DNA from: a virus
IMG/VR virus record: IMGVR_UViG_3300028592_000010
Span: 1 to 60,936 of that record
Reading direction: 5' to 3' (one strand)
DNA: 60,936 bases
In this document: positions 1 to 60,936 of the stretch, one piece after another
Position numbering within the stretch: position 1 is the first letter of the stretch
Layout: each line of letters starts with the position of its first letter
The notes under the pieces: generated by a model
The model's input: only the letters and a program-made list of their open reading frames with translations
Databases searched by the model: none
Told to the model about the DNA's origin: nothing
Program-made: the position numbers and the translations under genes

Positions 1-132
1 CCCCGAGGGGCCCCGGCTGGGGCCCCCTCACTGCATGTGAGGAGGAGTGTGTTGGAACCGGTTCTGGAGCCGTTCATCGGCGACATCCGGGTGCAGGCCT
101 ACACGTTCCCGTCGCTGGCGGGGCGGCTGCCG
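1..132. repeat. left copy of the terminal direct repeat
   Basis: Bases 7-132 are identical to 60811-60936. The match continues outward except that a G run is four long here and five long in the right copy. It contains a terminator hairpin and the start of the first gene. The overlap shows a circular or terminally redundant molecule; the one-base difference suggests a homopolymer error in this copy. Confidence 0.95.
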
Positions 133-249
133 AGGCTGGAGCTTCGCTGCGGCGTGCACCCCGACTGGTCCTCCTCCCTGGGGGAGGTGGTGACGCTGCC
201 CGAGTTGCTGGCGGTCGTCGAGACGCACCTGGAGGAACGGCATGGCTAG
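52..249 (+). CDS. small hypothetical protein at the circular junction
   Basis: This encodes about 65 residues with no family I recognise. An AGGAGG ribosome site at 40-45 best fits the TTG at 52; GTG at 49 or 37 are in-frame alternatives. The start region is repeated at the right end, so in the circular genome this gene follows the DUF932-type gene and its terminator. It overlaps the next gene by eight bases, as is usual in this phage, implying coupled translation. Confidence 0.6.
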   Translation: MEPVLEPFIGDIRVQAYTFPSLAGRLPRLELRCGVHPDWSSSLGEVVTLPELLAVVETHLEERHG

Positions 250-580
250 CCACCGGCGCCGTTCGGTGCCCAGCGCCCCGCCTCTGCCGTACACGGGCCC
301 TGGCCCGGCCGAGCGGAACCTGCTGGCGCGGCTGCACAGCAACGCCACGTACAAGGCCTCGGCGATGGGCTACCGCCTGCTCGACATGCGGGCCTACGAG
401 ATGCTCGACCCCTCTCGGGGGGTGGCCTGGTTCCGGCTGACCTTCGGCAACGTCGTGGTCTGGGCGGACGGGCTGGAGGAGGGGTCGCACTGGTCCGCGA
501 CGCTGGAGGCGGGCGCACAGGAGTACGCCCAGACAAAGGACCGGATCGGGCGCGTGGGGCGCCAGCCCGATGTAGTGTGA
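242..580 (+). CDS. hypothetical protein, 112 aa
   Basis: The ATG at 242 overlaps the previous gene. The N-terminus is rich in Arg, Pro and Ser, and the rest looks like a small globular domain with Trp and Tyr residues. I see no motif I can name. It ends just before the promoter-like TAGTGT box at 571-577 that precedes the ParB-like gene. Confidence 0.6.
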   Translation: MASHRRRSVPSAPPLPYTGPGPAERNLLARLHSNATYKASAMGYRLLDMRAYEMLDPSRGVAWFRLTFGNVVVWADGLEEGSHWSATLEAGAQEYAQTKDRIGRVGRQPDVV

Positions 581-615
581 GGGCAGACAACATGTCACTG
601 GAAGGACTGACGATC

Positions 616-1911
616 ATGACAGACCGTGGCACGGCAAGCATCGAAGAACTCTTGCGCGCGCTGGAAGACGCGCACTTCACCGTGACCTCGGTGGGCGCAA
701 GGTACCGGGTCACCCACCCTGACGGTGGGCGTCCCACCTTCGTACCCAAGCGGCTGCCCAAGGGCGCCAGCCTCAAGCTGGTCATGGGGTCGCTCATGGA
801 CATCGGGTTCGACACGGACTCGGTGGAGCGGGCCCGGGAGGCGCGGCGTAAGGCGCGCGTCGAGCAGGCCCGCAAGGAGGGCGAACGGCTCAACAACATC
901 GCAGCAGCGGCGGCGGCCCAGCGCACGGCCGAGGCGGCCATCGCGACCGAGGCGGCGCGCGACGAGCGCCTGTACCAGGGCCAGCACAAGCTTCCCGACC
1001 TGCTCATCGAGACCCGGCTGCCCCGCACCGACTTCGTGGAGGTCGACGCCAAGTTCGCCGAGGAGTTGCTGCGGGCGAACCGGTTCTACGAGCCCGGGGC
1101 GACCCATGCGGGCAAGACCAACCGCAAGTTCCGGCCCGAGTTGGCCCGCAGGTACCGCGACCAGATGCTGCGCGGCGAGTGGGACCAGTTCACTCACCAG
1201 GCCATCGGCCTGGACGTGGAGGGCGACCTCGTGGACGGCCAGCACCGGCTGGCCGCCATCGTCCTGGCCGGGGAGGTCAAGCCGGACATCCGCATCCCCA
1301 TGCCGATCACCTACGACCTCCCGGTGGGCTCGTTCGACCGCATCGACCTCGGGCTGAAGCGCTCCCTGGGCGATGTGCTGGCCATGCACGGCTTCACCGA
1401 CGTCAACCACATCGGCGCCGTGCTGCGGTGGGTGGCGCTCTACGACACGCTCATCGGCGACCCGCCCGTGCCGTATGACCTCAGCACCTGGAAGCACTTC
1501 GGGCTCTCCGGTGAGCAGGCGTTGCACATGCTTCGTGATGAGCCCACCGTCCCGGAGAACTCACGCGCGGGTGTGCGGTTCCGCAAGATCATGCTGCCTT
1601 CGGCGGCGGGCACTGCCATCCATCTGCTCAAGCGCTACTGGCGGGCCGACCTGGTGGACGGGTTCGTGGACCGGCTGTACTCGGGCTACGACCTCGCGCC
1701 CCGCTCGGCCCTCGGGGCCCTGCGGGACGCCTACGTGACCCAGGCCTCCAACCGGAAGTACAAGCGGACCACGGTGGAGCAGTTGGCCCTGTGGATCAAG
1801 GGGTGGAACCTGCACCTCACCGGCAAGGAACGGAGCTTGCTGACGTGGCGGTCGCACGAAGAGTTCCCGCTGATCGACCTGCCCAAGAAGCGCGAGCACG
1901 AGCCCCGCTAG
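616..1911 (+). CDS. ParB-like nuclease-fold protein with HicA-like N-terminus
   Basis: The ATG at 616 is chosen because GGAAGGA lies about nine bases upstream; ATG 592 and GTG 577 are in-frame alternatives. Residues 1-70 (an IEELLRALED helix, then RYRVTHPDGG) resemble the small HicA-type RNA-binding fold. After an alanine-rich helical linker, residues 140-260 carry a ParB/Srx-like core with the signature DGQHRLAAI. Actinophages often encode such proteins; they may bind or nick DNA, but the function is not established. The stop is TAG, one of the minority of amber stops in this genome. Confidence 0.75.
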   Translation: MTDRGTASIEELLRALEDAHFTVTSVGARYRVTHPDGGRPTFVPKRLPKGASLKLVMGSLMDIGFDTDSVERAREARRKARVEQARKEGERLNNIAAAAAAQRTAEAAIATEAARDERLYQGQHKLPDLLIETRLPRTDFVEVDAKFAEELLRANRFYEPGATHAGKTNRKFRPELARRYRDQMLRGEWDQFTHQAIGLDVEGDLVDGQHRLAAIVLAGEVKPDIRIPMPITYDLPVGSFDRIDLGLKRSLGDVLAMHGFTDVNHIGAVLRWVALYDTLIGDPPVPYDLSTWKHFGLSGEQALHMLRDEPTVPENSRAGVRFRKIMLPSAAGTAIHLLKRYWRADLVDGFVDRLYSGYDLAPRSALGALRDAYVTQASNRKYKRTTVEQLALWIKGWNLHLTGKERSLLTWRSHEEFPLIDLPKKREHEPR

Positions 1912-2111
1912 GGGTCTGGTTCGTCTACCCCGTTCGGGTCGAGGTCGCACCCCGGCCCGAACGGGACGGGCGGGTGCGCCTGGACGTGTGGTGCTTCCAC
2001 CGGCGGAAGTGGACGCTGCACGTCGAGGCGGGCCTGGTGGACTACTGGGTCGCCGACGCCCGCAGCAACCCGTGCCGGATGGCCTCCTGCCCCTTGTGGA
2101 AGCGGTCTTGA
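1845..2111 (+). CDS. hypothetical protein, start uncertain
   Basis: From about 1914 to 2111 one frame reads as a plausible protein with Trp, Tyr and three Cys residues and G/C third positions. There is no start codon just after the previous stop, so I place the start at GTG 1845 behind a GGAG, overlapping the ParB-like gene by 67 bases. The long overlap is unusual here, and an indel near the junction is possible. Confidence 0.4.
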   Translation: MAVARRVPADRPAQEARARAPLGVWFVYPVRVEVAPRPERDGRVRLDVWCFHRRKWTLHVEAGLVDYWVADARSNPCRMASCPLWKRS

Positions 2112-2115
2112 TCTG

Positions 2116-2121
2116 TATAGT
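2116..2121 (+). promoter_or_regulatory. -10 box TATAGT, early-type promoter
   Basis: TATAGT is preceded by TG and followed by C-N4-GAGACA, matching a motif seen before many genes in this genome. TTGTGG at 2094-2099 is a possible -35 with a 16-base spacer. Confidence 0.55.
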
Positions 2122-2126
2122 CAACC

Positions 2127-2181
2127 GAGACAGGCGGCTCCCGGGGAGACCCTGGGGAGGGCACGAGGGGCCGCCTGTCTC
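2127..2181 (+). promoter_or_regulatory. long-stem hairpin in a 5' leader
   Basis: GAGACAGGCGGC at 2127-2138 pairs perfectly with 2170-2181 across a 31-base G-rich loop. It lies in the roughly 125-base leader between the promoter box and the ATG at 2249, so it would form at the very 5' end of the transcript. Transcript stabilisation or attenuation are possible roles. Confidence 0.55.
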
Positions 2182-2248
2182 CGCAGGATCGCGTGGGCGT
2201 CCGGAAGATCCCCCGAGGCCCGGACGCTCACCGCGCGAAGGAGGACTG

Positions 2249-2509
2249 ATGGCTTGGTGGACGCGGGCCCTGGCCCTGCGCGGGCAGGACACGACCCCAA
2301 CGACGCGGCGCGAGCCCTCGCCGGATGGCGTGCCTGACGAGTGGGCCGAGGTGGAGCGCCTGCACAACGTCATCAAGGCCGCCCTGGAGACCGTGGACGA
2401 GATGACCGGCCAGGCCAAGATGCTCCCCGGCCTGACCGATGACCTGCTGGACCTGCGCAAGATCCTGATGGAGGGGGAAGCCCATGCGGTACGTCGCCCT
2501 GGCCGCTGA
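2249..2509 (+). CDS. hypothetical protein, helical, 86 aa
   Basis: The start ATG follows GAAGGAGG. The second half is strongly helical with heptad-like Leu/Val spacing (EVERLHNVIKAALETVDEM), suggesting a short coiled coil. No enzymatic motif is visible. It is the first gene behind the TATAGT promoter and structured leader and overlaps the next gene by 26 bases. Confidence 0.6.
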   Translation: MAWWTRALALRGQDTTPTTRREPSPDGVPDEWAEVERLHNVIKAALETVDEMTGQAKMLPGLTDDLLDLRKILMEGEAHAVRRPGR

Positions 2510-2849
2510 GGCCTTGACCGCCGTACGCCTGTCCGGCCTGCTGGCCGGGCTGGGCCTGATGGGCCTTATGTACCTCGGCGCCCTCGACCGGCTCTACGGC
2601 CCCGGGCGCCACGCCGCTGGGCCTGGCCGCCCGAGTTGCACCGACCCGCGTGCGTGGGTGCGCCGTGTGAGTGACGAGCCCACTATCAGCCTCACCAAGC
2701 CGGCCCCGGGCGCCAAGGTCTACGACCAGTTGGCCCGCACCTCCCGGTTCGCCTCGGCGGTTCGCTCGATGCGCCGCCGCGAGAAGCACTTCACCGAGAT
2801 TGCCACCAGCCCGGCCCCGTGGCTGGTGCCCAACGACGATTGGACCTGA
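2484..2849 (+). CDS. small membrane-anchored protein, 121 aa
   Basis: Residues 10-36 form a hydrophobic segment (LSGLLAGLGLMGLMYLGAL), probably one N-terminal membrane helix. A basic cytoplasmic-type tail follows (RSMRRREKHF). No known family is recognised. An internal GTG near residue 62 could begin a shorter soluble product. Confidence 0.6.
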   Translation: MRYVALAAEALTAVRLSGLLAGLGLMGLMYLGALDRLYGPGRHAAGPGRPSCTDPRAWVRRVSDEPTISLTKPAPGAKVYDQLARTSRFASAVRSMRRREKHFTEIATSPAPWLVPNDDWT

Positions 2850-2855
2850 TCCCCA

Positions 2856-3500
2856 ATGACCGTGCGTGCCCTGTTCATCACCGACGCCTCGGGCTCGATG
2901 CACCGCCTGGCCTCCGACGTGCGTGGCGGCTACAACTCCTACCTGGACAAGGTCACCGGCGAGAGCCCTGAGGTCCGGGTCACCTCCACCGTGTTCAACA
3001 CCGAGGTCCGCATCCTCGACGAGGACGTGGCCGTGGGCGCCGCGACCCGGTTCGACGACCACACCTACGACCCGCACGGCGCGACCGCCCTGCTCGACGC
3101 CATCGGCAACACGGTGAAGCGGCTGCGCCGCGACGTGGCGTTCATGCCCGGCGACCAGACGCTGCTGTTCATCCAGACGGACGGGCACGAGAACGCCTCC
3201 GTTGAGTGGGACCGCGCGGGCGTGGCCAAGCTGCTGGCCGAGGTCGAGGCGGAGGGCTGGAGCGTCATCTACAGCGGGGTGGGCCCGGACGGCTGGGCCG
3301 AGAAGGCGAGCCTGGGCCGCCAGTTCGGCACCTATTCGCCTGCCTCGGCGCAGGGGGTGGCCAGCACATACCAAGGGTACGAGGTTGTGACCCGCTCGGC
3401 GGCGGGCGGCCAGACACTCAACAGCGGCGTGGCCAACAAGATGTCCCAGGAGGTCATCGACGCGACGCCCGGGGCGAGTGAGCCCGATGTCCAGCCCTGA
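2856..3500 (+). CDS. von Willebrand factor A domain protein
   Basis: This 214-residue protein is almost entirely a VWA domain. The metal-ion-dependent adhesion site begins at residue 10 as DASGSM, followed by a conserved Thr in HGATALLDAI and an acidic TDGHEN loop. VWA domains bind protein partners through a divalent cation, so it is probably a scaffold or adaptor rather than an enzyme. It is translationally linked with the following small gene, and its partner in the phage is unknown. Confidence 0.85.
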   Translation: MTVRALFITDASGSMHRLASDVRGGYNSYLDKVTGESPEVRVTSTVFNTEVRILDEDVAVGAATRFDDHTYDPHGATALLDAIGNTVKRLRRDVAFMPGDQTLLFIQTDGHENASVEWDRAGVAKLLAEVEAEGWSVIYSGVGPDGWAEKASLGRQFGTYSPASAQGVASTYQGYEVVTRSAAGGQTLNSGVANKMSQEVIDATPGASEPDVQP

Positions 3501-3783
3501 CCGGGTCGAGCACTTCCGGCGGCGCCGCTACGCCTACTGCCCGCACGAGGGCGTGGCGCGGTTCACGGTCGTCGACTACTGGCTGGCCTACCCGCCGCTG
3601 TACTGGTGCACCGGGTGCGGCTGGTCCTGGGAGCCCGGCGACAAGCCAGTGCCGCCCGAGCCCGGCCAGGGGGCCGTCGCGGCCCGGCGGGCCCACTCCC
3701 TCCTCCCGCCGCTGGACGCGGCGGCGTGGCGCAAGTTCATTCGGCAGATCAGTGAGGACTCAGAGCAGGAGGCAGCAGCGTGA
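3487..3783 (+). CDS. small zinc-ribbon-like protein
   Basis: This encodes 98 residues with a Cys-His pair near the start (YCPHEGVARF) and CTGCGWSWEPGD in the middle, the layout of a short zinc ribbon. ATG 3487 is preferred; GTG 3478 is in frame. It overlaps the VWA stop and the ParB-like start on either side, so it belongs to the same operon. Its function is unknown. Confidence 0.65.
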   Translation: MSSPDRVEHFRRRRYAYCPHEGVARFTVVDYWLAYPPLYWCTGCGWSWEPGDKPVPPEPGQGAVAARRAHSLLPPLDAAAWRKFIRQISEDSEQEAAA

Positions 3784-4466
3784 CCGACCAGCAGGCCAGC
3801 GACCGGGTGACCCACGACCTCAGCGTGGAGTACGTCGACATCGACACGGTGGCCGAGCACCCGGACAACCCCCGGCGCGGCAACACGCAGGTGATCGTTG
3901 AGTCGCTGCGCCGCACCGGTCAGTACCGGCCCCTGATCGTTTCGGCTGCGACGGGCTACGTGGTGGCCGGCAACCACACGCTGCGCGCGGCGCGGCTGCT
4001 CAACTGGGACCGGATCGCGGTCACCTGGCTGCACGGCCTGTCCGAGGAGGCAGAGCACCGCATCCTGGCCGTGGACAACCGGGCTGCCGACCTCGGCGAC
4101 TACGACACCGAGGCACTGATCGCCCTGCTGGACAACCTCGGCGAACTGGAGGGCACCGGCTACTCGGTGGACGACCTGGAGACCTTGCAGGCCCTGGCGG
4201 GCCGCGAGGTCACGTTCGCGGCGGGCGACACCGACGCGCACTACTCGGGCACCGACGCCGAGCGGGCCGAGCGGGCCGAACAGATCGGCAACTACCAGCC
4301 GCTCAAGGCGCAGGGTCTGGCCGAGGTCATCCTGGTGCTCACCGAGGCCAAGAAGACGCAGATGATCGACTGGCTCCAGGTGCTCCGCGCCAAGTGGGGC
4401 GACCAGATGACCAACGGGGAGTTGGTCTACGCGGCCGTGGCTCGCGCGGTGGACGCCGAACAGTGA
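3780..4466 (+). CDS. ParB-like N-terminal domain protein
   Basis: The first 100 residues match the ParB/Srx domain: VEYVDIDTVAEHPDNPRRG, then VVAGNHTLRAARLL and a VDNRAADLG turn. In phages this domain often sits beside DNA-modification genes, and here the next three genes are a modification set, so it may present or nick target DNA. The GTG start overlaps the previous stop. No separate DNA-binding HTH is obvious in the C-terminal 80 residues. Confidence 0.85.
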   Translation: MTDQQASDRVTHDLSVEYVDIDTVAEHPDNPRRGNTQVIVESLRRTGQYRPLIVSAATGYVVAGNHTLRAARLLNWDRIAVTWLHGLSEEAEHRILAVDNRAADLGDYDTEALIALLDNLGELEGTGYSVDDLETLQALAGREVTFAAGDTDAHYSGTDAERAERAEQIGNYQPLKAQGLAEVILVLTEAKKTQMIDWLQVLRAKWGDQMTNGELVYAAVARAVDAEQ

Positions 4467-5410
4467 CCTCGTACGAGATCGGAGAGCGGGCGGGGCGCAT
4501 CGCCAAGCTGTGGACCCCGGGCGTGATCGACGACTACGCCCGGTTCCACTGGCTCGCCCTGGAGACTGGCGACGTGGACCCGGTCTACCCGGTGCTGCGC
4601 AAGCTGGAGATGGGCGTCAGCGACCTGGTGTGGCTGTCCTTCCTGCACGTCGCCTACTACGACCTCGGCTCGGCCCTGCGCGCCTTCGCCCGGCTGTCGT
4701 GGCGCCCCACCGAGGAGGTCCCCAACGCGGTGCTGCACTACCCGTGCGGCACCGAGCGGCGGGCGCACCGCGACCCGAGCCAGTTGCTGCGCCACCTGGA
4801 ATCCCTGCGGGCGCTGGCCGATCACTTCCAGGGCTTGCACCGTTTTGTGACAAGCGCCACCAGCTACGGGGACCTGTTCGGCAGGGTCATCTCCATCTGG
4901 GGTAACGGCCGGTGGGCCGCCTACAAGACCTGTGAGTTGCTGGCCTACGCGTTGGACCGGCCCGAGTGGGAGCCCACCGACATGGGGCACGCCCACTCCA
5001 CCGGCCCCCGCAAGGGGCTCGCGCTGATCTACGGCGGGCGCCTGCCCGAGGGCAACGGGCCCGCCGCCATTCACACCCTCAACACCTTGTCGGGCTGGCT
5101 CGTCAACGAGTTGGGCCGCCGCGACCTGGTTGCCAGTCAGGCGACCGCCGAGACCACCCTGTGCGACTTCCACTCCCTGGCTGGGGGCCGCTACTACGTG
5201 GGGCACGACATCGACCAGATGGGCATGCAGATCCGGCGCGGGCTGGAGACGGAGCGCCTGCACTACGAGGAGGGCCAGTCCGCCGCCCTGCGGTTCCTGC
5301 TCGACGCCAACCAGCGTGCGAGCGCGACGTTCGCCCATTGGGGCAACGACATCGACAAGGGCCGCCGACAGGTCTACAAGTTGACGGGAGAGATCCTTGA
5401 TCCACGTTGA
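4463..5410 (+). CDS. amino acid:DNA transferase-like protein (aGPT-PPlase family)
   Basis: I assign this 315-residue helical protein to the alpha-glutamyl/putrescinyl-thymine pyrophosphorylase group, which has a DNA-glycosylase-like fold and transfers an amine to a phosphorylated 5-hydroxymethyl pyrimidine in DNA. Visible features are a WLSFLHVAYYDLGSALRAF helix, a hairpin-like IWGNGRWAAYKTCELL segment and conserved CDFHSLAGGRYYVGHDID. The assignment rests partly on context: an FAD enzyme and a P-loop kinase follow directly, each overlapping. GTG 4463 overlaps the ParB-like stop. The fold call is a recognition, not a measured match. Confidence 0.65.
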   Translation: MTSYEIGERAGRIAKLWTPGVIDDYARFHWLALETGDVDPVYPVLRKLEMGVSDLVWLSFLHVAYYDLGSALRAFARLSWRPTEEVPNAVLHYPCGTERRAHRDPSQLLRHLESLRALADHFQGLHRFVTSATSYGDLFGRVISIWGNGRWAAYKTCELLAYALDRPEWEPTDMGHAHSTGPRKGLALIYGGRLPEGNGPAAIHTLNTLSGWLVNELGRRDLVASQATAETTLCDFHSLAGGRYYVGHDIDQMGMQIRRGLETERLHYEEGQSAALRFLLDANQRASATFAHWGNDIDKGRRQVYKLTGEILDPR

Positions 5411-6314
5411 GGGGATGGGCTGGTTCGGCGCGGTGACCGCGCTCGCGCTGGAGCGGGCCGGCATCGAGTTCACCTGGTCCGACATCGACTCGCCCACCCA
5501 GGCCTGGAAGGCCTCCACCGGCATCGTCTACCCGGCCGGAGACGACCGCACCGAGCGGGAGCGCCTGTCCTGGACCCGGTGGTGGCTGAGTGACGACTGG
5601 CTGCCCGACCACACGGTGCGGCCCGTCACCTACGGCTTCACCCACAAGGCGCCACCGCATGGCGGCAAGTACGAGTGGGCCCGCTGGTCCTACGTGCCCG
5701 AGGTGAAGATCGCCGCCAAGCACGCCTTCGCGGTCGATGTGCAGGCCATCGTGGTCGAGGCCCGTTCCCGCTTCGCCGAGCGGCGCTGCGAGTACGTGGA
5801 CCCGGCGCGGTCGAAGATTGTCGCTCACGGCGCGCGCCGAGCGGTCGGCTGGGTGTGGGGCTGGAGCCGCAAGGTCAACCTGCGCTGGCCCGGTGGGGTT
5901 GAGGCGGACGGCATGAGCCTGTACGGCAAGGTCCACCGGTTCGGCCTCTGCTACGCCTACCCGGTGGGGGCCCAGCCGGGCTGGTGGTGGGCCGGCTCGG
6001 CCCTGGTCAACGAGAGGCGCCCCCGGGAGCGCGACGGGCGCGAGTTGGCCGACTACTACGAGCGCTGGCGCTCCGACTTCGCCCGGCTCTACCCCGGAGT
6101 GGACGTGGTGGAGTCCGGTCATGAGCCCATCCGGCAGGGCTGGCGGCCCAAGCCAAGCGAGAGCGATCCGGCGCTGCTGGGACTCACCGACACGCGGTGC
6201 GTCTTCCCGGCCCTGTGGCACTCGGGCGTGCGCTGGGCGCCCTCGTTGGTGGAGGGAGCGGTGCAGTGGGCAACTCGCGTGACCTCTTCTACGTCATCGG
6301 CCCTCCAGGCGTAG
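5397..6314 (+). CDS. FAD-dependent oxidoreductase/lyase of the modification pathway
   Basis: TTG 5397 follows GGGAGAG and gives a protein starting with a Rossmann dinucleotide site (VEGMGWFG, then an acidic residue ending the second strand, SDID). STGIVYPAGD and a C-terminal CVFPALWHSGVRWAPS resemble D-amino acid oxidase-like flavoproteins. Flavin-dependent lyases are known to trim amino acids attached to 5-hydroxymethyl-dU in phage DNA, and this gene sits between the transferase-like and kinase genes. It ends in TAG and overlaps the kinase by 49 bases. Confidence 0.75.
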   Translation: MIHVEGMGWFGAVTALALERAGIEFTWSDIDSPTQAWKASTGIVYPAGDDRTERERLSWTRWWLSDDWLPDHTVRPVTYGFTHKAPPHGGKYEWARWSYVPEVKIAAKHAFAVDVQAIVVEARSRFAERRCEYVDPARSKIVAHGARRAVGWVWGWSRKVNLRWPGGVEADGMSLYGKVHRFGLCYAYPVGAQPGWWWAGSALVNERRPRERDGRELADYYERWRSDFARLYPGVDVVESGHEPIRQGWRPKPSESDPALLGLTDTRCVFPALWHSGVRWAPSLVEGAVQWATRVTSSTSSALQA

Positions 6315-6838
6315 GCAAGTCCTCCCTGATGGCCGCCCTCACGGTGCGCTGCCACCGCTGGCCGAACGCCAAGCCGTTCCGCTACGACCTGCTCCGGGGC
6401 CCCTCGGGCTACGAGTTCGTCGAGTTGGGCGGTCAGCGCATCGGCGGGTTCCCCGGCACGGACGGCATGTCGATGTCGGTCCAGCCCCGGGTGGAGGAGT
6501 GGCTGCACCAGACCCGGGTGCCGCTCGTCCTCGGTGAGGGTGACCGCCTGGGCAACACCAAGTTCTTTGAGGCGGCGGTGCACGCAGGGTGGCGCCTGAA
6601 CGTTGTCGCCCTGATGGCCGACCGTAAAGAGTTGGATCGGCGCTGCCGGGAGCGCGGCTCGGAACAGTCCGAGACGTGGCGCAAGGGCCGGTTCACGAAG
6701 GTGGCCAACGTGACCAACTGGCTGACCACGGCCCATCCCGGCAGCGTCCGGCTGGTCACGGCCGACCGAACCCCGGGCACGCTGGTCGCGGCCCTGCGAC
6801 CGAGCTACCCGGACATCTTCGCCCTGCTGGAGGACTGA
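6266..6838 (+). CDS. P-loop nucleotide kinase, candidate 5-hydroxymethyl-pyrimidine DNA kinase
   Basis: GTG 6266 lies eight bases after GGAGGGA. Residues 12-20 are a clear Walker A loop, GPPGVGKSS. An acidic VLGEGDRLG strand could serve as Walker B, and an ELDRRCRERG lid helix is followed by a TADRTPG segment. At 190 residues it is the size of small nucleoside kinases. Next to a transferase-like protein and an FAD enzyme, it probably phosphorylates the hydroxymethyl base in DNA to activate it for amine transfer. An ordinary nucleotide kinase role cannot be excluded. Confidence 0.8.
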   Translation: MGNSRDLFYVIGPPGVGKSSLMAALTVRCHRWPNAKPFRYDLLRGPSGYEFVELGGQRIGGFPGTDGMSMSVQPRVEEWLHQTRVPLVLGEGDRLGNTKFFEAAVHAGWRLNVVALMADRKELDRRCRERGSEQSETWRKGRFTKVANVTNWLTTAHPGSVRLVTADRTPGTLVAALRPSYPDIFALLED

Positions 6839-6984
6839 TGGAGCACTGGGGATTCTGGGCCCGGGCCATGGTGATCGTGCTCGTCGCCTGGGCGACCTGC
6901 GTGGCGCTGCTGATGGCCATGGTCCGCGTGGCGATGCTCGGCGCGGCGCTGACCTCGCTGGCCGCCCGGTCGGTGCGCGTCTGA
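6838..6984 (+). CDS. single-pass membrane peptide, 48 aa
   Basis: The ATG overlaps the kinase stop. One hydrophobic stretch (MVIVLVAWATCVALLMAMV) spans residues 11-29, and the C-terminus is slightly basic. There is no motif beyond the membrane helix. It forms a pair with the next membrane peptide. Confidence 0.55.
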   Translation: MEHWGFWARAMVIVLVAWATCVALLMAMVRVAMLGAALTSLAARSVRV

Positions 6985-7103
6985 TGGAACGCCTGCTGCT
7001 CGGCCTCGTCAACGCGCTCATCGTCGTCATGCTGCTGGCCGTCATCCTCATGCTGGGCCTGGCCGTCCACTTCGCCTACACCGAGAGTTGGGGATGCTCG
7101 TGA
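6984..7103 (+). CDS. single-pass membrane peptide, 39 aa
   Basis: The ATG overlaps the preceding stop as TGATG. Nearly the whole peptide is one membrane helix (LIVVMLLAVILMLGLAV) with a short polar tail. It could act with the preceding peptide. A holin or inhibitor role is possible but unsupported. Confidence 0.5.
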   Translation: MERLLLGLVNALIVVMLLAVILMLGLAVHFAYTESWGCS

Positions 7104-7477
7104 CCACCGTGTTCGTCATGATCGGCAACAGCGACGACAAGCTCTCCCAGGACGACTGGCACCAGTTCTGGGGCGAGACCTCGCAGGTGCTGCTGCCGGT
7201 GATCAAGGCCACGTACGGCGTCTGGTTCTCCGACCCGGTGGCGCGCTACCAGAATGCCTGCTGGGCGTTCGAGCCCTGGCCGCAGCACGAGTCCGAGGCC
7301 AAGGTCCGCCTGGCCCGTCTCGCCAGCAAGTGGGGCCAGGACTCGGTGGCCTGGGCGGAGGCCGAGGACACTGTGTTCCTCGGGCCCGCGTGGCTGTCCC
7401 ACCTCGACCCCGAGGAGGCCGAGGCCCTCGACGACGGGCACGCCTGGGCGGGCCTGGGGACCGAGGAGGGCAAGTGA
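7100..7477 (+). CDS. hypothetical protein, acidic, 125 aa
   Basis: GTG 7100 overlaps the previous stop as GTGA; ATG 7094 is in frame. The protein begins with a hydrophobic strand (TTVFVMIGNSDDKLSQDDW) and is acidic and Trp-rich throughout. A phage protein of this type with an ATP-grasp- or Rossmann-like start is possible, but I cannot name it. Confidence 0.6.
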   Translation: MTTVFVMIGNSDDKLSQDDWHQFWGETSQVLLPVIKATYGVWFSDPVARYQNACWAFEPWPQHESEAKVRLARLASKWGQDSVAWAEAEDTVFLGPAWLSHLDPEEAEALDDGHAWAGLGTEEGK

Positions 7478-7686
7478 GCCCACTTCAGGACTTCGACGAG
7501 ACCACCCCGAGGCCCGTGATCATCGTCTGCGAGACCGGCTCGGAGATGGACGGCATCCAGCGGGCGATCCTGCTGCTCATGAAGTACCCGGGCGTGCTCG
7601 CCGAGTCCGCCGCCGGCTGGATGTTGGTGCCCCGCCAGGCGGCCACCCACATCTCCGTTTCACGTGAAACCAAGGAGGAGAAGTGA
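7474..7686 (+). CDS. hypothetical protein, 70 aa
   Basis: GTG 7474 overlaps the preceding stop. The protein has one alpha/beta-like core (VIIVCETGSEMDGIQRAILLLMKYPG) and no recognised motif. AAGGAGGAGAAG at its end supplies the ribosome site for the next gene. Confidence 0.55.
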   Translation: MSPLQDFDETTPRPVIIVCETGSEMDGIQRAILLLMKYPGVLAESAAGWMLVPRQAATHISVSRETKEEK

Positions 7687-7904
7687 GGCTGTTCCATCTG
7701 GAGCGCACCGAGGACGTGACGGGCGTGTCGGGCACGGGCGTGGTCGCCCAGGGCGTCGAGTTCGACGACCTCACGGTGGTCATCCGCTGGGGAAGCGCCA
7801 CCCCCTCCACGGTGGTCTGGGACCACATCGGCGACGCGATGGTGGTCCACGGCCACAACGGCCTGACCAAGCTGGTCTGGGACGACCGGGGCGACTGGTC
7901 GTGA
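7683..7904 (+). CDS. hypothetical protein, beta-rich, 73 aa
   Basis: GTG 7683 follows AAGGAGGAG. Alternating hydrophobic strands (DLTVVIRWGSATPSTVVW) suggest a small beta barrel or sandwich like many phage accessory proteins. No function can be assigned. Confidence 0.6.
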   Translation: MRLFHLERTEDVTGVSGTGVVAQGVEFDDLTVVIRWGSATPSTVVWDHIGDAMVVHGHNGLTKLVWDDRGDWS

Positions 7905-8149
7905 CCAGCGAGTTCCTCGCCCGGTTCGGCGACGCCCTGGCCGAGCAGGCCGCCAAGCCGCCCAGCGACCCCGTGGCGGCGCTCTCCTACGTCGCCTTCG
8001 CGGCCCTGGCCGTCGCGCTGGGCTGCCCGCCCGAACGGGTCGGAGACCTCCACCGGGACATGCACGCCCTGGCCCTGCCGGCTGGACCGCAGGCGGCGGT
8101 GGACCAGTTCCGCACCCACATCGACCTGTTGAGGGAGGACGGGCTGTGA
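7901..8149 (+). CDS. hypothetical protein, helical, 82 aa
   Basis: GTG 7901 overlaps the previous stop. It is alanine-rich and helical (AALSYVAFAALAVALG), too polar overall to be clearly a membrane protein. No known family is recognised. Confidence 0.55.
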   Translation: MTSEFLARFGDALAEQAAKPPSDPVAALSYVAFAALAVALGCPPERVGDLHRDMHALALPAGPQAAVDQFRTHIDLLREDGL

Positions 8150-8343
8150 CCGAGCCCGAGGAGGAGTGGGTCCAGTTCGCCAAGGGGACCGTACTGTGCC
8201 CCTGGTGCAACGCCGAGGTGCCCGTGCCGGTGCTCGGGCGCATGTTCAACGACGACGAGGGCCGGCTGGCGATGGCCACCAAGCCCGACCTGACCGAGGT
8301 GTGGGCGCACGCCTGGACCCACGAGGAGGACACCGATGCCTAG
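8146..8343 (+). CDS. small zinc-finger-like protein, 65 aa
   Basis: It contains CPWCNAEVP, a single CxxC knuckle, plus two His residues near the C-terminus (HAWTHEE) that could complete a zinc site. The GTG start overlaps the previous gene. It may bind DNA or RNA, but this is unsupported. Confidence 0.6.
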   Translation: MTEPEEEWVQFAKGTVLCPWCNAEVPVPVLGRMFNDDEGRLAMATKPDLTEVWAHAWTHEEDTDA

Positions 8344-8623
8344 CCCAACCGAACGGCTCACCGCCAACCTGACCGACGCCCTCGGGGCAGACGGGGCCCG
8401 GAAGGCGGCCCTCGTCATGGCGGACCTGTTGCTGGAGTTCGCCCAGCACGCCCTGGACCGGGGCAAGGCCTTCGCCCCATTCACCCAGGAGGCGGCCACC
8501 TTCGCCACGCTGTCCGGTTCGTACGTGGGCATGGCCGAGACCATTCACCGAATTGGGTGCGACGCCACCGACTGTGACTTCCTGGTCAACCTGGGGGACC
8601 TCCTCGCCCTGGCCCGCATGTGA
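8336..8623 (+). CDS. hypothetical protein, helical, 95 aa
   Basis: The ATG overlaps the zinc-finger gene by eight bases. The protein is an all-helical domain, and two Cys residues near the end (CDATDCDF) are the only notable polar cluster. Its function is unknown. Confidence 0.6.
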   Translation: MPSPTERLTANLTDALGADGARKAALVMADLLLEFAQHALDRGKAFAPFTQEAATFATLSGSYVGMAETIHRIGCDATDCDFLVNLGDLLALARM

Positions 8624-8856
8624 TGCAGACCCCGTTTCGGGAGACCGACGCCCTCCTGGCCGCCCTCGACAACGACGACGAGGCCCTGCTGGGCCACCTG
8701 GCGAGGATGCACGACGGCGAGGTGAGCAACCTTCGTCGGGCCGCCCTCAACATGGCCTTCGCCGCGCGGGAGGAGTTGGACCGCCGCTGGCAGCAGGCCA
8801 TGCAGGTCAAGCGCGCCATGCAGGTTAAGGCGCTGGACGACGTGGCCGATGACTGA
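8623..8856 (+). CDS. hypothetical protein, helical, 77 aa
   Basis: ATG 8623 overlaps the previous stop as TGATG; GTG 8620 is also possible. Charged helices end in a small internal repeat, QQAMQVKRAMQVKALDD. No motif is recognised. Confidence 0.55.
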   Translation: MQTPFRETDALLAALDNDDEALLGHLARMHDGEVSNLRRAALNMAFAAREELDRRWQQAMQVKRAMQVKALDDVADD

Positions 8857-9073
8857 CCCACTGCTGGCGGCCCTCGACCGGTGCGAGCACGGGCGCCACC
8901 GGGCCGACCGCTGCTTCGACTGCCCGGACCAGTGGAGCACGGGCAACCTGTTCCTGCCGCCCGGCACCCGGATCGGCACCAACCTGTACGGCGACCCGAT
9001 CGTGGCGCCCGAGCAGGACAATCACGAGCGCGGCCAGCCAGCGAACTGGGTCGAGGGTGGGGCATTCAAGTGA
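8849..9073 (+). CDS. small Cys/His protein, 74 aa
   Basis: A Cys/His cluster, CEHGRHRADRCFDC, near the N-terminus could bind zinc. The rest is a short loop-rich region. It overlaps both neighbours and probably belongs to the same early operon. Confidence 0.55.
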   Translation: MTDPLLAALDRCEHGRHRADRCFDCPDQWSTGNLFLPPGTRIGTNLYGDPIVAPEQDNHERGQPANWVEGGAFK

Positions 9074-9468
9074 CCGACTGGGAAGCGCTGACCGCGCTCC
9101 AGATCATTGACCGGCTGCGCGACACGATCGTGGCCATGGGCCAGTACGTGGCCGGCCTGGAGTCCGAGGCACTGGAGACCGAACGCTCGGTGGCGTTCTG
9201 GACCGAGGAGGCCCGGCGCTACGCGGGCAACGCCGACTACTGGCGGGCGCGGACCACCGAGGCGGAGCGGGTCATACAGGCCGCGCGCGCCATGCCGGGG
9301 CACGAGCCGACCGAGGGGGAGCCCATGTGGTGCTGCCGCCTCCAGGACGCCCTGGCGACCTACGATCAGTGGCGGAAGGGGGGTAGCGATGATCGAGTTG
9401 CGAGTGCGGAGCCGACTTCGCCAGGAGGACCTGCTGCCCAAGACCGGCAAGGTGCTGGGCCCGGCTGA
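9070..9468 (+). CDS. helical protein, 3' end uncertain
   Basis: GTG 9070 starts a protein with a long amphipathic helix (ALETERSVAFWTEEARRY). The final 30 residues overlap the dioxygenase gene by 80 bases and look like out-of-frame sequence. A six-G run just before 9384 is followed by TAG in another frame, so the natural end may be near 9386 if that run is one base short. Confidence 0.5.
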   Translation: MTDWEALTALQIIDRLRDTIVAMGQYVAGLESEALETERSVAFWTEEARRYAGNADYWRARTTEAERVIQAARAMPGHEPTEGEPMWCCRLQDALATYDQWRKGGSDDRVASAEPTSPGGPAAQDRQGAGPG

Positions 9469-10270
9469 CTACGACGTGCTGCTCACCGGCCCCGCCAAGG
9501 TGCTCAAGCCGGACGGCAAGCCACTGTGCGTCTACCTTCCCGGCGCCCTCCGCGAATGGTCGCAGAGTGACACCATCTACGCCATTTTGCACGGGCTACG
9601 CACACACACCACCAACAACCGGGGCATGAGCGGCGGCGCAGGCGTCGACACCTCCCCCAGCGGCAAGCGCTACGCCCAGACCACCGCGTCCACCATCATC
9701 GGCGCCTTCGACCCGAACAGTTACCGCCGCTACTGCCGCCTCACCGCCTGGACCGGGCGCAACCTGCCGCAGTGGGAGGCGCTCCAGCCGTTCCTCGCCG
9801 CCATCGCCGAGCGGATGGCCGAGCACGTTCCCGACCGGCACGGGGCCCAGATGGCCGAGGTCATGCGCACCCAGCCCGAGTGGGTCGTGCCGGGCACCCC
9901 GTTCACCACGGTCACGGTCAACAACACCTACCCGACCGGGATGCACACCGACAAGGGCGACCTCGATGCCGGGTTCTCCACCCTCGCCACACTGCGCCGA
10001 GGCGGCGCGTATACGGGCGGCAACCTGATGTTCCCCGAGTACCGGTGCGCCGTGGACATGCGCGACGGAGACCTGCTGCTCATGGACGCCCACGAGTGGC
10101 ACGCCAACGCCGACATCGTCTGTGCCTGCGGAAACTCCATCCGGGCGATCTGTCCGACGTGCGGGGCGGAGCGCATCTCGGTGGTGAGTTACTTCCGCAC
10201 CGACATGGTCAACTGCAAGGACGCGGCCACCGAGGAACGGCGGGCCGCCGAGTGGTGGGCGAAGCGGTGA
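9389..10270 (+). CDS. TET/JBP-family 2-oxoglutarate/Fe(II) dioxygenase
   Basis: The ATG follows GGAAGGGGGG. The protein has 293 residues and a double-stranded beta-helix signature: VNNTYPTGMHTDKGD supplies HxD (H186, D188), DAHEWHAN supplies the distal His (H235 or H238), and ERISVVSYFRTD supplies the Arg near 270 that binds 2-oxoglutarate. This pattern is typical of phage TET/JBP enzymes that oxidise the methyl group of thymine or 5-methylcytosine in DNA. Between the distal His and the Arg lies a CACGN...CPTCG insertion, a likely zinc knuckle. It could supply the hydroxymethyl base used by the kinase/transferase set at 4463-6838. Confidence 0.85.
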   Translation: MIELRVRSRLRQEDLLPKTGKVLGPADYDVLLTGPAKVLKPDGKPLCVYLPGALREWSQSDTIYAILHGLRTHTTNNRGMSGGAGVDTSPSGKRYAQTTASTIIGAFDPNSYRRYCRLTAWTGRNLPQWEALQPFLAAIAERMAEHVPDRHGAQMAEVMRTQPEWVVPGTPFTTVTVNNTYPTGMHTDKGDLDAGFSTLATLRRGGAYTGGNLMFPEYRCAVDMRDGDLLLMDAHEWHANADIVCACGNSIRAICPTCGAERISVVSYFRTDMVNCKDAATEERRAAEWWAKR

Positions 10271-10359
10271 AGTGGCGGGGCTATGTCACTCGGGGTGGGC
10301 TGACCATCGGGTTCGCGTTCCGGGGTTGGCCACGGAAGCGGAGGCGGAGGCGGCGGTGA
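10267..10359 (+). CDS. short basic peptide, 30 aa
   Basis: GTG 10267 overlaps the dioxygenase stop. The peptide ends in a run of Arg and Lys (WPRKRRRRRR). It keeps the overlapping stop-start pattern with the next peptide, the main reason to think it is translated. A nucleic-acid-binding role would be a guess. Confidence 0.4.
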   Translation: MKWRGYVTRGGLTIGFAFRGWPRKRRRRRR

Positions 10360-10454
10360 GAGACTTGGGCCGCGCACTGTGGGTCATGGCCGTGCTGGCC
10401 TACCTGCTGGCCGCCGCCTGCCTGACGGGCGTGCTGGCGCAGGTTCGGCCATGA
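10356..10454 (+). CDS. single-pass membrane peptide, 32 aa
   Basis: GTG 10356 overlaps the preceding stop. One hydrophobic helix (VMAVLAYLLAAACLTGVLA) fills most of the peptide. It overlaps the next gene by four bases. Confidence 0.5.
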   Translation: MRDLGRALWVMAVLAYLLAAACLTGVLAQVRP

Positions 10455-10765
10455 GGGGCTACTGGCCCGAGCCCGGCGACGAGTTGTACTCACCGCTGAC
10501 GGACTACTGGCTGAACGGGCCCGGCCGGGACCGGCTGGCCTTCCACTGGTCTCGCTACATGCGCAGGGAGCACGCCGCCCGGCTGCTGGGTGAGCCGGCT
10601 GAGCACGTGGCGGTGGTCAACATGGCGGGCGAGGTCGTGCTGGACACCGCGCTTCCGCCGCCGGATGGGCCCTCCTACTCGGCCCGCTGGCGGGCCTACC
10701 TGACCGCTGAGGACCTTGACTGGCTGGCGCGGATGTGGCGTGCGGGCGTAAGACATGAGGTGTGA
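10451..10765 (+). CDS. hypothetical protein, 104 aa
   Basis: It begins MRGYWPEPGDELY and is rich in Trp, Tyr and Arg, with an amphipathic helix near the end (LTAEDLDWLARMW). No family is recognised. Its 3' end contains CGTAAGACAT, repeated 224 bases later in front of the ribbon-helix-helix gene. Confidence 0.6.
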   Translation: MRGYWPEPGDELYSPLTDYWLNGPGRDRLAFHWSRYMRREHAARLLGEPAEHVAVVNMAGEVVLDTALPPPDGPSYSARWRAYLTAEDLDWLARMWRAGVRHEV

Positions 10766-11001
10766 TCGCTGACATGAGGTCATACGTGAGTTGGGACGGC
10801 GGCGGCGCCGAGGTCTGCCTCAAGTGGCTGCCCCGCCACCACTGGGTGCGGGCCTTCATCTCCTGGTCAGGAAACTGTGAGCCCGGTCGGGCGTGGATGT
10901 ACCACGGCATGATCCGCCGCGATGCGTGGCGTGTGGGCCGGCTCGGGTTCGGCCTGTTGCGGATGCCGCGCGTAAGACATCACGTCAGCAATATGATGTA
11001 A
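10762..11001 (+). CDS. hypothetical protein, Trp-rich, 79 aa
   Basis: GTG 10762 overlaps the previous stop. The protein is Trp- and Arg-rich with no recognised motif. The last 30 bases contain the repeat and inverted repeat that probably regulate the next gene. Confidence 0.55.
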   Translation: MIADMRSYVSWDGGGAEVCLKWLPRHHWVRAFISWSGNCEPGRAWMYHGMIRRDAWRVGRLGFGLLRMPRVRHHVSNMM

Positions 11002-11011
11002 CGTCTGACAC
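10971..11011 (+). promoter_or_regulatory. operator-like repeats and leaderless promoter of the RHH gene
   Basis: CGTAAGACAT at 10971-10980 repeats 10747-10756. ACATCA (10977-10982) and TGATGT (10994-10999) are inverted over 11 bases. TAACGT at 10999-11004 lies seven bases before GTG 11012, so transcription could begin at the start codon. This suggests autoregulation by the ribbon-helix-helix protein. Confidence 0.5.
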
Positions 11012-11197
11012 GTGAGCCTGGAGAAGTCGAGCCCGCTGGACCGCCAGTCTGGCGTCGAGGTGACCCGCGTGACCTTGTGGGTGCCGACCGAGTTGGTGGA
11101 GGAGGTCGACGCCCGGGCGAAGCGGCGCGGCGTGACCCGTTCCGAACTCATGCGGCGCGTTCTCGCCTACGGGCTCGGCGCGACTCGGGGGCAGTGA
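11012..11197 (+). CDS. ribbon-helix-helix (CopG/Arc-like) DNA-binding protein
   Basis: The 61 residues carry the RHH pattern: a strand VTRVTLWVP, then helices ELVEEVDARAKRRG and TRSELMRRVLAYGL. Such proteins bind DNA as dimers through the paired strands and commonly repress their own genes. No Shine-Dalgarno precedes GTG 11012, and a -10-like TAACGT seven bases upstream suggests a leaderless message. No toxin partner is evident next door. Confidence 0.85.
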   Translation: MSLEKSSPLDRQSGVEVTRVTLWVPTELVEEVDARAKRRGVTRSELMRRVLAYGLGATRGQ

Positions 11198-11199
11198 TG

Positions 11200-11205
11200 T
11201 ATGGT
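11200..11205 (+). promoter_or_regulatory. -10 box TATGGT, early-type promoter
   Basis: TG-TATGGTC-N4-GAGAC lies at 11198-11215, a close match to the recurring early-type motif. It precedes the gene at 11233. Confidence 0.55.
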
Positions 11206-11232
11206 CGGGCGAGACTGACGAGAGGGGCGAAC

Positions 11233-11619
11233 GTGACCGCCAGGCGCCGCCAGCAAGGCCTGTACTACGTAACCCGCAGTGGGCTGGAGATCGACCTGCT
11301 CGAACTCGACGCCCTGGACCAGATTCCCTACCCGGAGTGGCCCGGCCTCCAGGCCGCCGCCCGGTGGCTCTCCGACGAGGTGAAGCGGGCCGAGACCGAG
11401 CGGGTGGCGGTGCGCGACGCGGCGTGGAGCGCGGGCCTGCACGACGCCCAGGGCGCCATGGCTCGCCGCCGCCAGCGCCTCGACCCGCTCAACGGCAACT
11501 ACCCGACCGACACACCGAAGCCGTCTGGCTACTACTGCGAAGACTGCCTGGTGTTCGTGCCGGACGGCATCACCCACCCCCGGTGCCAGCCCGAGCTACC
11601 GGCCGAGGTGGGACCGTGA
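11233..11619 (+). CDS. hypothetical protein with C-terminal CxxC, 128 aa
   Basis: GTG 11233 follows AGAGGGGCG; ATG 11197 upstream would include the promoter box and is less likely. After a strand-rich start and a long helix, the C-terminus has YYCEDCLVFVPDGITHPRC, a likely small zinc ribbon. Its function is unknown. Confidence 0.65.
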   Translation: MTARRRQQGLYYVTRSGLEIDLLELDALDQIPYPEWPGLQAAARWLSDEVKRAETERVAVRDAAWSAGLHDAQGAMARRRQRLDPLNGNYPTDTPKPSGYYCEDCLVFVPDGITHPRCQPELPAEVGP

Positions 11620-11807
11620 CCGAGAGCACCTGGCAGATCCGCCCCAAGCCGGGAATGCCCTCGCTGCATGCCGTCATCAACGACCAGATCTACGACCTCT
11701 CGGAGAACGCCTGGCCGACCGACCCCATGGAGCGCGCCCTGGTGCGGGCCATGGTGATGGAGGTCGCCTCCCGCGCGTCCACGATCCACGTCACCCGGAC
11801 AGCCTGA
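11616..11807 (+). CDS. hypothetical protein, 63 aa
   Basis: GTG 11616 overlaps the previous stop. The sequence looks globular, with a helix MERALVRAMVMEVASRAS. No motif is recognised. Confidence 0.55.
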   Translation: MTESTWQIRPKPGMPSLHAVINDQIYDLSENAWPTDPMERALVRAMVMEVASRASTIHVTRTA

Positions 11808-12055
11808 TGGGCGACGTGCTGACCGAGGCGGGCCTGGTGGAGTTGCTGGCCTCCCAGGGCATGGACACCTCCCACCGCACCCCAGCCTGCCGGTGCGAGG
11901 AGTACGAGGAACGCATCGCGGCCCTGGAGGCCGCCGAGGAGTCCTGGGACATCGCGCTGGACGCCAAGGACGACGAGATCAAGCGCCTCCAGGACCGCCT
12001 CCAGGCGGTGGAGAAGTCGCTGCGCGAGATGGCCGAGGCGGCCCGTGGAGACTGA
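11807..12055 (+). CDS. coiled-coil protein, 82 aa
   Basis: After CRCEEYEERI the protein is one continuous charged coiled coil (DAKDDEIKRLQDRLQAVEKS). It may be a small structural or regulatory oligomer. It overlaps both neighbours. Confidence 0.6.
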   Translation: MGDVLTEAGLVELLASQGMDTSHRTPACRCEEYEERIAALEAAEESWDIALDAKDDEIKRLQDRLQAVEKSLREMAEAARGD

Positions 12056-12311
12056 CCGGCCCATCACGTGGGTTCGGGCGGGGCCGTTCACCTACAAGGG
12101 GTTGAAGCTGAAGATGGCCCGAGACATGCAGATGACCCATCGGTGCGCGCGGTGCGGCCACGGCACCCCGGCGGGAAGCCTGACCGAGTTGCTGTTCGAG
12201 CCACCTACCGAGTGCCCCAACTGCGGTGGGACGATCAAGGTTCAGGCCTACGTCGGCAAGCCCATCGAGGAGGTGGAGGGGAGCGATGGCCCGGAAGCCA
12301 CCGGAGTATGA
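12045..12311 (+). CDS. zinc-ribbon protein, 88 aa
   Basis: Two CxxC knuckles (CARCGHG and CPNCGG) about 27 residues apart make a clear zinc ribbon. The N-terminal part is beta-like. GTG 12045 overlaps the coiled-coil gene, and the end overlaps the candidate small terminase. Nucleic-acid binding is possible. Confidence 0.65.
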   Translation: METDRPITWVRAGPFTYKGLKLKMARDMQMTHRCARCGHGTPAGSLTELLFEPPTECPNCGGTIKVQAYVGKPIEEVEGSDGPEATGV

Positions 12312-12888
12312 CGACTCCGACTTGCCCGACATCGGCACCTCGACCACGTCCGAGTTGCGCGGCGCCCTCGGCCTCGTAGCGCAGCCGGACGGACGGACCG
12401 ACAAGGCGTGGCGCAAGCCCAACACCATGAACGCCCGGGAGCTACGCGCGCTGGAGTTGGTGACCGCCGGGGCCACCTACGCCCAGATCGGCGCGGTCAT
12501 GAACATCACCCGGCGCAGCGCCATGGCGCTGGTCGACCGGGCCCTGGGCAAGCGCGCGCTGGAGATCGACTCCCAGACCCGCTCCCAGACCCGGGCTCTG
12601 GTGCTCGACCAGCTTGACCAACTGTGGCGGCGCTGGTGGCCGCTGGCCCTGGGCGACCCGCGCGCCGGCACGCCGCCCGACAAGGACGCGGCCGACGTGG
12701 TGCTGAAGATCCACGACCGGGTGGTGCGCATCCAGGCCCTCGATGCGCCGATCCAGGTCGAGGTCAACGCCGACATCGTGGTCTCCCTGGAGGACCGGGC
12801 CAACCGGCAGGCCAAGATCCTGGCCGACCTGGCCGAGGTGGCAGCCCGCCAGCAGGCGATCGAGGGCGAGTTCCGGGAGGCGTCATGA
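12286..12888 (+). CDS. HTH protein, candidate terminase small subunit
   Basis: ATG 12286 follows GGAGGGG. Near residues 55-90 there is a helix-turn-helix (ELVTAGATYAQIGAVMNITRRSAMALV). Behind it lie long helices and an acidic coiled-coil-like C-terminus (ANRQAKILADLAEVAARQQAIE). This architecture and the 200-residue length fit small terminases that recognise packaging sites. It lies 11 kb from the large subunit, which is unusual, so a regulator is the alternative. Confidence 0.55.
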   Translation: MARKPPEYDDSDLPDIGTSTTSELRGALGLVAQPDGRTDKAWRKPNTMNARELRALELVTAGATYAQIGAVMNITRRSAMALVDRALGKRALEIDSQTRSQTRALVLDQLDQLWRRWWPLALGDPRAGTPPDKDAADVVLKIHDRVVRIQALDAPIQVEVNADIVVSLEDRANRQAKILADLAEVAARQQAIEGEFREAS

Positions 12889-13229
12889 GCACCCCGATGT
12901 CGGTGCGCGGGTTCTGCCCGCTCGGCTGCGGCGAGACGCTCGTCCTGCTCGGCGAGGAGGTCATGTGCTTCCAGGCCGAGTGCCCCAACCCGTACGCGGT
13001 CACCGCCATCCTGGGCGACCAGGAGACAGAGCATGTCGTACGGGTGGACGACGGTGGGGCCACCATCCGCCACCCGATCAGGGAACGCATCGAGGACGCT
13101 CTGATGGACTGCCACCTCACCCTCAACTGGCGGGCCCGGCTCAAGCCGTACGGGCTCTACCGGGTGACCGGCGAGGGCACCGGCTGGGAGCGCATTGAGG
13201 GCGTCCACCGGGAGGGCACCGATGACTGA
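12885..13229 (+). CDS. small Cys-rich protein, 114 aa
   Basis: CPLGCGETLVLLGEEVMCFQAEC forms a Cys cluster likely to bind zinc, followed by a small beta domain (LTLNWRARLKPYGLYRV). Actinophages commonly carry this kind of protein, but its function is unknown. Confidence 0.6.
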   Translation: MSTPMSVRGFCPLGCGETLVLLGEEVMCFQAECPNPYAVTAILGDQETEHVVRVDDGGATIRHPIRERIEDALMDCHLTLNWRARLKPYGLYRVTGEGTGWERIEGVHREGTDD

Positions 13230-13953
13230 AGCCCTGGCCGAGGCGACCGTCACCGCCCCACCGGCCAACGAAGCCAACGTGCGCATTGGCGTGGTCGCCG
13301 ATGACTCGCCGCTGACCATCACGGTCCAGGACTCCCCGATCGCCTCCCCCGGGTTCCTGTCCGACTGGCGCCCCGTACTCGGCGACAACGTGGCCGTGCT
13401 TCGCCAGGACGAGACGTGGCTGGTCCTGGGGGCGATCCACTCGAACGGCGCCTCCCTGCTCGGACGCGGCGGCACCATCATCGGCGCCAACATCGGCATC
13501 GGCGGCGGCATCCCGGCTAGCTCCGCTGGGGCCGAGGTCGCGTTTCCCTCGGCCAGTTGGGCGGTGGAGTCCACGTACGTGTGGCTGCCTGGCCAGATGT
13601 ACCGGCTGGACTACCAGATGTCCCCCAACTGCTCGGGCGCGGGTGCCCAGTGGGGTGTCTACCGCATCCGTCTTGGTGCACAGTCCACCACCGGCTCGCT
13701 GGTCGGTCAGCACTACGCCCAGTACCCGGCGGGCTTCGCCGACTTCGGCAAGAGTGAGTGGGGCCACCTCTGGCTGTTCAACGCAGGCTCGGTGGCAGTC
13801 TCCAGCAAGCTATCCCTCACAGCCGACTTTGATGTGGGCGTGGGCTCGCTTGGCATCTACGGGGGCGATTCGGACGCCCCCACCTTCATCGTGTGCACCC
13901 ACGTGGGGGCTGTCGCGGACAGCCTGTTCAACGTGGGCTTCCAGGTGGGGTGA
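13222..13953 (+). CDS. beta-rich tail-type structural protein
   Basis: The 243-residue protein has an N-terminal segment with DNVAVLRQDETWLVLG, as in phage minor tail or baseplate proteins. A glycine-rich turn region (IIGANIGIGGGI) and a long beta-sandwich-like domain without Cys pairs follow. It lies outside the main tail cluster, two kilobases before the endolysin. A host-binding or tip protein is likely, but the exact role is inferred. Confidence 0.5.
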   Translation: MTEALAEATVTAPPANEANVRIGVVADDSPLTITVQDSPIASPGFLSDWRPVLGDNVAVLRQDETWLVLGAIHSNGASLLGRGGTIIGANIGIGGGIPASSAGAEVAFPSASWAVESTYVWLPGQMYRLDYQMSPNCSGAGAQWGVYRIRLGAQSTTGSLVGQHYAQYPAGFADFGKSEWGHLWLFNAGSVAVSSKLSLTADFDVGVGSLGIYGGDSDAPTFIVCTHVGAVADSLFNVGFQVG

Positions 13954-13958
13954 GACAC

Positions 13959-14261
13959 ATGGTCGCGTACACCGCAGTTGTCCAGGCCGAGCAGTGGACC
14001 GGCACCCCCGCCGCCCAGCGCGCCATCGAGGACCTCGTGGCCGCCCAGCGGCGAGGCGGGTCCTATGACCAGGTTCAGGTTGCAGGCGAAGACCTTTGGC
14101 TGACGTGCTCGAACCCAAAGCCCAGCGGCATACCTGTCCCGGTCAACGTGCGCATCGGCGAGTGGCTGGTCTATGGGGATGCGCCCCAGCCGGTCGGTCA
14201 CCCGGCGATCTACGACGACACGACGTTCGTTGCCCGCTACGCCCGGGTGCCAGGCGCATGA
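13959..14261 (+). CDS. hypothetical protein, 100 aa
   Basis: The ATG follows the tail-type gene by six bases. Alternating strands (YTAVVQAEQWTG, VPVNVRIGEWLVYG) suggest a small beta fold, similar in flavour to phage DUF-type accessory proteins. Its function is unknown. Confidence 0.6.
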   Translation: MVAYTAVVQAEQWTGTPAAQRAIEDLVAAQRRGGSYDQVQVAGEDLWLTCSNPKPSGIPVPVNVRIGEWLVYGDAPQPVGHPAIYDDTTFVARYARVPGA

Positions 14262-14527
14262 GCGGCCACCGCCCGTTCCGCGACCTGCGGCTGGACTGGC
14301 CCCAGCCGTTCGAGGTCCTGGAGCAGTTCTACTACGAGCACGCGCGGCGCATGAGCGTGCTGGCCGACATGGGCTGCACGGTGTGCGGCGACCCGGCCAC
14401 GGTGCTGATCGAGTGGCCCAAGCACGTCTTCTCCGTCTCCCTCGACCCTGGCGCCCTGCGCGAGACCCGGACCATCACCATCACCGAGGAGGTGCGGTTC
14501 CTGTGCGAGATGCACGCTCGGGCCTGA
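14258..14527 (+). CDS. hypothetical protein with CxxC, 89 aa
   Basis: CTVCGDPATVLIEWP in the middle and a C-terminal FLCEMH could form a zinc site. The remainder is a beta hairpin. It overlaps the previous stop and the next start. Confidence 0.6.
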   Translation: MSGHRPFRDLRLDWPQPFEVLEQFYYEHARRMSVLADMGCTVCGDPATVLIEWPKHVFSVSLDPGALRETRTITITEEVRFLCEMHARA

Positions 14528-14718
14528 CCATCCCGGACGACCAGGCCTGGCACGTCCGGGGCATCCCGACCACCCACCGGGGCCCGTTCAACGACTGGGC
14601 CGCCCGCCCGGATGGGCGGCGCCTGCGGTGCGGGCTGATCATCAACGCCACCTACGTGGCCGGCCCCGCTCCGAGTGGTGAGCCGTGCCCGGAGTGCAGC
14701 CGGTGGACCGATGCGTGA
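14503..14718 (+). CDS. hypothetical protein with C-terminal CPEC, 71 aa
   Basis: GTG 14503 sits behind GAGGAGG and overlaps the previous gene by 25 bases. It has a beta-type sequence ending in PCPECSRW, paired with an earlier RCGL. The function is unknown. Confidence 0.5.
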   Translation: MRDARSGLTIPDDQAWHVRGIPTTHRGPFNDWAARPDGRRLRCGLIINATYVAGPAPSGEPCPECSRWTDA

Positions 14719-14947
14719 GCGTTCGGGTGTGCGCCTGCGCTACCTTCCCCTGGAGGAGGCGACGAGGCCGCCTACGGGCGGGGTGGTCGAGGTCTACACC
14801 GACCGCTGGTGGGCCCATCAGCCCGGCCTGGGCCTGCTGATGTTCGGCAAGGTGCCGCAGTGGACGCCGAACTCATCTACAACTGCGGGGACTACGTATG
14901 ACCGACGATCGCACCCTTCCCGAGGGCCTGACTCGGGCGATGTTTGA
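14711..14947 (+). CDS. hypothetical protein, probably frameshifted near 14857
   Basis: The frame reads sensibly to FGKVPQ near 14857 and then becomes low-quality sequence overlapping the next gene by 50 bases. One frame over, the sequence continues as VDAELIYNCGDYV and ends at 14901, giving an exact ATGA overlap with the next start, the usual pattern here. One extra G at the GTGG would restore it, so a sequence error or a -1 shift is likely. Confidence 0.5.
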   Translation: MRERSGVRLRYLPLEEATRPPTGGVVEVYTDRWWAHQPGLGLLMFGKVPQWTPNSSTTAGTTYDRRSHPSRGPDSGDV

Positions 14948-15434
14948 CGCCATTCGGGACCTGCGCGAGTGGGTCACCCCGCCGCCGGCCCCGGACGCCG
15001 AGGTGCAGGCGTGGCCGCTGTTCAGCGGCTGGGAGTATGGCGGTGTCTACTGCGCCAAGGACGAGTGCGGCTGCGCGGCCGAGGGCAGTGAACTGATCCG
15101 GGGCGACGACCGGATGGGGGACGAGGCCGAGACCTTCACGTTGGCTGACCTCCACCGCCGCATCGGTGGGGCGGGCCGAGGAGGAGGGGGTGTGATGGGG
15201 CGCGGCCAGACCACTGCCGAGTTCGCGGCCAGCCACGGCCCGAACTGGGTCTACGACGGCGGCCTGCCCGGCGATCCCGGCTGGGTGAGCGACGCGGCGC
15301 GCGAGTTCGGGGACCTGCTCGGCCTGGACGCGGAAGCCCTGGACGACGCTGCGGCGGAGCACGGGTGGGAGTTCCATGACCCGGGCTACGACGAGAAGAT
15401 CCAGCAGCTTGCCCTGACGTGGGGCGAACAGTGA
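14898..15434 (+). CDS. hypothetical protein, 178 aa
   Basis: The first half carries VYCAKDECGCAAEG, a Cys cluster. A glycine-rich linker (GGAGRGGGGVMGRG) then leads to an acidic, Trp-containing second half (LDAEALDDAAAEHGWEFHDPG). It may be two fused small proteins; GTG and ATG codons in the linker could start a second product. The function is unknown. Confidence 0.6.
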   Translation: MTDDRTLPEGLTRAMFDAIRDLREWVTPPPAPDAEVQAWPLFSGWEYGGVYCAKDECGCAAEGSELIRGDDRMGDEAETFTLADLHRRIGGAGRGGGGVMGRGQTTAEFAASHGPNWVYDGGLPGDPGWVSDAAREFGDLLGLDAEALDDAAAEHGWEFHDPGYDEKIQQLALTWGEQ

Positions 15435-15703
15435 GCAGCCCGGCCGACCGCCTGGCGGATGGGCGGGGCAGCCTGCGCGACCTGGCCGAGTTGGACCAGG
15501 CCCGGGCGGCCACCGTCGAGGACCTGAACCGCCTGCTGGTCGGCTACGCCCAGGCCATGCGCGACCTCGGGCCCGACCGGGCCCACTGCGCCTACGTCAC
15601 CGGCCTGCTGCGTGACTGGGACGAGGTCACCATGGCCTGCGCCCTCGTCGAGGCAGTGGAGCGCCTGGTGCGGCGCCTGGACGAGCAGGGGGCGCGCACC
15701 TAG
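15431..15703 (+). CDS. hypothetical helical protein ending in an in-frame amber codon
   Basis: GTG 15431 overlaps the previous stop. The 90 residues are helical (YAQAMRDLGPDRAHC, LVEAVERLVRRLDEQ). It ends with TAG at 15701-15703. The next gene starts only four codons later in the same frame, so suppression of this TAG would fuse the two proteins. The TAG is also part of the -10-like TAGTCT for the next gene. Confidence 0.65.
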   Translation: MSSPADRLADGRGSLRDLAELDQARAATVEDLNRLLVGYAQAMRDLGPDRAHCAYVTGLLRDWDEVTMACALVEAVERLVRRLDEQGART

Positions 15704-15712
15704 TCTGGTGTC

Positions 15713-15943
15713 GTGACAGACACGACGGAGCCATACGACCACGACCCGAACTACGACCCGGCGGCGGCCCGCAAGGCCGAGAAGCACGAGGCCTTCGTGG
15801 CCGAGTACCAGACCCGCTACGGCGGCGCCGGGCGTGACGCCGAGTCGGTGGCCAGAGTCTTCGGCCTGGAGGGCGAGCCGCCCAGCAACGAGGTCGAGGT
15901 GGACCCGGACGCCGAGTCGTCCCCCAACGTCGGGCACAAGTAG
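15713..15943 (+). CDS. hypothetical acidic protein, TAG-ended
   Basis: GTG 15713 has no ribosome site and lies six bases after TAGTCT (15701-15706), consistent with a leaderless message. It encodes 76 acidic residues (TDTTEPYDHDPNYDP). It is in frame with the preceding gene across one TAG, and its own stop is TAG immediately before the endolysin. Confidence 0.65.
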   Translation: MTDTTEPYDHDPNYDPAAARKAEKHEAFVAEYQTRYGGAGRDAESVARVFGLEGEPPSNEVEVDPDAESSPNVGHK

Positions 15944-15945
15944 CC

Positions 15946-16827
15946 ATGACGGGCATCGCGCCCATCTGGGCCGGCTACCCCAAGTCGTACACGCCCGGGC
16001 GCGCGCGAGCCCCCAAGCTGTGCGTCATCCACTACACGGCCGGCAACGCTGGCCCGACCGCCGCCGAGGCGGGCGTGGACTACGACAAGCGGCGCACGGA
16101 CGGCACCTCGTGCCACATCTTCGCCGACTCGCTGGGCACCCCGCTGATGGAGGTGCCGCTGGGCGACCGTTCGCACAGCGCCTACTTTCACGGCAACGAG
16201 ATCGGCGTGCACATCGAGACGTGCGACACGGTGCAGAGCCGAGCCGGCTGGCTGGACGCGGTCAGCTACCCGACCATCGTCAACGCGGCCGGGACGGCCC
16301 GGTGGGTGTGCGACACGCTGGGCCTTCCCTTGCGGCGGATGACGGTGGCCCAGGTGCGGGAGGCGTACTACGGCAGCGACCCGGGCGGCATCTGCGACCA
16401 CTGGGACGTGACCCGGGCGTTCCCCGAGGACGGCGGCAACCACACCGACATGGGGCCCGAGTTCCCGTGGGATGTGTTCATGGAGTTGGTGCTCGACCAG
16501 GACACGAGAAGGGACTACGGCATGCTGCTGTTCGGGAAGTCAGGCGCGGGCCAGTTCGGCGAGGACACCGACCACTCCCGCTGGTGGGTGGGCGACGGCC
16601 TCCACCACACCGAGCGCACCGAGGAACAGGCCAGCCTCCTCCTCGGTGCGGTGAACAAGTACTACGGCCTCAAGCTGGAGATCATGTCGTGGGGCGACAC
16701 CAGCCCCGAGTGGATGCAGGGCATCGTCGGCCCCGTGCCAGCCGGGAGCGGGGGCGTCGGGGGTCTGGGCTTCGCCGAGGTCGTGGAGGCGGCCCGCCAG
16801 GGCGCCGAGAAGGCCGAGGACAGCTAG
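15946..16827 (+). CDS. endolysin, N-acetylmuramoyl-L-alanine amidase
   Basis: The first 160 residues are an amidase-2/PGRP-type domain: H29 in VIHYTAGN, E91 in VHIETCD, and H152 and D154 in DHWDVTRAF. These match the zinc ligands of enzymes that cut the amide bond between MurNAc and L-Ala in the host wall. The C-terminal 130 residues have no recognised wall-binding motif and end in a helical tail. There is no signal peptide, so a holin must release it. The stop is TAG. Confidence 0.9.
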   Translation: MTGIAPIWAGYPKSYTPGRARAPKLCVIHYTAGNAGPTAAEAGVDYDKRRTDGTSCHIFADSLGTPLMEVPLGDRSHSAYFHGNEIGVHIETCDTVQSRAGWLDAVSYPTIVNAAGTARWVCDTLGLPLRRMTVAQVREAYYGSDPGGICDHWDVTRAFPEDGGNHTDMGPEFPWDVFMELVLDQDTRRDYGMLLFGKSGAGQFGEDTDHSRWWVGDGLHHTERTEEQASLLLGAVNKYYGLKLEIMSWGDTSPEWMQGIVGPVPAGSGGVGGLGFAEVVEAARQGAEKAEDS

Positions 16828-16863
16828 CCCGCGCGGGCGCTACGCGCGGTGATCGCTAGCTGG

Positions 16864-16869
16864 TACGCT
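16864..16869 (+). promoter_or_regulatory. late-type -10 box TACGCT
   Basis: GGTACGCTGC at 16862-16871 matches boxes before the terminase, capsid and tape measure genes. It lies 35 bases before ATG 16904. Confidence 0.55.
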
Positions 16870-16903
16870 GCGCCCAACCGCCCAGCGACCACTGGAGCAT
16901 GCG

Positions 16904-17413
16904 ATGGCCCTCACCACCAGCATCGGCCTGTCCATCTCGGCCGATCTCGTCAAGGCGCTCGACCTCGCCGAGGCGCGCGTACCACTGGTCAAGACCTACA
17001 CGGCGGCCCTCACCAACGGCGTCCTGGCCGGCCAGGCCGACCTCGTCTTCCACGACACCCGCACCATCGCGCCCTCGTCCAACGACGACCTCGACCTGGC
17101 GGGCGTCCTGCTCGACCCGGTGTGCACCCTGCTCACCTTCATCCGAGTCAAGGCCCTGATCGTCGCGGCGGCGGCGGCCAACGCCAACAACGTGGTCATC
17201 GGCGCGGCGGCGGCCAACCCATGGGTCGGCCTGATCAATGCCACCGGCACCATCACCCTCAAGCCCGGTGGGGTGCAGGCCTACTTCGCGGGCCAGGCGG
17301 ACGCGGTGGCCTCTACGGTGATTGCGGCCACCGGCGACATCCTGCGCGTGGCGAACTCGGGCGCCGGCACCAGCGTCACCTACGACATCATCATCATCGG
17401 CGCCTCGGCCTGA
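16904..17413 (+). CDS. putative virion decoration/structural protein
   Basis: The 169 residues form alternating beta strands and Ala/Thr-rich turns with DLDLAGVLLDPV, FIRVKALIVAAAAAN, VRVANSGAG-like and YDIIIIGASA segments. This is a common actinophage virion-type pattern, possibly a capsid or tail decoration. It has its own late-type promoter box, consistent with a structural role, though it lies apart from the main head and tail genes. There is no catalytic motif. Confidence 0.55.
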   Translation: MALTTSIGLSISADLVKALDLAEARVPLVKTYTAALTNGVLAGQADLVFHDTRTIAPSSNDDLDLAGVLLDPVCTLLTFIRVKALIVAAAAANANNVVIGAAAANPWVGLINATGTITLKPGGVQAYFAGQADAVASTVIAATGDILRVANSGAGTSVTYDIIIIGASA

Positions 17414-17414
17414 C

Positions 17415-17624
17415 GTGATCACCAAGCGCAAGAGCAGCCACTCCGCCGAGAGCGCCAACTGCGTTGCGCTGTGGGACTTCGGCGACGAGGTGGCCCTCGG
17501 CGACACCAAGGGCCCCAACTGGCAGATGGCCTGGTTCGACCGGGCGGCCTGGACCGACTTCGTCCAGGCGGTCGGACGGGGCGAGTTCGACCGGCCACGA
17601 GGCCGTGCTGCGCCGTCTCTGTAA
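17415..17624 (+). CDS. DUF397 domain protein
   Basis: GTG 17415 gives 69 residues: KSSHSAESANCVALWD, then VALGDTKGPNWQMAWF and AWTDFVQAVGRGEFD. This is the DUF397 pattern found in Streptomyces and related actinomycetes, where such proteins usually pair with an XRE-family regulator. No XRE gene is adjacent; the nearest XRE gene is 20240-20482 on the other strand. A host-acquired antagonist or regulator is a fair inference. A strong terminator follows. Confidence 0.8.
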   Translation: MITKRKSSHSAESANCVALWDFGDEVALGDTKGPNWQMAWFDRAAWTDFVQAVGRGEFDRPRGRAAPSL

Positions 17625-17689
17625 GGTGTGAACGCGAGGGCGCCGCCGAGAGGCCCCTAACCCCCACGGCCCACTCCCCTACGGACCAA

Positions 17690-17728
17690 CGAGAACGGCC
17701 CCGAGCTTGATGCTCGGGGCCGTTCTCG
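17690..17728. terminator. bidirectional terminator hairpin
   Basis: A perfect 17-bp stem (17690-17706 with 17712-17728) has a TTGAT loop. It separates the plus-strand DUF397 gene from the minus-strand tRNA region and can stop transcription from both sides. Confidence 0.8.
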
Positions 17729-17744
17729 GTCCATGACGGGAACG

Positions 17745-17815
17745 GGACCGCACGGGGAGTCGAACCCCGCCTAGGCGCTTTAGAGGCGCTTGTGCTGCCG
17801 ACACACCCTGCGGTC
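17745..17815 (-). tRNA. suppressor tRNA, anticodon CUA (reads UAG)
   Basis: Read on the minus strand, GACCGCA pairs with TGCGGTC over seven bases. The D stem is GTGT/GCAC with GG in the loop. The anticodon arm is AGCGC-CTCTAAA-GCGCC with U33 followed by CTA, and the T arm is CGGGG-TTCGACT-CCCCG. The anticodon (17781-17783) is CUA. Weak points are an A-C mismatch closing the anticodon stem, G at position 8 and a four-base variable loop. CCA is not encoded. Charging specificity cannot be seen. Confidence 0.7.
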
Positions 17816-17839
17816 AAGGCGGTGCCCGAGGTCAAGGCG

Positions 17840-17963
17840 GCTCGGCGCCTTGTTCGGCTGCTCTACCGGGCTGAGCTACCCCACTCCCCGAGGGGAGCGT
17901 GGCGGGATTCGAACCCGCGACCTGCCGATTACCTGTGAAGTAAGCCGGGCCTGCGCACCGAGC
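17840..17963 (-). tRNA. candidate circularly permuted tRNA (3' half before 5' half)
   Basis: On the minus strand a canonical 3' half comes first (TCGGC-AGGTC, T arm GCGGG-TTCGAAT-CCCGC, CACGCTC; 17928-17895). A canonical 5' half follows after about eight bases (GAGTGGG, D arm GCTC..GAGC, GCCGA; 17886-17854). GCCGA and TCGGC form a perfect anticodon stem, and the acceptor strands pair at six of seven positions. Outside them GCGCCGAGC (17848-17840) pairs with GCTCGGTGC (17963-17955). The anticodon cannot be read, and one extra G sits after the acceptor strand. Two degenerate tRNA fragments are the alternative. Confidence 0.35.
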
Positions 17964-18033
17964 ACCACCACCGGACGATCGCCGACACGTGCGGGCCAGC
18001 GAGGTTTCCGGGTACCTCTTGAGTTGTGCACCC

Positions 18034-18087
18034 GGGGCCACCCGAAGGCGATCTTCCCGCAGCGTCCTATCCACGACCACGTGGCCC
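18034..18087 (-). ncRNA. tRNA-like element with acceptor and D arm only
   Basis: On the minus strand GGGCCAC and GTGGCCC form a perfect seven-base stem. They enclose a D-arm-like hairpin (GGTC-GTGGATA-GGAC) and one short hairpin. The space is about 20 bases too short for normal anticodon and T arms. It is probably a decayed or minimal tRNA. Confidence 0.35.
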
Positions 18088-18218
18088 GGGCCAACTTGGG
18101 GCCCTCCGAGAAATTGCACCTCGCCTTCGCCCCCCGAAGGGCGCGTGCTCTGGTTACACCTGAGGGCCATGGGGGCCGGTCTGGGCCCGGGGCAAGCTAG
18201 CCTCCCAGACCGGCACCG

Positions 18219-18294
18219 AAACGGGAGTCGGATTCGAACCGACGACCTCCAGCTTATGAGGCTGGCGAGCACAACCGAACTGCTCCATCCCGTC
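18219..18294 (-). tRNA. tRNA-Met (CAU)
   Basis: All arms are present on the minus strand: acceptor GACGGGA/TCCCGTT (first pair G-U), D arm GAGC..GCTC, anticodon arm CCAGC-CTCATAA-GCTGG, variable AGGTC, and T arm GTCGG-TTCGAAT-CCGAC. The anticodon is CAU. The regular first pair argues for an elongator rather than initiator tRNA. CCA is not encoded. Confidence 0.93.
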
Positions 18295-18538
18295 AGGCGC
18301 CCGTGGAGTCGTTACGGTCCTCCTCGGGCGTGTCGACCCTACCATGACAGGACTTCCCGCGCTTGCGATCCACCTCAGCCTTAGTGCGAGAACTAAGGTG
18401 GTAGCCCCCGGCGACCGGGCACCAGTAGACCCGGCCCTCCTCGGTCGGGGGCAGCCGACTCAGCGCGTGCTTGCCCATCTCGTAGGTGCGGTAGGTGTTC
18501 TTGCGGCACCGCTTGCACTTGGCCTTGTGGTTCCGCAT
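18293..18538 (-). CDS. small zinc-ribbon protein, 81 aa
   Basis: It begins with CKRCRKNTYRTYEMGKHAL and has a later YWCPVAGGYH, a pattern seen in small actinophage zinc proteins. It is very basic. The stop overlaps the first base of the tRNA-Met gene, so the tRNAs may be processed from this operon transcript. The function is unknown. Confidence 0.65.
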   Translation of the reverse strand: MRNHKAKCKRCRKNTYRTYEMGKHALSRLPPTEEGRVYWCPVAGGYHLSSRTKAEVDRKRGKSCHGRVDTPEEDRNDSTGA

Positions 18539-18541
18539 GGA

Positions 18542-18688
18542 CTACGACCACCAGATGTCGCGCTTCACGGCCCTCTCCTTCCGTCGTCTCCAGGTGAGCA
18601 CACCGAACAGTGTGCCCAGGGTCGCACCCAGCACGATGAGCATGTAGCCCATCAGGCGAACGACCTCGACGCGGTCCTGCCAGGTCAT
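18542..18688 (-). CDS. single-pass membrane peptide, 48 aa
   Basis: One membrane helix (MLIVLGATLGTLFGVLTW) is followed by a strongly basic tail (RRRKERAVKRD). It overlaps the upstream gene by four bases and ends in TAG. The basic tail suggests an inside C-terminus. Confidence 0.55.
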   Translation of the reverse strand: MTWQDRVEVVRLMGYMLIVLGATLGTLFGVLTWRRRKERAVKRDIWWS

Positions 18689-19113
18689 CGCCACTTCCTC
18701 CACTTTCGTGCCCGCTTAGGCCGCGTGTGCAGGCGCCTCATGGCGTCGAGGTCGGCCGCGAACACTGCGCCCCGGAATGGGCCCCACTCGCGCGACTTGT
18801 CCGTGTCGGTCCAGTGGTAGTGGCCCCGCCCACCGGTGGCCCGGATGCAGGTCCAGGCGCCGTGGCGCCAGCGGTAGCCCCGCCGGTGCATGCGGCGCCC
18901 TTGCATGTCGACGATGAAGACCCGCCGACGACGGGCGCGGCGGCGCTCACCGTGGTCCATCTGCCGGGGCCGCCAGTACTGGTAGCCCTTGCGCCGGCAC
19001 GGCCTGCGGAACCAGCGGTCGCCCAGGCGGGGATCCTCGCGCCACGCCCAGAGCCGCTTGACGTGGGGCGGCGGTTCTGGGTCGTAGGTGAGGTTGTAGC
19101 GGTAGACGATCAC
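18685..19113 (-). CDS. basic Trp/Tyr-rich protein, 142 aa
   Basis: GTG at 19113 overlaps the upstream stop as GTGA. The protein is unusually rich in Arg, Trp and His (RRPCRRKGYQYWRPRQMDHG, RRGYRWRHGAWTC). It may bind nucleic acid, but there is no named domain. The sequence stays open far upstream, so a longer N-terminus cannot be ruled out. Confidence 0.6.
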   Translation of the reverse strand: MIVYRYNLTYDPEPPPHVKRLWAWREDPRLGDRWFRRPCRRKGYQYWRPRQMDHGERRRARRRRVFIVDMQGRRMHRRGYRWRHGAWTCIRATGGRGHYHWTDTDKSREWGPFRGAVFAADLDAMRRLHTRPKRARKWRKWR

Positions 19114-19358
19114 CACTTCACCCGCAGCAGGGAGGCTCGGTGCTCCAGCAACATGCGCAGCACCTCGTCCACGGTGCCGCCGGGCAGGGAGGCCAGCAGC
19201 GCGTTGACGATGGCGCGCGCATCCAGCCGGTGCAGCCTGCGCCCATCCGCCCGGTCGAGGTTGTCCGGCATCGGCATGTCGGCCTCGATGCGCAGGTCCT
19301 CCACCTCCTCGGCGCCGTGTGGCTGGGCCTTCCACACCCAGACCGGCTCGGCGCTCAT
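19110..19358 (-). CDS. hypothetical protein, 82 aa
   Basis: ATG at 19358 overlaps the upstream stop. The C-terminal half is helical (DARAIVNALLASLPGGTVDEVLRMLLEH). It is an operon member with no recognised motif. Confidence 0.6.
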   Translation of the reverse strand: MSAEPVWVWKAQPHGAEEVEDLRIEADMPMPDNLDRADGRRLHRLDARAIVNALLASLPGGTVDEVLRMLLEHRASLLRVKW

Positions 19359-19693
19359 GGCCGCTTCCAGACCCACCGCCCGGGGCGGCGCGGGTCGGGG
19401 TACGGCACCAGGTCCCACGTGTAGACCAGGTAGCCTGCCGAGCCGAACGCCACCAGGATCAGGAACATCCCTCCGGCGACCGGGTAGGCAATGGGCGCCT
19501 CCTCGCCGAACGTCGTGGACAGGGCGTAGCCGAAGAGGCTGAGCATCGACGCGCCGAACATCGCCATGGCGGTGCGGCGAGGGAAGGGGCGGAACCGGCC
19601 GAACACCGACCGCCAGGCGTCCAGCGCGTAGGCCGGGACGCCGATGGTGATGCCCGCCAGCAGCAGGGCCACCCCAACGTCATGCGCGGTCAC
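19355..19693 (-). CDS. integral membrane protein, 112 aa
   Basis: There are three likely membrane helices: residues 5-23, about 42-60, and 71-90 (AGGMFLILVAFGSAGYLVY). It lies among other small membrane genes of the minus-strand operon. A role in superinfection exclusion or envelope change is possible but unproven. Confidence 0.6.
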   Translation of the reverse strand: MTAHDVGVALLLAGITIGVPAYALDAWRSVFGRFRPFPRRTAMAMFGASMLSLFGYALSTTFGEEAPIAYPVAGGMFLILVAFGSAGYLVYTWDLVPYPDPRRPGRWVWKRP

Positions 19694-19818
19694 CTGTCCT
19701 CACCCCTCTTCTTGGCGATGGCGGCTGCGATGAAGAACGCGGAGAGCGCCCAGGCGATGCTGCAAACGAGGGCGACTCCCTCGACGGCCTCGGGCCAGGT
19801 GTCACTTGCCAGGATCAC
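19690..19818 (-). CDS. single-pass membrane peptide, 42 aa
   Basis: GTG at 19818 starts a peptide with one helix (ALVCSIAWALSAFFIAAAI) and a KKRGEDR tail. It overlaps genes on both sides. Confidence 0.5.
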   Translation of the reverse strand: MILASDTWPEAVEGVALVCSIAWALSAFFIAAAIAKKRGEDR

Positions 19819-19972
19819 GGAGCGCCTCCTCGTGCTTGGCGGGCCTGATGGGGCGCTCGGTCCTCCTGGACCACTTGATCTCGGGCCCGCTGGCGAGGAA
19901 CACCAGCCCGAGCAACAAGAAGACCACCGACACGATGGCGGTAGCGGCGACGAACGCTTCGGGCCAGTTCAT
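19802..19972 (-). CDS. single-pass membrane peptide, 56 aa
   Basis: The ATG at 19972 follows AGGAGGGTCCCC on the minus strand. The helix is AIVSVVFLLLGLVFLASG, followed by a basic charged tail. It overlaps the next peptide by 17 bases. Confidence 0.55.
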   Translation of the reverse strand: MNWPEAFVAATAIVSVVFLLLGLVFLASGPEIKWSRRTERPIRPAKHEEALRDPGK

Positions 19973-19982
19973 GGGGACCCTC

Positions 19983-20243
19983 CTACAGGTCGTGGGCGCA
20001 GAACGGGCAGACGTGGATGTCCTCCACCCGCGTGTTGGCAATGAGGAACGGCTTGCTCACCGAGGGCACCACCTCGGCGGCCATCCGCTCAGCGTGGGCC
20101 TCGATGAGGGCCGCCTCGGTGGGGAACCAGTGGAAGCACTCCCCGCACAGGGTGCCGGTGGTGAGGTCGGTCTGGGGCTCGTCCTCGTTGTGGAAGTGGC
20201 AGTGGTCCTGGTCGCAGGCGCGGGTCGGTTCGTGGGGCATCAT
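19983..20243 (-). CDS. Cys/His-rich zinc-binding protein, 86 aa
   Basis: It has CDQDHCHFHNED, LCGECFHWFPTEAALIEAH and CPFCAHDL, enough ligands for two zinc fingers. The middle one resembles a C2H2-like unit. The ATG overlaps the XRE gene stop behind GGAGG. It ends in TAG. DNA or RNA binding is likely. Confidence 0.65.
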   Translation of the reverse strand: MMPHEPTRACDQDHCHFHNEDEPQTDLTTGTLCGECFHWFPTEAALIEAHAERMAAEVVPSVSKPFLIANTRVEDIHVCPFCAHDL

Positions 20244-20482
20244 GACCTCCACTCGATGCGCAGCCGCCCATCGAGGGCGTCCACCAGGCGGACGAGGGTC
20301 AGCGTCTCGGGCACGACCTCTCCCATTTCGATCTCGCTGATGCTGCTCTGGACGATGCCCGAGATGGCCTCCAGTTCCCGCTGGCTCAGGCCGAGCCGCA
20401 GGCGGCGCAGCTTGAGTTGCTGGCCCAGGAGGCGCACTTCGAACTCGTCGGTCGCGAACGACCCGCGCGGACTGCGGGGCAC
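20240..20482 (-). CDS. XRE-family helix-turn-helix regulator
   Basis: Eighty residues contain one HTH (KLRRLRLGLSQRELEAISGIVQSSISEIEMGEVVPETLTLVRLVDAL), the classic Cro/CI-type spacing. GTG 20482 overlaps the TAG of the upstream gene by one base. It may control the minus-strand block or interact with the DUF397 protein at 17415; both are inferences. Confidence 0.85.
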   Translation of the reverse strand: MPRSPRGSFATDEFEVRLLGQQLKLRRLRLGLSQRELEAISGIVQSSISEIEMGEVVPETLTLVRLVDALDGRLRIEWRS

Positions 20483-20904
20483 TACTTCAGCCGCCGGGGC
20501 AGCTTGAGCCGCAGGTCCTCGTAGCGGCGGAACGCCTGCCACCGGTGGGCGTGGCTGGAGACGTTGTAGAACACCAACTGCTCGTTGATCCCGGTCGGGA
20601 CGTACAGGGTGGCGTCGATGAGCCACCAGGTGACCGGCAACGTCCGATTCCAGTACTTCAGGTCCATCGCCCACAACTGCACCCCCACGGGCGAGCCCGT
20701 GCCCGGCGCGTCCTCGGCGGCCTGAACCTGCTGCTCCATACGGCACCGGGCCCACTGCACGTTCCACCAGCGCGGCGAGAATGCCGCGTTGCGCAACTGC
20801 GGGTCGACCTCGTCCACGTAGTCCACGAGGATCTGGCGGGCCCACCGACCGGCCTTCGGCCAAGAGGCCATCCGGCCGGTCTCCAGGTAAGCGTCAGTCG
20901 TCAT
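20482..20904 (-). CDS. hypothetical protein, 140 aa
   Basis: It begins MTTDAYLETGRMASW and is rich in Trp, Tyr and Arg with no Cys-metal motif. Strand-like VTWWLIDATLYVPTG suggests an alpha/beta domain. It ends in TAG. No family is recognised. Confidence 0.6.
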   Translation of the reverse strand: MTTDAYLETGRMASWPKAGRWARQILVDYVDEVDPQLRNAAFSPRWWNVQWARCRMEQQVQAAEDAPGTGSPVGVQLWAMDLKYWNRTLPVTWWLIDATLYVPTGINEQLVFYNVSSHAHRWQAFRRYEDLRLKLPRRLK

Positions 20905-21247
20905 ACGAGCCCACCCTGGCCAGCCGTGCCTTCCACTGCCGGGTCAACTCGTTGTAGGCCGAGAAGTCCGAGGCCGAGAAGCCGTGCCGGACGGACCATG
21001 AGGTGGAGCCGATCCAGTGGTCGGCGGCCGGCCCGTCGTAGTTCGCGGTCACCCGGTGGTAGGCCCGGGCCCGAATGTCCTCGGTCTTCCCGCCCGAGGC
21101 CCAGCCCAGCACGCAGTTGCACGGCTGCACCAGGTCGAGGTCGTCCATGTGGTCGAGCACGTTGTCCAGCTTGAGCCCGGCCAGGCCGCCGTGCTTGCGC
21201 AGCCAGCGCAGGCCCCGCTCGATCTGCTTGCTGTAGTCGACGCTCAC
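20894..21247 (-). CDS. hypothetical protein, paralogue A of tandem pair
   Basis: GTG at 21247 gives 117 residues. It aligns with the adjacent protein 21244-21648 along its length: a helical IERGLRWLRKHG start, a CVLGWASG block, AYHRVTANY, and a WKARL end. The pair looks like an old tandem duplication. No catalytic residues are evident, and the function is unknown. Confidence 0.65.
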   Translation of the reverse strand: MSVDYSKQIERGLRWLRKHGGLAGLKLDNVLDHMDDLDLVQPCNCVLGWASGGKTEDIRARAYHRVTANYDGPAADHWIGSTSWSVRHGFSASDFSAYNELTRQWKARLARVGSYDD

Positions 21248-21648
21248 CGGTGGTCCTCCTCGCACAGCGGCGCCAGGGCCGCCTTCCACTCGGCCGTGAG
21301 GGCCTCGTAGTCGGCCAGGCTGTGGGGCTCGTCGTCGCCGAGGCGGAAGCCCCGGTTCGCCGCCCAGCGGTAGCCGACGCTGCGATCGAAGCCCTGGGCG
21401 CGGATGCGGGCGTGGTAGGCGTGGGCGCGGTCGACCTCACTGCCGAACCCGCTGGACCAGCCGAGCACGCACGACTCGGGCATGTTCACGTCCAACTCGT
21501 CGAGGTGGACGCACAGGTTCTGGAGGAGGTGGTCATGCAAGGGCCCCTCGGTGATGAGCCAGGCGATGCCGGCCTGCACCCGCTCGGCGTAGCTCGCGTC
21601 GGTGTTGGGCCGGTCCTGTTCCGTGTAGACGGCAAGGTCGCTGTCCAT
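21244..21648 (-). CDS. hypothetical protein, paralogue B of tandem pair
   Basis: ATG at 21648 follows GAAGGGAGC, a leader also seen before other minus-strand genes here. The 134 residues share VQAGIAWLITEG, CVLGWSSG, AYHARI and WKAAL blocks with paralogue A. It is the first gene after the TATGGT promoter box at 21684-21679. Confidence 0.65.
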   Translation of the reverse strand: MDSDLAVYTEQDRPNTDASYAERVQAGIAWLITEGPLHDHLLQNLCVHLDELDVNMPESCVLGWSSGFGSEVDRAHAYHARIRAQGFDRSVGYRWAANRGFRLGDDEPHSLADYEALTAEWKAALAPLCEEDHR

Positions 21649-21678
21649 GTCCGTGCTCCCTTCGGTTTGTGTCCCCCG

Positions 21679-21684
21679 ACCATA
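21679..21684 (-). promoter_or_regulatory. minus-strand -10 box TATGGT
   Basis: On the minus strand TG-TATGGTC-N4-GACACA precedes the ATG at 21648. It is one of the recurring early-type boxes, here driving the operon that runs down to 18293. Confidence 0.55.
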
Positions 21685-21702
21685 CACGATCCCCCGAAAC
21701 CG

Positions 21703-21747
21703 ATGAAGCCCCCCCACGTCATCTCGCGATGCGTGAGGGGGCTTCAT
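21703..21747 (-). terminator. terminator hairpin after 21752-21943
   Basis: ATGAAGCCCCC (21703-21713) pairs with GGGGGCTTCAT (21737-21747), with a further internal stem. It lies just downstream of the minus-strand gene ending at 21752 and just before the next operon's promoter. Confidence 0.7.
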
Positions 21748-21751
21748 GGTC

Positions 21752-21943
21752 CTACAGGATGATCGTCGCCTGGACCCGCTTGACCTCCACGAGCCCGTCC
21801 CACTTGCCCGAACCCAGGTAGTTCTCGGTCGTCCGGAGTTCCCGCAGGGCGTCCTTGAGCGCCTCAGCGGTGGTGTTCCAGTGGTACTCGGCCTGCCAGT
21901 CGTCCACGTTCACGTCGAGGTCGAGGGTGACGGTGATCTTCAC
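21752..21943 (-). CDS. hypothetical protein, 63 aa
   Basis: GTG at 21943 follows GAAGGGAGC. The sequence starts with a strand (KITVTLDLDVNVDDW) and then a helix (TAEALKDALRELRTTENY), like a small ferredoxin-like or phage DUF fold. The function is unknown. Confidence 0.6.
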   Translation of the reverse strand: MKITVTLDLDVNVDDWQAEYHWNTTAEALKDALRELRTTENYLGSGKWDGLVEVKRVQATIIL

Positions 21944-21986
21944 GGCCGTGCTCCCTTCAGTGCTCCCGCCCGGTAGCGGGGAGACG

Positions 21987-22057
21987 TGGACCCGGCGGGA
22001 TTTGAACCCGCATCCTCCGGCCGATCGCCGGTGCTCTACCAGTGAGCTACGTGGCCC
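21987..22057 (-). tRNA. degenerate tRNA, anticodon not readable
   Basis: The minus strand shows a canonical D arm (GCTC-ACTGGTA-GAGC) and T arm (GCGGG-TTCAAAT-CCCGC). The acceptor pairs only partly (GGGCC with GGTCC). The anticodon stem CCGGC/GCCGG leaves a five-base loop, GATCG; forcing seven bases gives no U33. It is probably a pseudogene or a tRNA with a deleted anticodon loop. Confidence 0.5.
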
Positions 22058-22084
22058 TGGCCGCCCCCGAGGGGGCGGGTGGTG

Positions 22085-22342
22085 CTACACCTCGTCCAGC
22101 CAGGACCCGGTGGTCTTGCTGTGCTCGGGCACGACGGCCCAGGAGTTGGCGTCCGTGGTCAGTTCGACCTGGTTGCCGCACTTGGTGCAGATGCGGGTGA
22201 GCGTCCGGTTCGGCACGCGCCGGTCGGCGCTGTCGGTGACCTTGACGCGCCGACCGCCCTGCGTGCACCGTCTGGCCGCCATGTACTCGTCCCGCATCCG
22301 CTGGCCATCGGCGACTACGTCCGACCAGTCCAGGTCTCGCAT
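22085..22342 (-). CDS. small protein with CTKCG knuckle, 85 aa
   Basis: ATG at 22342 follows GAAGGGAGC. The protein is basic near the middle (RRCTQGGRRVKV) and has ICTKCGNQVEL, half of a zinc ribbon. A Ser/Thr-rich tail follows. The function is unknown. Confidence 0.6.
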   Translation of the reverse strand: MRDLDWSDVVADGQRMRDEYMAARRCTQGGRRVKVTDSADRRVPNRTLTRICTKCGNQVELTTDANSWAVVPEHSKTTGSWLDEV

Positions 22343-22421
22343 GATGCGCTCCCTTCGTTGGGCCCTCCGGTAGGGCCTCCGCGCCGTCCGAGGTGTCGAA
22401 CCCCGGTGCCTGTCTGGTCTG

Positions 22422-22427
22422 ACCATA
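22422..22427 (-). promoter_or_regulatory. minus-strand -10 box TATGGT
   Basis: TG-TATGGTC-N4-CAGACA on the minus strand lies about 80 bases before ATG 22342. The leader between them contains a T-arm-like hairpin (CGGGG-TTCGACA-CCTCG) and a GGCCCT/AGGGCC hairpin. Confidence 0.5.
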
Positions 22428-22457
22428 CACGCACGCACCTGCGACAGCAACCCTCAG

Positions 22458-22646
22458 CTACTTCTTGCCACGGCCACCAACGCCGTAGCCCTCGGTGTCA
22501 GGGTCATCGGTGGAGCGACCCTTGCCGCCCCCCGAGGCCGGCGACTTGCCCGTACCCTTGCCCGGCCGACCGCCCGGCGGGATGTCGCGACCCCGCTTGG
22601 AGTCGTCCGTGTTGCCCACGCCGTAGCCTTCGTGTTCCTGAGCCAT
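22458..22646 (-). CDS. low-complexity Gly/Lys protein with repeated GYGVG motif
   Basis: ATG at 22646 follows GAAAGGGG. The 62 residues contain EGYGVGN near the start and EGYGVGG near the end, separated by a Gly/Pro/Lys-rich segment. It is probably disordered. It may be a peptide tag or an RNA-binding protein; neither is supported. Confidence 0.55.
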   Translation of the reverse strand: MAQEHEGYGVGNTDDSKRGRDIPPGGRPGKGTGKSPASGGGKGRSTDDPDTEGYGVGGRGKK

Positions 22647-22694
22647 CCGTTGGCCCCTTTCTTCCGTGCTGGGCCAGGCGGCGCCTGGCCTCGT

Positions 22695-22739
22695 CCCCAC
22701 CTCGGGGCTCGAACCCGAAGCGCTCCACCAGCGGTGGGG
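22695..22739 (-). ncRNA. tRNA minihelix-like element without anticodon arm
   Basis: On the minus strand CCCCACC and GGTGGGG form a perfect seven-base acceptor stem stacked on a perfect T arm (TCGGG-TTCGAGC-CCCGA). Only 14 bases resembling part of a D arm (GCTGGTGGAGC) remain between. This is the top half of a tRNA with the anticodon arm missing. Confidence 0.5.
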
Positions 22740-22744
22740 TAGAA

Positions 22745-22773
22745 CCAGGGGCCCGCTGAGCGCGGGCCCCTGG
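22745..22773 (-). terminator. terminator of the membrane/HTH gene
   Basis: A perfect 12-bp stem (22745-22756 with 22762-22773) lies directly after the stop of the minus-strand gene 22781-23545, with a TTCT stretch downstream. Confidence 0.75.
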
Positions 22774-22780
22774 GTTTCGC

Positions 22781-23545
22781 TCACTCCGCCAGTTCCTCTT
22801 CCATCTCGGCGATGGTCGTGGAGGCGTACGTGTCGATGATCCGCTTGGCCGCGTTGCGACCAATACCGCCTGCCGCTGCCAACTGGGCGACGGTAAGACC
22901 CGGGTTCGCCGCGTAGAGGCGGCGCGCGTTCGCTGCGTTGATCCGAGCCTGCTTGGCGCGAGTCCGCTGGGCGGCCTCGCTACTGGCGCTGCTCTCGGTC
23001 GGGGTGGACACCTGCTGAGTGATGCTCAACTCCAGGGCCTCGATCTTGGCGAAATCGGGGTTCTGGGACGCGACCCGCACCGCCTGGCTCATCGGGATCA
23101 GTACGACAGCGACGCCGAACAGAACTCGAATCAGAACAGGCGCGGGAGCCAGGACGTTGACCGCCCCGCTCACGCCAACCGGGAAGAGCATCACGCTGAA
23201 CGCGGTGCGCTTCGCGGTCCTGGACGCGGCCACAGCGGCCATCGTCCGGATGCAAATCAAGATCAGGTAGTCCACTGCGACCGGGATGCCGAAGGCACCA
23301 GCGATCAGAGTGAGCGACTCCAGCCAACCGATCATTACGGCAGCAGCGCCGCCGGTGGTCGGGAAGTGGAGGGGAACCAGACCGAGGATGAACGCGATCT
23401 GGTGAGGCATGCTTACCCCGAGGGCGATCTTGGTGACCGTCTCGGCGTTCCGCGCGTTGCGTCGGATGTTGCTAAGCGACTCTTCGGCGGCCGTCTTCGC
23501 GTGCTCAGCGGCGAAGATCGAAGCCTGCGTGACGTGCTGGCTCAT
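22781..23545 (-). CDS. multi-pass membrane protein with C-terminal HTH
   Basis: ATG at 23545 follows GGGAG; an upstream start at 23557 is possible. After a helical cytosolic segment there are about four membrane helices (residues 45-165). A polar linker (TPTESSASSEAAQRTRAKQ) leads to an HTH-like end (GLTVAQLAAAGGIGRNAAKRII). This resembles DUF2637/Spd-type actinomycete plasmid proteins. Third-position GC looks lower than in neighbours, suggesting a different origin. It is driven by the strong promoter at 23868-23896. Confidence 0.7.
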   Translation of the reverse strand: MSQHVTQASIFAAEHAKTAAEESLSNIRRNARNAETVTKIALGVSMPHQIAFILGLVPLHFPTTGGAAAVMIGWLESLTLIAGAFGIPVAVDYLILICIRTMAAVAASRTAKRTAFSVMLFPVGVSGAVNVLAPAPVLIRVLFGVAVVLIPMSQAVRVASQNPDFAKIEALELSITQQVSTPTESSASSEAAQRTRAKQARINAANARRLYAANPGLTVAQLAAAGGIGRNAAKRIIDTYASTTIAEMEEELAE

Positions 23546-23596
23546 GACGACTCCCATTCGTCTTGAGTGCCGATCACCCCGGTAGGTGATCGATCG

Positions 23597-23630
23597 TGAC
23601 CTCGGCGGGACTCGAACCCGCTCCGCTGTC
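23597..23630 (-). tRNA. partial tRNA: T arm and 3' acceptor strand only
   Basis: The minus strand shows a perfect T arm (GCGGG-TTCGAGT-CCCGC) followed by CGAGGTC. No GACCTCG 5' partner or D arm is found within 250 bases on either side. It is probably a tRNA fragment. Confidence 0.4.
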
Positions 23631-23854
23631 TCGCCCGCCCCGCCGGTACGGGGGGCTTGATTACGGGCCTGGCGCCCGACTGACGTATCTGTGCGGCTGC
23701 AACCTGCTGCCGAAGCCTCGGGCCCGGGGGGAGTTTCCCGGGCAGACCGCGTTCTCTCAGTGGCGCCTGGTGGCTGCTCTCGTGAGGTGGGTGCGGTGAC
23801 CCCTGCGACTGTGAGCGTCGGATCCAGTTGTCAAGATTCAAGTTCCCCCGTTTT

Positions 23855-23877
23855 GCTGTATACCCTAAGTATACAGC
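23855..23877. promoter_or_regulatory. operator palindrome over the minus-strand promoter
   Basis: GCTGTATAC-N5-GTATACAGC is a perfect nine-base inverted repeat overlapping the -10 box of the minus-strand promoter. It is a likely repressor site. Confidence 0.65.
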
Positions 23878-23896
23878 CTCCCCATACGCCTGTCAA
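23868..23896 (-). promoter_or_regulatory. consensus sigma-70 type promoter, minus strand
   Basis: On the minus strand TTGACA (23896-23891), a 17-base spacer and TATACT (23873-23868) give a near-perfect housekeeping promoter. It reads into the tRNA fragment and the membrane/HTH gene 22781-23545. Confidence 0.8.
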
Positions 23897-23915
23897 CCCA
23901 GACCAGACAAGGAAG

Positions 23916-23931
23916 TGTCCAGTTCTGGACA
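23916..23931. promoter_or_regulatory. second operator palindrome
   Basis: TGTCCAG-TT-CTGGACA is a perfect seven-base inverted repeat lying between the minus-strand promoter and the terminase promoter box. It may bind a repressor controlling one or both directions. Confidence 0.5.
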
Positions 23932-23956
23932 GAACGGTTGCGGCGACCTTGGGGGT

Positions 23957-23962
23957 TACGCT
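23957..23962 (+). promoter_or_regulatory. late-type -10 box TACGCT before terminase
   Basis: GTTACGCTGC at 23955-23964 matches the boxes before capsid and tape measure genes, 35 bases upstream of the terminase start. The stretch 23546-23996 otherwise holds only operators, promoters and a tRNA fragment. Confidence 0.5.
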
Positions 23963-23996
23963 GCTGGTCAGCACTTAGAACCGAGGGGGCCGCCCG

Positions 23997-25427
23997 GTGA
24001 GTCTGTCTGCCAAGATGCGCCTGGCCCTGCTGCCCCCGGCGCTGCGCCGCGCCTGGCTGTTGGACCAGGAGGAGTGGGTCTTCCTGGACGTGGAGGCTGA
24101 CGCCTGGTGGTGGACGGCCCGGCCCGAGCAGATGGCCCCCGAGGGTGACTGGTTCATCTGGCTGCTACTCACCGGCCGAGGGTTCGGGAAGACCCGCTCG
24201 GGCGCCGAGTGGCTGGTGGAGCAGTTGCTGCGCTATCCCCGCGACCGCCACGGCAACCCGACCGAGTGGGTGGTCATCGGCCACACCCTGACCGACGTGC
24301 GGGCGTTCTGCATCGAGGGCCCCTCGGGGATCCGGGCCTGCCTCAACCGGCGCAAGATCGTGCACCACTACCAGAAGGCGCCCAAGCCGGTCATCCGCAT
24401 CGGCGGTGGGGAACAGGTCATCTGGTTCGAGGGCGCGGACAACGAGGACACGGGCCGTGGCTACACGGCGGCGGGCGCGTGGCTGGACGAGTTGGGGAAG
24501 TGGCGCTACACCGAGGCCGTGTGGCGCGGCGGCATCATGCCCTCACTGCGCGCCGACCTCCCCGGCGGCGGGCGGCCCCGAGCGGTCGTCACCACCACCC
24601 CCAAGTCGATCAAGCTGCTCAAGACGTGGGTGAAGCGCGCACGCGAGGGCGACACCACCATCCGGCTCACCACCGGCTCCACGTTCGAGAACTTCGCCAA
24701 CCTCTCGCCCAGCCAGTTGGCCGAGTTCCGCAAGGAGTACGAGGGCACGACCCTGGGCCGGCAGGAGTTGCACGGTGAACTGCTGGACGAGGTCGAGGGC
24801 GCGCTGTGGTCGCACGCCATCATCGAGAAGTACCGCGTCAAGCGCGACGAGGTGCCCGGGCTGCACAACATCGTGGTGGGCGTAGACCCGGCCGGCACCG
24901 GCACCGGCGACGAGATGGGCCTGGTGGCGGTCGGGCGGGCCGAGAACGACGAGGACTACGTGCTGGCCGACTGGTCGATCCGCATGGCGGGCCGACCGGC
25001 GGCGCGGCGCGCGTGGCGCCTGTTCCGGGCCGTGGACGCCGACCTGCTGGTCTACGAGGACAACCTCGGCAAGGAGTGGCTGACCCAGGTGCTCAGCGAC
25101 GCCTACAAGGAGATGCAGCACGACGGGGAGTTCCCGCCCGGCGGCGCCCCGCCGATGAAGGCGGTTGTGGCCATGAAGGGCAAGCGGCTGCGGGCCCAGC
25201 CAACCGCCATGCGCTACGAGCAGGGCCGCGTGCACCACGTCGGGACGTTCGCCGAACTGGAGGACCAGCAGGCCACCTGGGTGCCCGACGACGACCCCGA
25301 CAGCCCGGACCGGGTGGACGCCCTGGTCCACGCCCAGGCGTACCTGCGCTCCCGGGAGCGCTTCGCCTCGGAGATCCACGAGCCCGAGGGAACGCTGGAG
25401 CGCGCGGGCGCCTACATCGGCGGCTGA
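23997..25427 (+). CDS. terL: terminase large subunit
   Basis: GTG 23997 follows a GAGGGGGCC run. The 476 residues contain the packaging ATPase: Walker A TGRGFGKT near 59-66, Walker B AWLDE near 161-165 and a coupling VVTTTPKS near 197-204. The C-terminal RNase H-like nuclease has VVGVDPAG near 293-300 (catalytic Asp 297), LVYEDN, and DRVDALVHA. It translocates DNA into the prohead and cuts it. It is the first gene of the head operon, directly after the regulatory region. Confidence 0.95.
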   Translation: MSLSAKMRLALLPPALRRAWLLDQEEWVFLDVEADAWWWTARPEQMAPEGDWFIWLLLTGRGFGKTRSGAEWLVEQLLRYPRDRHGNPTEWVVIGHTLTDVRAFCIEGPSGIRACLNRRKIVHHYQKAPKPVIRIGGGEQVIWFEGADNEDTGRGYTAAGAWLDELGKWRYTEAVWRGGIMPSLRADLPGGGRPRAVVTTTPKSIKLLKTWVKRAREGDTTIRLTTGSTFENFANLSPSQLAEFRKEYEGTTLGRQELHGELLDEVEGALWSHAIIEKYRVKRDEVPGLHNIVVGVDPAGTGTGDEMGLVAVGRAENDEDYVLADWSIRMAGRPAARRAWRLFRAVDADLLVYEDNLGKEWLTQVLSDAYKEMQHDGEFPPGGAPPMKAVVAMKGKRLRAQPTAMRYEQGRVHHVGTFAELEDQQATWVPDDDPDSPDRVDALVHAQAYLRSRERFASEIHEPEGTLERAGAYIGG

Positions 25428-25450
25428 TACCGCCGGCCCCGCTTGATCGC

Positions 25451-25456
25451 TACCCT
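25451..25456 (+). promoter_or_regulatory. -10 box TACCCT of a leaderless gene
   Basis: TACCCT ends seven bases before ATG 25463, which has no ribosome site, so transcription would start at the start codon. Confidence 0.5.
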
Positions 25457-25462
25457 GGGCCC

Positions 25463-25783
25463 ATGCCGCTGTGGGTTTCGCTCGTCGTCTACGCACTAGC
25501 GGTGGCCCGCGTGACCGGGCTGATCACCGCCGACCAGGTCACCGCCGATGTACGCGCCTGGGCCGTGAAGCGCCTGATGCCCGAAGCGCAGGCACTTGAG
25601 GTGGGCTGGCGGCGCGAGGTGGTTTACCTGCTCACCTGTGCCTGGTGTGTCTCGATCTACGTGGGTGCAGCCGCCGCGCTGGTGTGGTACACAGTCGGCA
25701 ACCAGCCGGTCCTGATCGTGTGCGCCGTGGCACTGGCCTTCAGCCAGGTTGCCGGGATGCTGTCTGGGGTGGGGAGGGACTGA
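25463..25783 (+). CDS. DUF1360-like membrane protein
   Basis: It encodes 106 residues: an N-terminal helix VVYALAVARVTGLITAD, then LLTCAWCVSIYVGAAAALVWY and a third helix VLIVCAVALAFSQVAGML. The RVTGLI...CAWC pattern is that of DUF1360 proteins common beside actinophage terminases. The role is unknown. Its stop is followed directly by the portal start, and the start looks leaderless. Confidence 0.75.
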   Translation: MPLWVSLVVYALAVARVTGLITADQVTADVRAWAVKRLMPEAQALEVGWRREVVYLLTCAWCVSIYVGAAAALVWYTVGNQPVLIVCAVALAFSQVAGMLSGVGRD

Positions 25784-28759
25784 GTGGCCCGTGCTCGCAC
25801 CAGCGCCATCGCCGTAACGGAGGACCCGGCCCTCACCGCCGCCGCCACCCCGATCGCCCTCGACGGGACCTCGTGGCGCGCGTTCAAGCTCGGCGACCAG
25901 CGCTGGCAGGAGGAGGCCTGGCGCCACTACGACATCTGCGGCGAGTTGCGTTACGCCTCCAACTGGCTCGCGAACGCGGTGAGCCGGTGCCGCCTGTACG
26001 TGGCCGAGGTCGACAAGCGGGGGCGCCCCGGCGAGGAGACCAAGGACGCCGAGGTCCAGATGCTCGCCGAGTCGATGTTCGGCGGACCGGCCATGAAGGC
26101 CGAGGCGCAGCGCCTGCTCGGCATCGGCCTGTACGTGCCCGGTGAGAGCTACATCGTGGCCGAGGACGTTGCCAGCGCCAGCAAGGACATCTGGTACGTG
26201 TGCTCCACGTCCGAGGTGCACCGCGACGGCACCGAGGGGATCTCGGTGGACCGGTCCAACCTGTACGGCGGCGGACGGGTCAAGCTCCGCAAGGGCAAGG
26301 ATCTGCTCATCCGGTGCTGGACCCCGCACCCGCGTCGCTACGACGCGGCCGACTCGTCGGTGCGCGCGGTGCTCCCGGTGTTGCGCGAGATCGAGCAGTT
26401 GACGAAGAAGGTCTTCGCCGAGATCGACTCCCGGCTGGCCGGGGCCGGCATGGTGTTCGTGCCCGAGGAGATGAGCTTCCCGGCCGGCCCGAAGGATCCC
26501 CCGGGCGTGGGCGGGCTGGCCGCCAAGATGATCCGCGCGGCCCAGCAGTCACTCCAGGACCAGTCGTCCGCCTCGGCGCTGGTGCCCCTGTTCGTCACCG
26601 CCCCGGGCGAGTTGCTGGACAAGGTCAAGCACATCACCTTCGCCACGCCCATGCAGGCCGAGACGCTGACCAAGCTGGACAACGCTATCCGCCGCCTGGG
26701 CCTCGGCCTGGACATTCCGCCCGAGGTGCTGCTCGGCCAGGGCGACACCAACCACTGGTCGGCGTGGCAGATCGAAGAGTCGACCATCAAGATCCAGGTC
26801 GAGCCGATCCTGGTGCGCATCTGCCAGGCGCTGACCGAGGGTTACCTCCAGGCCGCCCTGAAGATCGCCGGCAAGGACCCAGAGAAGTACGTCGTCTGGT
26901 ACGACGCGGCGGCCCTGGCCGTGCGGCCCAACCGCGAGGCCGACGCGCGCGAGTTGAACGCCATGGGCGTCGTCTCGGATGAGACCGTGCGCACCGAGGG
27001 CAACTGGGGCGACGAAGCGGCCCCGGACGACGAGGAACGGGCCCGCAAGCTCGCCGAGAAGCTGGTGCTGGCCCAGCCGGCCCTCATCTCCAACAAGGAC
27101 ATCCAGAAGGCTCTCGGGGTGGACTGGGAGATCCAGGACCCCAACGCGGCTCCGGACCAGGGCCTCGGGCCGGACGAGTTCGGGCCCCCCGGGGAGGACA
27201 ACGGCCGGGCACTGCCGCAGTTCCCGGCCGACGAGACCCCCGCCCAGGAGGCGGCGCTGCTCATCGGGGCCGACTTCATCGTGCGTCGCGCGCTGGAGCG
27301 CGCGGGCGCGCGCCTGCTCACGCGCGCGCGCAAGGCTTCCGGTCAGTTCACCTCCACCCCGGCCCTGGAGGTCCACCTCCAGGTGGCCATCCCGGCCGAG
27401 GAGGCGCCCCGCCTGCTGGACGGTGCGTTCGTCTCGGTGCCGGACCTGGCTGGCCGGGTCGGCATGGAGGCGCCCGTCCTGGAGGACATGCTCACCGTCT
27501 ACACGACCGCCCTCCTGGTGCGCAACCAGCCCCACGACTACGAGGGGTTCTGTACCTACGTGGACCAGGCGCTGGAGTTGATCGGCCACCAGCGGTGCGG
27601 CCAGTTCTGTCGCAACCCACTTCACCCCGGACCTTGCAAGGGGTGGCGGCATCAGATGGACGTGGCCCCGGCCGACCGCCGGGACCACACCCCCGACCGC
27701 ACTCGCCAGCGCGACCGCAACCGGGCCATCCGCGAGCAGCGGCGTTCCCAGCGTCAGCAGACCACTACCTCGCCACCCGCCAAGAAGGCTCCGGCCAAGC
27801 GTGCGAGTGAGTCGGCCCGTCACGCCCTGCCCTCCGGGGAGCGGGGTAACGACGGCTTCGAGCCGGCCACCGAGGGCCGCAACCTTGGTGAGCCCGACCG
27901 ACTGGAGCAGGTCTCCCGCTCGATGCAGTCGCTGATGCAGGACTGGTCGCGGGCGGAGCGCGAGCGCATTGATGCGCTGAGCCAGAACATGAACGAAGGC
28001 TGGCCGCGCACCGACGCTGAGCTACCGCCCGGGCCACCCAACAACGGCTACCAGGGCAACGCGGCGATGGCCGCCCAGCAGGGGTTCGACGGACTGCCCC
28101 TGGTGGCTACCGAAGGAGACCTGGACCGGGCGGTGCAGGCCGGTGGCGTCGAGTTCTGGCGTGGCGTGGGCGACGGCTGGGGGGGCTTCGACCAGCGCTT
28201 CTCCCAGCAGGGCCAGTCCACCACCGGCGAACAGATGATCGAGCAGTTGCGCACCGGCACCGCCTACTGGGGCTACGGCGTGTACGGCAACGGCATCTAC
28301 GGCGGAGACGACCAGATCGTGTCCCGGGAGTATGCGGCCGGCACCCGGTTCGGCTACCCCACCGGCGGCCCGGCGACGCGCAACGGGGCCGTGGTGCGGA
28401 TGGTGCTGCGGCCGGGCGCGCGCGTCATCGAGTACGACGACGCCAAGACGGCCCGCCAGGAGTGGATTCGGCGCATGCGCGACGTTCCGGCCCAGCGGCG
28501 CATGACCCCGTCCGAGCGAAGCGACTGGGACACTCACATCCAGCGCACCTCCACCGACCTGGGCGTGTGGGCGGCCATGATGGGCTACGACGCCATCTAT
28601 GCCGATGAGGCCCAGTACGTCCGTTCCGAGGGCGACAACTCACGGCATTGGAACATCCTGAACCGTACGGCGGTCCTGGTGTCCGAACACACCGAAGTGG
28701 TGGAGCGCGGCGTGACCCGCACCCCTGAGGGCGCTAGCCAGCGACGGAGAAGGTACTGA
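25784..28759 (+). CDS. portal protein fused to an ADP-ribosyltransferase-like domain
   Basis: GTG 25784 follows GGGGAGGG. Residues 1-450 read as a portal protein (RWQEEAWRHYDICGELRYASNWLANAV, then PPEVLLGQGDTNHWSAWQIEE). Residues 480-600 continue the usual actinophage portal C-terminus. Near 604-617 comes the Cys/His motif CGQFCRNPLHPGPC and a basic KKAPAKRA linker. Residues 760-990 look ART-like: VEFWRGVGDG, YWGYGVYGNGIYGG, MGYDAIYADE and NILNRTAVLVS. At 991 residues it is about twice a normal portal. The ART part may modify host proteins if delivered with DNA. Confidence 0.8.
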   Translation: MARARTSAIAVTEDPALTAAATPIALDGTSWRAFKLGDQRWQEEAWRHYDICGELRYASNWLANAVSRCRLYVAEVDKRGRPGEETKDAEVQMLAESMFGGPAMKAEAQRLLGIGLYVPGESYIVAEDVASASKDIWYVCSTSEVHRDGTEGISVDRSNLYGGGRVKLRKGKDLLIRCWTPHPRRYDAADSSVRAVLPVLREIEQLTKKVFAEIDSRLAGAGMVFVPEEMSFPAGPKDPPGVGGLAAKMIRAAQQSLQDQSSASALVPLFVTAPGELLDKVKHITFATPMQAETLTKLDNAIRRLGLGLDIPPEVLLGQGDTNHWSAWQIEESTIKIQVEPILVRICQALTEGYLQAALKIAGKDPEKYVVWYDAAALAVRPNREADARELNAMGVVSDETVRTEGNWGDEAAPDDEERARKLAEKLVLAQPALISNKDIQKALGVDWEIQDPNAAPDQGLGPDEFGPPGEDNGRALPQFPADETPAQEAALLIGADFIVRRALERAGARLLTRARKASGQFTSTPALEVHLQVAIPAEEAPRLLDGAFVSVPDLAGRVGMEAPVLEDMLTVYTTALLVRNQPHDYEGFCTYVDQALELIGHQRCGQFCRNPLHPGPCKGWRHQMDVAPADRRDHTPDRTRQRDRNRAIREQRRSQRQQTTTSPPAKKAPAKRASESARHALPSGERGNDGFEPATEGRNLGEPDRLEQVSRSMQSLMQDWSRAERERIDALSQNMNEGWPRTDAELPPGPPNNGYQGNAAMAAQQGFDGLPLVATEGDLDRAVQAGGVEFWRGVGDGWGGFDQRFSQQGQSTTGEQMIEQLRTGTAYWGYGVYGNGIYGGDDQIVSREYAAGTRFGYPTGGPATRNGAVVRMVLRPGARVIEYDDAKTARQEWIRRMRDVPAQRRMTPSERSDWDTHIQRTSTDLGVWAAMMGYDAIYADEAQYVRSEGDNSRHWNILNRTAVLVSEHTEVVERGVTRTPEGASQRRRRY

Positions 28760-31700
28760 TGGACGTTGCACTGTCGCGCCGGCTGGCGCGAGCCCTCCAG
28801 CACGAGGCCGATATCGAGGAACAGGACTCGGTGGTCGAGGAGGCCCAGCTTGTCGACACCTGGGAGCAGTTGCCCCAGGACATCCGCGAACTGATCGAGG
28901 ACCTGGAGGACCGCCCCTACCGGGAGGGCGTGCCCTACGCCTGGCTGGGCGACCCGCGCGAGACCGAGAAGGCCTGGGCGCTGGAGGCCCAGTCGCACAA
29001 CCGAAGCATGACCGCCTCGGCGGGTGACTACCACGAAGAGTTCTGCCGCAACCCCTTGCACCCGGGCCCGTGCAAGGGGTGGAGGCAGGCGCTGCCCGAG
29101 GGCGACTCCCGGCGGCGGCCCCGCAAGGACGTGGCCCCGGCCGAGTCGTCTCGTCGTCGCAAGCGTGAGGTCACCCAGCGCCTGGACACCAAGGCCGTGG
29201 AGGACGAACTGCGGCGCATCCAGGACACCGCGCCACCGAGCGTGCTCCCACCCGATGCCGCCCAGGCCGCCTATGCCGACCTCCAGGCCGCCGCCGGGGG
29301 CGACACTGGCGCCCAGGAACGCATCACCGCCCTGGCCCGGACCACCTATGAGTACCAGGACGATGGGGTGGACGGGCTCCAGGCAATCGTGCGCAGTGTC
29401 GTGCCGAGCAGGGGGACCTCCAATCGCGGCGCCGGCATGACGGTCAGCGTGGAGATCCTGGACCGGCAGGGCCGCCACGTCGGGATGGCCACCCGTTCCT
29501 GGCGCGTGCCGCCCGGCTCGGACAAGGTGCAGGTACGCCACTCGTCCTTCAGCCTCAACGACAACGTGCAAGGCGGCGGGTTCTCCCGCCGCTACAACGC
29601 TCGGGCCTACCAGGCCTACCGCGAGATGGGCGTGGGCCGAGTCGGCCTCACCGCCGACGATACGGTGGGCGGCGCGGCCTGGGCGCTGGAGGGCTACGAC
29701 TGGACCGACCAGGCCGACCTGGAGGCCGTCGCCAACCGCTGGCGGCGCGTGCACGGTCGGCTCCAGCCGGGGCCGATCCGTGACCAGATCAACGAGTTGC
29801 TGCTGCGCACCCGCCGGGAGGACTGGGATGCGGGCCGGCACCCTTCGCCGTATGAGTTCGCCATGATCGGCTCCGAGTTCACGACCCAGCGGCCCATCCG
29901 GGGCACCAACCGCACCTACACCTCGTGGATCGGCAAGGAGGTCATGGCCCAGACCGAGTGGGAGGGCGCCCTCGGCATCACCGAGCCCAACCGGCCCGAG
30001 GCGAACCCACCGGGGCGCACCGCCGCCGCCGAACCCGACATGGCCGGCTGGGACGAGCGCACCGAGTTCCTGCAAGCGGTCAACGAGTTGGCCCTGGCCT
30101 ACGCCAACACCGTGGCCGAGGACGTTGCCGCCGAGGACCTGTATGACCCACCGGGCGACTACCCAGAGCACCACCACCTGTTCGCCGCCGACGAGGAGAC
30201 CTCGGACGTTTACACCGACCTCGCCGATGACCTGATGTCCGAGTGGGGCCGTGACCAGCCGGACACCGAAGAGGACGACCCGGATGCCCTGGTGGCGCAC
30301 GCGGGCTGCGCCGAGTTCTGTCGCGCGCCCTTGCATCCTGGCCCGTGCCGGGGCTGGCGCTCCCGGCTGCGGCAGAAGAACCCCGAACGGGCCCGCAAGC
30401 TCGACGAGCGCGACCGGGCCCGGCGGGAAGGCCGCACCCCCGCCAAGAAGGCACCCGCCAAGAAGGCCGCCCCGGCGGCACCGACTGAGACTCCCCAGCA
30501 GCGCCAGGCGCGGCTGGACCAGGAGCAGTTGGAGACCGCGCGCCTGGGCGCCGAGGCCCAACGGCAGCGCGAACTCCTGCGTACGCGACCCATGGAGCGG
30601 GTGAGCCCGGAGGGTTACAGCACGGCGCGCTTCCAGGACGACCTCTATGTGGCAGCGCGCGCCCAGAACCCCCGAGGCCTCACCCAAGAGGAACGCACCC
30701 GAGCGGCCGAGGCGAACCAGCGCCTGACCGCCTGGGCGCGAGCCGTCTGGCAGCACGATGACCCACAGAGCGGCCTGCGGGCCGAGGTCCAGTACGTCAC
30801 CGCAAGTGCGCCCTACGGCCAGCCGGACCGGCCGAACATGCAGATCAACCTTGTCATCCGCGATGCTCGTGGCCGACAGGTGGGCACCTCTACGCGCCAG
30901 GTCGGCGTCGGCGTGCTGGCCAGCGGTGGGCGGGACACCTTGCAGGCCTATCACGCCTTCTTGCGGCTCGACCCAAGTGTCCAGGGCGGCGGCTTCGCTG
31001 ACCGTTACAACGCGCGCGCCTACCAGGCGTACGCCGAGATGGGCGTCACCCGCGTCGGTGTCCACGCGGACATCGACGTGGGCGGTTACACCTGGGCGAC
31101 GCAGGGGTTCGACTTCGAGACCAGACGCGACTTGGATGGGTTCGTCAGCCGAGCCACCTCGGTACTGCGTTACGGCAACCCGGACCCGGCGACACGGGCC
31201 GAGGCCCAGCGGCTGATTGACCGTTCGACCGAGGCGCACTGGCGGGCTGGCACTCACCCGACTCCGTACGAGTTCGCCATGTTGGGGCGGGAGCAGGTCA
31301 GCCTGCGCCAGGCTGGGCGGAACCCGGACGGAACGGTGCGGCACATCGTGACGTGGCCCGGCAAGGACATGCTGCTCGGCTCGTCCTGGCACGGGGTTCG
31401 GCCGATCACCTTGCCGGTGCGCCGTGGCGGCCCGTCGCCGTTCACGCGCGCAGGTCGGCCCCGTAAGGCCGCCAAGAAGGCTGTGACGGCGGCGGCGGAG
31501 GCACCCATGGTGGAGGAGTTCCCAGAGGACCCGAGCGGACCGGGCTGGGACGACCGGGCTGGGTTCCTGGACGCGGTGGGCGAGTGGGCCTCGGCGTGGG
31601 CCAACACGGTCGGCGACACCGTGCCGGTACACCAGGAGGACGCGCACCCGAATCGGGACGGGGAGACCGACTACTACGCCAACCAGCACCTCATCTCGGC

Positions 31701-31878
31701 CAGCCCGGCTGAGCAGCAGGCGTTCCTTGACATCGCCGAGGAGGTGCTGGCCGAGTGGGGACGCGACGATCAGGGAGAAATCCCGCTGGAGCCCGAAGCC
31801 GATGAGCAGCCCGGAGGGGTGACGGCTTCGGGCGAGCCCACGGCCCCGTTTCCCGGGCCACCTGACCTTTTGCCGTAA
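28759..31878 (+). CDS. head-associated protein with two GNAT-like modules
   Basis: The 1039 residues contain two similar units of about 400 residues. Each starts near a Cys/His motif (FCRNPLHPGPC at about 95, FCRAPLHPGPC at about 520) and a basic KKAP-type linker. Each then has a core with VQGGGF..RYNARAYQAY, a VGGxxWAxxGxD turn, HPSPYEFAM or HPTPYEFAM, and a WxGKxM strand. The QGGGF loop and following helix resemble an acetyl-CoA site of GNAT enzymes, a tentative fold call. Each unit ends in an acidic tail. ATG 28759 overlaps the portal stop. Confidence 0.6.
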   Translation: MDVALSRRLARALQHEADIEEQDSVVEEAQLVDTWEQLPQDIRELIEDLEDRPYREGVPYAWLGDPRETEKAWALEAQSHNRSMTASAGDYHEEFCRNPLHPGPCKGWRQALPEGDSRRRPRKDVAPAESSRRRKREVTQRLDTKAVEDELRRIQDTAPPSVLPPDAAQAAYADLQAAAGGDTGAQERITALARTTYEYQDDGVDGLQAIVRSVVPSRGTSNRGAGMTVSVEILDRQGRHVGMATRSWRVPPGSDKVQVRHSSFSLNDNVQGGGFSRRYNARAYQAYREMGVGRVGLTADDTVGGAAWALEGYDWTDQADLEAVANRWRRVHGRLQPGPIRDQINELLLRTRREDWDAGRHPSPYEFAMIGSEFTTQRPIRGTNRTYTSWIGKEVMAQTEWEGALGITEPNRPEANPPGRTAAAEPDMAGWDERTEFLQAVNELALAYANTVAEDVAAEDLYDPPGDYPEHHHLFAADEETSDVYTDLADDLMSEWGRDQPDTEEDDPDALVAHAGCAEFCRAPLHPGPCRGWRSRLRQKNPERARKLDERDRARREGRTPAKKAPAKKAAPAAPTETPQQRQARLDQEQLETARLGAEAQRQRELLRTRPMERVSPEGYSTARFQDDLYVAARAQNPRGLTQEERTRAAEANQRLTAWARAVWQHDDPQSGLRAEVQYVTASAPYGQPDRPNMQINLVIRDARGRQVGTSTRQVGVGVLASGGRDTLQAYHAFLRLDPSVQGGGFADRYNARAYQAYAEMGVTRVGVHADIDVGGYTWATQGFDFETRRDLDGFVSRATSVLRYGNPDPATRAEAQRLIDRSTEAHWRAGTHPTPYEFAMLGREQVSLRQAGRNPDGTVRHIVTWPGKDMLLGSSWHGVRPITLPVRRGGPSPFTRAGRPRKAAKKAVTAAAEAPMVEEFPEDPSGPGWDDRAGFLDAVGEWASAWANTVGDTVPVHQEDAHPNRDGETDYYANQHLISASPAEQQAFLDIAEEVLAEWGRDDQGEIPLEPEADEQPGGVTASGEPTAPFPGPPDLLP

Positions 31879-32032
31879 TCCTCTCCACCCGGGCCCGTGC
31901 AAGCGCATCTTCGACCGGATCAAGTACCGCAAGCGGCGGCCCCTCACGGGCCATTACACCTTCGGGCGCAGTCGTTGGTGGGATGCGGTTCCCGAGGACG
32001 ACGAGCGGCCGACGCCAGTCAGGGACCTGACC

Positions 32033-32851
32033 GTGCAGTTGGCGACCCGGGACTACACGATCCGCAACGGCACCGCGTACAAGATCGACGGCGTGGCCTA
32101 CCTGGTGGAGCACGACGACACCCCGGACGGCATCCGGGTGGGTCACGAGGTGCTTCAGCACGTGTTCAACTTGCACCGCGACAGCGTGGGCCCGCACGAC
32201 CCTGGCTACCAGCGGGCCTACCTGGTGGCCGAACGGGAGAGCCCGGCCGAGGCGTTGTACCGCCAGGCAGGCCGGTTCGGCAACGACCCGGACCAGCACC
32301 TCGCCGCAACGGCCGGTGACGGCTCGTCGTCGATCTGGGGCTACACCAGGTCGTGGTTCCGCCACGACCGCCTGGGCCCGGTGCTCCAGCACGAGTACGG
32401 CCACAACGTCGGCGCCCTGGCCCCCCGCATGCCCAGTGGTGAGCGGGTGGACGATTCCCCCGAGTGGCACGCGGCCGGTATGCAGGACGTGCGCGGCGGC
32501 GGCCCGTCACAGCGGGTGAGTAACGGGCGCATCATCCCCGGCACGGCGATGGGCAACCGGGGGCTGTATATCAACGCGGGCGCGATCCCGGGCACCAAGT
32601 ATGAGATCGGGGTCACGCCCTACGGGACCAGCAACCAGCGCGAGGACTTCGGCGAGTCCGTGATGATGTACCTGCACGGACAGATCGGGGTGGGCGTGCC
32701 GCAGGGGCACTCGGGTGAGGTGCCGATCTACTTTCGGGACTTCTTCCCGCACCGGGCCGCCATGCTCGACGCCCTGTTCCCCGATCACGCTACTGAGCAG
32801 TTGGCTCAGATTGCACGAGAGCGGACTTCCCCGACTCAGGGAAGTAGCTGA
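32033..32851 (+). CDS. zincin metallopeptidase domain, upstream part out of frame
   Basis: GTG 32033 is the first start codon in frame. Coding clearly begins earlier: from 31868 this frame encodes FCRNPLHPGPCK, the fourth copy of the local motif, but no start codon lies between it and a stop at 31822. The product is probably joined to the preceding gene by a +1 shift at CTTTTG (31867-31872) or by a sequence error. The protease part has HEYGHN (H120, E121, H124 from GTG 32033), the zincin zinc site, and a later MMYLHG segment. It may process head or host proteins. Confidence 0.65.
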   Translation: MQLATRDYTIRNGTAYKIDGVAYLVEHDDTPDGIRVGHEVLQHVFNLHRDSVGPHDPGYQRAYLVAERESPAEALYRQAGRFGNDPDQHLAATAGDGSSSIWGYTRSWFRHDRLGPVLQHEYGHNVGALAPRMPSGERVDDSPEWHAAGMQDVRGGGPSQRVSNGRIIPGTAMGNRGLYINAGAIPGTKYEIGVTPYGTSNQREDFGESVMMYLHGQIGVGVPQGHSGEVPIYFRDFFPHRAAMLDALFPDHATEQLAQIARERTSPTQGSS

Positions 32852-32951
32852 TGGAGAACGCCTCGTCGTCCTCGACCTCCACCGACGCGGCAGGCGCGGC
32901 ATCGGTGACCGGCAGGCCGGTCTCGTCGTGGTACTGGACCTCTTCACTCAT
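32790..32951 (-). CDS. possible small acidic antisense gene, 53 aa
   Basis: A minus-strand frame begins ATG at 32951 and reads as an acidic protein (SEEVQYHDETGLPVTDAAP) ending in TAG inside the metallopeptidase gene. A competing plus-strand frame (32851-33006) overlaps the peptidase stop as TGATG but is Ser/Thr-rich and less protein-like. Both share third positions, so codon bias cannot decide. Confidence 0.35.
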   Translation of the reverse strand: MSEEVQYHDETGLPVTDAAPAASVEVEDDEAFSISYFPESGKSALVQSEPTAQ

Positions 32952-32968
32952 GACCCTGAGTATGGAGC

Positions 32969-33616
32969 GTGTCGGTGATCCAGAGCACGCACGCCTCCTG
33001 CACTGAGCAGTTCTGCCGCGCGCCGCTGCACCCCGGCCCGTGCAAGGGCTGGAAGCGCCAGCTTGACGTGCCCTCGGCCCAGCGGCGGACCAAGAGGCAC
33101 GAGGCGGACGTGCGGGTGGTTCCGCTGGGACGCGGCGCGGGGCGGCGCGTGCGACCGCCCAGCGGTGTGCGGCGGCGCCCGGACGCGAGCTACCGCGACC
33201 TCCCCGCCGAGGCGCAGGCCCAGGAACGCCAGCGGGTAATCAACGCGGCGCTACCTCATGCGGACCTGGCCGCCCAGATCGACCAGATGGTCCAGAACGG
33301 CGGTAGCGCCCGGGCGCTGCGCCACACCCTGTCGGGCGCCCTGGGCGAGCACCTGAGCACTCGCCAGCGCAACGCGCTGCTCGCGCTGGTGGACCGGCCC
33401 GAGGACCTGCGGGCGGCGGTTCGGGCCCAGGCGGCCCGGGAGGGCGTGGAGGTGCTGGGCCGCACCGAGGACGCGGCGCGGTTCGACCAGCGGCTGCACG
33501 AGTCGATCGGACCAGCCATCGCGCCCGGCGCACCCGTTACCGTGGTGAGACCCGGAGCCCGCCTGTGGATCGGGGAGGACGTGCTGATGCACAGTCGGAT
33601 GCAGGTGCAGGAATGA
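32969..33616 (+). CDS. Cys/His-motif head protein with GrpE-like C-terminus
   Basis: GTG 32969 gives 215 residues. CTEQFCRAPLHPGPCKGW at about 10-27 is the fifth motif copy, followed by a basic segment. The C-terminus (GVEVLGRTEDAARFDQRLHES, then APVTVVRPGARLWIGEDVL) resembles the beta domain of GrpE-type exchange factors. That match is weak, so I call it only GrpE-like. It overlaps the MuF-like gene. Confidence 0.6.
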   Translation: MSVIQSTHASCTEQFCRAPLHPGPCKGWKRQLDVPSAQRRTKRHEADVRVVPLGRGAGRRVRPPSGVRRRPDASYRDLPAEAQAQERQRVINAALPHADLAAQIDQMVQNGGSARALRHTLSGALGEHLSTRQRNALLALVDRPEDLRAAVRAQAAREGVEVLGRTEDAARFDQRLHESIGPAIAPGAPVTVVRPGARLWIGEDVLMHSRMQVQE

Positions 33617-34494
33617 CCGACCCGTTCGTTAAGGACCAGTGGCTGCCGGACCGCATGGCCGCCCTGGGCATCCTGCTGCCCGGCGAGCGCGACATCTTCC
33701 AGGACTATGTGCGCCTGCTGGACGGGTTCTTTGCGGTGGTGCGGGGCGAGGTGCTCAAGCCGCTACTGAAGATCATCGACCCGTTCGGGGTGTTCCATGG
33801 CGTGGCCACGTTCAACCGGCTGCTCACCGACTTCCTGACCGGCGGCATCTCCAAGATGCTGGAGACCTCCTACGGGCGCGTCCTCGGGGAGCGCTACCCG
33901 TTCACCAACCGGCCCTACGTCGCGCGCCACCTGGAGGAGGTGCGCAACCGAATGGTGCGCATCCCGGAACAGGTGTTCGACCTGGTCCGCACCGAGGTGG
34001 ACGAGGGAATCAACGCGGGCGAGGGCGTGCCCGAACTCGCCAAGCGCATCGACGCCACCCTGCTCAACAGCGGCTCGGAGCGCTGGAAGAACCGGGCCGT
34101 GGTGGTCGCCCGCACCGAGTCCATGGGCGCGTACAACGGGGGCACCCTCGACGCTTTCAAGGTCATCCAGGAGGAGACCGACGAGAAGCTGGAGAAGGTC
34201 TGGCTGGCGACCATGGACACCCGCACCCGGGACACCCACTTCATCGCGGACGGCCAGCGGGTGCCCTTCGCGGCCCCGTTCATCGTGGGCGGCTTCCCGG
34301 GCATGTTCCCGGGCGACCCGACCTTGCCGGCCCAGGAGGTCATCCAGTGCCGGTGCACGTTCCTGGTGGTGGAGCCCGGCGAGGTCACCGACCTGTCCCA
34401 CCGGGGCTGGAAGCCCAACGCCAGCACCTCGGCGGAGGTTGCACGCAGGGCCGCACGTGGGATCATCCGTACGAGCGATCAGGAGGGGACATGA
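33613..34494 (+). CDS. MuF-like minor head protein
   Basis: ATG 33613 overlaps the previous stop. The C-terminal half has the phage Mu F pattern: VVVARTESMGAYNGG, KVWLATMDTRTRDTHFIADGQRVPF and VIQCRCTFLVV. Such proteins sit in the head near the portal. The N-terminal 150 residues are helical. Unlike its neighbours it lacks the Cys/His motif, so here MuF and effector domains are on separate proteins. Confidence 0.85.
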   Translation: MTDPFVKDQWLPDRMAALGILLPGERDIFQDYVRLLDGFFAVVRGEVLKPLLKIIDPFGVFHGVATFNRLLTDFLTGGISKMLETSYGRVLGERYPFTNRPYVARHLEEVRNRMVRIPEQVFDLVRTEVDEGINAGEGVPELAKRIDATLLNSGSERWKNRAVVVARTESMGAYNGGTLDAFKVIQEETDEKLEKVWLATMDTRTRDTHFIADGQRVPFAAPFIVGGFPGMFPGDPTLPAQEVIQCRCTFLVVEPGEVTDLSHRGWKPNASTSAEVARRAARGIIRTSDQEGT

Positions 34495-36422
34495 CCGAGG
34501 CGCTGGTAGCGGCGGCTGTGCCGGGCCACATGCCCGAGCGGCTGGCCGAGTACTGGGTCCATGGCAAGGGGGCCCTCAAGATCCGCTGGGGCACCCCGGG
34601 CGACTTCAAGCGGTGCGTGCGCAACCTGCGCAAGTACTTCCCGACCAACCCCGAGGGGCTGTGCAACCGCCTCCACACGCGCGCTCTCGGCGTGCCGCCA
34701 GGCCAGGAGCACGCCCTGGACGGGCTGGAGCCCGGCGGCGTGTTCCGCAACGTGTCCACCGAGGAACGCAAGCGCCTGGCCGAGAAGGGCCACGCCATGC
34801 CGGACGGCTCGTACCCGATCGAGACCGAGGCCGACCTGGCCAACGCCATCCAGGCGGTGGGGCGGGCCAAGCCATCCGACCGGGCCGCCGTGCGTCGGCA
34901 CATCATCAAGCGTGCGCGGGCCCTTGGGGCCGAGGACAAGATCCCCGAGGCCTGGCTGAAGCGCTCCGCCCTGGAGGCCAGCCAGTTCGCCTACTACGAC
35001 GAGATGGCCGAGGACGACCTTTTCGACGAGACGCTGTACGAGGAGGAGGCCGCCCTCGTCCCCATGAAGCGGATGTGGCGCGGTCGCCTGGCCCCGATCG
35101 GCGCCCCGACCGGCGACCGCCGCCGCTTCGCCGAGGGCGGCATCAGCCACCGCGACCTCCCGCTGGCCCTGCTCTACCAGAAGATGACCGGCGAGGGACA
35201 CTCCTCCTCGGTGGTCGTGGGCCGCATCCTCGCTGTAGACGTGCGCCCGGACGAGGCCTACGGGTGGGGCGACTGGTTCGACACCGACGATGCGCGCGAC
35301 GCCCAGGCGCTGACCGACTCGGGCGTGGGCGGGCCCTCAGTCGACCTCGACGACATCGAGTACGAGTTGCGGGTGCCCGGCACCGACCAGCAGTGGCTGG
35401 CCAACGAGCAGTGCTCGGCGGACACGGGCGAGTGCAGCGTGCACGAGTTCGTGGTCACCAAGGGCCGCATCTCCGCCGCGACCATCGTGGCCATCCCGGC
35501 CTTCGCCGAGGCCAAGCTGGAGACGTACGACGCACCCGACGAGGAGGGCCTGCTGGCCGCCTTCGACGCGATGCCGATGGCCGTGGAGGACGACTCGTCG
35601 TGCGGGTGCGGGATGGCCGCCTCGGCCATCGAGGCCTACTGCGTGCCGGCCCCGGCGCTGACGGCGGCGGTCGCCACCACCTTCGCCCCGCCGGGTGCCG
35701 CGTTCACCGACCCCGGGTTCACCGAGTTCGCTGAGGCGATCCGCCTGGACGAGCACAAGTTCCCCGGGTACGTGGCCATCTACGGGCACGTCGCGCCGTG
35801 GCGCCTGCCGCACGTTGGCGTGCGCCAGGAGGCGCCACGCTCCCGTTCCGGGTACGCCTACTTCCACGTGGGCGAGGTCTACACGGCCGAGGGCGACTCG
35901 CTGGCGGTCGGAAAGATCGTGTACGCGGGCAAGCACCCGAGCCTCGACGTGGGGCTGCGCGCGGCGGTTCAGCACTACGACGACACGTCCAAGGCGGTCG
36001 CGGTCGTACGCGCCGGGGAGGACCGGTTCGGGATCTGGGTGGCGGGCGTCCTGCTGCCCTGGGTGGATGACCACACCAAGCTGGACCTGGGTTTGTCGCC
36101 GCTGTCGGGCGACTGGCGCCGGGTGGGTGGCGCGTACGAGATGATCGCCGCTCTGGCCGTGAACTTCCCGGGCTTCCCGGTGGTGCGCGAGCGCATGGAG
36201 GAGGGGCGCGGCGTGGCGCTCGTGGCCTGCGCGGGCACGTACGGGATGTTGGAGGACCCGGGCGAGTGGCGCATCCTGCGGGCCGAGGCGGGCCGTCTCG
36301 TGGTGCGTGACGGGGGGGGCAAGGAGTACCGGCTGGCGTACGAGCCGGTGCCGGTGGAGCCGCCGCCGGTGGACCGGGTGGCGGAGTTGTACGCCCTGTT
36401 CGGGGCGGGCAAGGAGGACTGA
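34491..36422 (+). CDS. capsid maturation protease
   Basis: ATG 34491 follows AGGAGGGG. The first 150 residues (HGKGALKIRWGTPGDFKRC..) are a common N-terminal extension. Residues 190-350 carry the actinophage protease pattern: APIGAPTGDRRRFAEGGISHRDLPLALLYQ, VVVGRILAVDV, and a Ser/His-rich EFVVTKGRISAATIVAIPAFAEA. A second alpha/beta region lies in the last 280 residues. It cleaves capsid scaffolding during head maturation. At 643 residues it is long for the family, suggesting a fused extra domain. Confidence 0.8.
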   Translation: MTEALVAAAVPGHMPERLAEYWVHGKGALKIRWGTPGDFKRCVRNLRKYFPTNPEGLCNRLHTRALGVPPGQEHALDGLEPGGVFRNVSTEERKRLAEKGHAMPDGSYPIETEADLANAIQAVGRAKPSDRAAVRRHIIKRARALGAEDKIPEAWLKRSALEASQFAYYDEMAEDDLFDETLYEEEAALVPMKRMWRGRLAPIGAPTGDRRRFAEGGISHRDLPLALLYQKMTGEGHSSSVVVGRILAVDVRPDEAYGWGDWFDTDDARDAQALTDSGVGGPSVDLDDIEYELRVPGTDQQWLANEQCSADTGECSVHEFVVTKGRISAATIVAIPAFAEAKLETYDAPDEEGLLAAFDAMPMAVEDDSSCGCGMAASAIEAYCVPAPALTAAVATTFAPPGAAFTDPGFTEFAEAIRLDEHKFPGYVAIYGHVAPWRLPHVGVRQEAPRSRSGYAYFHVGEVYTAEGDSLAVGKIVYAGKHPSLDVGLRAAVQHYDDTSKAVAVVRAGEDRFGIWVAGVLLPWVDDHTKLDLGLSPLSGDWRRVGGAYEMIAALAVNFPGFPVVRERMEEGRGVALVACAGTYGMLEDPGEWRILRAEAGRLVVRDGGGKEYRLAYEPVPVEPPPVDRVAELYALFGAGKED

Positions 36423-36423
36423 C

Positions 36424-36588
36424 GTGGGTTGCGGATGTGGGGCGGGTGCGGCTGCGGCCGACACGCAGTGGATCATCAAGTTCACTGACGGGTCGCAGAG
36501 CACGACCAAGTACGCGAACGAGACCGAGGCCCGGGTGGCCCTGGCTCGTACCGGAAAGACCGGTATCGTGAGGTCGGTGCCCAAGTAA
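36424..36588 (+). CDS. small CGCG protein, 54 aa
   Basis: GTG 36424 starts MGCGCGAGAAAAD, followed by a small beta hairpin domain (QWIIKFTDGSQSTTKYANETEARVAL). Actinophages commonly have this small Cys-start protein after the protease. The function is unknown. A terminator-like hairpin follows. Confidence 0.7.
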   Translation: MGCGCGAGAAAADTQWIIKFTDGSQSTTKYANETEARVALARTGKTGIVRSVPK

Positions 36589-36603
36589 GGGTGCCCTCAG
36601 ACC

Positions 36604-36643
36604 AGTGACCGCGCGAGCTTCCCCCCGTTGCCGCGCGGTCACT
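36604..36643 (+). terminator. inverted repeat terminator
   Basis: AGTGACCGCGCG (36604-36615) pairs perfectly with 36632-36643. It lies between the head operon and the next promoter box. No U tract follows. Confidence 0.6.
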
Positions 36644-36647
36644 GCTG

Positions 36648-36653
36648 TATGGT
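36648..36653 (+). promoter_or_regulatory. -10 box TATGGT before the HTH gene
   Basis: TG-TATGGTGGGCGCAGACA matches the recurring early-type motif and precedes ATG 36678 by 25 bases; AGGGGGG is the ribosome site. Confidence 0.55.
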
Positions 36654-36677
36654 GGGCGCAGACATAAAGGGGGGCGC

Positions 36678-37139
36678 ATGGACCAGGCTGAGCTAGTGCT
36701 GGCCGACCTTTACCGCGAGACGATGCCGCTGGTGCACCGCATCGACGTGCTGACGGGTGGGAGCCTCTACGCCGACACGGTCCTGCTCGCGCGCCTGCGC
36801 GGGCTCGCGCGCGCGCTGGCGGACGTGAACCCCTCCCCCGAGGCGGCCTCATGCGTCATGGCCGCCCTGTTCCCATACGCCGACCCGCCACTGTCCTGGT
36901 GGTCGACCAGCGCGGGCCAGGCCGTCGCCCAGGCGATCGGCTACCACCGCTCGGTCTGCCCGGCTGGCCAGGCGGCGGCCATCCTCAACGTGAGCCGCCA
37001 GCGCATCACCCAGTTGGTGGCCGAGGGTCGCCTGGTCGAGGTGGCCTGGTCGCGCATGGCAGTGGCCGCGCCTTCCGTCCGGGATGAGTTGCTCCGGTAC
37101 GGCCGACGCGGCCAGGGGTTGGTCGCTAGATCCTCGTGA
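36678..37139 (+). CDS. HTH DNA-binding protein, 153 aa
   Basis: After a helical N-terminal domain, residues 100-140 form an excisionase/MerR-like HTH: GQAAAILNVSRQRITQLVAEGRLVEVAWSRMAVAAPSVRDELL. It stands alone with its own promoter between two terminators or convergent genes, so it is a likely regulator of the late switch. Its 3' end overlaps the minus-strand lipoprotein gene by 14 bases. Confidence 0.75.
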   Translation: MDQAELVLADLYRETMPLVHRIDVLTGGSLYADTVLLARLRGLARALADVNPSPEAASCVMAALFPYADPPLSWWSTSAGQAVAQAIGYHRSVCPAGQAAAILNVSRQRITQLVAEGRLVEVAWSRMAVAAPSVRDELLRYGRRGQGLVARSS

Positions 37140-37266
37140 TGGTGGTAGTGGAGCGCGGGGTGTCCTGCGCCCAGTCGCATGCGACGACCGACAGCAAGAT
37201 GACGCCGACGAGCACGGCCGTCTGGCACCAGGCCGCCAGGATGCGTGTGTTCACGGTCCTAAGCAT
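37126..37266 (-). CDS. small lipoprotein-like peptide, 46 aa
   Basis: ATG at 37266 gives MLRTVNTRILAAW followed by a hydrophobic stretch ending VVAC, a plausible lipobox with Cys 30, then a short polar tail. It is the last gene of the minus-strand HicA-like operon and ends in TAG. Surface exclusion of other phages is a possible role. Confidence 0.5.
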   Translation of the reverse strand: MLRTVNTRILAAWCQTAVLVGVILLSVVACDWAQDTPRSTTTITRI

Positions 37267-37269
37267 GGC

Positions 37270-37608
37270 TCAGGCCAGCCCCGGGAGGCGTGCCTTGACC
37301 CAGGCCTCAGCCTCGGCCTCGGAGATGTCCGGCTCGACCTCCACGCGCAGGTACCGAACCTCCTCGTCCTCCATGTGGAGCCAGGTGGCCAGCCGGTAGC
37401 TGATGGCCGTGAGGGCCGCAAACGGGCTCTCGTGCATCTCGGGTGCGGCGTGCGCGTGGACCCTGCTCAGGCCCTCCCCGTAGCTGACCACCGAGCCGCC
37501 CACGGGCTGCATCCAGTCGTGGAGCCGGCTGATCTGTTCCCCCGTGAGGTTGAGCCGCACCTCGATGGTGACGGCCCAACCCCATGGCGCCTGCTCGTTC
37601 ATGGTCAC
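37270..37608 (-). CDS. hypothetical protein, 112 aa
   Basis: GTG 37608 overlaps the HicA-like stop as GTGA; ATG 37602 is in frame. It starts with strands (WAVTIEVRLNLTGEQISRLHDWM) and ends with an acidic helix (DISEAEAEAWVKARLPG). HicB antitoxins would be expected here, but no HicB pattern is visible. Confidence 0.6.
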   Translation of the reverse strand: MTMNEQAPWGWAVTIEVRLNLTGEQISRLHDWMQPVGGSVVSYGEGLSRVHAHAAPEMHESPFAALTAISYRLATWLHMEDEEVRYLRVEVEPDISEAEAEAWVKARLPGLA

Positions 37609-37805
37609 TTCCCCTTCCAGGTGAAGCCGGCCCTGCGGAGCACGGCGATCGCGTTCTTGAGGCTGCGCCAGTCGCTCGGGCTGGCCGGCAGGGTGGTGAC
37701 CACCTTGCCGTCTGGTCCCCAGACCAGGTAGTGGCCGCTCCCGGTTCCCCGGTAGGTGAAGCCTTGCCTAGCCAGTTCTCGGAGCAGCTTGTTGATGTCG
37801 CTCAT
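37605..37805 (-). CDS. HicA-like toxin/RNA-binding protein
   Basis: ATG at 37805 follows GAGGGGG. The 66 residues match HicA: NKLLRELARQGFTYRGTGSGHYLVWGP, then a SDWRSLKNAIAVLRRAGF helix. In HicA toxins the His in the GSGH loop is catalytic for mRNA cleavage. No HicB antitoxin is adjacent, so it may be an orphan with another role. It is the first gene of a divergent minus-strand operon. Confidence 0.8.
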   Translation of the reverse strand: MSDINKLLRELARQGFTYRGTGSGHYLVWGPDGKVVTTLPASPSDWRSLKNAIAVLRRAGFTWKGK

Positions 37806-37837
37806 GTGAGCCCCCTCGGTCTCGGAACCCCGGTAGG

Positions 37838-37865
37838 TTCCTGTATGATCCGAGTATACATGTAC
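37838..37865. promoter_or_regulatory. divergent promoter region
   Basis: The plus strand carries CTGTATGATCCGAGTATACA, an early-type box; the minus strand carries TATACT over the same bases. It separates the HicA-like operon from the plus-strand gene at 37892. Confidence 0.5.
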
Positions 37866-37891
37866 GGTGCGACAACACAAGGGAGGGCCCG

Positions 37892-38299
37892 ATGGCACGG
37901 CGCGTGGTGCTCGGTGAGGCGGACGAGCGCGAGATGAAGTTACCCGCCTGGGCGCGGGCTGAACTGGCTGCGCTGCGGGCGCGCGTGGGCGCGCTGGAGG
38001 CGGCCCGGCTGGAGGAACGGGCCAAGCTCCCCGTGAACTCCAAGGTCATTCTGGACCGCTACGGGGACTGGGGGCTCAACCTCCCGATCATCGGCCTCGA
38101 CGAGCGGGCTGAGGTCACGTTCTGGCTCGGCCGGACCGGTTCGCCCGACTGGGCCCACCGGGGCGTGGAGAACGAGGTCTCGGTGCGCCTCCAGCGCGAC
38201 CACGAGGACGTCCCGTACGTCAACGTCATCGGCTCGTCGCTCATCACGCTGGAGCCTGCGGCCTCCAACGTGATGCGGGTGAAGCTGGTGGCGCGGTGA
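37892..38299 (+). CDS. hypothetical protein, 135 aa
   Basis: ATG 37892 follows GGGAGGGC. The N-terminus is a short coiled coil (RAELAALRARVGALEAARLEE), and the remainder is beta-type (GDWGLNLPIIGLDERAEVTFWL). It overlaps the next gene by four bases. No family is recognised. Confidence 0.6.
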   Translation: MARRVVLGEADEREMKLPAWARAELAALRARVGALEAARLEERAKLPVNSKVILDRYGDWGLNLPIIGLDERAEVTFWLGRTGSPDWAHRGVENEVSVRLQRDHEDVPYVNVIGSSLITLEPAASNVMRVKLVAR

Positions 38300-38517
38300 T
38301 CGCGGGGGCGCGGCGGCTGCGGTTCTGGCGCTACCGCGAGACCCGCAACAAGGTTGTCTTCCAGGAGGAGTTCCCCCGGGGCGACCGCCCGGTGATCGGG
38401 CAGATCTACGTCGACAAGGACGCCCTGGCAGCGTGGGGCGACCCGACCGAGTTGGAGGTCACGGTGGCCCCGGCTCCGGCGAGTGCGGCGCCCGTGATGC
38501 GGGGCGGGCTGAGCTAG
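38296..38517 (+). CDS. hypothetical protein, 73 aa, TAG-ended
   Basis: GTG 38296 overlaps the previous stop. It is beta-rich and basic (RRLRFWRYRETRNKVVFQEEF, then PVIGQIYVDKDAL). It forms a gene pair with 37892-38299. It ends in TAG. Confidence 0.6.
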   Translation: MIAGARRLRFWRYRETRNKVVFQEEFPRGDRPVIGQIYVDKDALAAWGDPTELEVTVAPAPASAAPVMRGGLS

Positions 38518-38663
38518 CTGTATCGTGTGATGTGACAGCGTGGGCGTCTGGCTCCCAGACTCCCGAGCGGGCTGGCCGGCACCGGCGGTTACCTGATCTC
38601 CCTTCGGTCGCCGCCGGGCATCAAGCCCGCTGATCGCGTGCTCTGGCATGGGGCGCGCGGTCC

Positions 38664-38695
38664 GAGACCCCGAGGTCCGGTAACCTCGGGGTCTC
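38664..38695 (+). terminator. hairpin before the capsid gene
   Basis: A perfect 13-bp stem (38664-38676 with 38683-38695) has a six-base loop. It probably insulates the capsid promoter from upstream transcription. The rest of 38518-38798 shows only a weak TATCGT box near 38520 and the late box. Confidence 0.7.
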
Positions 38696-38717
38696 GTCAT
38701 GTTCGGGATCTCTCTGT

Positions 38718-38723
38718 TACGCT
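38718..38723 (+). promoter_or_regulatory. late-type -10 box TACGCT before capsid gene
   Basis: GTTACGCTGCG at 38716-38726 is nearly identical to the terminase box. It would give a leader of about 70 bases. Confidence 0.6.
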
Positions 38724-38798
38724 GCGCGTGATCGTCGCGGGTGCTGTGCTGTGGGCCGACCGGGCGGATTCTGTCCGTGTCGCTGCCTTGGAGCACCC

Positions 38799-40421
38799 AT
38801 GTTCGAGTTCCCACTCCCGGCGGACTTCGACTTCGCCGCCCTGTCCAGTGTGCAACTGGACGAGTTGGAGGCTGCCGCTCGTGAGGCCGCGCAGCCGATC
38901 ACCCAGACCGAGCCAGGCGAACTGACCGACGAGCAGGTCACCCTGCTGGAGTCGCTGGGCGCCACGGTTCAGTCCGTCGCCGCCGCCCGCACCGTGCTCG
39001 CCGAGCGCGACGCCGAGGCTGCCCGCGCGCTGGCCGAGCGCACCGAGCGCATCTCCAGCCTCGCTACAATCCTGGCCGTTCCGGCCCCCGAGACCACCAC
39101 CACGGCCAGCGCCCCCGGTCAGACCCTGACCGTACGGGTCGGCCAGGTCGCCGCCGTGGCCACCCCGGCTCCCGTGCCGGCCCGCACCGGTCCGGCGCTG
39201 CTCACCTTCGGCGAGCACGTGTTCAACGCCGACGTGGACCGGGAGTTCACCGGCTGGGACGACGTGGCCAAGTACGCCGAGCGGAAGCTGGCCGCGTACT
39301 CGGGCATGTCCGGCTCGGGCCGCTCCAGCATCGCCACCCTGCGCCGCACCTTCGACGACGACCTGCGGCAGTCCTCGGGCGCCTCGGAGGACGACCGCCT
39401 GGTTGCGTTCGCCACCGACCCCTCCCGCCTGCCCGGCGGCGCCCTGACGGCTGCGGCCGGCTGGTGCGCCCCGTCGCAGACCATCTACGACCTGTGCGAA
39501 CTGGAGACCACGGACGGCCTGGTCGACATCCCGGAGATCCAGATTTCACGCGGTGGCCTGCGGTTCACTCCCGGCCCGGACTTCGCCACCATCTTCGGCG
39601 GCGCGGGCTACTTCCACCAGACCGAGGCCCAGGTCATCGCCAGCACGACCAAGCCGTGCATGGAGATCCCCTGCCCCGCCTTCACCGACATTCGCCTGGA
39701 GGTGGAGGGCGTCTGCATCACCGGCTCGATCCTCCAGCGCCGGGGCTACCCCGAGTTGGTGGAGCGGTTCATTCGGGGCGCGATGGTCGCGCACGTGCAC
39801 AAGCTGAACGCCTTCGTCATCGCCCAGATGGTCGCCGGCTCCACGGTGGTCGACCTCAACCCGCCGACCGACATCCCGCTGGACGTCTCGGCCACCTCGC
39901 ACACGCTCTCGGCCGTGGAGATGCAGGCGTGGGACCTGCGCTACCGCAACCGCCTGCGCCAGGACGCCATGCTGGAGGCCGTGTTCCCGGCCTGGAGCAA
40001 GGCCCTGTTCCGGGCCGACCTCTCGCGCCGGCAGGGCCTGCGCGAGTTCGAGGTCACCGACGCGATGCTGGAGGCCTGGTTCAGCCTGCGCGGCGTGCGC
40101 CCGCAGTGGGTGTACGACTGGCAGGACACGTTCAGTGGTCTGGCCACCGGCCCGGGTGGGGCGGTTCCGCTCACCCTGTGGCCCAACTCGTTCTTCTTCC
40201 TCATCTACCCGGCCGGCACCTGGCTGCGCGGCTCGGACGACACGATCCGGCTGGAGACCATTTACGACTCGACCAACCTCGCCACCAACCGCTACACCGC
40301 CCTCTTCACTGAGGAGGGCGTGCTCGTGGCGCAGGTGTGCAACGGTGGATCGCGCATCGTCGAGGTCCAGGCCTGCCCGAACGGCATCACCGCCGCTCCG
40401 GTCGCGTTCGTCTGTGCCTGA
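38799..40421 (+). CDS. major capsid protein, HK97-like
   Basis: ATG 38799 follows TTGGAG. Residues 1-130 are helical and acidic, like the delta/scaffold region removed at maturation (QLDELEAAAREAAQPIT, AAARTVLAERDAEAARALAE). The remaining 410 residues are the capsid fold with a Cys-containing core (PCMEIPCPAFTDIRLEVEGVCITGS) and a SFFFLIYPAGTWLRG strand. Strong late box and insulating hairpins on both sides suit a highly expressed gene. Confidence 0.85.
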   Translation: MFEFPLPADFDFAALSSVQLDELEAAAREAAQPITQTEPGELTDEQVTLLESLGATVQSVAAARTVLAERDAEAARALAERTERISSLATILAVPAPETTTTASAPGQTLTVRVGQVAAVATPAPVPARTGPALLTFGEHVFNADVDREFTGWDDVAKYAERKLAAYSGMSGSGRSSIATLRRTFDDDLRQSSGASEDDRLVAFATDPSRLPGGALTAAAGWCAPSQTIYDLCELETTDGLVDIPEIQISRGGLRFTPGPDFATIFGGAGYFHQTEAQVIASTTKPCMEIPCPAFTDIRLEVEGVCITGSILQRRGYPELVERFIRGAMVAHVHKLNAFVIAQMVAGSTVVDLNPPTDIPLDVSATSHTLSAVEMQAWDLRYRNRLRQDAMLEAVFPAWSKALFRADLSRRQGLREFEVTDAMLEAWFSLRGVRPQWVYDWQDTFSGLATGPGGAVPLTLWPNSFFFLIYPAGTWLRGSDDTIRLETIYDSTNLATNRYTALFTEEGVLVAQVCNGGSRIVEVQACPNGITAAPVAFVCA

Positions 40422-40433
40422 TCCTGACGGACT

Positions 40434-40458
40434 GGTGCCCGGGCTCGGCCCGGGCACC
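40434..40458 (+). terminator. hairpin after the capsid gene
   Basis: GGTGCCCGGGC pairs perfectly with 40448-40458 around a TCG loop, eleven base pairs. It probably lowers read-through from the abundant capsid message. Confidence 0.65.
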
Positions 40459-40481
40459 ACGACCCGAGGGAAGGAGGGTCG

Positions 40482-41312
40482 ATGACTACACCGCTGGTCC
40501 CCCCGATGTTGATCGACCCGCCGCCGCCCCCGGGCGTCAACTACGGTCTGCTCACCGTCGCCACCGGGCCGATGGAGTTGCCCGTCCATGCGGCGGGCGG
40601 CGGCCTGGAGTGGATTCCCGACTCGTGCGGCGTGGTGCGGCTGTACCAGAACGTCTGCGACCCCACGCCGCAGGTCAAGACCTTCGACCCCATCGACACC
40701 AAGGCGAACGCGACCCCGTACAAGATCTACTCGACGATCAAGTGCGGCACGCTCGGGTTCTCGTTCGATGAGTTCGAGGGTCGTGTTCGGCGGCGTCTGT
40801 CCTCTGTGGAGCAGGCCGGTATTGAGGCTGCGTTCTGGGGCGCCGAGGTCGGCGACAACCAGGGCTACCTCCAGTCGGCGGCCATCACGGTTACCGACAT
40901 CGGTGCGACGACCACTCCGGTCCAGGCCATCGCGCGCCTGGAGCAGCAACTGGCGACGTGCTACCCGAGCAAGGTGGGCGTCATCCACGCGCGGCCGATC
41001 ATGGCCGCGTACCTGTCCAGCAACCGGCTCATCTACTGGCGCAACGACCGGTGCTACACCTACCGGGGCAACCTCGTCGTCTTCGGTGACGGGTACTCGG
41101 GCCTCGACCCGGCGGGCGTCGCGCCCGACGCCACCCACGAGCACATCTTTGCCACCGGGCGCGTGCTGATCTGGCGCTCCCCCGACGTGTTTGTGCCCGA
41201 CCCACGCCAGACGCTGGACCGTACGCTGAACCAGCAGAACCTGCTCGCCGAGCGGGACGTTGCGGTGGCAGTGGAATGCTGTGCCGCGTTCACGAGGGTG
41301 ACCCTGCCATGA
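40482..41312 (+). CDS. head protein, likely capsid-associated
   Basis: The ATG follows AAGGAGGG. The 276-residue protein begins Pro-rich (PPMLIDPPPPPG) and continues with a conserved-looking GVIHARPIMAAYLSSNRLIYW and GYSGLDPAGVAPDATHEHIFATG. Actinophages often have this type right after the capsid gene, where it may be a cement or head-closure protein. The precise role is inferred from position. Confidence 0.6.
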   Translation: MTTPLVPPMLIDPPPPPGVNYGLLTVATGPMELPVHAAGGGLEWIPDSCGVVRLYQNVCDPTPQVKTFDPIDTKANATPYKIYSTIKCGTLGFSFDEFEGRVRRRLSSVEQAGIEAAFWGAEVGDNQGYLQSAAITVTDIGATTTPVQAIARLEQQLATCYPSKVGVIHARPIMAAYLSSNRLIYWRNDRCYTYRGNLVVFGDGYSGLDPAGVAPDATHEHIFATGRVLIWRSPDVFVPDPRQTLDRTLNQQNLLAERDVAVAVECCAAFTRVTLP

Positions 41313-41542
41313 CCGAACGCATCTACCTCGGTAGCGACGAGGACCCGGGCGAGGTCCTGCGCGCCCTGTTCGACATCCTGGGCCCGGAGGCCGACCAGCG
41401 TTCCATCGTCTGGGTGCCCGAGGAGTACGCGGTGGACGTGCCGGACGAGGTCGCGACCGAGTACACCAAGCCCAAGAAGGCCGTGAAGGCCACCAAGGCG
41501 GCCAAGTCCACGCCGCCCCCGCCCCCGGACAAGGAGGAGTGA
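41309..41542 (+). CDS. small head-region protein with Lys/Ala/Pro tail
   Basis: ATG 41309 overlaps the previous stop. An acidic globular half is followed by a low-complexity tail (KKAVKATKAAKSTPPPPPDK). Such tails occur in actinophage head decoration or assembly proteins. The function is unknown. Confidence 0.6.
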   Translation: MTERIYLGSDEDPGEVLRALFDILGPEADQRSIVWVPEEYAVDVPDEVATEYTKPKKAVKATKAAKSTPPPPPDKEE

Positions 41543-41545
41543 CCT

Positions 41546-42250
41546 ATGAGCACTGAATGCCTCCAGCCGGTCGGCGGCACGGTCATGCGCGCCCTCAAGC
41601 TGGACGCCTGCGGCAACCCGCTCACGGGCGTCGGCTCGTGCAAGGTCGTCTCCGAGGGCTTCATCTCGGTGGAGCGCACGGCCGAGTACGCCGACCCGGA
41701 CCAGTTCATCCAGAAGAACGCTGCCGGCAAGGTGTGCCTCAAGCACCGGACCGCCCCGCAACTGCTCTGGTACACCTACAACATCATGTTCTGTGAGGTC
41801 GACGTGGACCTCTACACGATGCTGTCCGGCTCCCAGGTCGTGCTCGACGACACCCCGGTGACCCCCAACCACATCGGCTGGTCCACCCGGACCAGCCTGA
41901 TCGGCACCACCAACTGGTCGCTGGAGTTGTGGCTGCCGCTCTCCCAGGAGGCGTGCGTCGGCGCGAACGTGCCGTACCTGTACTGGGTCTCCCCGTGGAT
42001 CCACCAGGGCACCATCAGCACCCCGCTGACCGTTGAGAACGGGCCAGTGACCTTCGGGGTCAGCGGCGCCAAGACGCAGTTTCCCTCGCCGTGGGGCGTG
42101 GGGCCCTACAACGTGCAGTACGACCAGTTCGCTGCGCCCGAGAAGCTGTTCACCGCTATCGTCTCGGACGAGGCGGACCGCTTCTTCCGCACCGAACTGG
42201 CGCCACCGACTGCGGCCTGTGGCTGCACCACCGTCACACCGGACGCCTGA
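41546..42250 (+). CDS. major tail protein
   Basis: The 234 residues have the pattern of actinophage tail tube proteins: CLQPVGGTVMRALKLDACGNP, a KVVSEGFISVERT strand, LLWYTYNIMFCEVDVDLYTM and a PVTFGVSGAKTQFPSPWGVGPYNV tail. Conserved Cys residues recur. It precedes the connector and chaperone genes, as is common in this phage type. Confidence 0.65.
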   Translation: MSTECLQPVGGTVMRALKLDACGNPLTGVGSCKVVSEGFISVERTAEYADPDQFIQKNAAGKVCLKHRTAPQLLWYTYNIMFCEVDVDLYTMLSGSQVVLDDTPVTPNHIGWSTRTSLIGTTNWSLELWLPLSQEACVGANVPYLYWVSPWIHQGTISTPLTVENGPVTFGVSGAKTQFPSPWGVGPYNVQYDQFAAPEKLFTAIVSDEADRFFRTELAPPTAACGCTTVTPDA

Positions 42251-42261
42251 GGAGGATAGCG

Positions 42262-42807
42262 ATGGCTGGTGGCACGATTCGCGTCGAGGTCGACACCTAC
42301 GGCCAGTTGACGGCTGTGGCGCAGCGCGTGCTGTGCTGGGCGCTGACCGACAAGGGCAAGGTCCGCCTGGACACGCAGGCCAACGTTCCGGCCGTGGTCA
42401 TCCCCGAGGAGATCATGGGCGGCAAGGGCGCGCTGCTGCTCAAGCGGGGCGGCACCGACCTCACCTCTGGCTACGTGGCCGGCACCAACGTGGTCTTCAA
42501 GTTCGGCAACAACGTGCTGCCGATGGGCCAGGACGTGAACACCTGCCCGTCCTCGGCGGCCATGCCGAACTCGACCTCCATCGCCACCAACGTGGGCGGC
42601 AACCCGCTGGCAACCACCCTCACCTACGCCAACGTTGGCGCGGCGGGCACGGTGGACATCTTCTGGGGCGACGGCACCTCCACCCTGGGCGCGGCCGAGT
42701 CGGGCACCTCCAACCACACCTACGCCTACCCTGGGGAGTACACCGTCCTGGTGCGCGACGCTTCCGTCCCGACTGACATCGGGACGGCGGTCGTCCGCGT
42801 TCCCTGA
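42262..42807 (+). CDS. structural protein with PKD-like domain
   Basis: ATG 42262 follows GGAGG. After an N-terminal KRGGTDLTSGYVAGTNVVFKF region, the C-terminal 80 residues form a PKD-type beta sandwich (GTVDIFWGDGTSTLG, SNHTYAYPGEYTVLV). PKD domains on virions usually bind surfaces. It is likely a decoration of head or tail. Confidence 0.65.
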   Translation: MAGGTIRVEVDTYGQLTAVAQRVLCWALTDKGKVRLDTQANVPAVVIPEEIMGGKGALLLKRGGTDLTSGYVAGTNVVFKFGNNVLPMGQDVNTCPSSAAMPNSTSIATNVGGNPLATTLTYANVGAAGTVDIFWGDGTSTLGAAESGTSNHTYAYPGEYTVLVRDASVPTDIGTAVVRVP

Positions 42808-42822
42808 CCCTGGGAGGCGCCC

Positions 42823-43620
42823 GTGACTGAGCCCTGTGACTGGACGCTCGACACGACGTGCTGTCCCGAGTGGGCTACGACCGACCCGGGGATTCAGGCC
42901 CTGGCCACGTCGTGGTCGAGCTACATCCTGTGGGCCCTCACCGGCCGTCAGTTCGGCCTGTGCGACATCACCGTCCGGCCGTGCTACCGGCGCTGCACGC
43001 CACGCTCGTACGCCACCTTCGGGGTCTGGATGGAGTCCCCGTACGGGTCGGGCAACGGCTGGCTGCCGTTCGTGGACGACGTGGGCGAGTGGCGCAACTG
43101 CGGCTGTTGCGGCGTGTGCTGCTGTGGCGCCTCGTGCGAGGTGTGGCTTCCGGGCCCGGTCGCCTCGGTGACCTCGGTGCTGGTCGACAACGTGGCCGTC
43201 GCCCCGGCGGCGTACCGCATCGACAACATGGACCTCCTGGTGCGCCAGGACGGGAGTTGCTGGCCCGAGTGCAACAACATGGACGTGCCCCCGGCCTCGA
43301 CGGATGGCACGTTCGTGGTCACCTACAAGCGGGGCAAGGCGCTGCCCGTCGCGGCCGAGATGGCCGTGGGTGAACTGGCGTGCGAGATCGCCAAGGGCTG
43401 CTCCGGGGGCGCCTGCGGCATTCCACAGCAGGTCCGCTCCATCAACCGCGCGGGCGTGTCCTTCGAACTGGTCAACCCAAGCGACATCTTCCGCTCGGGC
43501 CTGACCGGGCTGGACAATGTGGACAAGTTCATCCGCGCGGTCAACCCGTACGGGCTGGCCCAGGAGGCCACCGTGCTCAGCCCCGACCTGGTGCAGCCGC
43601 GCCAGCAGACGTGGCCGTGA
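42823..43620 (+). CDS. Cys-rich head-to-tail adaptor
   Basis: GTG 42823 gives 265 residues with dense Cys (NCGCCGVCCCGASCE) and an ALTGRQFGLCDITVRPC segment typical of actinophage head-tail connector proteins. A C-terminal SGLTGLDNVDKFIRAVNPYGL also fits. It is the first connector gene after the tail protein. Confidence 0.65.
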   Translation: MTEPCDWTLDTTCCPEWATTDPGIQALATSWSSYILWALTGRQFGLCDITVRPCYRRCTPRSYATFGVWMESPYGSGNGWLPFVDDVGEWRNCGCCGVCCCGASCEVWLPGPVASVTSVLVDNVAVAPAAYRIDNMDLLVRQDGSCWPECNNMDVPPASTDGTFVVTYKRGKALPVAAEMAVGELACEIAKGCSGGACGIPQQVRSINRAGVSFELVNPSDIFRSGLTGLDNVDKFIRAVNPYGLAQEATVLSPDLVQPRQQTWP

Positions 43621-43623
43621 CCC

Positions 43624-44145
43624 GTGCCCGACATCATCGCCGAGGTCGCCGAGGACCTGTACGCCTGCGTGTGCGCACAGGTGGCGCTGCTGGCTGACCC
43701 GCCCAACCGCTGCTGCCTGCTGGCGGGCGCGACGTTCGAGTTGGGCGTGGCCATCAACGAGGACATGTGCCGGTGCGGCACCGCCTGGGTGCGGGTCGCC
43801 TCGGTGGCGCCCTCGGTGACGTTTCCCTCCGTCCAGGAGGAACCCCGTAACTGCCGGCCTCCGATGTACGCGGTGACGCTGGAGATGGGCGTCGCCCGGT
43901 GTCCGCCGATCGGCACCACCCAGGACCTGCCGACGTGCCCCGACTGGCTGGCCTACAGCCGCAAGGTGCTCGACGACGCGGCGGCCCTGCGCAAGGCCGT
44001 GTTCTGCTGCTTCGGCCCGATGCTCTCGTCCCGGGGTCTGAAGTACGTCCTGGGGGCCTGGGAGCCGTTTGGGCCCGAGGGGCTGTGCGGCGGCGGCATC
44101 CAGAGCGTCACCGTGCCCGTGATGGCGTGCGACGAGTGTGGCTAA
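43624..44145 (+). CDS. head-to-tail connector, second protein
   Basis: The 173 residues are rich in paired Cys (NRCCLLAGATFEL, MCRCGTAWVRV). They have the order expected for the stopper-type connector following the adaptor. The C-terminus is GGGIQSVTVPVMACDECG. It overlaps the next gene by eight bases. Confidence 0.6.
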   Translation: MPDIIAEVAEDLYACVCAQVALLADPPNRCCLLAGATFELGVAINEDMCRCGTAWVRVASVAPSVTFPSVQEEPRNCRPPMYAVTLEMGVARCPPIGTTQDLPTCPDWLAYSRKVLDDAAALRKAVFCCFGPMLSSRGLKYVLGAWEPFGPEGLCGGGIQSVTVPVMACDECG

Positions 44146-44551
44146 CATCCGCGTCGACATGAACCGGGCTACCCTCCAGCGGGTGGCCTCGACGGCGGCG
44201 GGGAAGCTGGTCCTGTCCACGACGCGGCGCGTGCTCAACCGGGCGAAGGTCCTGTGCCCAGTGGACACCGGCACCCTGCGGGCGAGCCAGACGATGGAGG
44301 TCCGCACCCTCGCCAGCAAGTCCACCGGGCGCGTCTCCACCTGGATCAACTACGCCCTGCCGGTGCACGAGGGCGTGGATCATCCGGTGGTCATCCGGCC
44401 CCGCCGGGCCAAGGCGCTCCGGTTCGTGATCAACGGCCGGGTCGTGTACGCCAAGAAGGTCACCCTCCCGCCCCGGCGCGGGCGCCCGTGGCTGCGGCGC
44501 GCGCTGATCGAGGTCGCGATCCCAGCCGGGTTCACGGTGACGCGGGTCTAA
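44138..44551 (+). CDS. tail completion protein (HK97 gp10-like)
   Basis: The 137 basic residues include VDTGTLRASQTMEV, a hallmark of HK97 gp10-type neck/tail-completion proteins, then INYALPVHEGVDHPVVIRP and PRRGRPWLRRAL. GTG 44138 overlaps the previous gene. Confidence 0.8.
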   Translation: MANIRVDMNRATLQRVASTAAGKLVLSTTRRVLNRAKVLCPVDTGTLRASQTMEVRTLASKSTGRVSTWINYALPVHEGVDHPVVIRPRRAKALRFVINGRVVYAKKVTLPPRRGRPWLRRALIEVAIPAGFTVTRV

Positions 44552-44554
44552 GCT
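44549..44554 (+). promoter_or_regulatory. -10 box TAAGCT of a leaderless gene
   Basis: TAAGCT ends seven bases before ATG 44562, which lacks a ribosome site. Transcription may begin at the start codon. Confidence 0.45.
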
Positions 44555-44561
44555 GGCCTGT

Positions 44562-44921
44562 ATGGCAGAGACTGACGACCCCAACGTCCGGAAGATCACC
44601 TGGCGCGACCGGGAGTGGCGGGTGTCCGAGCCCAGCCCCGAGCAGATCGCGGTGATCTACCGCATGAGCCGGCTGCGCCCTGCCGCCGAGACCTCGATGC
44701 CACGCCAGTTGGCGACCCTCAACCGGGTGCCGACCCTGCTGGAGGCGCTGATCGTGGACGAGGCCGACTGGGACGACATCGAGGACGACCTGGCCGCCAA
44801 GCGGGTCACGGTCGGCGAACTGATCGAGCCCATCACCGAGGCCATCCGCGTGTGGGCTGCCCCGGCCAACCGGGCGACCAAACGGGCCGCCGCCAAGAAG
44901 ACCACGGCCCGCGCGCTGTGA
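44562..44921 (+). CDS. tail assembly chaperone, first protein
   Basis: Its 119 residues are helical, with LLEALIVDEADWDDIEDDLAAKRV and a basic KRAAAKKTTARAL end, located before a second chaperone-like gene and the tape measure. Actinophage tail chaperones come as two overlapping frames. Here the overlap is a simple GTGA and I see no slippery heptamer. Confidence 0.6.
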   Translation: MAETDDPNVRKITWRDREWRVSEPSPEQIAVIYRMSRLRPAAETSMPRQLATLNRVPTLLEALIVDEADWDDIEDDLAAKRVTVGELIEPITEAIRVWAAPANRATKRAAAKKTTARAL

Positions 44922-45466
44922 GCGTCGACCCGCTGGCGTCGCTGCGCGTGCGGCCCATCGGGGTCGCCTGCGGCGGGCGCGAGTGGGTGATCCCGGCACT
45001 GCCAGCCGCCGACTGGTTCGAGGCCGTGCTGGCCGGTGGCTCCCTGCCGATCGTGCCCGGCATGCTCGACCCGGGCGACGAGGAGGAGTTCCTGGACCTC
45101 ATGCTGGCCGGCACCATCACCGAGGCGCAGGCGCTGCGCGCGAACCGGGACGCCCTGGGTGTCGCCTCGGGCTGGAAGTGGTGGGAGGCCGAGCGGCTGA
45201 TCGTGTCCATCGCCCACGACTGGAAGGTGGTCGGCGGCCTGCTGCTCCAGTCGGGCATCGACTTCCAGGCCTCCCCCATCGGTGCCGTGCTCGCCACCAC
45301 GTACTCGCTGGCCGTGCAGAACCTGAGCAAGGAGGACCGCTTCCGCCTCGATGCCCAGTTGACCCGGGCGCCAGTCGAGGCGATGGCGGGCGCCGACTGG
45401 TTCGAGCAGGGCGGATTCGCCGAGTCGTTCCGGGCCCTGGTCTCCTCGGCTTCCACCGGCGGGTAA
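44918..45466 (+). CDS. tail assembly chaperone, second protein
   Basis: GTG 44918 overlaps the previous stop. The 182 residues (ALPAADWFEAVLAGGSLPIVPG, SGWKWWEAERLIVSIAHDW) match second-chaperone proteins by position and helical content. Whether it is also made as a fusion is not visible. Confidence 0.6.
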   Translation: MSVDPLASLRVRPIGVACGGREWVIPALPAADWFEAVLAGGSLPIVPGMLDPGDEEEFLDLMLAGTITEAQALRANRDALGVASGWKWWEAERLIVSIAHDWKVVGGLLLQSGIDFQASPIGAVLATTYSLAVQNLSKEDRFRLDAQLTRAPVEAMAGADWFEQGGFAESFRALVSSASTGG

Positions 45467-45503
45467 GCGGCTGCACTGCTGGTGGTAGGCCTCGGCCGGC
45501 CCG

Positions 45504-45509
45504 TACGCT
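45504..45509 (+). promoter_or_regulatory. -10 box TACGCT directly before tape measure
   Basis: CCGTACGCTGCCGCT ends at GTG 45516, placing the transcription start at the start codon; the message would be leaderless. Confidence 0.55.
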
Positions 45510-45515
45510 GCCGCT

Positions 45516-46922
45516 GTGACCAACCCGCTCAACCGGGTGGCCAAGGCGTACGTCGAGATCACCGCCGACTACGACAAGTTCCGCGACGAGGCGACCACAA
45601 AGATCAACGCGGCGCTGCGCGATGTCGGGCGGAACCTCCACACCGACGCGGTGCGCGACAAGCTGGGCGACGCTGGGCGCGAAGCGGGCCAGGTGTTCAG
45701 CAAGGAGTTCGACGACACCATCCGCAACGAGTTCCGCACCTCGGCGCGCAACGCGGTGCGGGTCATCTCATCTGAGGCGAATAGTGGCGGCAACCGGTCA
45801 CTGCTGCGCCGCACGTTCGGTGACATCGGCCGCTTCGCCGCCCTGGCCCTCGGTTCCGGGATCGCGGGCGTGATCGGGGGAGGCTCGGGCGTCGGCAAGG
45901 TGTTCGAGGCATTCAAGGCGGGCGGCTCGATTCTTTCGGCCGTGTTCGACTCGCTGGGCTCGGGCTTCGGCCAGTTCCTGATCAAGGCGGGCCTGGGCAT
46001 CGTCATCATCCCGCACCTGGCGGGCGTGATTCTGGTGCTCGTCGCCAACCTGACCTCGCTGATCGGCCTGCTCAACGTCCTGCCCGGGGTGACTGCGCTG
46101 GCCCTCGGCGCGCTCATCCCGTTGATCATCGCCTTCCAGAACTTCGGCGGCGCGCTTCAGGCCGTGATGGAGGGTGACCCGGAGAAGATCAACGAGGCGC
46201 TCAAGAAGCTCGCGCCCTCGGCGCGCGCGGTCGTCAAGGAGTTCCAAGGTCTCCTGCCAGTGTTCCGCGCGATTCAACTCGCCACTCAGCAGGCGTTCTT
46301 CGGCCCACTCCAGGGCGTGCTTTCCGAAGTCATCAGCGTTATCGGCCAGGGCCGCATCACCCAGGGCCTGGTCAACGTCGCCGACGCCTGGGGCAAGTTC
46401 CTGGCCGTCATCCTGCGGGTCGGGGAGAGCCCGGCCTGGATGCGGCTCAACGAGACCATCTTCGGCAACTCGGAGCAGGCGGGTGCCATCGCTCGGGCGC
46501 TCGGCGCTATCGGGCCGCCGCTAGAGCACCTGCTGGAGGCGTTCGCCAACGCGGCCACCACCTCCATGCCAATCATCGAGAAGCTGGTGGCCGCGTTCGG
46601 CCAGGCCATCGACAACTTCGCCGAGTTCATCCAGGGCACCGTCGAGGACGGCTCGTTTAACCAGTTCCTGCGCGACGCGCTTCAGACCACCGGCGACTTG
46701 AAGGATCTGGTGCACGAACTCCTCGCCCTGTTCTACGCGATCTTCCAGGCGACCGACGACGGCGGGGAGCGGTTCCTCCAGAAGGTCACCAAGGCGATCC
46801 ACGAGTTGACGGAGTTCTTCCAGTCGGAGGACGGCAACGGGCCATGGAGGCGATGGTCTCGCTGGCCGAGGCGTTCGCCTACTTCCTGGGCCTGGCCGCC
46901 AAGGCCCTGGCCGGCATCCTGA
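45516..46922 (+). CDS. tape measure protein, N-terminal part (frameshifted)
   Basis: GTG 45516 has no ribosome site. The frame encodes a helical protein with long hydrophobic segments (ALGSGIAGVIGGGSGVG, GLGIVIIPHLAGVILVLVANL) typical of tape measures. After SEDGNGP near 46843 the frame turns into Arg/Trp-rich nonsense while the next frame carries the real continuation. A missing C in GGGCC[C]ATGG would restore one protein of about 596 residues. It sets tail length and is ejected with the DNA. Confidence 0.8.
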   Translation: MTNPLNRVAKAYVEITADYDKFRDEATTKINAALRDVGRNLHTDAVRDKLGDAGREAGQVFSKEFDDTIRNEFRTSARNAVRVISSEANSGGNRSLLRRTFGDIGRFAALALGSGIAGVIGGGSGVGKVFEAFKAGGSILSAVFDSLGSGFGQFLIKAGLGIVIIPHLAGVILVLVANLTSLIGLLNVLPGVTALALGALIPLIIAFQNFGGALQAVMEGDPEKINEALKKLAPSARAVVKEFQGLLPVFRAIQLATQQAFFGPLQGVLSEVISVIGQGRITQGLVNVADAWGKFLAVILRVGESPAWMRLNETIFGNSEQAGAIARALGAIGPPLEHLLEAFANAATTSMPIIEKLVAAFGQAIDNFAEFIQGTVEDGSFNQFLRDALQTTGDLKDLVHELLALFYAIFQATDDGGERFLQKVTKAIHELTEFFQSEDGNGPWRRWSRWPRRSPTSWAWPPRPWPAS

Positions 46923-47302
46923 ACCTCCTGGGGAAGGTCAACGAGGCGAGCGGTGGCCGGCTCGGGCCGGCTGCGCTCACCGGGACGCTTGGCGCCCTTG
47001 TCAACTACGGCCGGCAGGCCTTCGCCGAGGGCGGCGTCATCAGCCGCCCCACGTTCTCGCTGATGGGCGAGGCTGGACCCGAGGCGGTCGTGCCGCTCAA
47101 CGACCCGACCCGGGCCGCCCAGGTCATGCAGGAGGCGGGCCTGGTGCCGCTGGCCGAGTCGATGGGCGGCGCGGGCGGGCTGATCGTTCACGTGTACCTG
47201 GGCACGCAGGAGATCACTGACATCCTGGACGCGCGGGTTGACCGCAAGCTGGTCAGCACCGGGCGGGCGATCTTCAACCGGCCGAGGGGAGTGGGTTACT
47301 GA
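46844..47302 (+). CDS. tape measure protein, C-terminal part
   Basis: This frame continues the tape measure: MEAMVSLAEAFAYFLGLAAK, then FAEGGVISRPTFSLMGEAGPEAVVPLNDP, a classic tape measure C-terminal motif. ATG 46844 is probably an internal Met of the full protein, not a true start. It ends with an overlap to the next gene. Confidence 0.75.
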   Translation: MEAMVSLAEAFAYFLGLAAKALAGILNLLGKVNEASGGRLGPAALTGTLGALVNYGRQAFAEGGVISRPTFSLMGEAGPEAVVPLNDPTRAAQVMQEAGLVPLAESMGGAGGLIVHVYLGTQEITDILDARVDRKLVSTGRAIFNRPRGVGY

Positions 47303-48894
47303 TGCCGACCGTAAGCGCCACCCCGTTCCCGGACTCGGGCCACGTCCTGGTCCAGGTGGTGGCCCCCGACGATGGTGTGGCGTCCTGTGTGCAGGTGCGC
47401 CGCGTGGTCGACGCCACCGGCGAGACCACGCCCCTGCGCCCGTACGTGTGGCCCTGCGCCGAGGCGGGAGAGTACCTGCACCTCTCCGGCGGCCAGGCCT
47501 GGTTCTGGGACACCGAGGCGCCCCTGGATGTGGCGTTCCACTACGAGTTGACCGTGCTGGACGCCCTGCTCAGCCCGCTCATCGTTATCGACACCTTCAC
47601 CCGCTCGGTGGCGGGCGGGTGGGGGACGGCCGACACGGGCCAGGCCTACGACGTTAACGCCGACACCAGCGTGACGAGCAATCAGGGCAGGCTCACCCAC
47701 TCGGCGGTCAACACCTTCATCGAGCAGCACCTCAACACCAGCCTGGGCAACTTCGACCTTGAGATCACCCTGGACCCGATCGTCTCGACCGGTGCGGGGA
47801 CGGGAGCCTACGGTATCCGGGCCCGCATCAACACAGACGCGGCGGGCGACGACTACGTGGAGTTCCGGGTCTTCGATAACCCCGGCTCGGCCTACACGGT
47901 CAACATGCGCGAGGTCGTCAACAGCGTCCAGACGCAGTTCGACCCGAACTTTCCGAGCGTGCCCAACGTGGCTGCGGGCGGGCAGATACGGATTCGCCTC
48001 CAGGTGGATGGGGCCCTCGCGCGCGCGAAGGCGTGGGCCCTGGGGGCGGCGCAGCCCGACGCCTGGATGACCCAACTCACCACGGTCGCCACGACCATCC
48101 CGGGCCGGCCAGCGTTCAACTCGTCCGTGCCAGCCGGCTGGACCAACGTTCCGCCGTTCAGCACCATCTGGGACGACCTCCAGATCAGCAGCCTGACCGA
48201 GACCGACGCGACGATCGCCGTGTCTGGCTCCATCACCCTGTCCAGCGAGGGCGGGTTCTGGCTGCGCGACCCGGTGCGACCCTGCAACGACGTGCGGCTG
48301 GGGCTGTGCTTCGATGACCCCGAGTGCGGTGCCAACGGCGGCGTGTTCTTCGCCGACATCGGCCAGCAGGAGAGTTACGCGAGCAATTCGGTGCTGGCCC
48401 TGCCCACGAACGCCAGGCGGCCCATCGCCCTGTCCCGGGAGCGGCGCGACGCCAGCGCCACCCTGACGGTGGTCAGCGCCACCTTCGCCGACCGGGACGC
48501 GGTGAAGGCCGTCAACCAGCCGGGCTCACCGCTCCAGTTCGTTGCCCCGCCCGCGTATGGCGTGGAGGACCGTTATATGAGCGTGGGCGGCGTGCTCGTA
48601 TCGCGAGGGCTGCCCGACCACACCTTCCAGCCGCGCCTGATTCAGATGCCCTACGACGTGGTGGACCGACCGGTCGGCCCGAGTGAGGGCGTGTGCGGGG
48701 CGCGGTTCGCCGACCAGTGCGACCTGTACGCCACGTGGGCCGCCGCCGACGCGACGGACCTGGCGTGGGCGTCGCTCATCATCGGCACCCCGGGTGCGGA
48801 CGGCTTCCGGACGTGGGGTCAGGTCAACTCGACCTTCGCCAACTGGACCGCCGTTCTCGCTGCCGGCACCTGGCAGGTGATCCGCAGTGCTTGA
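47302..48894 (+). CDS. minor tail protein with lectin-like insert
   Basis: Of 530 residues, the flanks form a distal-tail type protein (VLVQVVAPDDGVASCVQVRRVV and PLQFVAPPAYGVEDRYMSVGGV). Residues 95-300 are an inserted concanavalin-like beta sandwich (VIDTFTRSVAGGWGTADTGQ, DLEITLDPIVSTGAGTGAYG, WDDLQISSL). The insert could bind host glycans. Confidence 0.75.
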   Translation: MPTVSATPFPDSGHVLVQVVAPDDGVASCVQVRRVVDATGETTPLRPYVWPCAEAGEYLHLSGGQAWFWDTEAPLDVAFHYELTVLDALLSPLIVIDTFTRSVAGGWGTADTGQAYDVNADTSVTSNQGRLTHSAVNTFIEQHLNTSLGNFDLEITLDPIVSTGAGTGAYGIRARINTDAAGDDYVEFRVFDNPGSAYTVNMREVVNSVQTQFDPNFPSVPNVAAGGQIRIRLQVDGALARAKAWALGAAQPDAWMTQLTTVATTIPGRPAFNSSVPAGWTNVPPFSTIWDDLQISSLTETDATIAVSGSITLSSEGGFWLRDPVRPCNDVRLGLCFDDPECGANGGVFFADIGQQESYASNSVLALPTNARRPIALSRERRDASATLTVVSATFADRDAVKAVNQPGSPLQFVAPPAYGVEDRYMSVGGVLVSRGLPDHTFQPRLIQMPYDVVDRPVGPSEGVCGARFADQCDLYATWAAADATDLAWASLIIGTPGADGFRTWGQVNSTFANWTAVLAAGTWQVIRSA

Positions 48895-49996
48895 GGGCGG
48901 GCTGGACCTGCTGTACCGCCAGGCCCTGGCGGCCCCGCACGAGCCGTACATGCGCACCGAGGTCTGGTCGGGGGGCACCCGGATCATCGACGACCTCGTG
49001 CTTCAGTCGGGCAACGTCGGGGAGACCCTGACCTCTCGCGTGTCGCGCGTGTATGACTTCACGGTCACCGAGGATCTGTACCCGGTGGACCCGGGCGATG
49101 CGCTGGCCCCGTTCGGCAACCATGTCCAGGCCTACCGGGGCATCCGGTTCGCCGAGGGCACCACGTACTCGTGGCCCGTGTTCCGGGGAAAGATCGACGA
49201 GGTGCACCTGGACGACCAGGGCCTGGTAACCGTGCACTGCGAGGACCGGGCCGCCGAGGTCATTGACGATACGTTCGAGGTGCCGCGCAACTCGGACGTG
49301 GGCGACCTCGCCACGACGCAGGTACGCACCCTGATCGACGAAGCCCTTCCGGATGCGCAGTTCGGCCCGTTCGATGAGTTCTTCAACCGCATGCCGATCC
49401 TGACCTGGGAGCACGACCGGGGCAACGCCCTGGACGAGATCGCGACCTCCCTCGGCGCGTTCTGGTACCCGCTGGCCGATGGGCGCTTCGTGCTGCGGCG
49501 CTACCCCTGGACCGTGCCGGGCACGCCCGTCGTCACGCTGGCGGACGGCCCGGGCGGGACCATCACCGGCTCATCGGCGGTGCGGGACCGGCACCGCATC
49601 TACAACTCGGTGACCGTGACGGGGGAGCGCGCGGACGGCACGCCACCCTCGTTCGCCACCGTCCACGACGACGACCCGACCAGCCCCACGTTCATTGACG
49701 GCCCGTTCGGGCGGCGCAACCTGCTCCGCAAGCTGCGCACGCCGCTGAACAGTGAGGCGTGCCGGGCAGCGGCGCGGCAACTGCTGCACCGGGCGACCGC
49801 CCTCACCGAGGCGTGGACGTTCTCGGCCGTGCCCGACGCGGCGCTGGAGTTGGGCGACGTGATTGCGCTGGACGTGCGGGGTCGCCAGGGCGTTGTGCAG
49901 GTCGTGGCGTCAATCTCGATGCCCATGGACACCAAGGGGATCATGAACGTAGGCTGCCGGGCACTCGTGGTAGGCCAACTGGAGGAGGTCGGATGA
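48887..49996 (+). CDS. minor tail protein, hub-like (DUF5047 type)
   Basis: GTG 48887 overlaps the previous gene. The 369 residues include GNVGETLTSRVSRVYDFTV, VTVHCEDRAAEVIDDTFEVP and a LTWEHDRGNALDEIATSLGA segment, as in actinophage tail-hub proteins. The C-terminal LELGDVIALDVRGRQGVVQVV is a typical strand set. Confidence 0.75.
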   Translation: MLEGGLDLLYRQALAAPHEPYMRTEVWSGGTRIIDDLVLQSGNVGETLTSRVSRVYDFTVTEDLYPVDPGDALAPFGNHVQAYRGIRFAEGTTYSWPVFRGKIDEVHLDDQGLVTVHCEDRAAEVIDDTFEVPRNSDVGDLATTQVRTLIDEALPDAQFGPFDEFFNRMPILTWEHDRGNALDEIATSLGAFWYPLADGRFVLRRYPWTVPGTPVVTLADGPGGTITGSSAVRDRHRIYNSVTVTGERADGTPPSFATVHDDDPTSPTFIDGPFGRRNLLRKLRTPLNSEACRAAARQLLHRATALTEAWTFSAVPDAALELGDVIALDVRGRQGVVQVVASISMPMDTKGIMNVGCRALVVGQLEEVG

Positions 49997-50637
49997 CGCT
50001 GGAGACTGCCATCTACGGCCTGCCCTACCAGGAGGCTACCGATGCACCCTGCGACGCGCCCGAGGTCTGGTGCGACCTTGCCAGCCGGGTCAACGAGGTG
50101 ATGACGGGGTCCAAGAATGTGATCGACCGACTGGAGCCCACCGTGCCGCTGGCGGTCGTAACCCGCACCACCCAGCAGGTGTTCGACACCAACACGGGCC
50201 CGATCGTCTGGGACACGGTCGAGGCCGACACGGATGCCATGGTCGACTTCGACGCCTCGGCCGTGTTCGTCTTCCCTCGCCGCACGGGCATCTACGAGGT
50301 GAGCCTATGGGCCCAGGTGTTCAGTTCCACCACCCCGATCGACACCCTGCTCCAATTGTTCATCGTCTCGGCCCTGACCAACTTCCCCACGCCCTTCTCG
50401 GCGTCGGGTTCCGCCAGCCTGTCCGGCCTCGGCCAGGACGACTTCGGCTCGTTCGCCCCGGGCGCCAACAACCGCTACCACATCCGCGCTTTCTCCAGCG
50501 TGCTGGTCGACGACTCGTTCCTTAACCAGAGCGCGTTCAACAGCGGTGGGTTCGGGGCGGCCATCAGCCTGGCCAACGGCGTCACTGTCGTCGAGGCGGC
50601 CCGGCTGTCCGCGTACTACGTGCGGGAGGCGCTCTGA
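49993..50637 (+). CDS. minor tail protein, beta-rich
   Basis: ATG 49993 follows GGAGGAGG. It starts IYGLPYQEATDAPCDAP, similar to the starts of the next two proteins (FDLPCPSPNDY, FGLPYPHMSDP), which suggests a family of tail-tip proteins with a short shared N-terminal plug and variable jelly-roll heads. It is likely a receptor-binding component. Confidence 0.65.
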   Translation: MTLETAIYGLPYQEATDAPCDAPEVWCDLASRVNEVMTGSKNVIDRLEPTVPLAVVTRTTQQVFDTNTGPIVWDTVEADTDAMVDFDASAVFVFPRRTGIYEVSLWAQVFSSTTPIDTLLQLFIVSALTNFPTPFSASGSASLSGLGQDDFGSFAPGANNRYHIRAFSSVLVDDSFLNQSAFNSGGFGAAISLANGVTVVEAARLSAYYVREAL

Positions 50638-51287
50638 TGGACAGCACCGGCCCGAGCTTTGACCTGCCCTGCCCGAGCCCCAACGACTACGCGGCGCTCC
50701 CGCTCTACATGCAGCGCCTGGCCGAAGAGGTTGAGGCGGACCAGGTGGCCCTGCGGTCACGCATCTCGGCGGCCTACCGTCCGCCCATCGCCATCTGGCG
50801 CAGGGCCCCGGCCGGCACGGTCGGGTTCGGAAGCTCCGGCATGGAGATCAGCTTCTCGGCGGCGGACCTGGTGTTCTACAACTACCTGAGCCTGATCAAC
50901 CAACCGCCCCAGATGGACACCTTCGCCCTCAGCGTGACCCGGCCTGGCCTGTGGCGCCTCGGGTGGTTCGCCAACACCCAGGCGACCGGGGCCGTCACGG
51001 CCGGCTCGACCCGCATCCTGGACGTGGGCGTCGGTCGGCAGGATCCGACCGGGAGCAGCAAGACCATCGTGGGCGTGGCCAGCCGCTACGTGCGTGAGAC
51101 GCAGTCCTTCTTCGCCTCGGGCGAGTTCTTTGGTTCGGACACGGGGTTCGTGGTCGACACCGATCCGGACCGCTACAGCGCGGTGTTCCGCTTCACCCAC
51201 GGCAACGCGGCGAGCACGGTTCAGGTCGTGAGCATCACCGCCTGGCTGCGGTTCGTGGGCGCCCCCGAGCCGATCGAGGTGACGTGA
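50637..51287 (+). CDS. minor tail protein, second of the tip family
   Basis: ATG 50637 overlaps the previous stop. The 216 residues have an N-terminal LPCPSPNDYAALPLYMQRLAEE plug and a beta-sandwich body (GLWRLGWFANTQATGAVTAG). See the preceding gene for the shared layout. Confidence 0.65.
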   Translation: MDSTGPSFDLPCPSPNDYAALPLYMQRLAEEVEADQVALRSRISAAYRPPIAIWRRAPAGTVGFGSSGMEISFSAADLVFYNYLSLINQPPQMDTFALSVTRPGLWRLGWFANTQATGAVTAGSTRILDVGVGRQDPTGSSKTIVGVASRYVRETQSFFASGEFFGSDTGFVVDTDPDRYSAVFRFTHGNAASTVQVVSITAWLRFVGAPEPIEVT

Positions 51288-51835
51288 TGGCCGGCACCAC
51301 CCCCGTGTTCGGGCTGCCGTATCCGCACATGTCAGATCCGATCGACCCGGCGGCGTTCGCCGCCCTGGCCAGCGCCATCGAGGCCGTGCTGGCCGGCACC
51401 CAGCAGTTGCTCGATCTGCGCCTGCGGCCACCCACCGTGGCGCTCCAAATCTCCTCGGTTGCCGTGATCGCCCCGGCCACGCCCACCACCCTGTCGTTCG
51501 GCAGCGAGTTCTACGACTCGCACGGCATGTGGTCGTCCGGCACGAACGTGACGGTCCAGCTAACCGGCATCTACCACGTGGGCTTCACTGACGCGGTCAT
51601 GGCCGGCTTCGCCACCCACACCAGCACCGAGTTCATCATCCGCGTCAACGGCGTCAACACGCTCACCGAGCGGCGGTTCGCGTCGCTGGCCTCCTCGGAG
51701 AACCTGTCGTTCGGGGGCCTGCTCATTCTCAACGCGGGTGACGTGATCACCGTGCAGTGCCAGTTCTCGGGCACCGGCAACAGCAACTTCCAGGTCGGCC
51801 ACTTCTACGCTGACTTCATCGCTCCACTGGTCTAA
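51287..51835 (+). CDS. minor tail protein, third of the tip family
   Basis: ATG 51287 or GTG 51284 overlaps the previous stop. The protein starts VFGLPYPHMSDPIDPAAFAALA and then has a C1q/TNF-like jelly-roll pattern (VQLTGIYHVGFTDAVMAG, IRVNGVNTLTERRFASL, LILNAGDVITVQCQFSG). Such domains are common in trimeric tail-tip adhesins. Confidence 0.7.
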   Translation: MAGTTPVFGLPYPHMSDPIDPAAFAALASAIEAVLAGTQQLLDLRLRPPTVALQISSVAVIAPATPTTLSFGSEFYDSHGMWSSGTNVTVQLTGIYHVGFTDAVMAGFATHTSTEFIIRVNGVNTLTERRFASLASSENLSFGGLLILNAGDVITVQCQFSGTGNSNFQVGHFYADFIAPLV

Positions 51836-51846
51836 GGAGGACGGCT

Positions 51847-52527
51847 ATGCCAGTGAACTCGGCCGACCAGCAGATCACCACCCCGGTGCTCGGCGACCCG
51901 GCCAACATCGTTACCGCCTTCGGCGACTACACCACCGATGTGGAGCCACGGCTGGTCAAGAAGTACGCCGACGCGGCCGACCGTACGGCCCGCAACGCGG
52001 CGCCCACCAACGGGGAGGTCAGCTTCCTGACCAACCCGGGCCGCTACGAGGTCTGGATGGCGCCGGTGGTTTCGGCCTGGTGGGAGATGCGCAAGCTCTA
52101 CATCACCAAGGCGACGGAGACTCAGGTGGTCAACAACTCGACCGCCCTGGTGAACGACTCGCACCTGCTGCTGCCGTTGCAGATCAACGCCCGGTACGAA
52201 CTCAAGGGCATGATCGTTCTCGACACGGGGACCACCTCGGACTTCAAGTGCGACTGGACCGGCCCGGCCGGCTTCTCCATGCCGCGCTGGCTCACCCAGG
52301 CGCCCGACACGGCGGCCAACGTTAACCGAGGCTCGGCTGCCGCCAGCAACGTGCAGACGGTTAACGGGGCAGGCATCGGCACCTTCCTGTACGTTCCCAT
52401 CACAGGCATCGTCGTCACCGCCGGTACCGCCGGCAACCTCCAGTTCCGCTGGGCCCAGAACACTCTTGAGGCCGTCAACACCCGCGTGAAGACCGACTCC
52501 TACATCGCGCTCACCCGCGTGGGGTGA
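51847..52527 (+). CDS. tail-associated beta protein, 226 aa
   Basis: The ATG follows AAGGAGG. It begins with PVNSADQQITTPVLGDPANIV and has beta strands with LLPLQINARYELKGMIVLDTG, as in phage tail-fibre or decoration proteins. It is the last gene of the tail-tip group. No enzymatic site is visible. Confidence 0.6.
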   Translation: MPVNSADQQITTPVLGDPANIVTAFGDYTTDVEPRLVKKYADAADRTARNAAPTNGEVSFLTNPGRYEVWMAPVVSAWWEMRKLYITKATETQVVNNSTALVNDSHLLLPLQINARYELKGMIVLDTGTTSDFKCDWTGPAGFSMPRWLTQAPDTAANVNRGSAAASNVQTVNGAGIGTFLYVPITGIVVTAGTAGNLQFRWAQNTLEAVNTRVKTDSYIALTRVG

Positions 52528-52591
52528 CTCCCGTAGGGGAGGACCATCTGCCATGATCGCTACAGGACTGCGGCGGGTGGGGAGATGGTGC

Positions 52592-53002
52592 ATGGATGTC
52601 GAAACGGTCGTGGTCGCGGCGTTGAGTGCCATCTTTGGGGGCGGCACCGCTTCGGCGATCACGACAGCGGTCTCTCGCCGTCGCCTGACCAAGGCCGAGG
52701 CTGCCGACTCCCTCACCGACTCGGCCATCGAGTTGCTGAACACCGTCAAAGCCGACGCCCGAGCCGACCTGACCGCGATGCGCACCGAGGTGGCCGAGGC
52801 CCGCCGCGAGACCGCCGAGGCGCGGCGGGAGGCCTCGGAGCTACGCCAGCAACTGCGCCAGGTCTCCATCGACGCCGAGGTGCTGGTCAAGTACCTCAAC
52901 CGGGTGGTGAGTGCCATCCACGACCCGGACATGACCATGGAGCGGCTGCGCCTGCTGGTCGGTTCCGGGCCGCCACCCAACGGGCGTAGCCTGCCAGCAT
53001 GA
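52592..53002 (+). CDS. membrane-anchored coiled-coil protein, lysis candidate
   Basis: ATG 52592 follows GGGGAG; an upstream ATG 52553 is in frame. A short hydrophobic N-terminus (TVVVAALSAIFGGGTASAITT) precedes a long charged coiled coil (EVAEARRETAEARREASELRQQL). It precedes a two-helix membrane protein, an arrangement seen in actinophage holin loci. Spanin- or holin-like function is an inference. Confidence 0.6.
   Translation: MDVETVVVAALSAIFGGGTASAITTAVSRRRLTKAEAADSLTDSAIELLNTVKADARADLTAMRTEVAEARRETAEARREASELRQQLRQVSIDAEVLVKYLNRVVSAIHDPDMTMERLRLLVGSGPPPNGRSLPA
52987..52992 (+). promoter_or_regulatory. -10 box TAGCCT of a leaderless gene
   Basis: TAGCCT ends six bases before ATG 52999, which has no ribosome site. 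Confidence 0.4.
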
Positions 53003-53241
53003 GTGGTGATCTTCTTTCGGTGCGGGCCGACGCCCAGGACCGCAGTTGGCGCACGTTCCTCCAGGGCCTCGGCATCGACCTGGTGACCGCCGCCGTGATC
53101 GTGCTGGCCATGAACATGGCCGACCTCCAGTGGACGGCGGCGTACTGGGCCGTGATCGGGACGACGGTGGCGAAGAGTCTGGTCCAGGCGTTTGTTGCCT
53201 ACTGGATGCGTATGTTCGTCGCGCCCAAGCCGCCCCGTTGA
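52999..53241 (+). CDS. holin-like membrane protein, 80 aa
   Basis: It has a charged N-terminus, then two membrane helices (IDLVTAAVIVLAMNMADL and YWAVIGTTVAKSLVQAFVAYW) and a short basic end. Size and topology fit class II holins. It lies 36 kb from the endolysin, so the assignment is tentative. Confidence 0.6.
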   Translation: MSGDLLSVRADAQDRSWRTFLQGLGIDLVTAAVIVLAMNMADLQWTAAYWAVIGTTVAKSLVQAFVAYWMRMFVAPKPPR

Positions 53242-53255
53242 CCAGGGCAACCCTG

Positions 53256-53261
53256 TATTGT
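53256..53261 (+). promoter_or_regulatory. -10 box TATTGT, early-type promoter
   Basis: TG-TATTGTC-N4-GTGACA fits the recurring motif and precedes ATG 53294 with its GGAGGG ribosome site. Confidence 0.5.
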
Positions 53262-53293
53262 CGTCTGTGACAACGACTAGGCTAGGAGGGCCG

Positions 53294-53560
53294 ATGCAGG
53301 ATCAACTGGTCGACCTTGCCGGCATTGCTGACCTGCTGGGCGTCGCCTCGGTGACACCGCAGCAGTGGCGCCAGCGCAACCAGTTGCCCGAGCCGGATGT
53401 GCCCGACTTCCCGGACAAGCCCCTGTGGAAGGCTTCCACGATCGTCGCGTGGGCTCGGGCCACCAACCGGTGGCCACCGGGTCGAGCGGCTCGACCGGCC
53501 ATGCAACGTCGCGAGCGACCGCAGCGCAGCGTCGACTTGATCGACACCAACGAAGTGTGA
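53294..53560 (+). CDS. small HTH DNA-binding protein, 88 aa
   Basis: DLAGIADLLGVASVTPQQWRQRNQLPEPDVPDFPDKPLWKASTIVAW is an AlpA/excisionase-like winged HTH, nearly the whole protein. The C-terminus is basic. It has its own promoter and precedes the secreted lectin, so it may regulate neighbouring early genes. Confidence 0.75.
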   Translation: MQDQLVDLAGIADLLGVASVTPQQWRQRNQLPEPDVPDFPDKPLWKASTIVAWARATNRWPPGRAARPAMQRRERPQRSVDLIDTNEV

Positions 53561-53589
53561 CGCCCCACGTCTTGAGAGGGGTAGAGGAA

Positions 53590-54138
53590 ATGAAGCTCAG
53601 AACGAGAATTGGCGCGGTGCTTGTCGCCGCGCTCGTCGGCCTCGGGGTGGCTGCGTCACCGGCCTACGCCGGCTCGTACCTGCACGTGGTGCGGCACTTC
53701 AGCAACGGGTGGTGCCTGGAGGTTCCGTTCGATCCAGCCACCGGCGGCGGCTCGATGGTGATGGGCGAGCAGTTGCGCATGGGTGTCTGCGGTCCGCAGA
53801 CGACGTGGTACCAGAACTTCTGGTTCGAGGACGCGGGAGCGCCGTGGCTGTACTTCCTGCGGCCGGGCCACAACCTGTGGTGCGTGCAGCCCGGCGTGGT
53901 CAGCCTGCAACGCTCAACGCTCATTCAGTGGGCGTGCACCTGGGGCAACGAGCAGAAGTGGCTGCTGGAGCAGGTGGCCCCCGGGTCGTCGGGCTATACG
54001 TTGAGGAACGCCCAGTCGGGAATGTGCCTCACCGTTGAGGACGACAACCTCGGGCAGTACGTCCGGCAGAGCCTCAACTGTGCACACGGGCTCGATCCAC
54101 TGCGGAGCACTTGGCGACTGCCGCTCCCCGGGCACTGA
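53590..54138 (+). CDS. secreted ricin-type beta-trefoil lectin
   Basis: ATG 53590 follows AGAGG. A signal peptide (RTRIGAVLVAALVGLGVAASPAYA) covers residues 4-27 with cleavage after AYA. The mature 155 residues have repeating trefoil units with paired Cys: GWCLEVPF, LRMGVCG, NLWCVQPG, IQWACTWG, GMCLTVEDDN and SLNCAHG. There is no enzyme domain. A phage-encoded exported carbohydrate-binding protein could coat the host wall or bind released polymers. A strong terminator follows. Confidence 0.8.
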   Translation: MKLRTRIGAVLVAALVGLGVAASPAYAGSYLHVVRHFSNGWCLEVPFDPATGGGSMVMGEQLRMGVCGPQTTWYQNFWFEDAGAPWLYFLRPGHNLWCVQPGVVSLQRSTLIQWACTWGNEQKWLLEQVAPGSSGYTLRNAQSGMCLTVEDDNLGQYVRQSLNCAHGLDPLRSTWRLPLPGH

Positions 54139-54142
54139 GCCA

Positions 54143-54182
54143 CCAACCCAGCCTGTTACAGCCAGGCTGGGTTGGTCTTTTT
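54143..54182 (+). terminator. intrinsic terminator
   Basis: A perfect 13-bp stem (54143-54155 with 54163-54175) is followed by TCTTTTT. It ends the lectin transcript. Confidence 0.9.
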
Positions 54183-54213
54183 CCGGGGCCTACCGCCTGG
54201 GCGGCACCGGCGG

Positions 54214-54219
54214 TATGGT
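54214..54219 (+). promoter_or_regulatory. -10 box TATGGT for the replication operon
   Basis: GGTATGGTCTCGCCACCAGA resembles the early motif with wider spacing. A 10-bp G/C hairpin (54241-54268) lies in the leader before TTG 54355. Confidence 0.5.
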
Positions 54220-54354
54220 CTCGCCACCAGAGACAGTGCAGCGGCCCCCGGGGGGGCTCGGGGGCCGCTTCGTGGAAGGACTGACGGGTCACTTCGGCAT
54301 TGACCATACCCTCTGCCGTCGCGGCCCGTGTAGGACACGACGAGGAGGGGCGCC

Positions 54355-54690
54355 TTGCAGTCTGCGTGGACACCGCGTTTCAACGCGCTGGAGCATGGCC
54401 TGTTCCGCTGGGTGGTGGAGCGGGTTGCGATCGACGAGTATCAGTGGAACCGGGCCCGGGCCGAGTCCGGGCTGGTCGGTACATGCCGCCTCTGCGGCGG
54501 CCACCTGCGGCCCCTGCCCACCGAGCCTGAGGGAACCTCGGCCATCGCCTGGCTGGAGGCCCGGTGTGTCCTGTGCGGGCACGAGATTGCCTCCCCCGGG
54601 GGGCGGGTGCTGCGCCGCTCGTCTCGCCGCTCGGAGCAGCCTCCCGGCTGGTGGGAGTGGCGTGAGTCCCAACTGACTGACCGGGACTGA
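54355..54690 (+). CDS. zinc-ribbon protein, 111 aa
   Basis: TTG 54355 follows GAGGAGGGG. Two knuckles, CRLCGGHL and CVLCGHEI, about 30 residues apart make a zinc ribbon, and the C-terminus is basic (RRSSRRSEQPPGW). As the first gene of the replication operon it may regulate or assist initiation. Confidence 0.65.
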   Translation: MQSAWTPRFNALEHGLFRWVVERVAIDEYQWNRARAESGLVGTCRLCGGHLRPLPTEPEGTSAIAWLEARCVLCGHEIASPGGRVLRRSSRRSEQPPGWWEWRESQLTDRD

Positions 54691-54693
54691 TCA

Positions 54694-55602
54694 GTGCCGC
54701 GCTCCCGTGCCATGATCCTGACCACCATCTGGGCAGACGCCGACTTCGTGGCCCTGTCCCCGGACGCCAAGCTGGTCTACCTGCTGCTGCTCTCCCAGCC
54801 CGACCTGAGCCACCTCGGCGTGCTCTCCCTGGCCCAGCACCGGTGGGCGCGGGCGGCGGGTGGCACCCCCGAGTGGGTGGAGGACTGCCTCACCGACCTG
54901 GCCGCCGCGCGGTTCATCGTCCTGGACGTCGAGGCCCAGCAGGTGCTCATCCGCTCGTTTCTGCGCAACGACCAGGTGTGCCGCCAGCCCAACGTGCTCC
55001 GGGCGGCCTGCTCGGCCATCGCCATGGTCGCCTCCCGGCGCATCGCGACCGCCTTGCTGGACGAGGTGGCCCGGATCAGTGCCGAGGAACGCACCGAGAA
55101 GACGGGCCCAGTCCTCGACGAGATGAAGGCGCTGCTTGGAACCCTCGGCGAAGGGTTTCCGGAACCGTTCGGCGAAGGGTTCGCCAAACCCCACGCGAAG
55201 GGTTCGGAGAACCCTTCGGGGAACCCTCTAGGGGATAGGGGAAGGGGTAAGGGGGTTACTGGAGAGGTTGCGGTTCGCGCGCGCGCGCGAGGCAGCCGCA
55301 TCCCCGACCCGTTCCCGATCACCCCGGAGATGGTCGCCTGGGCCCGGGAGCGCGTGCCGCAGGTCGACGGCAAGCGCGAGACCGAGAAGTTCGTGAACTA
55401 CTGGACCGCCAAAACCGGCGCCCAGGCGACCAAGCTGGACTGGCCGGCCACGTGGCGCAACTGGATGCTGGGTGCCGCCGAGAGGTTGCGCAGCCCGGGC
55501 TCGGCCCCGTTGGCTTCGACGACGGACGCGCGGGTGGCGGCGGCCCTGGAGGTCGGGGAGCGCCTGCAACGGCAGATGGAGGGCGGCGGTGAACCTCGCT
55601 GA
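54694..55602 (+). CDS. replication initiator, lambda O-like
   Basis: The 302 residues start with a winged-helix type domain (TTIWADADFVALSPDAKLVYLLLLSQPDLS, SLAQHRWARAAGGT), the replisome-organiser pattern. The middle is low-complexity and is encoded by iterons and a G-rich run, so the origin probably lies inside the gene as in lambda O. The C-terminal part (FVNYWTAKTGAQATKLDWPATWRNWML) is a conserved phage initiator/DUF domain. A helicase-loader-like gene follows with an overlap. Confidence 0.75.
   Translation: MPRSRAMILTTIWADADFVALSPDAKLVYLLLLSQPDLSHLGVLSLAQHRWARAAGGTPEWVEDCLTDLAAARFIVLDVEAQQVLIRSFLRNDQVCRQPNVLRAACSAIAMVASRRIATALLDEVARISAEERTEKTGPVLDEMKALLGTLGEGFPEPFGEGFAKPHAKGSENPSGNPLGDRGRGKGVTGEVAVRARARGSRIPDPFPITPEMVAWARERVPQVDGKRETEKFVNYWTAKTGAQATKLDWPATWRNWMLGAAERLRSPGSAPLASTTDARVAAALEVGERLQRQMEGGGEPR
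55150..55218. repeat. iterons of the putative origin
   Basis: GCGAAGGGTT-type units occur with GAAGGG at 55150, 55174 and 55197. Each continues into a GGGTT-N5-AACC dyad; the last is a perfect palindrome (CGAAGGGTT-N5-AACCCTTCG, 55196-55218). Spacing of 24 and 23 bases is about two helical turns, fitting cooperative initiator binding. Confidence 0.65.
55231..55255 (+). other. G-quadruplex motif next to the iterons
   Basis: Four tracts of four or five G separated by two or three A/T bases lie within the initiator gene just after the iterons. This is an ideal intramolecular G4 sequence on the plus strand. Confidence 0.6.
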
Positions 55603-56041
55603 GGTGGCCCAGGTGCTCGCCAAGGCGGCGGCGTTCGACCGCCGCACGGTGGGCGAGGCCGACGTGATGGCCTGGTGGGAGGCCATCAACGACCTGGACG
55701 TGGCCGATGCCCTCGTGGCGGTCACCCGCTGGTACCGGGACCGACCCGACTGGCTGATGCCCTCGCACCTGCGGGAGGCGGTGCGGCTGGTCGAGGCCGA
55801 CCGGGCGAAGGCCGAGCGGCTGGCCCAGGCCGAGGCCATGGCGGAGTCGGCCATCCTGCCCGCCCAGCGCCCCGCTGGCGGCCCGTTCGCCGAACTCCCG
55901 CCGGATGTGCAGGCCGACCTCTCCGAGGCTTCTAGGGGGCTTCTCCGGGCGGTCCTCGACGAGCGGTTCTCCGAGCCGCCACGTCCGGCGCCCTCCGTCC
56001 TCGATGTGTATGCTCGGCCGAGACAGGAGGGGGAGCGATGA
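55589..56041 (+). CDS. helicase loader-like protein
   Basis: GTG 55589 overlaps the initiator end. AAAFDRRTVGEADVMAWWEAINDLDVADALVAVTRWYRDRPDWLMPSHLREAV is the pattern of phage G40P-loader/inhibitor type domains that recruit the host replicative helicase. The C-terminus is a loose helical region. Position directly after an O-like gene parallels lambda P. Confidence 0.7.
   Translation: MNLAEVAQVLAKAAAFDRRTVGEADVMAWWEAINDLDVADALVAVTRWYRDRPDWLMPSHLREAVRLVEADRAKAERLAQAEAMAESAILPAQRPAGGPFAELPPDVQADLSEASRGLLRAVLDERFSEPPRPAPSVLDVYARPRQEGER
56008..56013 (+). promoter_or_regulatory. -10 box TATGCT, early-type
   Basis: TG-TATGCTC-N4-GAGACA fits the recurring motif closely and lies just before ATG 56038 with AGGAGGGG. 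Confidence 0.5.
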
Positions 56042-56310
56042 GCAGGGCAACTGGACTCACGTACGAGCAGCGCACCGGCCGCATGGAGGCCGCGATCGTG
56101 GCCGGCAAGGGGTTCACACCGCGCCAGTGGCGCCGCCACGAGAAGAAGCTCGCCAAGATCATGCACATGGACCGCCCCGGGTGGCGACCGGCGCGACCCG
56201 AGGAGACCCCGGGGCAGATGGGGCCTGAACTGGTCGTGCCGGTGGAGGCCGACACCGTGTACCGGGTCGAGACCCGCTTCGGTGGCCGGCAGGGAGGGCG
56301 GAGCCGGTGA
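56038..56310 (+). CDS. hypothetical basic protein, 90 aa
   Basis: ATG 56038 overlaps the previous stop. The basic helical first half (RQWRRHEKKLAKIMHMDRPGW) and strand-like second half suggest a small nucleic-acid-associated protein. No family is recognised. Confidence 0.6.
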   Translation: MSRATGLTYEQRTGRMEAAIVAGKGFTPRQWRRHEKKLAKIMHMDRPGWRPARPEETPGQMGPELVVPVEADTVYRVETRFGGRQGGRSR

Positions 56311-57410
56311 GCACCGATGTGGTGCTGCGCCGCTCTGACGTGCCGGGCGACTTCCAGGCCCAGGTCGAGATGGCCAAGTACCTGGCCGGGTCCAGCCTGC
56401 TGCCGGCCCACCTGCGCGGCCAGCCGGCCAACGTGTTCGTGGTGCTCCAGGGGGCGCGCGCGCTCGACGTGAGCGCGTTCTGGGCCCTCCAGTCGATGCA
56501 CGTCATCGACGGCAAGCTGAGCATGGCGGCCGAACTGATGCGGGCCCTGGTGAACCGGGCCGGCCACCGTGTGCGGGTGGTCGAGCGGACCAGCCAGCGG
56601 GCTGTGGTGGAGATCCAGCGCTCCGACCGGGACGAGCCCTACCGGGCCGAGTTCACCTGGGAGGATGCCAAGGCGGCCAAGCTGACCGGCAAGACCAACT
56701 GGCAGGGCTACCCCAAGTCGATGATGGTGGCCCGGGCGACCGCTATCGCGGTTCGGGACGAGTGCCCGGATGTGCTGTTCGGAATGGTCTACACCCCGGA
56801 CGAGTTGGGCGCGATCACCAACGAGGACGGAGAGCCCCTCACCGACGCCGAGGGCAAGCCGATGGTGGACGCCGTGGAGGTCGTGCCGTTCAACGACGAC
56901 GAGGCCCTGGAGGTCGCCGCCGCACTGGCCAACGCCGACCTGGCCGAGGTGGTCGCCACCTGGCAGCGCACCCTCGACCGAGGCTCGGCGCTGGTGCGCG
57001 TGCCCGAAAGCGATCAGTCACTGGCCGACTACTTGTACGCCCGCCTGGCCATCGAGGCCCAGGTGGCCGGCACCAAGGCCGAGGCGCGCGTGTTGTGGGA
57101 CGTGGCCAACCTGTGCAAGGTCGACAACACCGTCACCGTCACCATCGGAGGCGAGGAGTGGGCGTTACGCGCCTACCTGGTGCAGGCCGGCAAGGCCCTG
57201 CCCGAGGTGGCCGAGCCGGAACCGGAGCAGCCGCCCGAGACCGATCACGCGCGCAAGCTCCGGGAGGACGCCGAGGCGTCGTGGGCGACCCAGGAGGCGG
57301 CCAACCGGGAGAAGGCGTTCGACGATCTGGCCGCCCACCGCAAGGAGGCGGCCGAACGGCTCGGGCGCAACCTGCCCGAGCCCGTTGTGGAGGGGGAAGT
57401 CGTTGAGTGA
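56307..57410 (+). CDS. RecT-like single-strand annealing protein
   Basis: GTG 56307 overlaps the previous gene. Residues 10-170 carry the RecT/Bet-type pattern: FQAQVEMAKYLAGSSLLPAHLRG, ANVFVVLQGARALDVSAFWALQSMHVIDGKLS, then TNWQGYPKSMMVARATAIAVRDECPDVLFGM. The C-terminus is acidic and coiled. It pairs complementary single strands in recombination and possibly in concatemer formation. No RecE-type exonuclease is visible nearby. Confidence 0.85.
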   Translation: MSTDVVLRRSDVPGDFQAQVEMAKYLAGSSLLPAHLRGQPANVFVVLQGARALDVSAFWALQSMHVIDGKLSMAAELMRALVNRAGHRVRVVERTSQRAVVEIQRSDRDEPYRAEFTWEDAKAAKLTGKTNWQGYPKSMMVARATAIAVRDECPDVLFGMVYTPDELGAITNEDGEPLTDAEGKPMVDAVEVVPFNDDEALEVAAALANADLAEVVATWQRTLDRGSALVRVPESDQSLADYLYARLAIEAQVAGTKAEARVLWDVANLCKVDNTVTVTIGGEEWALRAYLVQAGKALPEVAEPEPEQPPETDHARKLREDAEASWATQEAANREKAFDDLAAHRKEAAERLGRNLPEPVVEGEVVE

Positions 57411-57966
57411 GCCGAGCCTGCGCACCCTCACTGAAGAGGCTGCCATCTGGTCCGCCGTGAAGGACGCGGTGCTGAAGCGCTACGCACACGCGCGCAGGGC
57501 CGTCGAGGAGGCGATGCGCGACGTGGGGGCCGAGAAGATGCGCGCCCGGGACGCGGGCGGGGAGGAGATCGGCACGCTCACGATCGGCGAAGGCCGCTAC
57601 GTGGCCGAGATCGAGGACCTCGATGCCCTGGTGAAGTGGGTGGTCCGCAACCGACCGGACGAGGTGCACCAGGTGGTTACGGACACCATCCGCCCGGCCT
57701 ACCTGGCCTGGATCATCACGCAGGCCGAGTCGAACGCGGCCGACCCAGAGGGCCCTGGCCCGGTGGCGGTCGACCGGGAGACGGGTGCGGTCATCCCGGG
57801 CGTGAAGGCCACGTGGCGAGACGGCAGTCTGCGGGTGCTCGCGACCGGGGGCGCCAAGCAACGGGTGGCGGCCATCGTCGAGCGCACCCGTCTCGCCATC
57901 AGCCCCGCCCCGGAGGACGCTGGTGTATGGTCGGACGAGACAACCGACCCCGAGGAGGGACCGTGA
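57403..57966 (+). CDS. hypothetical protein, recombination operon
   Basis: TTG 57403 follows GAGGGGGAAG and overlaps the RecT-like gene. The 187 residues begin SLRTLTEEAAIWSAVKDAV with a long helix. They continue with GTLTIGEGRYVAEIEDLDALVKWVV and VIPGVKATWRDGSLRVLATG, a pattern commonly found after RecT-like genes in actinophages. The role is unknown. Confidence 0.65.
   Translation: MSEPSLRTLTEEAAIWSAVKDAVLKRYAHARRAVEEAMRDVGAEKMRARDAGGEEIGTLTIGEGRYVAEIEDLDALVKWVVRNRPDEVHQVVTDTIRPAYLAWIITQAESNAADPEGPGPVAVDRETGAVIPGVKATWRDGSLRVLATGGAKQRVAAIVERTRLAISPAPEDAGVWSDETTDPEEGP
57927..57932 (+). promoter_or_regulatory. -10 box TATGGT inside 57403-57966
   Basis: TG-TATGGTC-N4-GAGACA at 57925-57942 is the best match to the recurring motif. 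It precedes GTG 57963. Confidence 0.55.
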
Positions 57967-58358
57967 CCAGTACCGACCTGGCCCAGAACGGCAACGTGCG
58001 CCTCATGCCCCAGCACCCGCTCGGCCGTGGCGTGGGCGTGTCCTACGAGGAGGCCGCCGACTTCGGCGCGCTCGCCGCTGCCGCAGGCCTGGAGCGGGCC
58101 GAGATCACCGGCATCTCGCACGCCATCCAGGAGGCCGCGTTCGAGGTGTGCCAGCGGGTCACGCCCGAGATCCTCAAGCGGGTCAACGCGGCGGCGGCCC
58201 GTCGCCTGGACCGGCTGGCCCAGGCCGTTCGGGTCCTGGCCTCGCCGCAGACCGGCGCGGTGAGCACGCTGTTCAGCGGCTACGCGCGCGACGCGCTGGT
58301 GTCGCGCCAGGAGGTTCTGCTGCTCATCGAGCAGGCCAAGGCGGCCAGTTCGGTCTGA
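57963..58358 (+). CDS. hypothetical helical protein, 131 aa
   Basis: GTG 57963 follows GAGGAGGGACC. It is mostly helical and alanine-rich (ITGISHAIQEAAFEVCQRV, AAARRLDRLAQAVRVLA), probably an oligomer. It overlaps the HNH gene. The function is unknown. Confidence 0.6.
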   Translation: MTSTDLAQNGNVRLMPQHPLGRGVGVSYEEAADFGALAAAAGLERAEITGISHAIQEAAFEVCQRVTPEILKRVNAAAARRLDRLAQAVRVLASPQTGAVSTLFSGYARDALVSRQEVLLLIEQAKAASSV

Positions 58359-58747
58359 TGGAGTGGTACGCGGCCAAGGCCCTGGCCCTCGTGCGGGCAC
58401 ACCAACTGTGCGAGGGCTGCGGGACCGCGTTCGCTGACGACGTGCACCACAGGCAGCCCCGTGGAATGGGTGGAGTCCACGGGGCTGCCGCACGTGAGGC
58501 CCACCGGGGTTACAACCTGCTGGCCCTGTGCCGCCGCTGCCACGACCTCACCGAGGCGGAGCCCGCGCTATGTCGAGCCCAGGGCTGGCTCGTGCCCCAC
58601 CCCATCCAGGTGGCGCTCATCCCGGCGCTCATCGTGCCCATCTACGGGCGGGCCTGGTACTACCTCGATGCCGAGTTCGGCTACCGCCCCTGCAACCAGC
58701 ACCGGGCGAACGGGATCCTGCGCGGCTACGGCCTGGTAGCGCCCTGA
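58358..58747 (+). CDS. HNH endonuclease
   Basis: ATG 58358 overlaps the previous stop. The 129 residues show a zinc-supported HNH fold: CEGC (C18, C21), VHHRQPRGMGG with H30/H31, N53 in YNLLALC, and CRRCHDL (C58, C61, H62). Phage HNH proteins nick or cut DNA and sometimes assist packaging. It is far from the terminase here and lies in the recombination operon. Confidence 0.85.
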   Translation: MEWYAAKALALVRAHQLCEGCGTAFADDVHHRQPRGMGGVHGAAAREAHRGYNLLALCRRCHDLTEAEPALCRAQGWLVPHPIQVALIPALIVPIYGRAWYYLDAEFGYRPCNQHRANGILRGYGLVAP

Positions 58748-58861
58748 TTCCCTTGCGGCAGTGGGGAACCCAACCGGCGGTTCTGTATGTCGAGGGTTGA
58801 CAACGGCATGGTGAACCTCAATCCTTTGTCTGGACACGACAGACAGGAGAGGGGGGCAACC

Positions 58862-59134
58862 GTGCTGGCAGAGTCGGCTGGCATCGCGGCGGCCATGGGG
58901 GAGCACTGGGCCGAGGTGGGCGTTACGGGATCCGCCGTCTGGCTCGCATACGTAACGCAGTTCCCGTACCACGTTCGGCGGCGCCACGTCGCCAAGGTCA
59001 GGCGGGTCTGGGTGGTCATCGTCGACCGCACCGGGCACCGCGTCCGGTGGCTCTGCTGGCAGGTCACCTACTTCATGCCCGGGCGCGAGCGGCGCCCGTG
59101 GTTCTACCGCGACGACGACTCCGAGGAGGAGTGA
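58862..59134 (+). CDS. hypothetical protein, 90 aa
   Basis: GTG 58862 follows GGAGAGGGGGG. An earlier ATG 58787 in frame would lie on top of a promoter-like TGTATGTCGAGGGTTGACA and is unlikely. Strand-rich and basic (VAKVRRVWVVIVDRTGHRVRW), it resembles a small beta-barrel protein. The function is unknown. Confidence 0.6.
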   Translation: MLAESAGIAAAMGEHWAEVGVTGSAVWLAYVTQFPYHVRRRHVAKVRRVWVVIVDRTGHRVRWLCWQVTYFMPGRERRPWFYRDDDSEEE

Positions 59135-59136
59135 GC

Positions 59137-59484
59137 ATGTGCATCATGGAGGTTCGGCCCGAGCAGCACCACGCGACCATCGCGCAGGCCATGGCCCACA
59201 ACACGTCCACCATCGACCGCGACCTGGAGATGTTCGTGGAGGTGCTGCGGGCGCGCTCGCACCACGACCCCGAGGTCATCGCCGCCCTGGACAGCGTCCT
59301 GTCGGCCCAGAGCCAGGTGCATAGGGCCTACGCCCAGTTGCTCACCGTCTTCGGCGAGATGGTCGCGGCGGGCGTCGCCACCACCGAGGGCCACGTTCAC
59401 GAGCACGACCACGGCAACGAGCGCTCGTTTGTCGAGGCGGTCCAGGCCGCGACCCGCCGGGCCCGGCGGTTCGAGACCCGCTGA
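59137..59484 (+). CDS. hypothetical helical protein with His-rich segment
   Basis: ATG 59137 follows GAGGAGGAG. The 115 residues are helical with a HVHEHDHGNE stretch near the C-terminus that could bind metal. No family is recognised. Confidence 0.6.
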   Translation: MCIMEVRPEQHHATIAQAMAHNTSTIDRDLEMFVEVLRARSHHDPEVIAALDSVLSAQSQVHRAYAQLLTVFGEMVAAGVATTEGHVHEHDHGNERSFVEAVQAATRRARRFETR

Positions 59485-59614
59485 CCCACGAGCCAGTAGC
59501 TGCGCCCGTGCGGCTGGTCGACAAGCTGCGCTATCGGTGGGCCACACCGTGGTGCGGGTTCCTGTTGATCGACTGAAGCGGAAGGGAATTGATCCCCCGG
59601 ACGCACGCGGGACA

Positions 59615-59646
59615 GCCTGACCGGACGGGTACCCGTCCGGTCAGGC
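59615..59646. terminator. 32-base perfect palindrome, terminator or operator
   Basis: Bases 59615-59630 are the exact reverse complement of 59631-59646, centred on GGTACC. It lies between 59137-59484 and the next promoter. The rest of 59485-59776 holds the promoter and no convincing gene. Confidence 0.65.
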
Positions 59647-59693
59647 CTCGGGGGCCCCCTAGTCGTACGGCCAAGATTTCTGTATGGCGCGGG

Positions 59694-59723
59694 TTGACAG
59701 GGCCCGGATCCTCCCCGTATGGT
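59694..59723 (+). promoter_or_regulatory. promoter TTGACA-N18-TATGGT
   Basis: A consensus -35 (59694-59699) and TATGGT (59718-59723) lie upstream of ATG 59777. It is the only TATGGT-type box with a full -35. Confidence 0.75.
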
Positions 59724-59776
59724 TTAGGCATACACAACGGGCCGCCGGGGCCCGGGAAGACCGAAGGGAAGAGATC

Positions 59777-60799
59777 ATGGCTCACAACCTGGAGATCCGC
59801 GCAGACGGCACCGCCTCGTTCGTTGGCGCTCGCGAGTCCGCATGGCACCGCCTGGGCAAGATCTACGAGGACCGCGATGGCCTGACCATCGCCGAGGTCC
59901 TGAAGGACCTGGACTGCGGCACGATCATGACCGGCCCGGTTCACGGCACCCTCATCACCGAAGATGGCGTGGCCCAGGTTCCCGACTCCACCCGCAAGAT
60001 GACGATGCGTGTGCGCACCGGCGGCGAGATCACTCCGCTCGGCGTGGTCAAGCAGCGCTACCAGGTCGTGCAGGAGTCCGAAGCGTTCGGCTTCATCGAC
60101 GCGGTCGTGGACGCGGGCGAGGGCATCGTCTCCTCGGCCGGCCTGCTCGACGGCGGGCGCCGCGCGTTCTGCTGCCTCAAGCTCCCCAGCAACATCCTCA
60201 TCGGCGGCGTGGACGCGGTCGACATGTACGTCTTCATCGCCACCAGCCACGACGGCACCCTGGCCACGACCGCCGCCGCGACCCCCATCCGGGTGGTCTG
60301 CCAGAACACCCTCACCTACGGCCTCCAGCAGGCCACCCACGTCTGGAAGGTTCGGCACAGCACCAACGCTCTGGGCCGCATCTCCGAGGCGCGGCGCGCG
60401 CTGGACCTGACCTTCAAGTACGAGGAGGCCTGGAAGGTCGAGGCCGAGAAGCTCATCGCCATCAAGATCACCAAGCGGCACTTCGAGCGGATGGCCGGCA
60501 AGCTGTTCCCGGCCCCCAAGGCCGACGCTGCCAAGCTGAGCAAGCTGGCGCACGAGAAGACCATGGACACCCTGATGGGCCTGTGGACCGCCGACACTCA
60601 GGTGGACATCAAGAACACGGCGTGGGGCGCGTTCAACGCTTTCGTCGAGTTCGAGGACTGGTTCACCGGCACCCGGGGCCAGGACGACGCCCTGGCGCAG
60701 CAGTTCTACACCTCGCTGACCTCGGGCCACGGCACGGTCCGCACCAAGGCCGACTTCAAGGACAAGGCCCTGGCCGTGGTCAACGCGGCCACCAAGTAA
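59777..60799 (+). CDS. DUF932-family phage/plasmid-like protein
   Basis: ATG 59777 follows GAAGGGAAGAG. The 340 residues match the DUF932/TIGR03299 type: SFVGARESAWHRLGKIYEDRDGLT, GVVKQRYQVVQESEAFGFID and PIRVVCQNTLTYGLQQA, then a helical C-terminus. These proteins are widespread in phages and plasmids; the function is unknown. It has the strongest plus-strand promoter in the window and its own terminator, so it is probably highly expressed early. Confidence 0.85.
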   Translation: MAHNLEIRADGTASFVGARESAWHRLGKIYEDRDGLTIAEVLKDLDCGTIMTGPVHGTLITEDGVAQVPDSTRKMTMRVRTGGEITPLGVVKQRYQVVQESEAFGFIDAVVDAGEGIVSSAGLLDGGRRAFCCLKLPSNILIGGVDAVDMYVFIATSHDGTLATTAAATPIRVVCQNTLTYGLQQATHVWKVRHSTNALGRISEARRALDLTFKYEEAWKVEAEKLIAIKITKRHFERMAGKLFPAPKADAAKLSKLAHEKTMDTLMGLWTADTQVDIKNTAWGAFNAFVEFEDWFTGTRGQDDALAQQFYTSLTSGHGTVRTKADFKDKALAVVNAATK

Positions 60800-60803
60800 G
60801 GAC

Positions 60804-60936
60804 CCCCGAGGGGGCCCCGGCTGGGGCCCCCTCACTGCATGTGAGGAGGAGTGTGTTGGAACCGGTTCTGGAGCCGTTCATCGGCGACATCCGGGTGCAG
60901 GCCTACACGTTCCCGTCGCTGGCGGGGCGGCTGCCG
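60804..60936. repeat. right copy of the terminal direct repeat
   Basis: Identical to the left end apart from one extra G in the hairpin G run. It re-enters the first gene, so the true circular genome is about 60.8 kb. Confidence 0.95.
60808..60833 (+). terminator. terminator hairpin after the DUF932 gene
   Basis: A perfect 11-bp stem (60808-60818 with 60823-60833) has a GGCT loop, nine bases after the stop. The left copy has one G fewer in the stem. Confidence 0.8.

What the first reader, a model, noticed from the sequence alone, without database searches (positions are those of the whole stretch)
17840..17963. Possible circularly permuted tRNA gene
The 3' half of a tRNA precedes the 5' half by about eight bases. 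The two halves form a perfect anticodon stem (GCCGA/TCGGC), six of seven acceptor pairs, and an outer nine-pair helix (17840-17848 with 17955-17963) that would bring the ends together. Permuted tRNAs are known from a red alga and some archaea; I know of no settled phage case. The anticodon loop cannot be defined.
Basis: partly seen in the sequence, partly recalled or inferred. Interest (0 to 1): 0.75.

Follow-up and report, generated by a model that had tools for sequence, protein, structure and literature searches.

The report
Phage tRNA-mimicking Y RNA
The apparent back-to-front tRNA gene is a known type of regulatory RNA, a bacterial Y RNA that imitates a tRNA with its parts in rotated order; it is mildly unusual because this apparently complete phage genome carries the RNA but not the gene for its usual protein partner, Ro60.

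Summary
It is not a tRNA gene. The element, correctly 17819-17968 (-), is a bacterial Y RNA of the YrlA type, whose tRNA-like module is known to be circularly permuted relative to tRNA. A covariance model built from 48 Ro60-adjacent homologs, without the window, scores it 119.6 bits (E 7e-30). All six helices are conserved and most pairs covary. Homologs lie just upstream of Ro60 (TROVE) genes in 68 of 71 testable viral loci and 40 of 40 actinobacterial chromosomal loci. Phage Y RNAs are already reported. Two points are less ordinary. This genome has a 126-nt terminal repeat, so is probably complete, yet encodes no detectable Ro60, nor does a syntenic relative's fragment; host Ro60 is the likely partner (inferred). 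And about a third of related Y RNAs carry a canonical 5-bp/7-nt anticodon-arm mimic, some of them deposited as tRNA genes. New member of a known kind.

The parts
17819..17968 (-). Y RNA (YrlA type), whole element
   Evidence: R2 model built without the window: 119.6 bits, E 7.2e-30; Rfam RF02553 38.3 bits at 17834-17948, below gathering score 69
17959..17968 (-). P1 outer stem, 5' strand GTGGTGCTCG
   Evidence: 10 pairs with 17819-17828; 8 of 10 pairs show changes on both sides in 48 homologs
17819..17828 (-). P1 outer stem, 3' strand CGGGCACCGC
17952..17958 (-). 5' side of conserved internal loop, GUGCGCA (putative Ro60-binding site)
   Evidence: GGUGCG and AG of the consensus at least 90% conserved in 48 homologs; binding role inferred
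17829..17837 (-). 3' side of conserved internal loop, CCUUGACCU
   Evidence: consensus GAUCUCGGGC, positions at least 90% conserved in 48 homologs; binding role inferred
17944..17951 (-). P2 5' strand GGC-C-CGGC (1x1 mismatch in the middle)
   Evidence: pairs with 17839-17846; all 7 pairs show changes on both sides in homologs
17839..17846 (-). P2 3' strand GCCG-A-GCC
17929..17943 (-). 5' linker hairpin TTAC-TTCACAG-GTAA (7-nt loop); about a third of homologs hold an anticodon-arm mimic in this linker
   Evidence: in the window itself supported only by folding
17924..17928 (-). P3 5' strand TCGGC (equivalent of tRNA positions 39-43)
   Evidence: covaries: TCGGC/GCCGA here, CCAT/ATGG in L026, TCAAT/GTTGA in L006
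17854..17858 (-). P3 3' strand GCCGA (equivalent of tRNA positions 27-31)
17902..17918 (-). T arm mimic GCGGG-TTCGAAT-CCCGC
   Evidence: T stem never varies in the 7-sequence set; loop TTC[GA]A[AG]T in nearly all of 48 homologs
17882..17901 (-). closed acceptor-like hairpin CACGCTCC-CCTC-GGGGAGTG
   Evidence: 6 of 7 pairs show changes on both sides in homologs; loop 1-11 nt
17860..17876 (-). D arm mimic GCTC-AGCCCGGTA-GAGC, preceded by UA (as U8-A9)
17689..17728 (-). strong hairpin downstream of the RNA gene cluster, probable terminator
   Evidence: sequence; also present in L022; terminator role inferred

Best explanation
The element is a phage-encoded bacterial Y RNA of the YrlA type, about 150 nt (I put this identification alone at about 0.95). 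Its paired ends (P1, the conserved internal loop and P2) form the basal stem that in known Y RNAs binds the ring protein Ro60/Rsr. Its upper part (P3, T arm, closed acceptor-like hairpin, D arm) folds like part of a tRNA with the parts in circularly permuted order. Because this apparently complete genome encodes no Ro60, I think the RNA most likely works in trans: it binds the Ro60 of the actinobacterial host and, through the tRNA-like module, changes what that Ro60 (and possibly PNPase) gates or degrades during infection. Shown by sequence: homology to the Ro60-adjacent RNA family, the secondary structure, no detectable Ro60 in this record, and Ro60 genes in many actinobacteria. Inferred: transcription, binding to host Ro60, an effect on host RNA metabolism, and that the host is an actinobacterium with Ro60.
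For: Model R2 (48 Ro60-adjacent homologs, window excluded): 119.6 bits, E 7.2e-30. Covariation in those 48: 30 of 37 pairs change on both sides (shuffled 18.7, slid 10-15), 95.9% of cells paired. YrlA is the best Rfam match to the element. Elements upstream of Ro60: 68 of 71 testable viral loci fetched by Ro60; 10 of 11 TROVE-bearing records of the first pattern scan within about 1.6 kb on the same strand; TROVE in 29 of 31 records found by motif alone that have the RNA; 40 of 40 actinobacterial chromosomal Ro60 loci. The window keeps the conserved internal-loop motif of Ro60-adjacent members. Syntenic relative L022 keeps the RNA at 88.5% identity over 148 nt, with P2 changed but still paired. 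Literature: YrlA has a domain like the D, T and acceptor arms of tRNA and a basal stem that binds Rsr (PMC8394870); the Y RNA structure 6CU1 superposes on tRNAs with circular permutation (PMC11472068); several phages are reported to have YrlA (PMC7765460).
Against: No Ro60 in this genome by Pfam TROVE or by a phage-Ro60 HMM, so the usual genomic link is missing. The Rfam score is below the curated cut-off. The single-sequence minimum-energy fold is not the covariation structure, which is about 5 kcal/mol higher, although a fold with P1, P2 and P3 lies within 0.5 kcal/mol of the minimum. Nothing is known of transcription. The host is not identified, so whether it has Ro60 is unknown.
Confidence: 0.55

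Rival explanations
1. A Y RNA passenger: acquired with or without a Ro60 gene that was later lost, and no longer functional in this phage.
For: No Ro60 in this genome; close homologs nearly always have one.
Against: Conserved at the same syntenic place in relative L022, with stems kept paired, while most of the surrounding intergenic DNA no longer aligns; conserved motifs retained.
Confidence: 0.2
2. A Y RNA that works without Ro60 as a soluble tRNA decoy, for example for anticodon nucleases or tRNA-modifying enzymes of the host.
For: No phage Ro60; T- and D-loop residues preserved; a competitive-inhibitor role against an anticodon nuclease has been suggested for YrlA (PMC7790460).
Against: The basal stem with its internal loop is as conserved as the tRNA-like module, which suggests a partner for that stem.
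Confidence: 0.2
3. A true circularly permuted tRNA gene whose 3' half and 5' half are processed and joined into a functional tRNA.
For: tRNA parts in permuted order; perfect P3 stem; intact T and D arms.
Against: The acceptor-like stem is a closed hairpin with a loop of 4 nt here and 1-11 nt in homologs; the open end of P3 leads to a conserved Y stem rather than an anticodon loop; no covariation for the proposed outer helix; homologs lie next to Ro60.
Confidence: 0.02
4. Remnants of two adjacent decayed tRNA genes, the 3' part of one followed by the 5' part of the next.
For: The element sits in a cluster of tRNA genes, one of which looks decayed; plain tandem tRNAs match the same simple pattern in some contigs.
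Against: Compensatory changes in P1, P2, P3 and the acceptor-like hairpin, all of which link the two 'remnants'; strong model score; conserved position upstream of Ro60 in many genomes.
Confidence: 0.02

Closest known systems
Rfam RF02553 YrlA (bacterial Y RNA)
   Same: Permuted T arm - acceptor-like hairpin - D arm module on a long basal stem formed by the two ends; alignable over the whole model.
   Different: Scores 38.3 bits against a gathering score of 69; has a linker of about 20 nt with ACUUC between P2 and P3 that the RF02553 consensus lacks; this genome has no Ro60.
Ro60-adjacent Y RNAs of actinophages and Streptomyces (family defined here by model R2)
   Same: All six helices, conserved GGUGCG..AGG / GAUCUCGGG internal loop, UA before the D arm.
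   Different: Those sit mostly 20-50 nt (up to about 1.6 kb) upstream of a Ro60 gene, often as two or more copies including short ones; the window has one copy, in a tRNA cluster, without Ro60.
Circularly permuted tRNA genes
   Same: 3' tRNA part precedes 5' part.
   Different: No separable acceptor ends and no definable anticodon loop; a stable closed module on a Y stem instead.

Membership tests
Bacterial Y RNA, YrlA type | tRNA-like module with T arm before D arm joined by an acceptor-like hairpin | tested here: met
Bacterial Y RNA, YrlA type | Long basal stem formed by the two ends of the RNA, with conserved internal loop | tested here: met
   P1 and P2 pair and covary; motif retained
Bacterial Y RNA, YrlA type | Gene near a Ro60 (rsr) gene | tested here: not met
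   No TROVE protein in the 60.9-kb record, none by phage-Ro60 HMM; met for nearly all homologs. Adjacency is a genomic habit rather than a property of the RNA, so I keep the family assignment by homology but lower the claim of a Ro60 partner
Rfam RF02553 | Score at or above the curated gathering score of 69 bits | tested here: not met
   38.3 bits. Ro60-adjacent homologs also fall short (44.6-55.9 bits in L007, L121, L236, L252; none reported for L255), so the cut-off excludes this branch. Filed with the actinobacterial Y RNA branch by homology, not as RF02553 by Rfam's rule
Bacterial Y RNA, YrlA type | Physical binding to Ro60/Rsr; modification by TruB and Dus enzymes | not testable with these tools
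   T loop TTCGAAT and GG in the D loop are present in sequence
Circularly permuted tRNA gene | 3' half precedes 5' half | tested here: met
Circularly permuted tRNA gene | Separable acceptor ends that can be matured (discriminator/CCA, 5' leader) | tested here: not met
   Closed hairpin, loop 4 nt here, 1-11 nt in homologs
Circularly permuted tRNA gene | Definable anticodon loop formed by joining the termini | tested here: not met
   P3 opens into the conserved P2/P1 stem; proposed outer helix not conserved

The most novel reading that the evidence does not exclude
A phage that carries a Y RNA but no Ro60 uses it in trans to capture or reprogram the host's Ro60 ring (and through it host RNA decay), so that the phage supplies the RNA and the host the protein. 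In addition, a large part of the Y RNA branch to which it belongs mimics all four arms of tRNA, anticodon arm included, in circularly permuted order.
Probability: 0.4. Interest if true: 0.6.

Novelty: new member of a known kind. Interest (0 to 1): 0.4.

Why it matters
It removes a false lead (a phage permuted tRNA gene) and replaces it with a defined RNA family that current annotation misses: Rfam's cut-off rejects the tested members of this branch, and some deposited phages have these RNAs annotated as tRNAs. A phage with a Y RNA but no Ro60 would be a natural test of whether Y RNAs act in trans on host Ro60. The anticodon-arm mimic in about a third of related Y RNAs extends the known reach of tRNA mimicry, if it is not already described.

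Tried and rejected
Permuted tRNA: rejected on the closed acceptor-like hairpin, Y stem and genomic context. Tandem decayed tRNAs: rejected on covariation, although some pattern hits elsewhere are plain tandem tRNAs, e.g. L005, L012, L015, L025, L027. Divergent Ro60 in the window: none by TROVE or by a phage-Ro60 HMM without filters, best E 0.91. RtcB RNA ligase (partner gene in some Ro60 operons): none. DNA search of deposited phages with the whole tRNA region: among the 40 records listed of 263, only Xanthomonas phages matched at the Y RNA itself. Chen et al. 2014, the primary paper on bacterial Y RNAs, is not in the held library, so its alignments could not be compared. A paper search for Y RNA with Ro60 and Streptomyces found nothing.

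Full report
Observation. On the minus strand a T arm (GCGGG-TTCGAAT-CCCGC, 17918-17902) is followed by an acceptor-like hairpin (17901-17882), a short spacer ending in UA, and a D arm (GCTC-AGCCCGGTA-GAGC, 17876-17860). TCGGC (17928-17924) and GCCGA (17858-17854) pair perfectly. ARAGORN finds tRNA genes on either side, a CTA-anticodon gene at 17744-17815 and tRNA-Met at 18218-18294, but none in the element itself. So the permuted order is real.

Identification. With permissive thresholds Rfam reports RF02553 YrlA over 17834-17948 (-), 38.3 bits, E 9.2e-7, below the gathering score of 69. A pattern scan of IMG/VR for a T arm followed by a D arm gave 26 stretches. Some are plain tandem tRNAs, but many carry no overlapping tRNA. 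The window and six clear relatives were aligned and a structure was written by hand: P1, internal loop, P2 with a 1x1 mismatch, a 5' linker, P3, T arm, closed acceptor-like hairpin, D arm. Fifteen of 37 pairs show changes on both sides (shuffled 6.5, slid 2-7).

Test with the window left out. Model R1 from that alignment was run on loci fetched because they encode Ro60. Hits lie on the same strand, mostly ending some 20-50 nt before the Ro60 start. Counting L043-L115 by hand in that table, 68 of 73 loci have a hit at E 1e-5 or better; of the five others, two (L054, L095) are cut off at the Ro60 start, leaving 68 of 71 testable. Many loci have a further short copy. Forty-eight strong hits from Ro60 loci, without the window, L022 and L017, were aligned to the model; being fitted to R1, their pair counts lean towards its structure. 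In them 30 of 37 pairs change on both sides (shuffled 18.7, slid 10-15) and 95.9% of cells pair. RNAalifold on the same alignment predicts 35 pairs, 25 with double changes; it keeps P1, P2, T arm, acceptor-like hairpin and D arm but does not predict P3. Model R2 from this set scores the window 119.6 bits, E 7.2e-30. The window's letters are not in R2, though R1, which guided its alignment, did include them.

Context in relatives. Eleven of 20 records searched (the window and 19 pattern-found records) have a TROVE protein. Read from the coordinates, ten of these (two nearly identical) place the RNA upstream of it on the same strand, within about 1.6 kb; in the eleventh (G019) the RNA lies some 7 kb upstream. 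A separate motif scan, CGGTGCGNAGGN7TACTTC, led to 35 further records: 31 have the RNA by R2, and 29 of those have TROVE. Forty actinobacterial chromosomal Ro60 loci, mostly Streptomyces, all have R2 hits, nearly all just upstream. Ro60-adjacent homologs also miss Rfam's cut-off (44.6-55.9 bits), and one, in L255, is instead called a tRNA by Rfam at 32.0 bits. This explains why the branch goes unannotated.

The window as an orphan. The record carries an exact 126-nt direct repeat at 7-132 and 60811-60936, which suggests a complete genome of about 60.8 kb, although IMG/VR lists it among linear records. It has terminase, portal, major head, tape measure, tail, endolysin, replication and RecT genes. 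Portal and capsid matches are almost all in phages of actinobacteria. It has no detectable Ro60 and no RtcB. L022, from a syntenic relative's 23-kb fragment, keeps the RNA in the same place at 88.5% identity; that fragment also has no TROVE. L017 (36.9 kb) and L144 (45 kb) are two more orphans, in records that may be fragments. Since many actinobacterial chromosomes have Ro60, I infer that the RNA acts on host Ro60; this step is not shown.

How it would work. In the literature the YrlA basal stem binds the Ro60 ring (Rsr), and the tRNA-like domain acts as effector, reported to bind PNPase and to be modified by DusA and TruB (PMC8394870). The Y RNA structure 6CU1 superposes on tRNAs with a circular permutation (PMC11472068). 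A role as competitive inhibitor of an anticodon nuclease has been proposed (PMC7790460). Some jumbo phages are noted to carry TROVE proteins (PMC7824862), and several phages are said to have YrlA (PMC7765460). The present element keeps the conserved internal loop and the T- and D-loop residues.

A side result on the family. The linker between P2 and the T arm was collected from all loci held at the time: 196 distinct sequences, related to each other to an unmeasured degree. In a fixed register 63 form a 5-bp stem with a 7-nt loop; with TTC kept and the rest shuffled the mean is 2.9 and the maximum 8; other loop lengths give 0-3, except 9 (15, probably many of the same hairpins with one pair opened, not checked one by one). 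In the 63, position 32 is C in 89%, 33 is U in 92%, 37 is a purine in 92%, 38 is A in 97%, and 34-36 vary; nearly always 4-5 nt lead on to the T stem; stem pairs 30-40 and 31-39 each take several Watson-Crick forms. This looks like an anticodon arm. An earlier, looser count in any register gave 95 of 188 linkers against 26.5 shuffled. The RF02553 consensus has only a few bases there. In the window the linker is of another type: TTAC-TTCACAG-GTAA, supported by folding only. Two deposited Y RNAs with such a hairpin overlap annotated tRNA genes: tRNA-Thr in Xanthomonas phage 10KY502B, loop CTTGTAA, and tRNA-Ser(gct) in Streptomyces phage Alone3, loop CTGCTAA.

Limits. The structure was drawn from these sequences, so cells-paired figures lean towards it; double changes are the better measure. 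Single-sequence folding of the window gives a different minimum, about 5 kcal/mol below the covariation structure, and the energy is only modestly below shuffles (z -1.65). Expression, binding and host are unknown. The primary paper on bacterial Y RNAs is not in the held library, so I cannot say whether the anticodon-arm branch or orphan phage Y RNAs are already described there; 'new member of a known kind' is the cautious rating.

Noticed in passing
L121:1120-1256, L122:1413-1564 and the wider set of loci: About a third of 196 distinct Y RNA linkers form a 5-bp/7-nt anticodon-arm mimic (C32 U33 NNN R37 A38), absent from the RF02553 consensus; at least two such Y RNAs in deposited phages overlap annotated tRNA-Thr and tRNA-Ser genes.
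   Followed up: partly
window 17744-17815 (-): CTA-anticodon tRNA (ARAGORN tRNA-Pyl, Rfam tRNA 40.1 bits), a possible amber suppressor; L022 has a CTA tRNA too. TAG ends 20 of 83 roughly predicted genes, so it is probably a normal stop here.
   Followed up: partly
window 18097-18168 (-): Probable decayed tRNA-Arg: 93% identical to an ARAGORN-called tRNA-Arg(tcg) in L022 but one base shorter in the anticodon arm and not called in the window.
   Followed up: partly
window 27605-33046: Five copies, 1.1-1.6 kb apart, of a 36-nt repeat encoding roughly FCRNPLHPGPCK, in the portal-to-capsid region.
   Followed up: no
window 9107-10267 (+): Protein related to families that include queuine tRNA-ribosyltransferase (phrog_24024, phrog_6059).
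   Followed up: no
L004:5211-5287 and L008:11667-11743: Permuted T/D module with a second D arm upstream and no match to the Y stem; may be a different arrangement or fused remnants.
   Followed up: no
window 7-132 and 60811-60936: Exact 126-nt direct terminal repeat, offset by 6 bases from the start, consistent with a closed circular assembly.
   Followed up: yes

What the first reader, a model, noticed from the sequence alone, without database searches (positions are those of the whole stretch)
55146..55255. Replication origin with iterons and a G-quadruplex inside the initiator gene
Three regularly spaced GAAGGGTT iterons, the last a perfect palindrome, are followed by four G4-5 tracts. The arrangement mirrors lambda ori inside O, but the usual AT-rich melting zone is replaced by a G-rich strand. 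A G-quadruplex might open the duplex in this GC-rich genome.
Basis: partly seen in the sequence, partly recalled or inferred. Interest (0 to 1): 0.7.

Follow-up and report, generated by a model that had tools for sequence, protein, structure and literature searches.

The report
Phage replication origin inside initiator gene
A phage of high-GC bacteria appears to carry its DNA-copying start site inside the gene for the protein that starts copying, and where most origins have an easily melted AT-rich stretch, this one and many relatives have a run of G-blocks able to fold into a four-stranded structure.

Summary
The linker of the initiator gene (54694-55602) carries eight 7-bp half-sites (AAGGGTT/AACCCTT; four exact, four degenerate) at 11-12 bp steps from 55140 to 55228, then GGGGATAGGGGAAGGGGTAAGGGGG (55231-55255), the strongest G4 motif in the window.

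Relatives support a DNA element. In 123 homologues collected by protein alone, 209 of 233 AAGGGTT/AACCCTT sites in 803 kb lie in the 300 bp after the DNA-binding domain; 21 of 36 genes with at least three sites use more than one reading frame. Runs of at least four G4 tracts occur in 51 of 121 linkers (17 of 66 after thinning) against 1 of 1596 control windows, always 3' of the iterons, and exceed synonymous expectation on both strands.

Best reading: an in-gene origin of the pSK41 RepA / SPP1 oriL / lambda-O kind, with a G-tract, strand-asymmetric element where the AT-rich unwinding element usually lies. G4 folding is unproven and not universal: some relatives have (CTCCTT)n or (CAACAG)n there. 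Replication was not tested, and the closest published replication data (Miko RepA) concern a different protein. New variant of a known kind.

The parts
54694..55602 (+). replication initiator gene (302 aa): wHTH DNA-binding domain (aa 1-155), disordered linker (aa 156-200), C-terminal primosome-type domain (aa 200-268)
   Evidence: PHROG 3171 replication initiation protein E 1.2e-41, C-part PHROG 3992 primosomal protein E 1.7e-13; AlphaFold2 mean pLDDT 84 with most of the linker under 50; winged-helix matches including 4pql/4pt7/5kbj Rep initiators Z 8.8-9.1
55140..55228 (+). iteron array: eight AAGGGTT/AACCCTT half-sites at 11-12 bp steps (four exact at 55151, 55175, 55198, 55210)
   Evidence: same array in the same place in homologues
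55197..55217 (.). perfect palindrome GAAGGGTTC-GGA-GAACCCTTC (third iteron plus inverted fourth)
   Evidence: read directly
55231..55255 (+). G-tract run GGGGATAGGGGAAGGGGTAAGGGGG, putative G-quadruplex in the usual place of an unwinding element
55254..55259 (+). GGTTAC hexamer at the 3' edge of the G-run, moderately enriched in relatives (12 of 66 linkers, 1.7 expected)
55592..56041 (+). helicase-loader-like gene overlapping the initiator's 3' end (start codon not determined)
   Evidence: 40% identity over 68 aa, E 2e-13, to BearBQ gp89 annotated 'helicase loader'; similar ORFs in many of the fetched loci

Best explanation
Coordinates 55140-55255 are the phage's initiator-dependent replication origin, embedded in the part of the initiator gene that encodes a disordered linker. 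The winged-helix domain binds the 11-12 bp-phased iterons on one face of the helix (inferred). This strains or opens the adjacent strand-asymmetric G-tract run, which replaces the usual AT-rich unwinding element (inferred); in this phage the G strand may be held open as a G-quadruplex while the C-rich strand is exposed (speculative). The C-terminal domain and the overlapping helicase-loader-like gene then deliver the replicative helicase or primase (inferred from relatives). Shown here: the repeats and G-run exist, are unique in the genome, are kept as DNA in relatives across reading frames, and lie in the order wHTH domain - iterons - G-run - C-terminal part. Not shown: binding, melting, G4 folding, replication.
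For: Motif uniqueness and improbability with the protein held fixed. A DNA-only scan of IMG/VR for three GAAGGGTT in a row returned 59 contigs where about one was expected by my own estimate; 31 carry the same DNA-binding domain, and where placed the array lies just after it. Protein-selected set: 209 of 233 cores lie in 4.6% of the sequence. Reading frame not conserved: 21 of 36 genes use two or three frames, encoding NPS, KGS, EGF, EPF, ETL and others. G-runs: 51/121 against 1/1596 controls; + strand 13 against 0.32, - strand 39 against 4.5 synonymous expectation; 33 of 52 arrays contain a frame-breaking step; 49 of 49 lie 3' of the iterons; after thinning 17/66 against 0/802. The linker is predicted disordered. 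Precedents: pSK41 ori lies centrally in rep, its linker region is dispensable as protein, and the NTD binds four Rep boxes there (PMC5703833); SPP1 gp38 binds repeats of oriL inside gene 38, with loader gp39 (PMC6316719). In named phages the iterons are found at the same place in GAL1, Twister6, APunk, Whack, Bran and P1312.
Against: No binding or replication data for this family. The one experimental set found, Miko/Rachaly/Jeeves RepA (PMC7157519), reports no repeats, and Miko RepA has a different protein sequence and no cores. Cumulative GC skew in the window shows no clear turning point at 55.2 kb. About half of the homologues lack AAGGGTT and must use other iterons. The minus-strand G-runs come mostly from one Streptomyces clade, so counts are not independent. 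Low-complexity linkers can also arise by slippage.
Confidence: 0.83

Rival explanations
1. The G-run works as a strand-asymmetric single-strand landing pad for initiator, SSB or helicase loader, read by sequence and roughly 6-bp period, and G-quadruplex folding is incidental.
For: Relatives without G4 tracts carry roughly 6-bp strand-asymmetric repeats in the same place: CTCCTT/CTCCTA in Whack, Eyre, DotProduct and Sbash, CTACCA in BearBQ, CAACAG in Bran, CCATTACCAACA in Jebeks. Lag-6 periodicity and |G-C| exceed controls and synonymous draws. The longest G-free or C-free run exceeds the control 99th percentile in 47% of linkers without G-tracts. RK2 TrfA binds one strand of its repeated 13-mers (PMC4081077).
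Against: Where G-tracts occur, 90% are exactly four G and loops vary 1-4 nt, breaking the period, which suits a quadruplex better than a fixed register; many linkers show no strong hexamer period.
Confidence: 0.5
2. The G-run acts by folding into a G-quadruplex that opens or holds open the duplex.
For: G4Hunter 2.72; tracts of exactly four G with short loops, strongly enriched over controls and over codon expectation; absence of an AT-rich zone.
Against: Not universal: Bran's CAACAG run cannot form a G4, and the longest G4-tract chain has three tracts or fewer in 70 of 121 homologues. The G-rich strand differs between lineages. No spectroscopy.
Confidence: 0.3
3. The DNA pattern is a by-product of protein-level selection for a flexible repeated linker, with no role as DNA.
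For: The linker is predicted disordered and often dipeptide-rich (EG, PA, SP).
Against: Encoded peptides differ between relatives and reading frames shift inside one gene; rare codons are used (AGG 8%, CTA 3%, TTT 5% in the window); observed counts exceed synonymous expectation.
Confidence: 0.05
4. The repeats are operator sites by which the protein regulates its own transcription, or a recombination or packaging site, rather than an origin.
For: Iterons bound by initiators can also autoregulate; the palindrome resembles an operator (both inference).
Against: The array is inside the coding region, far from the start, in every relative with it; position and layout match known in-gene origins; the G-run is found on either strand, which argues against an mRNA-level role.
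Confidence: 0.08

Closest known systems
RepA_N plasmid initiators (pSK41/pSK1 RepA), Pfam PF06970
   Same: N-terminal winged helix binds repeats inside its own gene; the linker is encoded by the origin; separate C-terminal primosome-type domain; the fold matches include 4pql/4pt7/4pta/5kbj (PMC5703833)
   Different: No significant Pfam RepA_N match (one of 35 homologues, E 0.25); actinophage rather than Firmicute plasmid; iterons 11-12 bp apart; G-tract run and no AT-rich zone; different C-terminal domain by sequence family
Bacillus phage SPP1 gene 38 / oriL with loader gp39
   Same: Origin repeats inside the initiator gene, with a helicase loader gene beside it (PMC6316719)
   Different: SPP1 oriL has an AT-rich unwinding element; homology to gp38 was not tested here
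Phage lambda O gene and ori
   Same: Iterons inside the initiator gene followed by a strand-asymmetric segment (lambda details from general knowledge)
   Different: Lambda has an AT-rich melting zone; proteins not compared
RepA-like initiators of extrachromosomal mycobacterial prophages (Miko, Rachaly, Jeeves)
   Same: Phage initiator gene, for Miko with 171 bp upstream, suffices for plasmid replication; authors place the origin in or next to repA (PMC7157519)
   Different: Miko RepA has a different sequence and no AAGGGTT repeats
Replication initiation proteins of PHROG 3171/8064 (Gordonia GAL1, Thermobifida P1312, Rhodococcus phages)
   Same: Homologous DNA-binding domain, same iterons, same linker position; GAL1 has GGGGATGGGGTTGGGGAAGGGG
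   Different: Annotated only as initiator, HTH or hypothetical protein; none of the papers read describes their origin

Membership tests
In-gene iteron origin (general kind) | Regularly spaced repeats inside the initiator gene, conserved as DNA | tested here: met
In-gene iteron origin (general kind) | Gene product is a replication initiator with a DNA-binding domain | tested here: met
   PHROG 3171 E 1.2e-41; winged-helix fold matches Z above 8
In-gene iteron origin (general kind) | Initiator binds the repeats and the segment supports replication | not testable with these tools
   needs footprinting and a mini-replicon assay
In-gene iteron origin (general kind) | AT-rich unwinding element next to the repeats (usual, not strictly defining) | tested here: not met
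   40-bp AT maximum in the gene is 45%; linkers of relatives average 32.6% AT
RepA_N (PF06970) | Sequence match to the RepA_N domain | tested here: not met
   no Pfam hit for the window protein at E 0.1; one of 35 homologues at E 0.25
RepA_N (PF06970) | RepA_N-like winged-helix fold | tested here: inconclusive
   4pql, 4pt7, 4pta, 5kbj at Z 8.8-9.1, tied with CRP-family winged helices
SPP1 gp38/gp39 system | Adjacent helicase loader gene | tested here: inconclusive
   similar to BearBQ gp89, annotated helicase loader; PHROG matches have no known function; homology to gp39 not tested
SPP1 gp38/gp39 system | Initiator homologous to gp38 | not tested
   gp38 was not compared
G-quadruplex element | Four or more G-tracts with short loops, beyond chance | tested here: met
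G-quadruplex element | Folds in vitro and in vivo | not testable with these tools
   needs CD, DMS footprinting or in-cell mapping
G-quadruplex element | Conserved in all family members | tested here: not met
   51 of 121 linkers; Bran has CAACAG repeats

The most novel reading that the evidence does not exclude
A large family of actinobacterial phages opens its replication origins not at an AT-rich element but at a dedicated G-quadruplex-forming G-tract run next to in-gene iterons: a G4-based DNA unwinding element in bacteria.
Probability: 0.27. Interest if true: 0.87.

Novelty: new variant of a known kind. Interest (0 to 1): 0.64.

Why it matters
To my knowledge few actinobacteriophage origins are mapped; Wetzel et al. 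2020 (PMC7157519) looked for repeats near repA in RepA phages and found none. A recognisable signature, AAGGGTT/AACCCTT at 11-12 bp steps followed by G-tracts inside the initiator gene, predicts origins in phages and prophages of Gordonia, Rhodococcus, Corynebacterium, Thermobifida and, with a related iteron, Streptomyces, and can be tested by synonymous recoding. It also raises a clear question: how duplex opening works in 70% GC genomes without an AT-rich element, and whether a quadruplex does it.

Tried and rejected
A1 and A2 alignments were too diverse for the search for related loci, so closer subsets A3 and A4 were used. No DnaA box near the site; the only TTRTCCAC matches are at 43526 and 4078. 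Cumulative GC skew was uninformative. PDB sequence search with the N-domain profile gave only noise. Transfer of the Miko RepA replication data was rejected because the protein differs. A purely protein-level linker explanation was rejected on frame and codon tests. A role of G4 in the mRNA was rejected as the general rule because many relatives carry the G-rich strand opposite the coding strand. 'G4 is universal' was rejected. C-domain-only initiators have other repeats and no G4-tract chains, only some G3-tract runs. Plasmid records gave two clear N-domain relatives, without AAGGGTT cores. The IMG/VR chance expectation for the triple array was my own estimate, not a tool result. The perfect GGGGWAGGGGWAGGGGWAGGGG pattern is not specific: 12 of 113 contigs hold the N-domain. 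Literature searches surfaced no description of this module, but most subscription papers are not held.

Full report
WHAT IS THERE. The window is a 60,936-bp IMG/VR viral record, 69.5% GC. Gene 54694-55602 encodes a 302-aa protein. CGAAGGGTT occurs exactly four times in the window, all in this gene: + strand at 55149, 55173, 55196 and - strand at 55210. Allowing mismatches, the array is eight AAGGGTT/AACCCTT half-sites at 55140, 55151, 55163, 55175, 55187, 55198, 55210, 55222, steps 11,12,12,12,11,12,12; its score is 51 of 56 against at most 33 in 1208 other windows. Two bp further on is GGGGATAGGGGAAGGGGTAAGGGGG (55231-55255), the only four-fold G4+ tract in the window and its G4Hunter maximum, 2.72.

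IS IT MORE THAN CODING? Holding the protein fixed and drawing synonymous codons from the window's own usage, four or more iterons arise in 10 of 200,000 draws and the four-fold G4 tract in 0.95%. The G-run uses codons that are rare here (AGG twice, 8%; CTA just before it, 3%).

THE PROTEIN. It matches PHROG 3171, replication initiation protein (E 1.2e-41); residues 197-265 match PHROG 3992, primosomal protein; residues 6-105 match PHROG 1701, DnaD-like helicase loader. AlphaFold2 (mean pLDDT 84) gives a domain of residues 1-155, a disordered linker at about 156-200, and a helical domain at about 200-268. The linker is encoded by about 55159-55293, so most of the iterons and the whole G-run sit in DNA that codes for disorder. 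Winged-helix structures match residues 8-92, among them Rep initiators 4pql, 4pt7, 4pta and 5kbj (Z 8.8-9.1), tied with CRP-type regulators, so the fold is shared but family membership is not shown. The overlapping downstream ORF resembles BearBQ gp89, annotated helicase loader.

RELATIVES. A DNA-only scan of IMG/VR for three GAAGGGTT in a row returned 59 contigs; 31 encode the same DNA-binding domain and, where placed by tblastn or HMM, the array lies directly after it. The converse, protein-only collection gave 123 distinct homologues; 209 of 233 AAGGGTT/AACCCTT sites in 803 kb fall within 300 bp after the domain, 4.6% of the sequence. Adjacent sites are 12 or 11 bp apart, less often 22-24; consensus GAAGGGTTC; 21 of 36 genes with at least three sites use two or three reading frames. 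A protein repeat would not shift frame; a DNA repeat phased on the helix would.

THE G-RUN. In 121 linkers, four or more G4+ tracts occur in 51, against 1 of 1596 same-length windows from the same loci; synonymous expectation is 0.32 on the + strand (13 seen) and 4.5 on the - strand (39 seen). Tracts are exactly four G in 254 of 283 cases, loops 1-4 nt, and 33 of 52 arrays contain a step that breaks the reading frame. In 49 of 49 arrays with recognisable iterons the run is 3' of them. Thinned to 66 divergent members it is 17 against 0 of 802 controls. The minus-strand form ((CCCCTG)n, encoding PAPAPA) is mostly one Streptomyces clade; the plus-strand form (GGGGAAGGGGTAGGGG) is scattered; presence of the run changes about 20 times on the tree. 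The linkers are not AT-rich.

LIMITS OF THE G4 READING. Named phages show the range. GAL1, Twister6, APunk and prophiGD13-2 have G3-G4 tracts. Whack, Eyre, DotProduct and Sbash have CTCCTT/CTCCTA repeats, BearBQ CTACCA, Jebeks CCATTACCAACA, and Bran CAACAG, a run without G-tracts on either strand. Roughly 6-bp periodicity and strand asymmetry exceed controls, though not in every member. I therefore take the shared feature to be a strand-asymmetric repeat next to iterons, of which the G4-capable run is the commonest strong form; whether the quadruplex matters is open.

COMPARISON WITH THE KNOWN. In pSK41 the origin lies centrally in rep, the N-terminal winged helix binds four Rep boxes there, and the central linker is dispensable as protein (PMC5703833). 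In SPP1, gp38 binds oriL repeats inside gene 38, next to an AT-rich unwinding element, and works with loader gp39 (PMC6316719). This element works like those on present evidence but is not shown to be a member of either: the RepA_N profile does not match and gp38 was not compared. Wetzel et al. (PMC7157519) showed that repA of Miko, Rachaly and Jeeves suffices for plasmid replication and found no repeats; Miko RepA is a different protein, so those data are only an analogy.

VERDICT. Observation confirmed and extended. In-gene origin: likely (0.83), by comparison only. G-tract element functional as DNA: likely. G4 folding as the opening mechanism: about 0.3. New variant of a known kind.

Noticed in passing
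L007:1-272 against window 55331-55456: A near-identical contig (99.98% over 5164 bp) ends about 160 bp 3' of the G-run, and its first 126 bp are a reverse-complement fold-back of window 55331-55456; possibly an assembly or polymerase break next to the structured origin.
   Followed up: partly
55136-55300: As single-stranded DNA the iteron region is predicted to fold far better than shuffles (z -6.1), probably from the mixed iteron orientations and the palindrome.
   Followed up: no
55266-55292: A CGCGCGCGCG stretch lies just after the G-run; Streptomyces homologues have similar GCGCGC stretches between iterons and C-runs. Possibly only arginine/alanine codons.
   Followed up: no
L254-L291 linkers: Streptomyces-type homologues use a related iteron, AACCCCCT/ACCCCTTC at about 12-bp steps, instead of AAGGGTT; iteron sequence may co-vary with the wHTH domain.
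   Followed up: partly
L008, L012, L020, L025, L034: Initiators sharing only the C-terminal domain have other N-domains and other short repeats in the linker, some followed by G3-tract runs (e.g. GGGAAGGGAAGGG in L025): a possible modular swap of DNA-binding domain plus cognate iterons.
   Followed up: partly
56307-57407: RecT-like ssDNA annealing protein gene downstream (PHROG 561, E 3.9e-39).
   Followed up: no
58355-58747: HNH endonuclease gene (PHROG 740, E 1.2e-19).
   Followed up: no
59774-60799: DUF932 protein (Pfam PF06067, E 3e-55).
   Followed up: no
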